32,097 nt of DNA from an uncultured Actinomycetes bacterium (lineage in GTDB: Bacteria; Actinomycetota; Acidimicrobiia; Acidimicrobiales; RAAP-2), in assembly GCA_903860745.1 (NCBI GenBank), contig CAIORQ010000036.1:1-32097 (forward strand), given 5' to 3'. The notes below the pieces were generated by a model. That model was given only the letters and a program-made list of their open reading frames with translations, did not search any database and had not been told where the DNA came from. Below, in pieces: positions 1-32,097 of this stretch (positions are counted from its first letter, which is position 1; each line of letters begins with the position of its first letter). The translations under genes were made by a program, and so were the position numbers.

Positions 1-503
1 CATTCGTCGAGTCGGCGCATCTTCTCGGTCCCCCGACAGTTCTTGCCCAGGTAGCTGCCGGTCAGCTGCCCGCGGGTGTCCACGGCGAGGCGGGTGCCTA
101 GACCACCGGCGATCCGGAACTTCTCGACCAGGACGTCGACGTAGATCTGCGGCGAGGCCGAGACCAGCACCACGTCGTGTCCCTCGTCGCGGTGCCAGGT
201 GAGTCGCTCGATGACCTCGGGTCGTCCCTGCTCGGCGAGGTGGTGCAGGATGAACTCGCGCGAGGCCGCCGCGACCTCGTCGAGGCCGCGGCCGGCGAGG
301 ACCGACTGGAACAGCCGCTCCTTGGCCGAATCGGCCCACTGGCCCGATCGGATGGCCCCGACGGTCAGGGGAACGAGCAGGGGGAGCGCGGCGCGGGCCA
401 CGGTGGCGTCACCGGCGACGAAGCGCAGCCAGTGAAAGACGCTGCCACCCTCGGTGAGGGTGCCGTCCAGGTCGAAGGCGGCGACGACGGGGCTGTGCTC
501 CAC
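1..503 (-). CDS. HAD-superfamily (IB-type) phosphatase, C-terminal part beyond the window
   Basis: Translating the minus strand from a GTG at 503 gives an open frame to the left edge, so only the first 167 or so residues are seen. Near the N-terminus is the HAD motif I (FDLDGTLT, residues 10-17), whose first Asp forms the phospho-enzyme. A helical cap region follows, then motif II (VLVSAS, near residue 121), then a segment resembling the SerB-like IB subfamily (GSYLGKNC). The family hydrolyses small phosphomonoesters; phosphoserine and lysophospholipid-type substrates are both known, so the substrate is open. Motifs III and IV would lie outside the window. The start is uncertain: GGAGGG abuts the GTG too closely for a normal ribosome-binding site, but a weak -10-like GAGACT lies 6 nt upstream, as expected for a leaderless start. 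The gene is divergent from the peroxiredoxin. Confidence 0.75.
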   Translation of the reverse strand, partial: MEHSPVVAAFDLDGTLTEGGSVFHWLRFVAGDATVARAALPLLVPLTVGAIRSGQWADSAKERLFQSVLAGRGLDEVAAASREFILHHLAEQGRPEVIERLTWHRDEGHDVVLVSASPQIYVDVLVEKFRIAGGLGTRLAVDTRGQLTGSYLGKNCRGTEKMRRLDE

Positions 504-565
504 CCCTCCAGTCTCACAGGAATCCGCAGGTGCGCGACGCAATACTCCACAAATCGAATGGAGAA

Positions 566-595
566 TTAGAGGAATCGCCGGATTCCCGATACACT
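566..595 (+). promoter_or_regulatory. candidate sigma-70-type promoter of the peroxiredoxin gene
   Basis: TACACT at 590-595 matches a -10 element and lies 18 nt after a weak -35 (TTAGAG, 566-571). It would start transcription near 602, leaving a leader of about 40 nt with an AAGGAG ribosome-binding site before the ATG. The same TACACT hexamer serves the tRNA-Gly gene in this window. No operator is obvious. Confidence 0.4.
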
Positions 596-642
596 GGCGG
601 GGTTCAGTCGAGCGACTGACAACGTTCATCTAAGGAGCAGAC

Positions 643-1278
643 ATGGCGATTCGCCTTGGCGACGTGGCCCCGGACTTCACGGCGGAGACCACGGAGGGCA
701 CCATCAATTTCCACGAGTGGCTCGGCGACGGCTGGGGCATCTTGTTCTCCCACCCCAAGGACTTCACCCCCGTGTGCACGACGGAGCTGGGTGGCTTCGC
801 GAAGCGCAAGGCGGACTTCGACGCGCGCAACACGAAGATCATCGGCCTGTCGGTCGACGACGTCGCGTCTCACAACCAGTGGAAGGCCGACATCGGCGAG
901 ACGCAGGGCACGGAGCTGAACTTCCCGCTCATCGGTGACGAGAACCACGTCGTGGCCGACCTCTACGACATGATCCACCCCAACGCCAACGACACCTTGA
1001 CGGTGCGTAGCGTGTTCATCATCGGTCCGGACAAGAAGGTCAAGCTGACCCTGACCTACCCCGCCTCGACCGGCCGCAACGTCGACGAGGTCCTGCGCGT
1101 GCTAGACTCGCTGCAGCTGACCGCCAACTACTCGGTGGCGACGCCGGTCAACTGGACCAACGGCGGCGACGTCATCGTGGCCAACTCGGTCAGCGACGAG
1201 GAGGCCGCCGCGAAGTTCCCCAAGGGCTTCACGAAGATCAAGCCCTACCTGCGCACCACTCCGCAGCCCAACCTGTAG
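643..1278 (+). CDS. 1-Cys peroxiredoxin (Prx6 subfamily)
   Basis: This 211-residue protein reduces hydrogen peroxide and organic hydroperoxides through a peroxidatic cysteine. The active-site loop P-V-C-T-T-E at residues 43-48 places the catalytic Cys at position 45. The neighbouring Thr42 and the Arg in V-R-S-V-F near residue 127 complete the usual catalytic set. It is the only cysteine in the protein, which fits the 1-Cys (Prx6-like) mechanism in which an external thiol resolves the sulfenic acid. The long C-terminal extension (NYSVATPVNW onward) is also typical of Prx6 rather than AhpC. AAGGAG lies 7 nt before the ATG. The gene stands alone and converges with the acyl-CoA ligase gene across a strong hairpin, so it is probably monocistronic and cytosolic. 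Family assignment is firm; the reductant partner is unknown. Confidence 0.95.
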   Translation: MAIRLGDVAPDFTAETTEGTINFHEWLGDGWGILFSHPKDFTPVCTTELGGFAKRKADFDARNTKIIGLSVDDVASHNQWKADIGETQGTELNFPLIGDENHVVADLYDMIHPNANDTLTVRSVFIIGPDKKVKLTLTYPASTGRNVDEVLRVLDSLQLTANYSVATPVNWTNGGDVIVANSVSDEEAAAKFPKGFTKIKPYLRTTPQPNL

Positions 1279-1286
1279 TCACTAGC

Positions 1287-1320
1287 GCCCGCCGCGCCGC
1301 CCTCGGGTGGTGCGGCGGGC
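1287..1320. terminator. GC-rich hairpin between convergent genes, likely bidirectional terminator
   Basis: Arms at 1287-1298 and 1309-1320 pair over 12 bp (one G-T wobble) around a 10-nt loop. It sits between the stop codons of the peroxiredoxin (+) and the acyl-CoA ligase (-). There is no T tract on either side, as is common in GC-rich actinobacteria. Confidence 0.6.
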
Positions 1321-1357
1321 GTCGTGACGTCCGGGACCCCGTGGCGACGAGGCGGGT

Positions 1358-3103
1358 CTAGGACTGGCCCTGCAGGAGGGCGCTGCGCAGTTCGCGCTTG
1401 AGCACCTTGAGCTGGGCGTTGCGCGGCAGGGCGAAGGGCCGCAGGAGGATCCGCGAGGGCATCTCGAAGGTGGCCACCCGCGGGCGCAGGAACTCCGTGA
1501 GGTCGGCCACGCTGGCCAGGCCCTCCTCGCGCAGGACCACGACCGCCACGACCTCCTCACCGTCCTCCTCGTGCGGCAGACCCACGACCGCGCACTCGGC
1601 GACGGCGGGGTGCTGGCAGAGTTGCGCCTCCACCACCGAGGGGTAGACGTTCTCGCCGCGGTGGATGATCATGTCCTTGGAGCGGTCCACGATGAAGAGG
1701 CGCCCCGATTCGTCGAGGCGTCCGATGTCGCCCGTGCGCACCCAGCCGTGCGAGATGAACTGCGAGGTCGCCTGGGGTCGACGCCAGTAGCCGCGCACCA
1801 CGTTGGGCCCCTTGACCCAGATCTGCCCCGCCTCGCCCACCGGGCAGCAGTCCGCCGGCGTCGGCTCGTTCGCGTCGAAGGACTCGGGCACGATCGCCAC
1901 GTCGCAGACGGGGACTGCGCGCCCGCAGCTCGAGGGGTGCGCCAGGTATTCCTCGCCGCTGATCTGGGTCACCAGGGCCGTGGTCTCGGTCAGGCCGTAG
2001 CCGTTTGAGGCGATCGCTCGCGGCAGGGCCCGGCGGATGCGCGAGGGCAGGTCCTCGGGGACCGGAGCGCCGCCGTAGCTCACCCAGCGCACCGACGAGA
2101 GGTCGTGACGACCGAGCTCGGGGTGCGCGAGGATCTGTTGGACGATGGTCGGCACGCCGCCGATGGTGGTCACGCGCTCGCGCTCGATCAAGGTGAGCGC
2201 GCGTCCGGCGTCGAAGTGGCGCATGGTGACGAGCGTGCCCCCGCTCGCCGTGTGTGCCAGGAGGCCGGCCAGGGCGCCGGTGACGTGGAAGAGCGGGATG
2301 TTGAGCAGGCTCACCTCGCGCGCGCCCACCGCGTCGATGCCCGCGGCCAGGTCGCGCAGCCGGTTGGCGAAGGCCAAGGACGTCACCGCGGTGGTCAGGT
2401 TGCGATGAGTCGCCACGGCCCCCTTCGCCTTGGAGACGGTGCCCGCGTTGTAGAAGATGGTCGCGTCGGCGTCGGGGGAGATCCCCAGAGCCGCGAGGGT
2501 CGCGTCGCGATCGACGTCGCCGAGGAAGTCCTCGTAGCCGTGCAGGGCGATCACCTCGTGGGGTTTGCCCAGGTCCGCGGCGTGCGCCGGGTCGTCGCTG
2601 ATCACCACGATGTGGCGCAGTCGCTCGAGGTGGTTGAACTGCTTGCGCAGCCGCGCCAGACGCTCCTCGTCCAGGACCAGGACGGTGGCGCCGGAGTCGT
2701 TCAGCCCGGCGGCCAGTTCCTCGCTGGTCCACCAGGCGTTGAGCGGCGCGACCACCGCTCCCGCGGCGAGCGTCCCCCAGAACGTGGTGACGACCTGGGG
2801 CAGGTTGCGCGCCGCGATGGCCACCCGGTCGCCGGGCTCCACCCCGTGCTCGGCCAGGCGACGGGCCATGGTCGCCGCCTGCCAGTAGTGCTGGGCGTAG
2901 GTGACGCGCTGGCCCTCGTGGACGATGAAGTCGCGGTCGGCGAAGCCGCGCGAGCGCTCCAGGATCTCCACGGCGTTGGCGGGGGCGTTCTTCCAGCCCC
3001 GTAGTCTGACCCCGTCGACCTCGATGTCGTGAACCTCGAAGGGCGCCCCGGGAGCTGTCAAGACTCGAGTGATCTCCTCGAGCGACGCGGCGAGGTGGGC
3101 CAT
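1358..3103 (-). CDS. AMP-forming acyl-CoA synthetase/ligase (ANL superfamily) with an altered phosphate loop
   Basis: The 581-residue product has the architecture of class I adenylate-forming enzymes, which activate a carboxylic acid to an acyl-AMP and transfer it to CoA. The late motifs are intact: NGYGLTETT (A5), TGDIGRLDESG followed by VDRSKDMIIHRGENVYP (A7/A8), and a C-terminal P-R-N-A-Q-L-K-V-L-K carrying the catalytic lysine. The A3 phosphate loop, normally T-S-G-T-T-G-x-P-K-G, reads N-A-G-T-V-S-K-A-K-G at about residues 219-228, so only the G, T, K and final G survive. That could alter ATP handling or mark a divergent subgroup. The substrate is probably a fatty or aromatic acid but cannot be read from sequence. 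The ATG at 3103 overlaps the orn stop codon by one base (TGATG), so translation is coupled to orn. Confidence 0.85.
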   Translation of the reverse strand: MAHLAASLEEITRVLTAPGAPFEVHDIEVDGVRLRGWKNAPANAVEILERSRGFADRDFIVHEGQRVTYAQHYWQAATMARRLAEHGVEPGDRVAIAARNLPQVVTTFWGTLAAGAVVAPLNAWWTSEELAAGLNDSGATVLVLDEERLARLRKQFNHLERLRHIVVISDDPAHAADLGKPHEVIALHGYEDFLGDVDRDATLAALGISPDADATIFYNAGTVSKAKGAVATHRNLTTAVTSLAFANRLRDLAAGIDAVGAREVSLLNIPLFHVTGALAGLLAHTASGGTLVTMRHFDAGRALTLIERERVTTIGGVPTIVQQILAHPELGRHDLSSVRWVSYGGAPVPEDLPSRIRRALPRAIASNGYGLTETTALVTQISGEEYLAHPSSCGRAVPVCDVAIVPESFDANEPTPADCCPVGEAGQIWVKGPNVVRGYWRRPQATSQFISHGWVRTGDIGRLDESGRLFIVDRSKDMIIHRGENVYPSVVEAQLCQHPAVAECAVVGLPHEEDGEEVVAVVVLREEGLASVADLTEFLRPRVATFEMPSRILLRPFALPRNAQLKVLKRELRSALLQGQS

Positions 3104-3660
3104 CAGTTCGACGACGCACCCGTCTCGCGGGGCGCGAACAACGTGTCGCGGTAGTGCACCAGTTCGGCGATCGACTCCTTGATGTCGTCGAGGGCCCGGT
3201 GCGTCGTCGCCTTCTCGGGGGTGGCGCCGAGCACCGTGGGATGCCATCGCCGAGCCAGCTCCTTGATGGTCGAGACGTCCACGTTGCGGTAGTGGAAGAA
3301 GTTCTCGAGCTCGGGCATGTACTCCTCGAGGAAGCGTCGGTCGGTCCCGATGGAGTTGCCGCACAGGGGCACGCTGCGCGCGTCGGGGATGTGGGACTTC
3401 ATGAAGGCCAAGGTGGCGAGCTCGGCGTCGCGCACACTCACCGTCGAGGCCAGGATCGCGGGCAGCAGCCCGGACTTGGTGTGCATCTCGGTGACGAACT
3501 CGCCCATCTCGGAGAGCTGGGCGGGGGTCGCGTGGATCACCAGGTCCGGTCCCTCGGCGACGACGTTGAGGTCGTCGTCGGTGATGATCGTGGCGATCTC
3601 GACGATCACGTGGCGGCGGGGTTCGAGTCCCGTCATTTCCAAATCCATCCAAGCGAGCAT
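3103..3660 (-). CDS. orn: oligoribonuclease (DEDDh 3'-5' exonuclease)
   Basis: Orn degrades very short RNA oligomers, including pGpG, to mononucleotides and so completes mRNA turnover. The 185-residue protein matches the family length. It shows Exo I at the very N-terminus (M-D-L-E-M-T-G-L, with D and E as metal ligands), a mid-protein C-G-N-S-I-G-T-D-R segment (Exo II) and the C-terminal H-R-A-L-D-D (Exo III, catalytic His and Asp). The ATG at 3660 has no ribosome-binding site, but a -10 hexamer (TAGTCT) ends 6 nt before it, so the transcript is probably leaderless. The gene is the first of a two-gene unit with the overlapping acyl-CoA ligase gene and is divergent from dut across 45 bp. Confidence 0.96.
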   Translation of the reverse strand: MLAWMDLEMTGLEPRRHVIVEIATIITDDDLNVVAEGPDLVIHATPAQLSEMGEFVTEMHTKSGLLPAILASTVSVRDAELATLAFMKSHIPDARSVPLCGNSIGTDRRFLEEYMPELENFFHYRNVDVSTIKELARRWHPTVLGATPEKATTHRALDDIKESIAELVHYRDTLFAPRETGASSN

Positions 3661-3666
3661 GCTTCG

Positions 3667-3672
3667 AGACTA
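3667..3672 (-). promoter_or_regulatory. -10 element for leaderless orn transcript
   Basis: TAGTCT on the minus strand is followed by 6 nt and then the orn ATG (3660). This geometry would put the transcription start at or next to the start codon. No good -35 is seen. The identical hexamer and spacing precede the Fur-family gene. Confidence 0.45.
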
Positions 3673-3692
3673 CCGAGCGCGGGCGGGCGGGC

Positions 3693-3698
3693 TAGATT
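3693..3698 (+). promoter_or_regulatory. -10 element for leaderless dut transcript
   Basis: TAGATT lies 7 nt before the dut ATG at 3706, which itself has no Shine-Dalgarno sequence. This is the spacing expected if transcription starts at the first base of the start codon. It is back-to-back with the orn -10 in the same 45-bp gap. Confidence 0.45.
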
Positions 3699-3705
3699 GC
3701 CGTCC

Positions 3706-4137
3706 ATGAGGATCCCCATCCGCCGTCTGCGTCCCGACGCCGTGCTGCCCGAGGCCCACCACCCCGGCGACGCCGGCGGGGACCTGGTGGCCGTGGAGAC
3801 CTGCCGACTCGAACCGGGGCAGCGGGCCATGGTCGCCACCGGAATCGCGCTGGCCATCCCCGACGGCTACGCCGGCCTGGTGCTGCCGCGCAGCGGTCTG
3901 GCGGCCCGACACGGCGTCACCTGCGCCAACGCGCCCGGACTGATCGACGCGGGCTACCGCGGCGAGGTCAAGGTGGCCCTGGTGAACCTCGACCCTCGCG
4001 AGGCCTACACCGTGGGCCCGGGGGACCGCATCGCCCAGCTGGTCATCGTGGCCGTCCCCGACGTCGATTTCGACCTGGTCGCCGAGCTGCCGGATTCGAC
4101 GCGCGGTGCCGGCGGCTTCGGCAGTACGGGACGCTAG
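3706..4137 (+). CDS. dut: dUTP diphosphatase (trimeric dUTPase)
   Basis: Dut hydrolyses dUTP to dUMP and pyrophosphate, keeping uracil out of DNA and supplying the thymidylate precursor. The 143-residue protein carries the five trimeric-dUTPase motifs in order: D-A-G-G-D-L (I), P-R-S-G-L-A (II), N-A-P-G-L-I-D-A-G-Y-R-G-E (III, with the catalytic Asp and base-stacking Tyr), G-D-R-I-A-Q-L (IV) and the flexible C-terminal S-T-R-G-A-G-G-F-G-S-T-G (V, which closes over the triphosphate). Motif I has Gly where Tyr or Ala is usual. The ATG at 3706 fits the family N-terminus and lies 7 nt after a -10 hexamer, suggesting a leaderless mRNA. The gene is divergent from orn and followed by tRNA-Gly. Confidence 0.96.
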   Translation: MRIPIRRLRPDAVLPEAHHPGDAGGDLVAVETCRLEPGQRAMVATGIALAIPDGYAGLVLPRSGLAARHGVTCANAPGLIDAGYRGEVKVALVNLDPREAYTVGPGDRIAQLVIVAVPDVDFDLVAELPDSTRGAGGFGSTGR

Positions 4138-4174
4138 GGGGCCGTCGGAGGAGGCCAACTCCTTCGCCACGTGA

Positions 4175-4203
4175 TTGGACGGCGCCGGCGAATCGGCTAC
4201 ACT
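4175..4203 (+). promoter_or_regulatory. sigma-70-type promoter of tRNA-Gly
   Basis: TTGGAC (4175-4180) and TACACT (4198-4203) are separated by exactly 17 bp and end 10 nt before the tRNA. This is the best-matched two-box promoter in the window. Confidence 0.7.
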
Positions 4204-4213
4204 GGGACACCAC

Positions 4214-4289
4214 GCGGACGTAGCTCAGTTGGTAGAGCGCGACCTTGCCAAGGTCGAGGTCGCCGGTTCGAGCCCGGTCGTCCGCTCCA
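4214..4289 (+). tRNA. tRNA-Gly (anticodon GCC)
   Basis: The 76-nt sequence folds into a complete cloverleaf. A perfect 7-bp acceptor stem (GCGGACG with CGTCCGC) is followed by a 4-bp D stem (GCTC/GAGC), a 5-bp anticodon stem (CGACC/GGTCG) around loop TTGCCAA, and a T arm with the TTCGAGC loop. The anticodon GCC reads GGC and GGT glycine codons. The discriminator is T, and CCA is encoded. The gene lies between dut and the ABC importer with its own promoter. Confidence 0.97.
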
Positions 4290-4345
4290 AATCGTTTCGG
4301 AGTATCCGCAGTTGCCGTAGCCACAGTGAAGTTAGGGGAGACCTC

Positions 4346-5227
4346 ATGAAGCGCCTTATCAGCCTGCGTTCCGCACTCGTCGTTCTCGGTACGGCGACGT
4401 TGTTGTCGGCCTCGGTAATCACCACGGCGGGGGCCAGTTCGACGTCGGGCGTCTACAACGCCAAGGACGCGGCGCTCGTGCCCTCGGCCCTCAAGGGCAC
4501 CACTCTCCAGGTCGCCACCGACGCGTCCTACCCGCCGGACGAGTACCTGAGCGGCACATCGATCGTGGGCTTCGACCTCGACTTGATGAAGGCGCTGGCC
4601 ACCACGCTGGGCATGAAGTACAAGGAGAACAACGTCATCTTCGACACCATCATCGGTGGCATCGAGGGCGGGCGTTACCAGATCGGCAACTCCTCGTTCA
4701 CGGACGAGAAGTCTCGCGAGAAGTCGGTGAACTTCGTCGACTACTACCAGGCCGGCGAGGGCGTGTACGTCAAGCGCAGCTCGAGCTACGTCTTCAAGAA
4801 CCTCCAGAGCTTCTGCGGCTACACGGTCGCGGTGGAGTCAGGGACCTCGGAGCTGACAGACGCCAAAGCCGTGAAGTGCAGCGGTGGCAAGACGGTGAAG
4901 GTCTTGTCCTTCTCGACGCAGAACACCGCGAACCTGGCCGTGAGTTCAGGTCAGGCGCAGTTCGGCTTCCTCGACAGTCAGGTCGCGAGCTACGTCGTGT
5001 CCATATCGAACGGGGCGTTCAAATTGACGGGCAAGCCCATCAACGTCTTCCCCTACGGCATCGCCACGTCGAAGACCCCCAACGGCCTGGCCCTGGCCAA
5101 GGCGTTGCAGGCCGCCTTCAAGACCCTGGTCGCCAACGGCACCTACCACGCCATCCTCGCCCACTGGGGTGTCACCGGTGGCGCGCTGAGCGCGTCGCAG
5201 ATGGTTCTCAACGGCGCCAAGTCGTAA
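4346..5227 (+). CDS. amino-acid ABC transporter substrate-binding protein (SBP family 3)
   Basis: This 293-residue secreted protein captures a substrate, probably a polar or charged amino acid, for the permease and ATPase encoded next. A basic N-terminus and hydrophobic core (about residues 1-30) form a Sec signal peptide with a likely cleavage near T-A-G-A-S. The mature part has family-3 hallmarks: L-Q-V-A-T-D-A-S-Y-P-P, then G-F-D-L-D-L-M-K-A-L, a helix ending in F-D-T-I-I-G-G-I, and F-T-D-E-K-S-R. The ATG at 4346 follows AGGGGAGA at good spacing; earlier in-frame codons run through the tRNA and are not coding. There is no lipobox cysteine at the signal-peptide end, unusual for a binding protein in a single-membrane bacterium. 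Confidence 0.92.
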   Translation: MKRLISLRSALVVLGTATLLSASVITTAGASSTSGVYNAKDAALVPSALKGTTLQVATDASYPPDEYLSGTSIVGFDLDLMKALATTLGMKYKENNVIFDTIIGGIEGGRYQIGNSSFTDEKSREKSVNFVDYYQAGEGVYVKRSSSYVFKNLQSFCGYTVAVESGTSELTDAKAVKCSGGKTVKVLSFSTQNTANLAVSSGQAQFGFLDSQVASYVVSISNGAFKLTGKPINVFPYGIATSKTPNGLALAKALQAAFKTLVANGTYHAILAHWGVTGGALSASQMVLNGAKS

Positions 5228-5246
5228 TCCCGCCTCGCCGCAGCCC

Positions 5247-6260
5247 ATGAGCTCGACGGAATCGGAGGGCGGAACCAGTCTGCAGGTGGTCCCCCTCAAG
5301 CACTGGGGACGCCAGATCGGTGCAGTGGTCGTGCTCGTCCTGGTGGCGATGGTGGTCCACACGCTGTTGTCCAAGATCCCGGCGCCCTCGGGGGCGGTGG
5401 TCTGCCACACGCTCAACGGGGTCAAGACCTGCCATCCGGTCGTGGTGTGGCGCTTCAGCTGGAACACCGTCGGGGAGTACCTCTTCAACCCACTGGTCCT
5501 GGGCGGCCTGTGGCTCACGCTACAGATCACCTTCTGGGCGATGCTGATCGGCATCACCCTGGGCCTGGTCGTCGCGATCATGCGCTTGTCGCACAACCGA
5601 TTGCTGTCGGGCATTGCGTGGTTCTACACCTGGTTCTTCCGGGGGACCCCGGTCTACATCCAGATCCTCTTCTGGTTCGCCATCTCCACGATCTACCCGC
5701 AGTTGACAATCGGCATCCCCTTCTCCGTCGCTTTCGTGCACCTCAATTCGGTGACCCTGTTCACGCCGTTGCTCGCCGGCATCACGGCGCTGGGCACCAA
5801 TGAGGCGGCCTACTTCTCGGAGATCGCGCGAGCGGGGCTGATCTCGGTCGATGAGGGTCAGATCGAGGCGGCGACGTCGATCGGCATGACGACGAGTCAG
5901 ACCATGCGGATGGTGATCCTGCCACAGGCGATGCGGGTCATCATCCCGCCGACCGGCAACGAGATCATCTCGATGCTCAAGACCACGTCCTTGGTGGCGG
6001 CCATCGGCGTGCTCGAGCTCACGGGCATCGTCTCGGAGATCTCGGCCGCCAACTTCAAGACGGTCCCCCTCTTGTTGGTGGCCTGTCTGTGGTACCTGCT
6101 GTGCACCACGATCCTCTCCATTGGCCAGTTCTACGTGGAGCGGTACTTCGCGCGCGGCTCGCTGCGCAACCAGCCGATGACGCCCATCCAACGCCTGCGT
6201 CACGATCTGCGGGGAATCAAGGGGAAGTTCCGGACCAGGCGGGTGGTGATCCACTCGTGA
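5247..6260 (+). CDS. amino-acid ABC transporter permease (HisM/GlnP family)
   Basis: The 337-residue membrane protein forms the translocation channel of the importer. A first membrane helix (about residues 22-42) is followed by an external loop, then the core permease domain beginning [10 protein letters not shown]. The domain ends with the EAA loop that docks on the ATPase ([14 protein letters not shown], then [12 protein letters not shown]). The loop between the first two helices contains two cysteines nine residues apart (V-C-H...T-C-H), which could form a disulfide outside the cell. This feature is not part of the usual family core. The gene begins 20 bp after the binding-protein stop and overlaps the ATPase start by four bases. 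Confidence 0.93.
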
Positions 6261-7021
6261 ACCATCCCATGGTCGCCGCGCGCGGCGTGACGAAGTCCTA
6301 CGGGGCCCTGCAGGTCCTGAAGGGTCTCAGCTTGAACGTGGAGCGCGGCGAAGTGAGCTGTCTCATCGGTCCGAGCGGTTCGGGGAAGTCGACCTTCTTG
6401 CGCTGCATCAACCACCTCGAGAAGCACGACGCCGGCGAGTTGCTGGTCGAGGGCGAGCTGGTCGGCTACGAACAGCGCGGCGACAAGCTCTACGAGCGAA
6501 GCGCCAAGCAGATCTGCGGCCAGCGCGCCAACATCGGCATGGTCTTTCAGCGCTTCAACCTATTCCAGCACCTCACCGTGATGGAGAACATCACGATCGG
6601 CCAGATCAAGGTCAAGGGCGTCGACGAGGACACCGCGCGCCAGCGCGCGCGAGAACTGTTGCTCCGCGTCGGACTCGAGGCCAAGGAGAAGGCCTACCCG
6701 GTGCAGTTGAGTGGCGGACAGCAGCAGCGCGTCGCCATCGCCCGCGCCCTGGCCATGGAGCCCAAGTTAATGCTTTTCGACGAGCCGACCTCCGCGCTCG
6801 ACCCCGAACTCGTCGGCGAGGTCCTCGACGTGATGCGCGACCTGGCCAGCAGCGGCATGACCATGATCGTCGTCACCCACGAGATGGGTTTCGCCAAGGA
6901 GGTGGCCAACTCGGTCTACTTCCTCGACCAGGGAGTGATCGAGGAGTCCGGGGCGCCTGGCGACGTCTTGGAGAACCCCCGGACCGAACGTCTGCGGGGA
7001 TTTCTCTCAAAAGTGCTGTGA
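6257..7021 (+). CDS. amino-acid ABC transporter ATP-binding protein (GlnQ/HisP family)
   Basis: The 254-residue ATPase powers the importer from the cytosolic face. It has Walker A (G-P-S-G-S-G-K-S-T, near residue 38), the Q-loop (M-V-F-Q-R-F-N-L-F, typical of polar amino-acid importers), the ABC signature (L-S-G-G-Q-Q-Q-R), Walker B (L-M-L-F-D-E-P) and the H-loop (V-V-T-H-E-M-G-F-A). The GTG at 6257 overlaps the permease stop (GTGA), implying coupled translation; an ATG at 6269 is the alternative. A stem-loop follows the stop and closes the three-gene operon. Assignment to the polar amino-acid uptake subfamily is firm, but the individual substrate is not determinable. Confidence 0.96.
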
Positions 7022-7024
7022 CGT

Positions 7025-7049
7025 GGCCCACCGACGCCTCGTCGGGGCC
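7025..7049 (+). terminator. hairpin terminator after the ABC importer operon
   Basis: GGCC and CCGACG pair with CGTCGG and GGCC (10 bp with a 2-nt bulge) around a 3-nt loop, beginning 4 nt after the ATPase stop. There is no T tract. Confidence 0.5.
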
Positions 7050-7058
7050 GCCATTGTC

Positions 7059-7064
7059 TAGGCT
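7059..7064 (+). promoter_or_regulatory. possible -10 element of the esterase gene
   Basis: TAGGCT resembles the -10 hexamers seen elsewhere in the window. It would start transcription near 7071, just ahead of the GAGGGGG ribosome-binding site of the esterase. No clear -35 is seen. Confidence 0.3.
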
Positions 7065-7087
7065 GGCGCTCTAACGAGGGGGACTCG

Positions 7088-8011
7088 ATGATTCATCCGG
7101 ACTACGAGAAGTACCTCCAGACGCTGCCCGCGGCCGTCGACCCCTCGACCCAGCCCCTAGTTGAGCGTCGCGCGGCCTACCGCGAGCGCGCGCTGGACCA
7201 GCGAGGGCCCCTCGAAGAGATGGCCGAGGTCCGTGACGGCGAGCTGCCCCTCGAGGGTCGCCGCCTCAAGTACCGCTTGATGGTTCCTCGGTCGGAGCGC
7301 GGCGACGCCCTGGTGGTGTACTTCCACGGTGGCTCCTTCGTCTTCGGCGACCTCGACACCACCGAGGCCCTGTGCCGACGTCTCAGCGCGGACACCTCGA
7401 TGAGATTCCTCGCGATCGACTACCGCCTCGCCCCCGAGCACCCCTTCCCGGCCGCCGTCGACGACGCCATCGACACCCTGCGCTACGTCGTCGCCCACGT
7501 GGAGGACTTCACCGCGCCCGGCACCCAGGTGATCGCCATGGGCGACTCCGCGGGGGCGTCATTGGTGGCCGTGGCCTGCGCCCAGACGCGCCAGGACCTG
7601 GCGATGGCGGGCCAGGTGCTCATCTACCCGACCCTGGGGCCCGAGGTCATGACCGACTCCTCGCACCGCTACGCCAGCGGCTACGTGCTCGAGATCGACC
7701 ACTTGCGTCACGACTACCAGCTCTACCTGGGGGAGTGGACCGACCACACCGACCCGCGCGTGACGCCCTTGTTCGCCCCCGACCTCACCGGAGCCGCCCC
7801 GGCCATCGTGGTGGTGGCCGAATGCGATCCGTTGCGTGACGAGGCCATCGCCTACGCCGGATTGCTCGAGCACTTCGGCGTGCGCGTCGAGGTCCTCGAG
7901 GCCGAGGGCATGCTGCACGGCTTCCTACGGATGGGCCACGTCATCCCCGACGCCATGGACATCGTCGACGACGTGGCCACCCACCTCAGCACCTACTTGT
8001 CCAATGCCTGA
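7088..8011 (+). CDS. alpha/beta-hydrolase, HSL-type (family IV) esterase
   Basis: The 307-residue cytosolic hydrolase has the hormone-sensitive-lipase-like signature: oxyanion-hole H-G-G in Y-F-H-G-G-S-F, Y-R-L-A-P-E-H-P-F-P-A-A, and nucleophile motif G-D-S-A-G with Ser154. Asp247 (E-C-D-P-L-R-D-E) and His277 (M-L-H-G-F) complete the triad. Such enzymes cleave short-chain esters; the natural substrate is unknown. The ATG follows GAGGGGG at 7 nt. The gene converges with the tetR gene, the stop codons being one base apart. With the neighbouring exporter and CoA transferase it might belong to a lipid or xenobiotic-handling group, but that is inference. Confidence 0.92.
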   Translation: MIHPDYEKYLQTLPAAVDPSTQPLVERRAAYRERALDQRGPLEEMAEVRDGELPLEGRRLKYRLMVPRSERGDALVVYFHGGSFVFGDLDTTEALCRRLSADTSMRFLAIDYRLAPEHPFPAAVDDAIDTLRYVVAHVEDFTAPGTQVIAMGDSAGASLVAVACAQTRQDLAMAGQVLIYPTLGPEVMTDSSHRYASGYVLEIDHLRHDYQLYLGEWTDHTDPRVTPLFAPDLTGAAPAIVVVAECDPLRDEAIAYAGLLEHFGVRVEVLEAEGMLHGFLRMGHVIPDAMDIVDDVATHLSTYLSNA

Positions 8012-8012
8012 G

Positions 8013-8603
8013 CTACCGGCGGTCGAGACCGGCCAGGAGGCCCTCGATCAGGTCGCCGAAGACCGCCGATCGGTCCGAGGCGAAGTTGATCTCGGAGATC
8101 TCGAGGGCCACGTAGCCGTGCACCGTGGCCCACAGCTGTTGGGCGACGTCGACGCACTGGCGCTGCGGGAAGTAGCCCGCGTCCAGGCAGGCCTGCACCT
8201 GGCCGGCGAGGATGGCGAAGCCGTTGAAGGCGGCGCCGACGGTGTCGCGGCTGGGGGTGTAGTCGATGAAGCGGTGCAGGAACATCACGGTGTAGTGCGC
8301 GCGGTACTGCAGGGCGAAGTCGCGGTAGGCCCGTGAACCGGCCACGAGGTTCTCGTAGGGGTCCTCGAGCGTGGTGTCCGCGAAGAGCGCCAGGTGGCCG
8401 AAGCCCTCGACGATGATCGCATCGATCACGCCGTTCTTGCCCCCGAAGTGGTTGTAGATCGACATCGGCGCCACGCCGGCGTGGCGGGCGAGGGCCCGCA
8501 CGGTCACCCCCTCGGGTCCCTCCTCGGTGATCAGGTACAAGGCGGCGGAGACGACCTCGGGGACGATGTCCTGGGACAGCGTGCGTTGTGGACGGGGTGG
8601 CAT
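8013..8603 (-). CDS. TetR-family transcriptional regulator
   Basis: The 196-residue protein has an N-terminal TetR helix-turn-helix (about residues 15-60: A-A-L-Y-L-I-T-E-E-G, then V-R-A-L-A-R-H-A-G-V-A and S-I-Y-N-H-F-G-G-K) and a helical ligand-binding C-terminus of the TetR_C_33-like type. It is divergent from the MFS exporter gene, so it most likely represses that gene and itself. I prefer the ATG at 8603: an upstream in-frame GTG (8621) lies inside the palindromic operator, and a TACACT -10 (8615-8610) ends 6 nt before the ATG, which indicates a leaderless transcript. The inducer is unknown but is probably a substrate of the exporter. Confidence 0.92.
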   Translation of the reverse strand: MPPRPQRTLSQDIVPEVVSAALYLITEEGPEGVTVRALARHAGVAPMSIYNHFGGKNGVIDAIIVEGFGHLALFADTTLEDPYENLVAGSRAYRDFALQYRAHYTVMFLHRFIDYTPSRDTVGAAFNGFAILAGQVQACLDAGYFPQRQCVDVAQQLWATVHGYVALEISEINFASDRSAVFGDLIEGLLAGLDRR

Positions 8604-8609
8604 CAAGAA

Positions 8610-8632
8610 AGTGTAGAACACCGTTCTATAGT
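8610..8632. promoter_or_regulatory. TetR operator palindrome between overlapping divergent promoters
   Basis: TAGAAC-ACC-GTTCTA (8614-8628) is a perfect 6-bp inverted repeat with a 3-bp centre. The minus-strand -10 for tetR (TACACT, 8615-8610) overlaps its left arm. A plus-strand -10 for the exporter (TATAGT, 8627-8632) overlaps its right arm. One bound TetR dimer would therefore block both promoters. Confidence 0.7.
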
Positions 8633-8668
8633 TGGTGCGACCGAGCCCGCGAACAAGGTGCCCCCACG

Positions 8669-10240
8669 ATGGAAGCTACACGAGCAGGGTCGCGTAATCC
8701 CTGGTTAGTGCTGTCGGTGATGTGCGTGGCCGTCTTGATCATTGTCATCGACAACACCATCGTCAACGTGGCCCTGCCGACCCTGTCGGTCAAGCTCAAC
8801 GCCTCGGATTCGGGGCTGCAGTGGATCGTGGACAGCTATTCCTTGCCATTCGCCGGGTTGCTCCTGGCCGGCGGTGAGCTCTCCGACCGCTGGGGGCGCC
8901 GTCGGGTCATGCAACTGGCTTTGGCGGCCTTCGCGGTCTTCTCGATGATGGCCGCCGAGAGCCACACTCTGGGGCAACTCCTCTTCAACCGGGCCCTCAT
9001 GGGCGTCGCGGCGGCCTTCATCTTCCCGGCGACCCTGTCCCTGCTCACGACGGCCTTCGATGACGTGACCCAGCGGGCCAAGGCCTTCGGCGTCTGGGGC
9101 GCCACGGCGGGCCTGGCCATCGCGATCGGGCCCATCGTGGGGGGCTACCTCGTGGACCATTTCTGGTACGGCTCGGTCTTCGTCGTCAACGTGCCCGTGG
9201 CCCTGGTCACGCTGGTGCTCACCGCCTGGCTGGTGCCCGAGTCGCGCAGCCCTCTGGCCCGTCGCGTCGACCTCTCCGGACTCCTCCTGGGCTGCCTGTC
9301 GATGTCCACCCTGGTCCTGGCGATCATCGAGGGGCCCTCGTGGGGATGGCTGGACGGGCGGGTCGTCGCCCTGTTCATCGCCTCAGCCGTGGCGCTGGTG
9401 GGTTTTGGCGTCTATGAGCGTCAGCGCCGCCACCCCATGCTCGACGTCCGGCTCTTCCGCCAGGGCCAGTTCTCGGCCTCGGCGGCGGCGATCGCCGTCA
9501 GCTTCTTCTGCCTCTTCGGCTTCGTCTTCCTGGTGACCCAGTACTTCCAGCTCGTGCGGGGCTACTCACCCTTGTCGGCCGGGGTCCACACCCTGCCCTT
9601 CGCCCTCATGACGATGGTCGCGATGCCCCTGGGTGCACTGGCCGGACTGCGGCTGGGCGTTCGCTGGACCGTCTCGTCGGGACTGGTCGTCATGGGCCTG
9701 TCGTTGGCGTGGATGGCCACCTTCGCGGCCCACCAGTCGTACTGGGGATCGGTGGTCGCGGCGATGCTGGTCCTGGCGGTCGGTTTCTCGCTAGTCTCGG
9801 CACCCTCGACCTCGGCGGTGATGTCCACGCTGCACTCCTCGCAGATCGGCGCCGGGGCGGCGGTGAACGAGACCACGCGCCAACTCGGCGGCACGCTCGG
9901 CGTGGCCGTCGTGGGGTCGGTCTTCGCCTCCTTCTTCGGCCGACGCATCGTGACCCTGTTGACGCCCCTGCACCTGAGCATCCGCAGCATCGACATCGCT
10001 CGCAGTTCCGTGCAGGCGGCCCTGAAGGTGGCGGCGTCGCTCGACCCGCCCGGGCACGTCTCGGCCGCGCTGGTCGCTCGCCAGGGCATTATGGCGGCCT
10101 TCATGAGTTCCTTCCATCGTGGCTGCCTCGTGGCGGCGGGGGTCGCCATCGTGGTGGGGGCGCTGTCGTTTCGCTACCTGCCGGGTCGCGACCGCGACAC
10201 GAACGAGGAGACGTCGGTCGCCACGTCGACGACGCTCTAG
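8669..10240 (+). CDS. MFS multidrug efflux transporter, DHA2 (14-TMS) family
   Basis: This 523-residue inner-membrane protein resembles EmrB/QacA-type proton antiporters that export lipophilic drugs. It has the family's early signature V-I-D-N-T-I-V-N-V-A-L-P-T-L (motif D1, first helix), motif A in the first cytosolic loop (G-E-L-S-D-R-W-G-R-R-R), and motif C-like G-P-I-V-G-G-Y-L in the fifth helix. Hydrophobic segments number about fourteen. The ATG at 8669 follows the divergent promoter by roughly 30 nt and begins a typical short cytosolic N-terminus. The TetR operator just upstream indicates ligand-inducible expression. The CoA-transferase gene starts 20 bp downstream but has its own -10 element. 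Confidence 0.93.
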   Translation: MEATRAGSRNPWLVLSVMCVAVLIIVIDNTIVNVALPTLSVKLNASDSGLQWIVDSYSLPFAGLLLAGGELSDRWGRRRVMQLALAAFAVFSMMAAESHTLGQLLFNRALMGVAAAFIFPATLSLLTTAFDDVTQRAKAFGVWGATAGLAIAIGPIVGGYLVDHFWYGSVFVVNVPVALVTLVLTAWLVPESRSPLARRVDLSGLLLGCLSMSTLVLAIIEGPSWGWLDGRVVALFIASAVALVGFGVYERQRRHPMLDVRLFRQGQFSASAAAIAVSFFCLFGFVFLVTQYFQLVRGYSPLSAGVHTLPFALMTMVAMPLGALAGLRLGVRWTVSSGLVVMGLSLAWMATFAAHQSYWGSVVAAMLVLAVGFSLVSAPSTSAVMSTLHSSQIGAGAAVNETTRQLGGTLGVAVVGSVFASFFGRRIVTLLTPLHLSIRSIDIARSSVQAALKVAASLDPPGHVSAALVARQGIMAAFMSSFHRGCLVAAGVAIVVGALSFRYLPGRDRDTNEETSVATSTTL

Positions 10241-10247
10241 TTCCGTC

Positions 10248-10253
10248 TAGCAT
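10248..10253 (+). promoter_or_regulatory. -10 element for a leaderless CoA-transferase transcript
   Basis: TAGCAT lies 6 nt before the GTG at 10260, which lacks a ribosome-binding site. The same geometry is seen at orn, dut, tetR and the Fur-family gene and supports this start codon. Confidence 0.35.
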
Positions 10254-10259
10254 TCCATC

Positions 10260-11411
10260 GTGGTCTGGGAACTCGACGCGGTCAACGTGGGAACCGGACT
10301 ACCTCTCGAAGGCGTGCGCGTCCTCGACTTCTCGCGCGTGCTGGCCGGACCGCTCGCCGCGATGGTCGCGGGCGACCTCGGGGCCGACGTCATCAAGGTC
10401 GAGGGTCCCGACGGTGACCCCGTGCGCGCCCTCGCCCCGCCCCTCTACGGCGAGGACGCCACCTACTACCTGGCCGTCAATCGACACCGTCGTAACGTGG
10501 TGGCCGACCTGCGCGACCCGTCGGACTTCGCGGCGATCGAGGCGCTGGTGAGGGTGGCCGACGCGGTGGTGGAGAACTACCTGCCCTCGCAGTACGCGGC
10601 GCTCGGCATTGAGCGGTTGCGCCAAGCCAATCCCGACTGCGTCTGGGTGAGCGTGACCCCCGCGGCTTCGGGGACCGAACTGGCGGCGTTGCCGTCCTTC
10701 GACGTCCTGGCCCAGGCCCGTTCGGGTCTGATGGGCGTGACGGGCGAGGGTGACGGCGATCCCACCAAGGTTGGTGCGCCCCTGGCCGACGTGGTCACCG
10801 GGCTCTACGCGGCGATCGGCCTGGTCACCGGGCTCTACGCGCGCGTGGCGGGCAAGCCCGGCCGACACTTCGAGGCGCCGCTGCTCGAGTCGACGATGAG
10901 CGCCCTGATCAACCAGGCCCAGGGATATTTGGCCACGGGGGTCAACCCACGCCGCCTGGGCAACGACCACCCCTCGATCGCCCCCTACGGTCCGGTGCGC
11001 ACGCGCGATGGATTGGTCATGCTCGCCGTGGGCACCGACGGCCAGTACGCGCGGCTCGTCCAGGTGCTGGACGACGAGTCCCTCAGAGCTCGCGGGGAGT
11101 GGGCGCGCAACGACCAGCGCGTGTCTAGTCGCGACGAACTCCGTCTCGAGCTCGAGCGCATTTTCACCGAGCGGAGCACCGGCGAGTGGCTCGACGTGCT
11201 GGCGGCTGCCGGCGTGCCCCACGCGCCGATCCTGGACGTCGCGGGCGCCTTCGCGCAGTCCGCAGTGGCGGAAGGCGACTTCGTGGGGGAGACTGACGCT
11301 CCGGCGGGTCCACTTCGAACGATGCGCTCGCCCCTGCGGATCGATGGCGCCCGGCCCAAACTTCGCCGTGGACCACGCCGTCTTGGAGAAGATACTGATG
11401 AGTTACTGTGA
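10260..11411 (+). CDS. class III CoA transferase (CaiB/BaiF family)
   Basis: The 383-residue enzyme moves CoA between carboxylic acids through an enzyme-anhydride on an aspartate, as in formyl-CoA transferase and alpha-methylacyl-CoA racemase. N-terminal hallmarks are L-E-G-V-R-V-L-D-F-S and L-A-G-P, then A-D-V-I-K-V-E (CoA-binding fold). The likely catalytic Asp177 lies in G-A-P-L-A-D-V-V-T-G. The substrate is unknown. The protein ends right after the conserved L-G-E-D-T-D-E-L-L, about 15-20 residues short of many relatives. The last codons (GAA GAT ACT GAT GAG TTA) are AT-rich, including a rare TTA, exactly where the low-GC segment begins. The 3' end may have been replaced or eroded, although some family members do end near here. 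Confidence 0.88.
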   Translation: MVWELDAVNVGTGLPLEGVRVLDFSRVLAGPLAAMVAGDLGADVIKVEGPDGDPVRALAPPLYGEDATYYLAVNRHRRNVVADLRDPSDFAAIEALVRVADAVVENYLPSQYAALGIERLRQANPDCVWVSVTPAASGTELAALPSFDVLAQARSGLMGVTGEGDGDPTKVGAPLADVVTGLYAAIGLVTGLYARVAGKPGRHFEAPLLESTMSALINQAQGYLATGVNPRRLGNDHPSIAPYGPVRTRDGLVMLAVGTDGQYARLVQVLDDESLRARGEWARNDQRVSSRDELRLELERIFTERSTGEWLDVLAAAGVPHAPILDVAGAFAQSAVAEGDFVGETDAPAGPLRTMRSPLRIDGARPKLRRGPRRLGEDTDELL

Positions 11412-11600
11412 GACTGATCGAGGCGACGGTTACTTCTCGATGAAGCTTCAGCCTCGTTGGATGGGGTTGAGGTCTGCAAGGGGACTTGACAGCTCCAATT
11501 GTGCTATCTGGCGTGAGTGGCCACTTCGTTATGAAGGAACTGGGAATAGAACGGAAGAGTCACTAGCAATCGTCGATTGAGGCACGTGAGAAATTGAGCG

Positions 11601-11723
11601 ATGAAGAGCACACCCGCTGACAGAGGTAGACAGGAAAAGGCATTGTTCAAACGCTTTGTCCGTCGCTGGAGCCTATGGATTCGATTCGTCTTCGCGGTAA
11701 TCCCTGTTGGGTATCTCATCTAA
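11601..11723 (+). CDS. possible 40-residue membrane peptide, or 5' part of a pseudogene
   Basis: An ATG opens a 40-codon frame: a charged N-terminus (M-K-S-T-P-A-D-R-G-R-Q-E-K), then a basic and aromatic stretch leading into one hydrophobic segment (about residues 24-40) before TAA. Reading on in the same frame to 11881 gives another plausible membrane-like stretch (G-L-I-I-R-N-V-G-V-V, later F-S-L-V-I-H-W-I-V). The TAA may therefore be a nonsense mutation in a longer gene. There is no convincing ribosome-binding site. I do not recognise the family. Confidence 0.25.
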   Translation: MKSTPADRGRQEKALFKRFVRRWSLWIRFVFAVIPVGYLI

Positions 11724-11854
11724 GGGCTAATAATCCGCAATGTCGGAGTTGTCGCTGAAGGCTGTTGGGGCGCTGTCGGGTTTTCACTCGTTATTCATTG
11801 GATTGTAGAGAGGCTTCGATACTCGGTGGAGTTGAGGTTTCCTGGTGATGCCCG

Positions 11855-12169
11855 GTGCACTTCCAAGAATTCGGTCTTCTGACGGGCGCACTGATTTCGA
11901 TGCTTGCCATAATTGGTAGCGCGATTCTCGTGACGACAATGACTCTCAACTTCAGTTTGACGGAGTCTCCACGAGTCGCAATTGTTTACCTAAGCCAGTG
12001 TGCGGTCACAGGTTCTCTTGGATGGCGACTGTTTCATTGGGGCAAGATAAGTCGCAAGGGAAACGTCATCGTTATCCATCATCTGTTCATGAATCGAAAG
12101 CTGCCGACCGAATCCATCAAACGCGCGACGGCGCAGTTTGTAGGTGCCTTATTGTCGGTGCCCATGTGA
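11855..12169 (+). CDS. hypothetical membrane protein with a PH-like tail, probably truncated
   Basis: The 104-residue product has two hydrophobic segments (about residues 8-32 and 42-58). A soluble stretch follows, R-K-G-N-V-I-V-I-H-H-L-F-M-N-R-K-L-P-T-E, resembling the first strands of bacterial PH-domain membrane proteins (a 'v-v-x-N-l-f-r-t-r-x-I-p' pattern). The expected rest of the domain is missing in this frame. A second open frame (12144-12380) overlaps the end and has a strand-like T-I-V-I-K-G-R-R-V-L followed by a helix, which suggests a frameshift. The start is GTG without a clear ribosome-binding site. The family is not securely recognised and the gene may be dead. Confidence 0.35.
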   Translation: MHFQEFGLLTGALISMLAIIGSAILVTTMTLNFSLTESPRVAIVYLSQCAVTGSLGWRLFHWGKISRKGNVIVIHHLFMNRKLPTESIKRATAQFVGALLSVPM

Positions 12170-12380
12170 GAGGTATCACGACGAAGCCGACACGATAGTG
12201 ATTAAGGGGCGTCGTGTCCTTCGAGGATGGAAGAAGGCCCTCCTGGCGATTGGGCGCGCGGCATCGCGGAAGAGCGCGCACGTTCCGTGGCCGGGTTACC
12301 TGGTGTTTACAAGATTGCCCACGAAGTGGCAAGTCTTGTCTTGTAGTTACTCAGCACCGTTCGGAGTGAACAAAAACTAG
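12170..12380 (+). pseudogene. possible out-of-frame remainder of the preceding membrane gene
   Basis: An open frame (from 12144, a different phase from the preceding gene) ends at 12380. It encodes a basic stretch including E-A-D-T-I-V-I-K-G-R-R-V-L-R-G-W. This could be the C-terminal half of the PH-like domain begun upstream. The evidence is only hydrophobicity and position, so chance openness is a real alternative. Confidence 0.2.
12310..12338 (+). terminator. hairpin in the low-GC segment, terminator-like
   Basis: CAAGA and TTGCC (12310-12319) pair with GGCAA and TCTTG (12328-12338, one bulged G) around an 8-nt loop. A moderately T-rich run follows. It would end transcripts from the small membrane-protein frames upstream. 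Confidence 0.35.
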
Positions 12381-12536
12381 TCTTCTCTGATGTCTTCGCA
12401 GTGGCGGCGGAAGAAATTTTTGGAATCGTGACTTCTCATCAGGGAATTTCTCGAATATTCAACAGGGCCATAGTTGCCGAGGAATCTACTGCCCTCCGCT
12501 TGCATCGTGTTGCGGTGGACGTCTTGTGCAGGGCGG

Positions 12537-14375
12537 CTAATGCTGAACGATTTCGAAGGCGCGCAGGTTGCGGATGCGCTCTTGACGGCGTGCGCGCAAC
12601 TTCTTCTCTGAGAGCGCTGAGAGCTCGACGTAGGCGGCGAGGATCGACTGGTGGAGGTTCTCCACGGTGACGAAGGGGTTGTCGCTCTCGGCGACGACCT
12701 CGTCGATGAGCCCCAGGTCCAGTTGGTCGGCCGCGGTCGAGCGCATCGTCGACACCGTGACCTTGACCTGCTCGTGGGTCGGGTTGGGCGTCTTGTAGAG
12801 GATGGAGGCGGCCGAGCGTGGCTCGGCCACGAAGGCCATGGCCTTCTCGAGCATGATGACGTGGTCGGCCATCGGCGTGGTGGCGAGGCCGCCACCCGAT
12901 CCCAGGGCCCCGGCGACGACGGTGATCACGGGCTCGGAGTAGTCGATGCCCTTCAAGATCGATCGGGCGATGGCGCGGCTCTGGCCGCGACGTTCGCTCT
13001 CGAGGGTCGGCTTGGCGCCCAGGGTGTCGGTGACGAAGAGGGCGGGTAGACCGAGGCGTTCACCGATGTCGAGCATGCGCTCCATGAAGGCGAAGTCCTC
13101 GGGCGCCGGGTTCGAGGGGCGCTTGACGACGGTGTCGCCGATGCGCTGGTACGAAGGCTGGGTGCCGACGATCACGAAGGGCTGGGCGCCGATCTTGGCG
13201 AAGGCGCCGACGATGGCGGGGTAGCGCCGGTATCCCGGTTCCTGGACGTAGTTGTAGACGGCCGTGGCCTCGGTGAAGGCGTAGCGGGCGATGAACTCGA
13301 GGTCGATGCGGTTCGCGTCGGTCATCAGGTCCTGGTAGCGCTCGACGAGCGCGTCGGCCGGATCGGTCGACGTCGTGCGCGCCGGCGAGGGGCGCAGGAA
13401 CTCGGCGTCCTTGGGGACCTCGTAGCGCGGGCCCTGGATGCCCTCGGGGCCGAACTCGAAACTGCGCCGCGCATCGGGGGCGCTGACGTTGCGGATCGCC
13501 GGGACCGTCTCGGCGGTCAACTGGTGCTGGCGGTCGGGCAAGGCCGTCGAGGAGAGCAGCTCGCCCACGTAGGTCACGAGCTCCTTGACGTCGGGCAGGA
13601 CCACGTCGATGTTGCGGTCGAGCAGGTTGGCCTCAGCGCTCTGGGAACCCGAGGGGACCGCGTTGCCCTCGAAGGCCTCGATCACGTTGGGCCCGGCGAA
13701 GCCGAAGTCGGTGCCCGAGGTCGCCAGGATCAGGTCGGCGTTGGGCACGGCGCTCGCCGAGACCCCGCCCCAGACGTTGCCGAGCAGGACGGCGATCTGG
13801 GGGAGGTCGACCTTGTCCTTGTAGTGGCGGATGGCCTCGACCATGCGGGTCATCTGCGTGAGGCCGGCGAAGTTCTCGTGCTGGCGCACGCCGCTCGAGA
13901 CGTAGACGCTCACGAAGGGGAGCTTCTTGGAGATGGCGAGGTCGGCGGCGGCCTGGAAGGTCTCGCCCGACACGACGCCGAGGGAACCCGCGAAGAAGTC
14001 CCAGTTCATGGCGTAGAGCACGACCTGGTGCTCGCCGAAGGTGGCCAGACCGTAGGTCGAGGACTCGGACTTGCCCCGGCGACCTTCGCGCCGCAGCTTG
14101 TCGAGGTAGGACTCGTCGCGCTCGCCGGCCGGGCCGCGACGGATGAGGCCGATCAGGTCCTTGCCGATGCTCCAGTGGCCGTGGCTGGCCTTGTAGTGAA
14201 CGAGCTCTTGGAGTTTGAGCAGCTCGGTGGGGCTGTTGATCTTGCGGCGGTTGCGCAAGTGCATCTCGACTTCGGGTTCGAAGGTGGGCAGTCCGACCGG
14301 GTGGCCCTCACCGAAGAAGGCGCTGTCGAGGTCGTCGTCGTGGGGCGACCCACCGCTTTCAGTGGATTCAATCAT
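12537..14375 (-). CDS. single-chain acyl-CoA carboxyltransferase (AccD-like plus AccA-like halves)
   Basis: This 612-residue protein should carry the carboxyltransferase step of an acetyl- or propionyl-CoA carboxylase, moving CO2 from biotin to acyl-CoA. The N-terminal half is beta-like (H-W-S-I-G-K-D-L, D-F-F-A-G-S-L-G-V-V-S-G-E, then S-S-G-V-R-Q-H-E). The C-terminal half is alpha-like (I-T-V-V-A-G-A-L-G-S-G-G-G-L-A, M-L-E-K-A, S-A-A-S-I-L-Y-K, and D-Q-L-D-L-G-L-I-D-E-V-V). The four-cysteine zinc finger of classical AccD is absent. No biotin carboxylase or carrier gene is adjacent. I choose the ATG at 14375; an upstream in-frame TTG (14447) would place two tandem 9-bp repeats inside the coding region. 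A CATACT -10-like hexamer lies 8 nt before the ATG. The 3' end abuts the low-GC segment. Confidence 0.88.
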   Translation of the reverse strand: MIESTESGGSPHDDDLDSAFFGEGHPVGLPTFEPEVEMHLRNRRKINSPTELLKLQELVHYKASHGHWSIGKDLIGLIRRGPAGERDESYLDKLRREGRRGKSESSTYGLATFGEHQVVLYAMNWDFFAGSLGVVSGETFQAAADLAISKKLPFVSVYVSSGVRQHENFAGLTQMTRMVEAIRHYKDKVDLPQIAVLLGNVWGGVSASAVPNADLILATSGTDFGFAGPNVIEAFEGNAVPSGSQSAEANLLDRNIDVVLPDVKELVTYVGELLSSTALPDRQHQLTAETVPAIRNVSAPDARRSFEFGPEGIQGPRYEVPKDAEFLRPSPARTTSTDPADALVERYQDLMTDANRIDLEFIARYAFTEATAVYNYVQEPGYRRYPAIVGAFAKIGAQPFVIVGTQPSYQRIGDTVVKRPSNPAPEDFAFMERMLDIGERLGLPALFVTDTLGAKPTLESERRGQSRAIARSILKGIDYSEPVITVVAGALGSGGGLATTPMADHVIMLEKAMAFVAEPRSAASILYKTPNPTHEQVKVTVSTMRSTAADQLDLGLIDEVVAESDNPFVTVENLHQSILAAYVELSALSEKKLRARRQERIRNLRAFEIVQH

Positions 14376-14419
14376 GGCTTTCCAGTATGGCACAGGCCAT
14401 TTTTTCGCTACCGGGGCGT

Positions 14420-14439
14420 GACGGGTAACCGACGGGTAA
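14420..14439 (-). repeat. tandem 9-bp repeat upstream of the carboxyltransferase gene, possible operator
   Basis: TTACCCGTC occurs twice on the minus strand with an 11-bp period, about one helical turn, 45-65 bp before the chosen ATG. Two direct repeats on one face of the helix fit an activator or repressor site. No known regulator is matched. Confidence 0.35.
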
Positions 14440-14483
14440 TGCGCCAATCACAGCGAAAGCCGCCGGGGCGCCTGCGAGGTCGC

Positions 14484-15272
14484 TCAGGCGTCGCGCCGCA
14501 CGAGCATCACGGTGCCCGCAGCGACGATGACGACCGTGTACAGGGTCAAGAGCAGCGCCGAGACCCCCCACGAGAACGCTTGGCTCGTCAGGTCCGGCGA
14601 CATCATCGAGGTGCCGAGCTGGGAGGGGAGGAACTTGGTGATGTGGTCCTGCCAGTTCGAGGGCAGGAAGTTCACGATGATCGGCACGATGAAGAGGATC
14701 GACACGAAGACGCTGATGGTCGTCGCGGTCGTGCGCAAGAGCAGACCCAAGCCGTAGCCGACGAGGGTGAGCAGGGTGAGGTACACGCCGGCGAAGACCA
14801 CCGCGCGCAGGTCGGTCGAGTTGGAGAGGGACCCCGTCGGCAGGTGACCGGACTTGTAGATCAGCTGACCGATCTCGAAGGCCGCGAAGCTGGCGACCTC
14901 GCCCAGGACGGCGAAGGTGACGAGCAGGACGATGGCCTTGGCGAGTGCGAGGTGCACCCGACGCGGCACGGCGGCCAGGGTGGTGCGGATGGCTCCCGAC
15001 GCGTACTCCGAGGTGATGACGCGGGCCCCCATCACGCCGGCGGCGAACTGTCCGAAGAAGACCCCGACCAGACTGGTGGCGACGGGGTCGAAGACGAGCT
15101 GACGCGCGGGGTCCCGGTGGTTCCAGTTGGCCTTGATGATGAAGCTCACCAAGACGGCGAGCCCCACCGTCAGGACGAGGAAGGTCAAGACGCCGATGAG
15201 CGAGGCTCGCACGGTGCGGAACTTGAGCCACTCCGACCGGGTGGTGTCGACGAGGGTGGGCGAGGAGCTCAC
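14484..15272 (-). CDS. ABC-2 type transporter permease
   Basis: The 262-residue membrane protein has a short cytosolic N-terminus (R-S-E-W-L-K-F-R-T-V-R, typical of ABC-2 permeases) and six predicted membrane segments: about residues 25-47, 64-84, 108-130, 148-170, 175-197 and 237-257. It pairs with the ATPase gene immediately upstream; the GTG at 15272 overlaps that gene's TGA, so the two are translationally coupled. Such pairs export drugs, peptides or lipids. The substrate is not readable. It is the last gene of the unit on the minus strand. Confidence 0.9.
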   Translation of the reverse strand: MSSSPTLVDTTRSEWLKFRTVRASLIGVLTFLVLTVGLAVLVSFIIKANWNHRDPARQLVFDPVATSLVGVFFGQFAAGVMGARVITSEYASGAIRTTLAAVPRRVHLALAKAIVLLVTFAVLGEVASFAAFEIGQLIYKSGHLPTGSLSNSTDLRAVVFAGVYLTLLTLVGYGLGLLLRTTATTISVFVSILFIVPIIVNFLPSNWQDHITKFLPSQLGTSMMSPDLTSQAFSWGVSALLLTLYTVVIVAAGTVMLVRRDA

Positions 15273-16186
15273 GGGGCGGCCTCCACGTCGTGGTGCCCGT
15301 ATTCGAGCGAGTCGGCGGTCAGGTCCATGAACACGTCCTCCAGGGACGCTCGCTGGGGGGTCAGCTCGTGCAGCGCGATACCCGCGGCGAAGGCCGCGTC
15401 GCCGACCTCCTCGGAGCTGAGCCCGCTCACGCTCAGGCCGGAGTCGTTGACCGGTTCGATGGTGGCCCGGGCCGCGCGCAGGACCTCGGCGAGACGCGCC
15501 GAGTCCGCCGAACGCACGAAGACCGTTCCCTTGGCGTCGGCGGTGAGGTCGTCCACCGTGCCCGAACGGATGAACTTGCCGCGTCCGATGACGATGATCT
15601 GGTCGGCGCTCACCGCCATCTCGCTCATGAGGTGCGAGGAGACGAAGACCGTGCGGCCCTCCTTGGCGAGCGAGCGGAAGAAGTCGCGGATCCAGCGGAT
15701 GCCCTCGGGATCGAGGCCGTTGACCGGCTCGTCGAAGAGGAGGGTCTGGGGGTCGCCCAGGAGCGCTCCGGCGATGCCCAGGCGCTGGCTCATGCCCAGC
15801 GAGAAGCCGCCGACCTTCTTATGGGCCACCGAGGCGATGCCGACGAACTCCAGGACGTCGTTGACCCGCGACTGGGGGATGCGATTGGCCAGGGCGAGGG
15901 CTCGCAGGTGGTTTCGCGCCGAGCGCTTGGGGTCCAAGGACTTGGCGTCGAGCAGGGCGCCCACCTCGCGCAGCGGCGCCTTCAACTGCTCGTAGGTCCG
16001 GCCGTTGATGGTGGCGCGACCGCTGGTGGGCCGGTCGAGGCCCAGGATGATGCGCATGGTGGTGGACTTGCCTGAGCCGTTGGGCCCCAGGAAGCCGGTG
16101 ACGACACCCGGCTGGACCTCGAAGTCCAGGTCGTTGACCGCCAGGGTGTCGCCGTAGCGCTTGGTGAGGTGGTCGATCTTCAGCAT
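15269..16186 (-). CDS. ABC-2 type exporter ATP-binding protein (DrrA/CcmA family)
   Basis: The 305-residue ATPase has Walker A (G-P-N-G-S-G-K-S-T, residues 34-42), a signature variant F-S-L-G-M-S-Q-R, Walker B (L-L-F-D-E-P-V-N-G-L-D-P) and an H-loop (S-S-H-L-M-S-E-M). A C-terminal extension of about 90 residues with A-S-L-E-D-V-F is typical of drug and antibiotic exporters of the DrrA group. It energises the permease encoded just downstream. AAAAGGA precedes the ATG at good distance. The gene is 61 bp downstream of the Fur-family gene on the same strand, separated by an inverted repeat, so it may have its own control. Confidence 0.93.
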   Translation of the reverse strand: MLKIDHLTKRYGDTLAVNDLDFEVQPGVVTGFLGPNGSGKSTTMRIILGLDRPTSGRATINGRTYEQLKAPLREVGALLDAKSLDPKRSARNHLRALALANRIPQSRVNDVLEFVGIASVAHKKVGGFSLGMSQRLGIAGALLGDPQTLLFDEPVNGLDPEGIRWIRDFFRSLAKEGRTVFVSSHLMSEMAVSADQIIVIGRGKFIRSGTVDDLTADAKGTVFVRSADSARLAEVLRAARATIEPVNDSGLSVSGLSSEEVGDAAFAAGIALHELTPQRASLEDVFMDLTADSLEYGHHDVEAAP

Positions 16187-16211
16187 GGGTCCTTTTGCAC
16201 ACTACTGGGCG

Positions 16212-16229
16212 CGTCGCGCAGTCGCGACG
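16212..16229. repeat. 7-bp inverted repeat between the Fur-family gene and the exporter ATPase
   Basis: CGTCGCG and CGCGACG are separated by 4 nt. The repeat could be an operator for the exporter genes or a weak terminator of the regulator gene; no T tract follows on the minus strand. Confidence 0.35.
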
Positions 16230-16247
16230 AAGGAGAATAAGGACGAC

Positions 16248-16685
16248 CTAAGAGTGCGACCCACGACAGTGCTCGCACAGGCCCGACAGGGCCACGTGGT
16301 GGCGGTTGAGCTCGAAGCCCTGGGTCGCCAGTAGCTCGCGCGCCAGCCGGTCGTAGATCTCCGAGGGGACCTCGAAGGTCGTGTGACAGCCCTCGCAGGT
16401 GACGTGGGAGTGCGACGCCCCGGCCAGGTGGTAGACGGCCGCGCCGTGACCGGTGTGCGAGTGCACCACCAGGTCGAGGTCGTCGAGCTCCTCCAAGATG
16501 CGGTAGACCGTCGAAGGGCTGACGTCGGGGCGCAGTGCCTGGACCTGCTTGGTCACCTCGTCGGCGGTCAGGTGGTCGTGGGCGTGCACGAGGACCTCGA
16601 TCACGGCACGTTTGGGCGCGGTGATCCGCTTGGCGTGCGCGCGCAGGGCCTCGAGGACCTCGTCGCTGCGCTGGACGGTTCCCAT
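16248..16685 (-). CDS. Fur-family metal-responsive regulator
   Basis: The 145-residue protein has the Fur winged helix (about residues 15-85: T-A-P-K-R-A-V-I-E-V-L, then L-T-A-D-E-V and S-P-S-T-V-Y-R-I-L-E-E-L). The metal-binding dimerisation half has two C-x-x-C pairs (C-E-G-C near residue 99 and C-E-H-C near 139) that form the structural zinc site. The regulatory site could use the H-S-H before the first pair and the R-H-H near residue 128. Iron, zinc and peroxide sensing cannot be told apart from sequence. A -10 (TAGTCT) ends 6 nt before the ATG, so the mRNA is probably leaderless. The gene is divergent from an MFS exporter and upstream of an ABC exporter, so it may control either. Confidence 0.92.
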   Translation of the reverse strand: MGTVQRSDEVLEALRAHAKRITAPKRAVIEVLVHAHDHLTADEVTKQVQALRPDVSPSTVYRILEELDDLDLVVHSHTGHGAAVYHLAGASHSHVTCEGCHTTFEVPSEIYDRLARELLATQGFELNRHHVALSGLCEHCRGSHS

Positions 16686-16707
16686 CCAGCCAGACTACGT
16701 GGGCTGG
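16686..16707. promoter_or_regulatory. leaderless -10 of the Fur-family gene within an inverted repeat
   Basis: TAGTCT (minus strand, 16697-16692) is followed by 6 nt and the ATG at 16685. It lies between the arms of a CCAGCC...GGCTGG inverted repeat (16686-16691, 16702-16707), which might be an autoregulatory site. It does not resemble the classical AT-rich Fur box. Confidence 0.35.
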
Positions 16708-16729
16708 TCGCGGCGACGAGGGCCACCGT

Positions 16730-16735
16730 TAGAAT
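16730..16735 (+). promoter_or_regulatory. possible -10 element of the second MFS exporter gene
   Basis: TAGAAT would start transcription near 16742, giving a leader of about 50 nt that contains AAAGGA before the ATG at 16791. No convincing -35 is seen. Confidence 0.3.
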
Positions 16736-16790
16736 GTCCCCGCGCCGTCGGCCCCGCCGGCTCCGCGACCACCCTGGCGAAAGGACACCG

Positions 16791-18347
16791 ATGTCGACGC
16801 GAGCACCCGGCACCTTGCCCAAGCGTGAGCTCTACTTCGTCTTGAGCGCCCTGATGCTGGGCATGCTGCTGGCCGCCCTGGACGCGACCATCGTCTCCAC
16901 CGCGCTGCCGACCATCGTGGGTGACCTGCACGGGGCCAACCATCTGAGCTGGGTGGTGGTGGCCTACCTCCTGGCCTCCACGGTCTCGACGCCGCTGTGG
17001 GGCAAGCTCGGCGACCTCCACGGGCGCAAGAACTACTTCATCTGGGCGATCGCCATCTTCCTCGTGGGCTCGATGGCCTGCGGCTTCGCCAGCGACATGA
17101 TCGAGCTGATCCTCTTCCGCGCGCTCCAGGGTCTGGGTGGCGGCGGTCTGATGATCGGGGCGCAGGCGGTCATCGCCGACGTGGTGCCGCCGCGCGAGCG
17201 CGGCCGCTACTCGGGCCTCTTCGGCGCGGTCTTCGGTGCGGCCACGGTGCTCGGACCGCTGCTGGGCGGCTTCATCGTGGAGTACTGGTCGTGGCGGTGG
17301 ATCTTCTTCGTGAACGTCCCCTTCGGCGTCATCGCCCTGATCGTCACCGCGGCGGCGCTGCCGAGTTCGGGGGAGCGCAAGCAGCACACCATCGACTACG
17401 CGGGGATTGTGACGCTGACCATCGCGGCCTCGAGCTTCATCTTGTTCACCTCGCTGGGGGGCAACAGCTTCGCCTGGTCCTCCGCGCAGTCCTACCTGCT
17501 CTTCGGCGCGGGCGTCGTGTTTACGGCCGTCTTCGTGATGATCGAGCGGCGTTCGATGGAACCCATCTTGTCCCCGGGACTCTTCAAGAACCGGGTATTC
17601 ACCTCGGCCTCGGCCATCGGCTTCGTGGTGGGTTTCGCGATGTTCGGCGCGATGACCTTCCTGCCCCTGTACTTCCAGGACGTCCACGGCGCCTCACCGA
17701 CCAACTCGGGCCTGCGTCTGCTGCCCATGATGGTGGGACTCTTCAGCGCGTCGATCGTCGCCGGACAGCTCGTCTCGCGTGGCAAGAAGTACCGACCGTT
17801 CCCCATCGGCGGCACCGCGGTGATGACTATCGGCCTGGGCCTGCTCGGGACCATCGGCGTCACCACGTCGACCCTCGCGACGAGCGCCTTCATGCTGATC
17901 CTGGGGATCGGCATCGGCCTGGTGATGCAGATCCTGGTCACCGCGGTGCAGAACGCGGTCAATCCGGCCGAGGTCGGGGCGGCCACCGCCGGGGCCAACT
18001 TCTTCCGCTCCATCGGTGGTTCCTTCGGAACGGCGGTCTTCGGGGCCGTCTTCACCAACGAACTGCCCCGCCAACTCGCGGCGGGCGTGAGGTCGAGCGG
18101 CTACACGGGGGTGCTGCCGCCCGCGTCGCAGTGGACGCCCGAGACCCTGCGCCACCTGCCCGGACAGGCCCTCTCGGTGATCGTCCACGCCATCTCGTCG
18201 AGCATCAGCCACATCTACGTGCTGGCCGTCCCGGTAGGCGTGGTGGCGGTCCTGCTCAGCCTCACGCTGCCCGAGGTGAAGCTGCGCACGAGCCTGCACC
18301 CGGTGGCCGACGAGATCCCCATGTCCAACGCCGACCCCGTTGTGTAA
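16791..18347 (+). CDS. MFS efflux transporter, DHA2 (14-TMS) family
   Basis: The 518-residue membrane protein is a second EmrB/QacA-like proton-coupled exporter. Its N-terminus carries the family signature L-D-A-T-I-V-S-T-A-L-P-T-I in helix 1 and motif A (G-K-L-G-D-L-H-G-R-K) in the first cytosolic loop. Motif C-like G-P-L-L-G-G-F-I is in helix 5. About fourteen hydrophobic segments follow, and the C-terminal tail is short. AAAGGA lies 5 nt before the chosen ATG at 16791; longer in-frame readings cross the regulator gene and are not supported. It is divergent from the Fur-family gene. It is not closely similar to the exporter at 8669, sharing only family motifs. Confidence 0.93.
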   Translation: MSTRAPGTLPKRELYFVLSALMLGMLLAALDATIVSTALPTIVGDLHGANHLSWVVVAYLLASTVSTPLWGKLGDLHGRKNYFIWAIAIFLVGSMACGFASDMIELILFRALQGLGGGGLMIGAQAVIADVVPPRERGRYSGLFGAVFGAATVLGPLLGGFIVEYWSWRWIFFVNVPFGVIALIVTAAALPSSGERKQHTIDYAGIVTLTIAASSFILFTSLGGNSFAWSSAQSYLLFGAGVVFTAVFVMIERRSMEPILSPGLFKNRVFTSASAIGFVVGFAMFGAMTFLPLYFQDVHGASPTNSGLRLLPMMVGLFSASIVAGQLVSRGKKYRPFPIGGTAVMTIGLGLLGTIGVTTSTLATSAFMLILGIGIGLVMQILVTAVQNAVNPAEVGAATAGANFFRSIGGSFGTAVFGAVFTNELPRQLAAGVRSSGYTGVLPPASQWTPETLRHLPGQALSVIVHAISSSISHIYVLAVPVGVVAVLLSLTLPEVKLRTSLHPVADEIPMSNADPVV

Positions 18348-18454
18348 AAGGTCACAGAGTTCTTACATAGTTTTGATAGAGATGGCCTTGCACTAACGCG
18401 TCTCAATTGGGAAAGTGGCGAGGTACGATGAGTACCGAGACGAAAGGAGTCGCG
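18348..18454 (+). promoter_or_regulatory. AT-richer leader of the DUF3040-led operon
   Basis: This gap probably contains the promoter of the five-gene run that follows. TACGAT (18424-18429) is a possible -10, lying in a GGTAC-GATGA-GTACC inverted repeat (18422-18436), but no -35 at proper spacing is evident. AAAGGAG at 18443-18449 is a strong ribosome-binding site for the ATG at 18455. Confidence 0.3.
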
Positions 18455-18841
18455 ATGCCGCTGTCAGAGCACGAACAGAAGATCCTCGCGGAACTCGAAG
18501 AGTCTCTCTCCAAGCAGGACCCGCGATTCGCCAAGAACGTTCGCGACACGAACGTCTACTCCCACGGTGCCCGGCGGGTGCGCTGGGGCATCGCGGGCTT
18601 CGTGGTCGGACTGATCGTCCTGCTCGCCTTCTTCTCCCAGAACGTCTACGTGGGCTTGTTGGGCGTCGCGATGATGTTCGCCTCGGCGATCGTGATCGAG
18701 CGCAACGCTCGTCTGCTGGGACGCGCGGGTTGGCGTGACATCACCCAACCCCACTCGGGTGACGACGCGGCCGGGACCCTGGGTCCGCGCGCTCGAACCC
18801 TTCGCGACTGGTTGTCGCGTCAGCGTCACCGGTCCGAATGA
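18455..18841 (+). CDS. DUF3040 small membrane protein
   Basis: The 128-residue protein starts M-P-L-S-E-H-E-Q-K-I-L-A-E-L-E, the hallmark N-terminal helix of the DUF3040 family. Two membrane helices follow (about residues 45-60 and 64-80), then a polar C-terminal tail. DUF3040 proteins are found almost only in Actinobacteria, and one lies close to mraZ in mycobacteria; the function is unknown. I choose the ATG at 18455 because AAAGGAG sits 5 nt upstream and the family begins exactly here, although in-frame codons extend to 18407. The stop overlaps the ROK kinase ATG (ATGA). Position just ahead of the dcw cluster suggests an envelope-related role, by inference only. Confidence 0.9.
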   Translation: MPLSEHEQKILAELEESLSKQDPRFAKNVRDTNVYSHGARRVRWGIAGFVVGLIVLLAFFSQNVYVGLLGVAMMFASAIVIERNARLLGRAGWRDITQPHSGDDAAGTLGPRARTLRDWLSRQRHRSE

Positions 18842-19710
18842 CCCCCGCCGGAGTGACGCCCGTCACTCCGTGCCTCGCCCTCGACATCGGGGGGACCAAG
18901 GCGGAAGCCGCGCTGGTGACCCCCCAGGGAGTCGTCCTCCGCCGTGACCGCGTTGACGTCAAGGCGGCGGGCGTCGACCTCTTCGAACGGGTCGTCGAAC
19001 TGCTGGCCACGGTGTGCGGCCGTGACGAGGTCTCGTCGCTCGGTGTCGCCTGCGCCGGGCCCATGGTGAACGCGGGCCAGTCCGTGTCACCGCTCAACAT
19101 CCCGGTCTGGCGCGACTTCCCCCTTCGGGCGCGACTCGAGGAGGCGACCGGCCTGACCGTGAGGGTGGACGGCGACGTGCGGGCCCTGGCCCTGGCCGAG
19201 GGGCGCTTCGGCGCCGGCCGGGGGATCGACAACTACGCCTCGCTCGTCGTCTCGACCGGCATCGGTGGCGCGCTCGTGATGGACGGACGGTTGCTCGACG
19301 GTGAGTCCGGCAACGCGGGGCACATCGGTCACCTCAACGTGGTCCCCGACGGACGACCCTGCTCCTGTGGCGCGCGCGGCTGCCTCGAGGCCGAGGCCTC
19401 GGGTTGGGCGATCCAGGAGTTGTCGGGTTCGTCGCCGCAGTTCGCCGACGAGGAACTGCGCCGACGCACCGCGACGCTGGTGGGCCGCGCCATCGGCACC
19501 CTGGCGTCGGTCCTCGATTTCAGCCACTGCTACGTGGCGGGCTCGGTCGCCCTGGGTTACGGCGAGGACTTCTTCACCACGGCTCAGACGAACGCGCGCA
19601 CGATGGCCACGATGCACTTCTCACGCTCGCTGGAGATTCGGCCCTCGGGTCTGGGGTCCGACGGTCCGATCCTGGGGGCCGCCTGCCTCGCCGTGAGGGG
19701 CGCGTCGTGA
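18838..19710 (+). CDS. ROK-family sugar kinase (glucokinase-like)
   Basis: The 290-residue protein has the ASKHA fold of ROK kinases, which phosphorylate glucose, N-acetylglucosamine or related hexoses. The N-terminal phosphate-1 motif is L-D-I-G-G-T-K (residues 15-21). The central sugar site includes an E-x-G-H-x-x-like segment (N-A-G-H-I-G-H-L). The zinc-binding C-x-C-G-x-x-G-C-x-E motif begins near residue 175 (C-S-C-G-A-R-G-C-L-E). There is no N-terminal helix-turn-helix, so it is an enzyme rather than a ROK repressor. It overlaps the genes on both sides by four bases, so it is co-translated. A link to amino-sugar supply for peptidoglycan is tempting but unproven. Confidence 0.9.
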   Translation: MTPAGVTPVTPCLALDIGGTKAEAALVTPQGVVLRRDRVDVKAAGVDLFERVVELLATVCGRDEVSSLGVACAGPMVNAGQSVSPLNIPVWRDFPLRARLEEATGLTVRVDGDVRALALAEGRFGAGRGIDNYASLVVSTGIGGALVMDGRLLDGESGNAGHIGHLNVVPDGRPCSCGARGCLEAEASGWAIQELSGSSPQFADEELRRRTATLVGRAIGTLASVLDFSHCYVAGSVALGYGEDFFTTAQTNARTMATMHFSRSLEIRPSGLGSDGPILGAACLAVRGAS

Positions 19711-19958
19711 CGCGCTGGTGGGTTCCTGGACTGGGTCGCTACCTGGCGCGCCATCCCCGCGACATCGGCTGCGTGATGCGCGCCGCGTGGCGTCTGCGAC
19801 GAGAGCGCTGGTGGCGACATCGTCCCTGGTTGCCCCTGCCGGCTCGCGACTACTGGGAGTTCCGGCTCACGACGGCCAACGGTTCGCACGGACGGCTGGA
19901 CCCGGCGGCCGTGGTGGCGGTGGCCCGGTGGTCGGACCTGCAACGAGTGGGGAAGTAG
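19707..19958 (+). CDS. 83-residue Trp/Arg-rich conserved-looking small protein
   Basis: The GTG at 19707 overlaps the ROK stop (GTGA), and the frame closes 9 nt before the HNH gene, so the short gene sits exactly in the gap. The product has 8 Trp and 16 Arg in 83 residues, including R-R-E-R-W-W-R-H-R-P-W near the middle. There is no membrane helix or cysteine cluster. The high positive charge and aromatics suggest nucleic-acid, membrane-surface or protein binding. I do not recognise the family. Coupling on both sides and a dense packing pattern argue that it is real. Confidence 0.65.
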   Translation: MTRWWVPGLGRYLARHPRDIGCVMRAAWRLRRERWWRHRPWLPLPARDYWEFRLTTANGSHGRLDPAAVVAVARWSDLQRVGK

Positions 19959-19967
19959 TTTCTTCTC

Positions 19968-20474
19968 GTGGGGCGCGTCCTTCTCCTCAACGCCACCTTC
20001 GAGCCCCTGCAGCTCGTGAGCGAGCGTCGCGCCGTCGTCCTGCTCCTCGCCGGTCGGGCCGAGCCGATCGCCACCGCTGACGACCCTCCGGTGTGCCGCT
20101 CCACGTCGACCAGCGTGACCATCCCGTCGATCGTGCGTCTGCACGACATGGTGCGCCTGCCGACCAAGGTGCGCACCCCGCCGCTCACGCGGCGCTCGCT
20201 GCTCTTGCGCGACGGCTACCGCTGCGCCTACTGCCTTGAACACGCCGACACGGTGGACCACGTCGTGCCCCGTAGCCGTGGCGGACGTCACGAGTGGACC
20301 AACGTGGTGGCCGCCTGTCGGCGCCACAACATGCAAAAGGGCGACCGTCTGCTCGAGGAGATCGGGTGGCGGATGCACTTCGAACCCCGCATCCCCGACG
20401 GGCCGTGGTGGCGATGGCGCCACCTGCCCGACCCCGACCCGCTGTGGGCGCCCTTCCTTCCCCGAGCCTCGTGA
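19968..20474 (+). CDS. HNH endonuclease family protein
   Basis: The 168-residue protein starts V-L-L-L-N-A-T-F-E-P-L and continues R-R-A-V-V-L-L-L-A-G-R-A-E, the standard N-terminal domain of a widespread HNH family. It then shows the nuclease domain: C-A-Y-C (Cys86 and Cys89), D-H-V-V-P-R-S-R-G-G (the catalytic His), and W-T-N-V-V-A-A-C-R-R-H-N. The usual C-x-x-C zinc pair is C-R-R-H here in its second half. The physiological substrate is unknown. The GTG at 19968 is 9 nt after the previous stop; the 3' end overlaps the lipoate ligase-like gene by 4 nt. Such genes are normally stable chromosomal residents rather than mobile introns or phage genes. Confidence 0.9.
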   Translation: MGRVLLLNATFEPLQLVSERRAVVLLLAGRAEPIATADDPPVCRSTSTSVTIPSIVRLHDMVRLPTKVRTPPLTRRSLLLRDGYRCAYCLEHADTVDHVVPRSRGGRHEWTNVVAACRRHNMQKGDRLLEEIGWRMHFEPRIPDGPWWRWRHLPDPDPLWAPFLPRAS

Positions 20475-21130
20475 AGGACGACGTCGAGGAACTCTACGAC
20501 TACGCCGTGGTGCGCGAACTCGCCTCCGCGACGATGTTGATCGTCCGGCCGAGCGCACCCACCTTCGTTCTCGGGGGCAGCCAGGCCCTGGACGTCCTCG
20601 ACCCTGAACGTCGCGCGACGGTGCCGCTTCGTCGACGCCGCGGCGGGGGTGGCGTCGTGCTCCTGCAGCCTGAGGACGTCTGGGTCGACTGGTGGATCCC
20701 CGTCGACGACCCGCGCTGGTCGTCCGACCTGCACGTCACCTCGCGTCTGGCGGGTGGCTGGTGGCGCGAGGTCCTGGCCGAACGCGTCGACGGCGTCGTC
20801 GAGATGCACGAGGGCTCGCTCCAGGGCGACCCGGCGTGGCGCGTCGCGTGCTTCGCCGGTCGCGGACCCGGCGAGGTCTTCGTCGATGGGCGCAAGGCCG
20901 CCGGGGTGACCCAGTGGCGGGTGCGCGAGGGGGTCTTCCTCTCGACGGTGCTGCACTCGGCGTCCTCGCGGCCCATCATCGATCTCCTCGTCGACGTCCC
21001 GGCGGGGCTCGAGGCGGCTCTGGAGCACCACACCCTCGACTCGCTCGCCCTCGACGGCGACGACGTGACGATGGAGCTCGTGACCCGGTCACGGCCCGTC
21101 GACGTGCGTCAACTCTTCCTCCTGGCCTAG
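20471..21130 (+). CDS. lipoate-protein ligase A / octanoyltransferase-like protein
   Basis: The 219-residue protein belongs to the biotin/lipoate A/B ligase fold. R-R-R-R-G-G-G-G-V-V-L-L-Q (residues 54-66) corresponds to the lipoate-binding R-R-x-S-G-G-G-A-V loop. D-G-R-K-A-A-G-V-T-Q-W-R (Lys142) carries the invariant lysine that contacts the acyl-AMP. L-S-T-V-L-H then matches the end of the active-site sheet. It probably transfers a lipoyl or octanoyl group to a protein lysine; ligase and transferase activities cannot be separated by sequence. The Ser of the usual loop is replaced by Gly. The GTG at 20471 overlaps the HNH stop. This is the last gene before the dcw operator. Confidence 0.8.
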   Translation: MKDDVEELYDYAVVRELASATMLIVRPSAPTFVLGGSQALDVLDPERRATVPLRRRRGGGGVVLLQPEDVWVDWWIPVDDPRWSSDLHVTSRLAGGWWREVLAERVDGVVEMHEGSLQGDPAWRVACFAGRGPGEVFVDGRKAAGVTQWRVREGVFLSTVLHSASSRPIIDLLVDVPAGLEAALEHHTLDSLALDGDDVTMELVTRSRPVDVRQLFLLA

Positions 21131-21171
21131 CCACTCCCGGCGCACCCGTCCTCACGGGGTCGCGCAACGAA

Positions 21172-21186
21172 GCCCCGCTCCGGGGC
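21172..21186 (+). terminator. possible short hairpin terminator before the dcw cluster
   Basis: GCCCCG and CGGGGC form a 6-bp stem with a 3-nt loop, 42 nt after the lipoate ligase-like stop. No T tract follows, so the call is weak. Confidence 0.3.
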
Positions 21187-21240
21187 CCCTTCACGCCGCG
21201 AGGGGTCTTTGGCCCCAAAAATGTCACAATTCGGTGAGGA

Positions 21241-21286
21241 GTGGTGAATTGTGGAGTATCGTGGAGCGAAATGGAGTCAAGTGGGG
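21241..21286 (+). promoter_or_regulatory. MraZ operator: five phased GTGG-type boxes
   Basis: GTGGTG, GTGGAG, GTGGAG, ATGGAG and GTGGGG start at 21241, 21251, 21261, 21271 and 21281, an exact 10-bp period with 4-bp spacers. MraZ proteins are known to bind arrays of TGG-type direct repeats with this period upstream of their own gene. The last box ends 18 nt before the mraZ ATG. This is strong evidence for autoregulation of the dcw operon. Confidence 0.85.
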
Positions 21287-21304
21287 ACTTGACGAGGGAG
21301 TCGT

Positions 21305-21727
21305 ATGTTGTTGTTCGTCGGCCAATACCAGCACTCACTGGATGACAAGGGTCGACTCATCCTGCCCGTGAAGTTCCGCCGCGAGTTCGAGGGCGGCGGC
21401 CACCTGAGCCCCAATCTCGACGGTTGCGTGGCGTTGTGGACGCCGGGGGAGTTCGCGCGAAAGAGCGCCGAATACCTCGAGGCGGGCCGCCACGGCTCCT
21501 CCGGCGAACGTCGCCAATCACGCTTCTGGGCCACCAACTCCTCCGAAGTCGACTTCGACCGCCAGGGTCGGTTCGCCCTGCCGCCGGTCATCCGCGAGTT
21601 CGCCCGCCTCGAGGGCGACGTGCTGATAGCGGGCAACCTCGACCACATCGAACTGTGGAACCCCCAGCGCTACATCGACCAGGTGGGCGAAGCCGAGGAG
21701 GCGTTCATACAAGGCAGCGACGAGTGA
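21305..21727 (+). CDS. mraZ: MraZ, transcriptional regulator of the division and cell-wall cluster
   Basis: The 140-residue protein contains two AbrB-like swapped-hairpin domains, each with the diagnostic D-x-x-G-R motif: L-D-D-K-G-R-L-I-L-P (residues 13-22) and F-D-R-Q-G-R-F-A-L-P in the second half. MraZ assembles into a ring that binds direct repeats ahead of its own gene and modulates the whole cluster. Family members can also affect RsmH, encoded next. The ATG at 21305 follows AGGGAG, and the N-terminus (F-x-G-Q-Y-Q-H-S-L-D-x-K-G-R) is canonical. The five-box operator lies directly upstream. Confidence 0.97.
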   Translation: MLLFVGQYQHSLDDKGRLILPVKFRREFEGGGHLSPNLDGCVALWTPGEFARKSAEYLEAGRHGSSGERRQSRFWATNSSEVDFDRQGRFALPPVIREFARLEGDVLIAGNLDHIELWNPQRYIDQVGEAEEAFIQGSDE

Positions 21728-21772
21728 AAGAAGGAAGCACGCAGTACCGGCCGCGGACCATGCGCAGCCTGG

Positions 21773-21829
21773 CAATCGCCGAACGTGAAAGGGCACTCTT
21801 CTCCGCCCGCCCTCCGCGTCCGGCGATTG
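21773..21829 (+). promoter_or_regulatory. 9-bp inverted repeat next to the rsmH ribosome-binding site
   Basis: CAATCGCCG (21773-21781) and CGGCGATTG (21821-21829) are perfect complements separated by 39 nt. The second arm ends immediately before AAAGG, the rsmH ribosome-binding site, so an mRNA stem here could limit rsmH translation. TGAAAGG occurs in the loop and again at the true site. Confidence 0.4.
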
Positions 21830-21840
21830 AAAGGCTGCAG

Positions 21841-22782
21841 ATGGCCCAGGACACCTACCACCAGCCCGTTCTCGAACGAGAGATCGTCGAGTTCTTCTCC
21901 CGCACCAGCGCGGGCGTGATCGTCGACGCCACCCTGGGCGGCGGCGGTCATGCCGCCGCGCTGCTCGCCGCTGCTCCCGAGCGTCGCCTCTTGGGAATCG
22001 ACCGGGACCCCGAGGCGCGCGCCGCCGCCGCGACCCGATTGGCGCCCTTCGGAGAGCGGGTACGCATCGTGACCGCCACCTTCGCCACCATGGCCGAGGT
22101 GGTCGCCGACCAGAGCGACTTCCTCGGTGACGAGGGGGTGAGCGGGGTCCTGATGGACCTGGGCGTCTCCTCGCACCAGCTCGACGAATCCCGTCGTGGT
22201 TTCTCCTTCCGCGCCGACGCGCCGCTGGACATGCGCATGGACCCGACCCAGGGGATCACGGCGGCGCAGTACCTCCAGACGGCCGACCTGCACGATTTCG
22301 TCCGACTCCTGCGGGCCAACGGCGAGGACCGCTTCGCCGGGGCCATCGCCCGTTCGGTGCTCGAGCGCCGGCCCACCACCACCGCGGAGCTCACCGAGGC
22401 CGTCGAGCGTGCGGTGCCCATGGCGGCGCGCCGCCGTGGCCACGTGGCCACTCGCGTCTTCCAGGCCCTGCGCATCGTGGTCAACGACGAGGTCGACGAG
22501 CTCGACGCGGGCCTCGCGGCGGCCCTGGACGTCCTGGCCCCCGGGGGCCTGCTCGCGGTGATCTCGTACCACTCGGGGGAGGACCGCGCCGTCAAGGCGG
22601 CCCTGCACGAGGCCGCCACCGGCGGGTGCCACTGCCCCTACGAACTCGGCTGCGTGTGCGGCGCCGTGGCGCGGGTCACGCTGACGCGCGCCAGCGCCCT
22701 GCTGGCGAGCCCCGAGGAGATCGACGTGAACCCCCGCGCGCGTTCCGCGCGCCTGCGCACCGCCCAGAAGGTGGGGCCGTGA
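21841..22782 (+). CDS. rsmH: 16S rRNA (cytosine-1402-N4)-methyltransferase
   Basis: RsmH (MraW) methylates N4 of C1402 in the ribosomal decoding centre, using S-adenosylmethionine. From the ATG at 21841 it has 313 residues, the normal family size, and opens with the canonical Y-H-Q-P-V-L-E. D-A-T-L-G-G-G-G-H and G-I-D-R-D-P form the SAM site, followed by M-D-L-G-V-S-S-H-Q-L-D and D-M-R-M-D, then R-V-F-Q-A-L-R-I-V-V-N-D-E. AAAGG lies 6 nt upstream. An in-frame GTG at 21724 overlaps the mraZ stop and would add 39 residues, a basic tail that the family lacks, so it is less likely. The 3' end overlaps the ftsL-like gene by four bases. Confidence 0.94.
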   Translation: MAQDTYHQPVLEREIVEFFSRTSAGVIVDATLGGGGHAAALLAAAPERRLLGIDRDPEARAAAATRLAPFGERVRIVTATFATMAEVVADQSDFLGDEGVSGVLMDLGVSSHQLDESRRGFSFRADAPLDMRMDPTQGITAAQYLQTADLHDFVRLLRANGEDRFAGAIARSVLERRPTTTAELTEAVERAVPMAARRRGHVATRVFQALRIVVNDEVDELDAGLAAALDVLAPGGLLAVISYHSGEDRAVKAALHEAATGGCHCPYELGCVCGAVARVTLTRASALLASPEEIDVNPRARSARLRTAQKVGP

Positions 22783-23258
22783 GCGTCGTCAGCCTTCCTC
22801 GCCGCGACGTGGTCACCCCACGTCGAGAGAGCGCCCCTCGACCGCGCGTGCGACCATCGACGCGCGTCGCCCCCACGCCGACGACCCGCGCAGCCGCGCG
22901 GCCTCGCCACGCCCATGCCCCGGGTCGTCTGGCGTCGATCTCCGTGCCGCGCAAGTCCGTCGCGGTGCTCGTCGCGGCCATCGTCCTCGCGATGATGGGT
23001 TCGATGTTCGAGACCAACCGTCAGGTCCAACTCCATGAGTTGCAGAGCCAGGTGCTCCAGGAGCAATCGGCCTACGCCGCCCAGGTGGGCTCGCTCACCA
23101 ACCTCTCCGCCCCCAGCGTCGTCGTGTCCCAGGCAAACGCCCTTCACCTCGTGAACCCCACTTCGGTGACCCAGGTTCCCGCCACGTCGCTTGATGCGAT
23201 CCTGCCCCTGCCGAAGTTCACAGGTTACGCACCGGTCACATCAAGGACGCAGCGGTGA
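22779..23258 (+). CDS. ftsL: FtsL-like divisome membrane protein
   Basis: The 159-residue protein sits exactly where ftsL is expected, between rsmH and ftsI. A long basic, Pro- and Arg-rich cytosolic N-terminus (residues 1-58) precedes one membrane helix (about 60-76). A short amphipathic coiled-coil segment rich in Gln and Leu follows (about 80-108), then a tail outside the membrane. FtsL with its partners FtsB and FtsQ activates the FtsWI synthase. Sequence alone is too divergent for certainty, so position and architecture carry the call. The GTG at 22779 overlaps the rsmH stop, and the 3' end overlaps ftsI by four bases. Confidence 0.75.
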   Translation: MSVVSLPRRDVVTPRRESAPRPRVRPSTRVAPTPTTRAAARPRHAHAPGRLASISVPRKSVAVLVAAIVLAMMGSMFETNRQVQLHELQSQVLQEQSAYAAQVGSLTNLSAPSVVVSQANALHLVNPTSVTQVPATSLDAILPLPKFTGYAPVTSRTQR

Positions 23259-25102
23259 GCTCGCGCGCGACCTCGACCCACGCGCGACGCCAGACGACGA
23301 TGCACCCCCCGCACACGTCGACCTTCTCGCCGCGACGACTGCAGCTGGTGCGGGGCATCTTCATCGTGCTCTTCGCCGCCCTGGCCGTGCGGCTCTTCGC
23401 CCTGCAGATGGTCGACCATCGCTACTACGCCACCTTGTCGGTCGGCCAGGTGCGTCACGACCTGACCACGACCGCCCTGCGGGCGGGGGTCTACGACCGC
23501 CACGGCGAGATCCTGGCCATCTCCGAACCGACGTCCTTGGTGGTCGCCGACGACATGCAGATCAGCCAACCCGCCACCGAGGCCCAGGCGCTCGCCGGAT
23601 TGGTCAAGGTGCCCGTGCCGACCCTGACGGCCCTGCTGTCGAAGAGGGGCCCGGGCAGCGGCTACGTGATCTTGAACTCGAACCTGGACCTGAGCGACGG
23701 CAAGGCCATCGCCAACGGGGACTTCCCGGGTGTGGTCGTGCAGAACTCCTCGATGCGCTCCTACCCCGACGGGACCCTGGCGCAGTCGCTCCTGGGACGC
23801 ACCAACGCCGCGGACGTCGGCTCGACGGGCCTGGAGTACCAGTACCAGAGCAGTCTGGCGGGCCAGAGCGGCATCACGCGCGAGTTCGTCTCCTCCTCGG
23901 GGGTCGCCCTGCCGAGCACCTACAGCCGCGTGATCAAGGCGGCCCAGCCGGGGGTGGGGCTCGAACTCACCATCGACGCACCGCTGCAGTTCGTCGCCGA
24001 GCGGGCGCTGGCGACACAACTGCACGCGGTGGGCGGTCTCACCGGCGTGGCCATCGTGATGGACGTCAAGACCGGCGAGATCCTCGCCGACGCCTCGCTG
24101 GTCAACACGGCGACGCGCGCGGGCGTGCTGGGCCCCGTTCCGGCCTGGGGCACGTCGGTCGGCGTGCCGGGCATCGAGCAGACGATCAACAACCTGGGCT
24201 TCACGCAGGCCTACGAACCGGGTTCGGTCTTCAAGGTCGTGACCTTCTCGGCCGCGCTGGCCGCGGGCGACATCACGCCCGAGAGCGTGTTCGCGGTGCC
24301 CAACTCGGTCGTGGTGGGAGGACGTTCGTTTCACGACGCGGAGAACCACGGGCTCGAACACCTCAGCGCCACCCAGGTGCTGGCGCTCTCATCGAACATC
24401 GGCACCTACGAGATCGGGGCACGGGTGGGGGAGAACGGCATCCTCGCCCAGGTGCAGCGCCTCGGATTCGGTCAACTCACCGCGGTCGACTTCCCGGGCG
24501 AGACGGCCGGACTGCTCGTCAACGCCGCCAACTGGTACGCCAGCGACCAGGTGGCCCTGCCCATCGGCCAGGTCGACGCCGTTCCGCCCATCCAGATCCT
24601 CGACGCCTACAACACCATCGCCAACGGCGGCGTCTACGTCGAGCCCAAACTGGTGCGCGGCTTCGTCGAGCCCGACGGCGTGACCAAGGCCACGCTGCCC
24701 AGCGCGTCGCGCGTCGCCCTCACCCCGACCGTGGCCCAGACGATGAACAAGATGCTCGAACAGGTCGTGCTGGCGGGCACCGGCACCAACGCCATCATCC
24801 CCGGCTACCAGGTGGCGGGCAAGACCGGCACGGCCACCATGCCCTACCCGGGCAAGGACCAGCTCCTCACCGGCGACTACAACGCGAGCTTCGTCGGCTA
24901 CGCCCCGGCGAACAACCCGGTGCTGTCGATGATCGTGGTGGTCGAGCGGCCCCAGACCACCATCTTCGGCGGCGCGGTGGCCGCACCGGTCTTCCAGCAG
25001 GTGATGTCCTACGCCCTGCGCCACTACGGCATCCCCTCGAGCGGCACCATCGTCAAGCCGCTCACCGGGACCGGCGCCTCGATCTCTTCGGACGTGACCT
25101 GA
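23255..25102 (+). CDS. ftsI: FtsI/PBP2b-class septal peptidoglycan transpeptidase
   Basis: This 615-residue class B penicillin-binding protein cross-links septal peptidoglycan in complex with FtsW. A cytosolic N-terminus is followed by a membrane anchor (about residues 33-50), then the pedestal or dimerisation domain starting near R-A-G-V-Y-D-R-H-G. In the transpeptidase domain Ser324 is the nucleophile in S-V-F-K (Lys327), the SxN motif is S379-S380-N381, and the third motif is K-T-G beginning at Lys523. There are no PASTA repeats at the C-terminus. It overlaps the ftsL-like gene by four bases and murE by one (TGATG). Confidence 0.96.
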   Translation: MSSRATSTHARRQTTMHPPHTSTFSPRRLQLVRGIFIVLFAALAVRLFALQMVDHRYYATLSVGQVRHDLTTTALRAGVYDRHGEILAISEPTSLVVADDMQISQPATEAQALAGLVKVPVPTLTALLSKRGPGSGYVILNSNLDLSDGKAIANGDFPGVVVQNSSMRSYPDGTLAQSLLGRTNAADVGSTGLEYQYQSSLAGQSGITREFVSSSGVALPSTYSRVIKAAQPGVGLELTIDAPLQFVAERALATQLHAVGGLTGVAIVMDVKTGEILADASLVNTATRAGVLGPVPAWGTSVGVPGIEQTINNLGFTQAYEPGSVFKVVTFSAALAAGDITPESVFAVPNSVVVGGRSFHDAENHGLEHLSATQVLALSSNIGTYEIGARVGENGILAQVQRLGFGQLTAVDFPGETAGLLVNAANWYASDQVALPIGQVDAVPPIQILDAYNTIANGGVYVEPKLVRGFVEPDGVTKATLPSASRVALTPTVAQTMNKMLEQVVLAGTGTNAIIPGYQVAGKTGTATMPYPGKDQLLTGDYNASFVGYAPANNPVLSMIVVVERPQTTIFGGAVAAPVFQQVMSYALRHYGIPSSGTIVKPLTGTGASISSDVT

Positions 25103-26508
25103 TGCAGCTCGGCGACCTCTTCGACGACCAGACCTTCGACGTCGTCACCGCCAGCATCGAGGTGGACCGCGTCGAGATCGACTCTCGAAAGTGCGAGTTC
25201 CCGTCGCTGTTCTTCGCCCTGAGCGGGACGAGCACCGATGGGGCCAAGTTCGTCGCCCACGCCGTGGACCACGGTGCGGTCGCGGTGGTGTCCTCGCGCG
25301 CCGTCGCCTCACCCGTGCCGGTCGTGGTGCTGCCCGAATCGCAGCTCTACGGAGCCTTGGCCCACTGCGCCGCCGCCCTCAGCGGACACCCCGAGGACGG
25401 TCTGAGCCTGGTGGGCGTCACCGGTACGAACGGCAAGACCACCGTCACCACGCTGGTGGCGGCCCTGGTCCGATCCCTGGGATGGAACGGCGCGACCATC
25501 GGCACCTTGACCAACGAGCGCACCACGCCGGCCCAGCCCGAGATGTATCGCACGCTGGCCGCGCTGCGACGCGACTTCGACCCGCAGCGCCACCGGTCGG
25601 TGGTCGCGCTGGAGGTCTCGAGCCACGCCCTCGAGCAGCATCGCGTCGTGGGCAGCCGCTTCGCGGTGGTCGCCTTTACGAACCTGAGTCACGACCACCT
25701 CGACTATCACGGCACCATGGAGGCCTACTTCGCGGCCAAGTCCCGGCTCTTCGCGGCCGAGTACTCCTCGCGGGCCGTCATCTGGGTCGACGATCCCTAC
25801 GGCGCCCGGCTCGCCGACGCCACGCCCGTGGCGGTGGCGCGGGTGTCGCGCGGCGACGCGAGCGACGTGACGGCCACCTTGGGCGGGACGGTCTTCTTCT
25901 GGCGCGGACACCTGGTCAACACGCCCTTGATCGGCGACTACAACATCGACAACGCCCTGGTGGCGATGACCATCGTCTCCCAGCTCGGCGGCGACGACGG
26001 GGCGATCGCCGCGGCGATGGCCGAGGTCGCCGTGGTCCCGGGCCGATTCGAAGTGGTCCACCACGGCGAGTTCACGGTCGTCGTGGACTACGCCCACACC
26101 CCCCAGGGGCTCGAACGGCTCCTCCGCTCGGTGCGCGACCTCGGTGCGCGCCGGGTGGTGACGGTCTTCGGCTGCGGCGGCGAGCGCGACGTCGCCAAGC
26201 GCCCCGAGATGGGTCGCGTGGCCAGCGAACTCTCCGACGTGACCATCGTGACCTCGGATAACCCGCGCAGCGAGGCGCCCGATGCCATTATTGATGCCAT
26301 CATCGCCGGGGCCCTGGCCACCGCCGACGTCGAGCGAGTGGTCGACCGACGCGCGGCCATCGCCCGGGCGTTGGACGCAGCGCAACCCGGCGACGTGGTG
26401 GTGGTGGCCGGCAAGGGTCACGAGACCACGCAGTCCTTCGCCGATCGCGTGGTGCCGTTCGACGACCGTGAGGTCGTCCGAGAATTGTTGAGGGATCGGT
26501 CATGTTGA
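25102..26508 (+). CDS. murE: UDP-MurNAc-L-Ala-D-Glu:meso-diaminopimelate ligase
   Basis: MurE adds the third residue to the cytosolic peptidoglycan precursor. The 468-residue protein has the Mur-ligase ATP loop G-T-N-G-K-T-T (residues 108-114) and the central Mur motifs (E-V-S-S-H-A-L, F-T-N-L-S-H-D-H-L-D-Y-H). In the C-terminal domain D386-N-P-R389 selects meso-diaminopimelate rather than lysine. The cell wall is therefore predicted to contain meso-DAP. Its stop overlaps the mraY start by seven bases, leaving no room for murF, which normally follows. Confidence 0.96.
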   Translation: MQLGDLFDDQTFDVVTASIEVDRVEIDSRKCEFPSLFFALSGTSTDGAKFVAHAVDHGAVAVVSSRAVASPVPVVVLPESQLYGALAHCAAALSGHPEDGLSLVGVTGTNGKTTVTTLVAALVRSLGWNGATIGTLTNERTTPAQPEMYRTLAALRRDFDPQRHRSVVALEVSSHALEQHRVVGSRFAVVAFTNLSHDHLDYHGTMEAYFAAKSRLFAAEYSSRAVIWVDDPYGARLADATPVAVARVSRGDASDVTATLGGTVFFWRGHLVNTPLIGDYNIDNALVAMTIVSQLGGDDGAIAAAMAEVAVVPGRFEVVHHGEFTVVVDYAHTPQGLERLLRSVRDLGARRVVTVFGCGGERDVAKRPEMGRVASELSDVTIVTSDNPRSEAPDAIIDAIIAGALATADVERVVDRRAAIARALDAAQPGDVVVVAGKGHETTQSFADRVVPFDDREVVRELLRDRSC

Positions 26509-27536
26509 GTTTGATGGAGTCGGGCGGCGTGGGTTTCCTGTTCGCCCTGTTCGTCACGCCCCTGTGGATCCGCTTCGTCCGCGAGCGCTCGCTGGGTCAG
26601 CAGATCCGTGAGGACGGTCCCGCCAGTCACCACGCCAAGGCCGGGACTCCCACCATGGGTGGCGTGGTCATCGTCGTCGCGGCGGTGCTCGGCTACCTGA
26701 TGGGCCACGTGGGCACCTCCATCGTCTTCACCCGTGGGGGCATCCTGGCCGTCGGCGTCGTCATCGCCTCGGGCGTCCTGGGCTTCTGGGACGACTACCT
26801 CGGCATCCGCAACGCGCGCAACCTCGGCCTCAACAAGCGCGGCAAGTTCGCCGGTCAACTGGTCATAGCGGTGGCCTTCGCCACCTTGGCCGTCGGCTGG
26901 GTGGGCACGTCGACGCACCTCTCCTTCACCCGCGTCACCCTGCCCGGCTGGCACCTCTCGATCGTCGGCTGGACGGTGCTGGCCATCTTCGTGGTCATCG
27001 CCTCCTCGAACGCGGTGAACCTCACCGACGGTCTCGACGGCCTGGCGGCCGGGTCGGGCGCCTTCTCCTTCGGCGTCTTGTCCATCATCGGCTACTGGCA
27101 GTTCCGCCACTACGCCATCTACCACCTGCACTCGGCCCTCGACCTCGGGCTCGTGGCGGTGGCCCTGGTGGGGGCCTGTCTGGGCTTCCTGTGGTGGAAC
27201 GCCGCGCCGGCGCGCATCTACATGGGCGACACCGGATCACTGGCGATCGGCACGGGCCTGGGCGCGCTGTGCCTCTTGATGAACCTCGACCTCTTGTTGC
27301 CCATCATCGGCGGTCTCTTCGTCGCCGAGACCGCCTCGGTGATCCTGCAGGTCGTGAGCTACCGCGTCTTTCATCGACGGATCTTTCGCATGGCGCCCTT
27401 CCACCACCACTTCGAGCTGCGCGGTTGGCCCGAGATCACCGTGATCATCCGCTTCTGGATCCTGGCCGGCCTGCTGGCCATGCTGGGCCTGGGCATCTTC
27501 TACGGCGACTTCCTGCGAACGGCCAAGGTGGTCTAG
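26502..27536 (+). CDS. mraY: phospho-MurNAc-pentapeptide-transferase (MraY)
   Basis: MraY transfers phospho-MurNAc-pentapeptide to undecaprenyl phosphate, making lipid I at the membrane. The 344-residue protein has about ten membrane helices and the family motifs: G-T-P-T-M-G-G near the N-terminus, the D-D-Y-L-G-I aspartates, N-A-V-N-L-T-D-G-L-D-G-L-A, G-D-T-G-S-L-A-I-G, and the C-terminal loop F-H-H-H-F-E-L-R-G-W with its metal-binding histidines. The ATG at 26502 lies inside the murE 3' end. ftsW follows after 3 nt, whereas many clusters have murD here. Confidence 0.96.
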   Translation: MLSLMESGGVGFLFALFVTPLWIRFVRERSLGQQIREDGPASHHAKAGTPTMGGVVIVVAAVLGYLMGHVGTSIVFTRGGILAVGVVIASGVLGFWDDYLGIRNARNLGLNKRGKFAGQLVIAVAFATLAVGWVGTSTHLSFTRVTLPGWHLSIVGWTVLAIFVVIASSNAVNLTDGLDGLAAGSGAFSFGVLSIIGYWQFRHYAIYHLHSALDLGLVAVALVGACLGFLWWNAAPARIYMGDTGSLAIGTGLGALCLLMNLDLLLPIIGGLFVAETASVILQVVSYRVFHRRIFRMAPFHHHFELRGWPEITVIIRFWILAGLLAMLGLGIFYGDFLRTAKVV

Positions 27537-27539
27537 GCG

Positions 27540-28775
27540 GTGGCCCGGGTGCTCGATCGCCTCCTGCAGCCCTTCCCCCGCGGGGACCGGGCCGGCACCG
27601 CGCTGCTGATCCTCGTCACCGTGATGGTCGGTTACGGCACGGTGATGGTCGCCTCGGCGAGCGACGCCCAGTCCGCGCTCAACGGCGGGACCTCCTTCGC
27701 CCTCGCCGAGCGCGACCTCATCTTCCTCGCCCTGGGAGCCCTCGCGTTCTGGCTGGCCGCTCGCGTGCGTCTCGCGGCGTTGGTGGGCCTGGCGCCCGCG
27801 CTCGTGGGGACGGGACTGGCGCTGCTCGTGGCGGTGGAGCTGGTGGGCGTGACGGTGAACGGGGGAAAGCGCTGGCTCCCCACGCCGGTGGTGCCGATCC
27901 AGCCCTCGGAGTTCTTCAAGCTCTTCGTCGTGCTCTACGTCGTCTGGGTCCTCGCGAACCATCACCGCGACCTCGGCAACTGGCAGCACCTGACCCTGTG
28001 GATGTCACCGGTCATGATCGGTGCGGGGCTCATCCTGCTCGAACACGACCTGGGGACCGACACCGTGGTCGCGGCCATCGCCCTGGCGGTGCTCTTCGTC
28101 GCGGGTCTGCCGGGGCGCCTCGTGCGCGCCATCGTCCTCCTGGCCATCCCCGTGGGCGGCGTCTACGCCCTGGCCGAGCCCTATTCGATGTCGCGACTGA
28201 TGTCCTTCCTGCACCCCAACAACAACCTCTCGACCTCGGGCTACCAGCTGCTGCAGTCGCGCATCGGACTGGGGGCCGGCGGCTTCACCGGTCTGGGTCT
28301 GGACCACAGCCGCGAGAAGTGGGGGCTGTTGCCCAACCCCCACACCGACTTCATCTTCACCATCATCGGAGAGGAACTGGGCCTCATCGGCACGCTCAGC
28401 GTGATCGCTCTCTTCGTCGCCTTCTTGATGGTCGCGACGCGCATCGCGCGCCAGTGCACCAACGAGGTCTACCGCTTGATCGTGGTGGGCGTCGCCGTGT
28501 GGATCGCCCTCGAGGCGGTGATCAACATCGCGTCGGTCGTAGGCTTCTGGGCAGTGACCGGCATCCCGCTCCCCTTCTTCTCCTACGGCGGGACGGCGCT
28601 CATCACCGAGCTCGCCGCGATCGGGCTGCTCTACAACATCGCCCACGACCGCAGCCGGTCGGCGCGCCTGGTGATCACGGCGTCGTCGCCGGGTTTCATC
28701 GCGGTCAGCGCTCCGGCGCGTGCGCCGCGGGCGGCCGTCACGCACCGCAGCCCGAGTCGCGCCCCGCGATCGTGA
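27540..28775 (+). CDS. ftsW: FtsW, septal peptidoglycan glycosyltransferase (SEDS family)
   Basis: The 411-residue SEDS membrane protein polymerises lipid II at the septum with FtsI. About ten membrane helices are visible. Recognisable stretches are V-N-G-G-K-R-W and I-Q-P-S-E-F-F-K-L (the SEDS motif before the large loop), F-L-H-P, then G-L-L-P-N-P-H-T-D-F-I-F near the catalytic loop, and P-F-F-S-Y-G-G at the end of the core. The GTG at 27540 lies 3 nt after the mraY stop. The 3' end overlaps murG by four bases. Confidence 0.94.
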   Translation: MARVLDRLLQPFPRGDRAGTALLILVTVMVGYGTVMVASASDAQSALNGGTSFALAERDLIFLALGALAFWLAARVRLAALVGLAPALVGTGLALLVAVELVGVTVNGGKRWLPTPVVPIQPSEFFKLFVVLYVVWVLANHHRDLGNWQHLTLWMSPVMIGAGLILLEHDLGTDTVVAAIALAVLFVAGLPGRLVRAIVLLAIPVGGVYALAEPYSMSRLMSFLHPNNNLSTSGYQLLQSRIGLGAGGFTGLGLDHSREKWGLLPNPHTDFIFTIIGEELGLIGTLSVIALFVAFLMVATRIARQCTNEVYRLIVVGVAVWIALEAVINIASVVGFWAVTGIPLPFFSYGGTALITELAAIGLLYNIAHDRSRSARLVITASSPGFIAVSAPARAPRAAVTHRSPSRAPRS

Positions 28776-29871
28776 CGCGCCCCGTGGTCCTCACGGGGGG
28801 TGGGACCGGGGGGCACATCTTCCCCATGCGCGCCGTCGCCGAGGCCCTCGGTGAGCTCGGCGTCGCAGCGCAGGACATGCGCTACGTCGGCTCGCGCCGC
28901 GGTCAAGAGGCCGCCCTGCTCGGTGGCGGACCCGTCGCCCTGACCCTGTTGCCCGGACGCGGGATCCGGCGCTCGCGGCGAACCTCGCCGCCCTGACGGG
29001 GCTGGCCGCGGCGATGGCGCGGGCCCTCTACGACGTCGGTCGCTGGCGGCCCAGGGTCGTGGTCTCGGTGGGCGGCTACGCGGCCGCGGCGGTGGCGACC
29101 GCGGCGGTGCTCTGGCGACGTCCCCTCGTGCTGGTGGACCTCGACGCCACGCCGAGCGTCACGCACCGGCTCCTGGCGCGCTTCGCGACCGTGCGCTGCG
29201 TGGCCCTGGGGGAGGCGTCGGCGGGCGTGGTGGTCACCGGCGCGCCGGTGCGTCAGGACCTGGCCGGCATCGATCGCTCGACGGAAGGGCGCCAGAGCGC
29301 CAAGGCGCGTCTGAGCCCCCCGATCGACGCCGGCCGGCGGGTCGTGGTGGTGATGACCGGCTCCCTGGGGGCCACCCGGGTCAATCGCGCCGTGGTCGAG
29401 CTCGCCGAGCGCTGGCGCGACCGCGACGACCTCGCGCTCGTGCAGGTCACCGGACGTCGCGACCACCAGTGGGTGCTCGCGTCACGTCCCGCGGTGGGCC
29501 GCCTCGACTACCGGGTCATCGAGTTCGCCGAGATGGCCACGTGGTGGGCGGTGGCCGACGTGGCGATCTGTCGCGCCGGGGCCATGACCGTGGCGGAGTT
29601 GACGGTCCTGGGCCTGCCGGCCATCCTGGTGCCCCTGCCGGGCGCGCCGGGCGACCACCAGGGTCACAACGCCCGCAGCCTCGCGTCGGCCGGCGCGGCC
29701 GTGGTGGTGACCGACGCGCACTGCGATGCGCCGACCCTGGACCGAGAGGTCGCCGAGATGCTCGAGGGCGCGCGCTGGGACGAGATGTCGCGCGCCGCCA
29801 AACGCTTGGGCCGGCCCGACGCCGCTCGCGAGATCGCCCGCGTGGTCCTGGCGACGGGGGAGGGGTCGTGA
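28772..29871 (+). CDS. murG: MurG, UDP-GlcNAc:lipid I transferase, frame broken near 28950-28975
   Basis: MurG adds GlcNAc to lipid I to form lipid II. From the GTG at 28772 (overlapping the ftsW stop) the first frame gives T-G-G-G-T-G-G-H-I-F-P, the donor and membrane-side glycine-rich loop, then Y-V-G-S-R-R-G-Q-E, and stops at 28996. The rest of the family sequence continues from about 28972 in the frame one base back: L-A-A-N-L-A-A-L, S-V-G-G-Y-A, the UDP-binding I-C-R-A-G-A-M-T-V-A-E-L, and P-G-D-H-Q-G-H-N-A-R. Joining the two gives about 366 residues, the normal length. A missing base in the sequence is the simplest explanation, because MurG is essential. No slippery heptamer suggests programmed frameshifting. 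The usual H-E-Q-N segment reads V-D-L-D-A-T-P. Confidence 0.85.
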
Positions 29872-32097
29872 GCCTGTCGGCGGGCACCCGAGTGCACGTG
29901 GTGGGCGTGGGCGGCGCGGGTATGAGCGCCCTGGCGGTGCTGCTGGCCGAGTCGGGCTGTGCGGTGAGCGGCTGTGACGCGGGCAACGCCGCGGTGCTGG
30001 CGGAGCTGGCGGCTCGCGGCGTCGCCGTCGCGGCGTCGCACGACGCGCACCACGTGGAGACGGCCGACGTGGTGCTGTGGTCCCCGGCGGTTCGCCTCGA
30101 CCACGAGGAGCTGGCGGCCGCGCGCGAGCGGGGCGTGACGATGATGGCTCGTCCCCAGGTGCTCGCCGAACTCTCGCGCACGATGCGCCTGGTGGGCCTC
30201 ACGGGCACCCACGGCAAGACCACCGCGACCTCGATGCTGGTGTGCATCATGGCGGCGGCCGGGCGCGACGACGCCCGCCTGGTGGGAGCGCCGATCCGCG
30301 GCGTGGGCTTCAGCGGCCACTTCGGTCCCGGTGACCTGCTGTGCGAGGTGGACGAGAGTTACGGGGCCTTCGCCGAACTGAACCCCTACGCGCTCGGGCT
30401 GCTCAACGTCGAGCCCGACCATCTCGACCACTACGGGACCCTCGAGAACCTCGAGGCCGCCTTCACGGCCGTGCTCGAGCGCACGACCGGCCCGGTGGTG
30501 GTCTGGGGCGACGACCCGGGCGCGGCCCTCGTCGCGCGCCACGCCCTTCGCGACGTCGTGCGGGTGGGAACCACCGGCGACGTCGAGTGGCGCGTCGGCG
30601 ACCTGCGCGTCTCGCCGGGCTCCGCGCTCTGCGTGCGGGCACGACTGAGCGGCGAGGTGGAGCTGGACCTGGAGTTGCGCGTGCCCGGCGCGCACAACGT
30701 GGCCAACGCCGCGGTGGCGGCGGTGCTCGCCCTGTCACTCGGGGTGGCCCCCGTCGACGTGACCCGGGGGCTGGCCGCCTTTCGCGGGGCGCCGCGGCGT
30801 TTCGAACCGGTGGGCCACTGGCGTGGCGTGCCGGTGATCGACGACTACGCGCACCTGCCCGGGGAGATCGCCGCCACCGTGGCCGCCGCGCGCGCCCTCG
30901 GCTACGAGCGCGTGGTGGCGGTCTTCCAGCCCCACCGGGTGACGCGAACCACCGCCCTGGCCGCGCAGTACGCGCCCGCCTTCGACGGACTCGCCGGCGT
31001 GGTGGTGACCGACATCTACCGCGCGGGCGAGGCGAACCCCGCGGGGGTCACCGGGGAGGTCGTCGCCGCCCCGCTCCGGGAGCGGGGTCTGACGCCGGTG
31101 CTCTACGAGCCCACCCTGGCCGACGCCGCGCGGGGGCTGGCCGAGCTGGGGTCGGGCGCCGACCTGCTGCTCGTGCTGGGGGCGGGCGACGTGACCGGGG
31201 TGCTCGACCTCCTGGGTCTCGACTCGACGAGCGCCGCGCACTTCTTGGGCGAGGATCCCCGCGTCGCCTACGACGCCGCCCTCGGAGCACGAACGACCTA
31301 CCGCGTGGGTGGCACCGTGAGCGCCCTGGTGACCCTGTCGTCGCTCGCGGACCTCGACGAGCTCTCGGCGGCGCTGGTCGCGGCGCGGCGCCCCCTGTGG
31401 GTGGTGGGCAACGGGTCGAACCTGTTGGTCGCCGACGGGCCCCACGACGTGGTCGCGCTGCACCTGAGCGGCGACTTCGACACCCTGGCGGTCCTCGACG
31501 GCGAGGGCGACGTCGTGGAGGTGGTGGCGGGCGCCGCGATGGACCTGCCCGTGGCGGCGCGACGCCTCGCGGGCGAGGGCATCACCGGCTTCGAGTGGGC
31601 CGTGGGGGTGCCCGGCACCTTCGGCGGGGCGGTGGCCATGAACGCGGGCGGGCACGGTTCGGACATGAGGGCCAGCGTGACGCGCGTGGAGGTCTGGTCC
31701 GAGGGACGACGCCGGTGGCGCGAGGCCGCCGAGATGGACTTCTCGTATCGCCACAGCGCCCTGCGACAGGGCGAACTGGTGACGCGCGTCGAACTGCGCC
31801 TGGGTCGCGGTGACCCTGACCGGTCCCGGGCGGCGATCGGGGAGATCGTGCGCTGGCGGCGCGAGCACCAACCCGGTGGCGCGAACGCGGGGAGCGTCTT
31901 TCGAAATCCCGAGGGGGACTCGGCCGGCCGGCTCATCGAGGCCGCGGGTCTCAAGGGTGCACGGGTGGGATCGGCGCGCGTCTCGGAGAAACACGCGAAC
32001 TTCATCATCGTCGACCCCGGCGGCACCGCGGGCGACGTCGCGGCCCTGATGGAACTGGTCCGCCGCTCGGTGGCCGATCGCTTCGGCGTTCTGCTCG
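29868..32097 (+). CDS. murC-murB: MurC-MurB fusion protein (3' end beyond the window)
   Basis: A single frame from the GTG at 29868, overlapping the murG stop, stays open to the right edge (743 codons). Residues 1 to about 450 are MurC (UDP-MurNAc:L-alanine ligase): V-H-V-V-G-V-G-G-A-G-M-S-A-L, ATP loop G-T-H-G-K-T-T (113-119), E-V-D-E-S, and D-D-Y-A-H-L-P in the C-terminal part. After a short linker, residues from about 470 are MurB (UDP-MurNAc dehydrogenase, FAD-dependent): T-T-Y-R-V-G-G, G-N-G-S-N-L-L, G-V-P-G-T-F-G-G-A-V-A-M-N-A-G, Y-R-H-S, A-G-S-V-F-R-N-P with the proton-donor Ser, and K-H-A-N-F. The two steps are consecutive (MurB makes UDP-MurNAc, MurC consumes it), so fusion could channel the product. 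Only about the last 10-25 residues of MurB should be missing. Confidence 0.92.
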   Translation, partial: MSLSAGTRVHVVGVGGAGMSALAVLLAESGCAVSGCDAGNAAVLAELAARGVAVAASHDAHHVETADVVLWSPAVRLDHEELAAARERGVTMMARPQVLAELSRTMRLVGLTGTHGKTTATSMLVCIMAAAGRDDARLVGAPIRGVGFSGHFGPGDLLCEVDESYGAFAELNPYALGLLNVEPDHLDHYGTLENLEAAFTAVLERTTGPVVVWGDDPGAALVARHALRDVVRVGTTGDVEWRVGDLRVSPGSALCVRARLSGEVELDLELRVPGAHNVANAAVAAVLALSLGVAPVDVTRGLAAFRGAPRRFEPVGHWRGVPVIDDYAHLPGEIAATVAAARALGYERVVAVFQPHRVTRTTALAAQYAPAFDGLAGVVVTDIYRAGEANPAGVTGEVVAAPLRERGLTPVLYEPTLADAARGLAELGSGADLLLVLGAGDVTGVLDLLGLDSTSAAHFLGEDPRVAYDAALGARTTYRVGGTVSALVTLSSLADLDELSAALVAARRPLWVVGNGSNLLVADGPHDVVALHLSGDFDTLAVLDGEGDVVEVVAGAAMDLPVAARRLAGEGITGFEWAVGVPGTFGGAVAMNAGGHGSDMRASVTRVEVWSEGRRRWREAAEMDFSYRHSALRQGELVTRVELRLGRGDPDRSRAAIGEIVRWRREHQPGGANAGSVFRNPEGDSAGRLIEAAGLKGARVGSARVSEKHANFIIVDPGGTAGDVAALMELVRRSVADRFGVLL

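Follow-up and report, generated by a model that had tools for sequence, protein, structure and literature searches.

An exactly phased five-slot array of MraZ boxes that probably straddles the core promoter of a dcw cluster

The window, the whole stretch of 32,097 nucleotides analyzed here, is contig C36 of a draft genome of 2.13 Mb (110 contigs, 96.6% complete). It carries mraZ and rsmH followed on the same strand by further division and cell-wall genes (Table 1), the layout that places a dcw cluster promoter upstream of mraZ. The two PF02381 repeats of the MraZ protein score 42.9 and 34 bits against a cut-off of 23. A DxxxR motif in both repeats is a hallmark of MraZ, and the corresponding D13..R17 and D85..R89 show no variation across 13 sequences. 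Among NCBIfam models, TIGR00242 matches best (E 8.4e-24), scoring 84.1 bits and thus below the equivalog cut-off of 98.35. The AlphaFold model (mean pLDDT 89.3) adopts the MraZ fold, with a TM score of 0.84 to 1n0e. Downstream, the start of rsmH could be at 21724, where an in-frame GTG overlaps the stop codon of mraZ, instead of at 21841; ftsL was not identified. The first-pass annotation had described the cluster as ending with murC-murB; that end is the end of the contig, at 32097 and inside murB.

Table 1. Features of the mraZ upstream region and of the gene cluster that follows it, in window coordinates.
Feature	Position	Strand	Basis
Slot -1, weak in-phase box-like ATGTCA	21221..21226	+	TGGCA in two close relatives
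Slot 0, decayed in-phase box TCGGTG	21231..21236	+	TGG core in 40/68 genus, 7/7 close relatives
MraZ box slot 1, GTGGTG	21241..21246	+	TGG core in 60/68 genus
MraZ box slot 2, GTGGAG	21251..21256	+	TGG core in 60/68 genus
Probable -10 hexamer TATCGT (spacer 2 and first letters of box 3)	21257..21262	+	Conserved signature
MraZ box slot 3, GTGGAG, overlapping the -10 hexamer	21261..21266	+	TGG core in only 29/68 genus
Conserved spacer CGAA, predicted transcription start about here	21267..21270	+	Start inferred from the -10
MraZ box slot 4, ATGGAG	21271..21276	+	TGG core in 65/68 genus
MraZ box slot 5, GTGGGG	21281..21286	+	TGG core in 59/68 genus
Probable ribosome-binding site GAGGGAG	21294..21300	+	Sequence
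mraZ, 140 aa, two MraZ repeats, only copy found in the genome	21305..21727	+	PF02381 twice
rsmH (mraW)	21841..22782	+	TIGR00006, 281.9 bits
ftsI-type transpeptidase	23255..25102	+	Penicillin-binding protein families, all below cut-offs
murE, start approximate	25120..26508	+	TIGR01085, 454.5 bits
mraY	26502..27536	+	TIGR00445, 310.9 bits
ftsW	27540..28775	+	TIGR02614, 317.3 bits, below cut-off 337.5
murC and murB in one open frame, running off the contig end; true start after 29469	29469..32096	+	TIGR01082, 354.6 bits; TIGR00179, 165 bits; both over cut-off

The box array lies in the 3' half of the 174-bp gap before mraZ (the preceding open frame stops at 21130), with box 5 starting 24 nt upstream of the ATG. 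The five boxes that the first-pass annotation had reported can be read directly from the plus strand: all conform to RTGGNG and begin at 21241, 21251, 21261, 21271 and 21281, so that all four intervals are exactly 10 bp, without drift. Searching the window with up to three mismatches returned the five-box pattern perfectly at 21241-21286 only, along with its two adjacent registers at two mismatches; no match at this tolerance appeared in 100 shuffles of the window. Dinucleotide shuffling of the local 310 bp, repeated 20,000 times, gave perfect runs of two boxes at most (56 shuffles), compared with the five observed, and runs of at most four when one mismatch per box was allowed (9 shuffles). 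Across the genome, a three-box pattern has three perfect matches, every one of them a register of this same array. Three further matches with one mismatch (on contigs C7, C40 and C82) were rejected as additional operators, the reversed-pattern control giving the same number.

Direct repeats with a GTGG core and a 10-bp step, at least three in number (here five perfect ones), situated directly upstream of mraZ and conserved together with it in relatives, make up the profile of an MraZ operator. Because the array adjoins the only mraZ of the genome and is conserved with mraZ, the operator assignment first proposed from the sequence stands, and the array can almost certainly be taken as the auto-operator of MraZ in the dcw cluster.

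Seven close relatives, chosen by MraZ identity (at least 80% over the whole length; L149, with 85% over 55 residues, was excluded), encode MraZ proteins 81-86% identical to that of the window. Compared over the mraZ upstream region, the window and all seven of these relatives keep five in-phase TGG boxes, the alignment showing no gaps inside the array; the phased repeats are thus present in close relatives, where their absence would have counted against an operator. Slot 1 of L070 reads GTGGTT, which leaves TGG in all five slots of that sequence. Within the boxes, 19 of the 20 columns of the TGG.G core are invariant, as are three of five columns at box position 1 and two of five at position 5. 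Spacers 1 to 4 have 0, 2, 4 and 1 invariant columns out of four. Two of the 4 bp 3' of slot 5 are invariant, conservation extends past slot 1 into the 40 bp upstream (15/40 columns), and the 60 bp beyond this near flank, aligned without gaps, have no invariant column. This pattern is as expected if the core letters are read by a protein and spacers 2 and 3 by the polymerase. It also bears on the suggestion that affinity is graded between central and outer boxes: the letter that differs is box position 5, which carries only 0.1-0.7 bit and varies among relatives (two of five columns invariant, against 19/20 in the core). Since their difference falls at this degenerate position, nothing marks the outer boxes as special, and the grading proposal was dropped.

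At the position where the window has only its decayed slot 0, 10 bp before slot 1, all seven close relatives have a sixth in-phase box, which reads TTGGNG in six of them and TTGGTA in the seventh. One slot further upstream, slot -1 of the window has a profile score of -9.1 and by this measure is not a box. Immediately 5' of slot 0, close relatives have in common an element resembling a palindrome around TTGTCACAA (window 21217-21231; L049, L054, L055); AATTGTCACAATT is exact in three of eight sequences, and the element is degenerate in the window. It may be the site of another regulator or a decayed in-phase box.

To place the array in a wider context, 214 mraZ upstream regions were collected from the genus, family, order, class and phylum, a few other phyla and E. 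coli K-12. Removing L013 (cut gene) and ten duplicates left 203 regions; L032, which is too short, was also left out of the profile test (202). The genus set combines 20 loci from a first search with all 58 matches of a second, the family set the best 30 loci of 69 matching genomes outside the genus (L013 dropped, one other added), the order set 29 new loci of 55 matches, and the phylum set 69 of 97 other matches. The sample leans towards close homologues, and its sequences are related, so that the counts below are not independent events.

Among the first 113 non-redundant regions, runs of at least five boxes with one mismatch allowed in each number 48 at step 10 and none at any other step from 6 to 16; shuffles of these regions gave a run of four in 11 of 3,390 cases and never a run of five. 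Five slots are not confined to the genome of the window: 64 of 68 genus members can be fitted to a frame of five without gaps, the exceptions being L037, L039, L040 and L150. In the 64 aligned members, the box score counts slots 1 to 5 as filled in 98, 97, 48, 100 and 91%, slot 0 in 59%, slot -1 in 22% and slot 6 in 8%; the low occupancy of these last two led us to reject a longer array as the rule, with L034 and L050 as exceptions. Between slot 5 and the start codon the spacing is variable (23-28 bp in 55/64), and the phase inside the frame is constant. The genus members L034 and L050 each have nine boxes in phase upstream of mraZ; none of these boxes has more than one mismatch, and six in succession are perfect. 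A nine-box run in L108 contains just two consecutive perfect boxes in G-rich DNA and may be partly due to chance.

Slot 3 is the variable member of the frame. It lacks TGG in 35 of the 64 aligned members, and slots 1, 2, 4 and 5 are all TGG in 27 of these 35; where slot 3 has TGG (29/64), all five slots have it in 23. In 27 of the 64, slot 3 reads GTGTCA, mostly followed by CGAA, directly 3' of the -10 (e.g., L041 and L082). The TGTCA letters of this alternative also occur in slot -1 of the window. A substituted slot 3 depresses plain run counts, and a slot-anchored profile was used for this reason.

Plain runs of at least five boxes (one mismatch each) occur in 31/68 genus, 18/30 family, 11/30 order and 1/2 class sequences, in 8/65 from the rest of the phylum and in 0/7 from other phyla; the E. 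coli run is four. Requiring a strict TGG core reduces these to 24/68, 0/30, 2/30 and 1/2 from genus to class and 0/65 in the phylum. Sequences from the family and order (L003-L032, L096-L124; L170 and L177) share the gap-free five slots of the window. Unlike the window's genus, with TGG, the family mostly has GGG in slots 2 and 5 (TGG in 3/29 and 10/29, respectively). Runs of five full TGG boxes are thus mainly a mark of the genus, and five slots with GGG in 2 and 5 are common in the family. Elsewhere in the phylum, three is the commonest box number (33/65), and TGG cores fall in slots 1 to 5 in 21, 40, 56, 53 and 23 of 65 sequences.

A single gap-free frame scores above 8 in 122 of the 130 sequences from genus to class, a cut-off set without a shuffle control; the weakest fits, at about 17-30, are loose, and L151 and L168 look register-shifted. 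For a controlled comparison, a 50-bp profile of slots and spacers was trained on 63 genus sequences and set against pooled shuffles (40 of each sequence). The family and order sequences took no part in training here, unlike in the frame fit. The profile was seeded by rule from 26 five-slot members with TA in spacer 2, so the genus figures lean towards the frame. It exceeds the highest pooled shuffle in 66/68 genus, 29/29 family, 26/30 order and 2/2 class sequences, as well as in 45/65 from the phylum, 5/7 from other phyla and E. coli; outside the order, the matches are partly ordinary MraZ boxes.

The array also probably straddles the core promoter. Spacer 2 is conserved as TAnn, and with the GT that opens box 3 it forms TAnnGT; the T, A and final T of this hexamer are the hallmark letters of a -10 element. 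All three are present in 61/68 genus, 27/29 family, 23/30 order and 23/65 phylum sequences, in family and order at the same place between slots 2 and 3 as in the window. Seventeen bp before the signature, TTGAC is found in 20/29 family and 17/30 order sequences, where the two elements together read as a standard promoter. The genus of the window differs from this arrangement: TTGAC occurs at that position in 0/68 sequences, and the further box of slot 0 has TGG in 40/68. A generic sigma-70 scan called no canonical promoter in the window, so in the genus it is the conservation of the -10 letters that argues for one. The CGAA spacer is found in 45/68 genus and 17/29 family sequences, and a transcription start near it would give a leader of about 36 nt; for comparison, the E. 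coli mraZ leader is 38 nt (excerpt of PMC5089854). The composite of operator and -10 constitutes a 50-bp signature for spotting dcw promoters in uncultured relatives.

Known MraZ sites share the repeat architecture and differ in its extent. The Mollicutes site, (AAAGTGKN3)3 in the excerpted text of PMC5282649, is an MraZ-bound set of direct repeats with a GTG core at the dcw promoter; the window array resembles it in its repeats and 10-bp period and departs from it in having five repeats instead of three and a GTGGNG instead of an AAAGTGK core. Two cryo-EM entries for Mycoplasma genitalium MraZ with DNA, 9r4j and 9sz7, by title place a homologous protein on its promoter, and the window MraZ model superposes on them with TM scores of 0.80 and 0.81. 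By its title, 'MraZ in complex with 4 box promoter', 9sz7 has one box fewer than the five of the window, which has a decayed slot in addition. The region upstream of mraZ in E. coli K-12 (L180) has GTGGGA, GTGGGG and GTGGGA and a weaker GGGGTG at the same step of 10, that is, three TGG boxes and one GG box where the window has five. Its boxes begin about 6 nt before the transcription start and run past it, going by the 38-nt leader in the PMC5089854 excerpt, and do not surround the -10 as in the window. The earlier view that five boxes are more than usual is borne out against the traced cases, the three-repeat Mollicutes site (as excerpted in PMC5282649) and the four-box entry 9sz7 (by title), and an array of more than four boxes is absent from the MraZ literature covered in excerpt (PMC5138195, PMC8475190, PMC9602371, PMC5282649, PMC5089854, PMC9395523). 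In its predicted function, the array is an ordinary MraZ operator; its new part is the extended, promoter-embedding five-slot frame of this lineage.

The reading we favor, with a probability of roughly 0.88, is that the array is an MraZ auto-operator at which bound MraZ excludes RNA polymerase and shuts down mraZ and the cluster. Binding, ring geometry, repression, start site and control of the downstream genes are all predicted here, and we infer occlusion of RNA polymerase as the best mechanism. Each subunit of the MraZ ring would grip one GTGG box, on roughly one face of the DNA. The boxes would span about -28 to +18 around the predicted start, with boxes 1 and 2 in the promoter spacer, box 3 on the -10 and boxes 4 and 5 on the first transcribed bases. 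Given these positions, occupancy should block initiation, and bound MraZ could not coexist with the polymerase. As MraZ accumulates, mraZ would be turned off and, via a common transcript, so would rsmH, ftsI, murE, mraY, ftsW and genes beyond. Such control of the downstream genes, also claimed by the first-pass annotation, is plausible from their order. In M. genitalium, according to the excerpted PMC8475190, MraZ represses its own cluster, the motif occurs once in the chromosome (a single array is likewise seen in the genome of the window), and deletion of MraZ raises mraW, MG_223 and ftsZ. Repression is not universal, MraZ raising dcw cluster expression in Neisseria elongata (excerpt of PMC9395523).

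It is quite possible, if somewhat short of an even chance, that only four boxes are engaged at a time, as in the Mycoplasma complex, the fifth slot of the MraZ operator being passive. The title of the solved complex, 9sz7, with its 4-box promoter fits this, as do the 35 aligned genus members without a slot-3 TGG, 27 of which keep exactly the other four. Those four, however, are spread over five slots, slot 3 forming a gap in phase, and it is the five-slot span that is kept; of the remaining 29 members, 23 have TGG in every slot, and L034 and L050 reach their nine in-phase boxes. Five intact boxes are nonetheless not essential on sequence comparison, since slot 3 lacks the TGG core in 39/68 genus members. 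With five slots, the ring could probably bind in more than one register or gain a further contact on top of four.

With a box every 10 bp and a helical repeat of about 10.5 bp, each box is rotated by about 17 degrees relative to the one before, and a rigid ring on five boxes would therefore need overtwisted or bent DNA or a register shift. We offer as a tentative and rather doubtful extension that the MraZ operator of this order of Actinomycetota is a phased track of five slots (up to nine in some genomes) around the promoter, that MraZ binding goes further than one ring on four boxes, whether the ring opens, a second ring joins or one ring shifts register, and that the steepness with which the division cluster is shut off depends on slot number. 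As a division regulator, MraZ is widespread, and the role of box number is unexplained in the literature covered. The arrays of at least five exactly phased boxes in this lineage, against mostly three in the phylum, are natural substrates for asking how a closed ring reads a linear array.

An activating MraZ site, perhaps compensating for a missing -35 element, is improbable. The absence of TTGAC in the genus (0/68, against 20/29 in the family) together with a TGG in slot 0 (40/68) would suit such a role, and MraZ activation has its precedent in the excerpted Neisseria elongata study (PMC9395523). Yet a protein bound at boxes 3 to 5, which cover the -10 and the bases downstream of it, would block the polymerase, and family members that do have TTGAC carry the same five slots. 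BldC-like proteins exemplify regulators that bind tandem repeats, and it is very improbable that one of these, or MtrA, binds the array with the vicinity of mraZ incidental. Dietzia MtrA does bind the mraZ promoter (excerpt of PMC9602371), but step-10 GTGG repeats precede mraZ in 5/5 Anaerolineae loci, a Deltaproteobacterium locus and E. coli K-12, and a search of 61 genus genomes for a perfect four-box pattern hit 27 times in 14 genomes, in each case directly before mraZ (none in the reversed control, and no such run in 47/61). One Bacilli locus (L064) has a single box before mraZ.

Several features of the downstream cluster deserve mention in their own right. The murG profile (28778-29871, +) is split over two frames, 27191-28996 (weak, 25 bits) and 29014-29871, and murG looks frameshifted, by assembly error or by a real change. 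The best murF-like match (below cut-off) and murD (over cut-off) are located on contigs C6 and C63, outside the murE-mraY-ftsW cluster. At 29469-32096, the MurC profile covers residues 142-578 and the MurB profile residues 598-876 of one uninterrupted open frame, which suggests a MurC-MurB fusion. In most other searched genus members, the MurB side alone matches, in frames mostly of about 300-370 aa with a few longer; in G107 and G125, the match extends across the MurC-MurB junction almost from end to end, uninterrupted by a stop.
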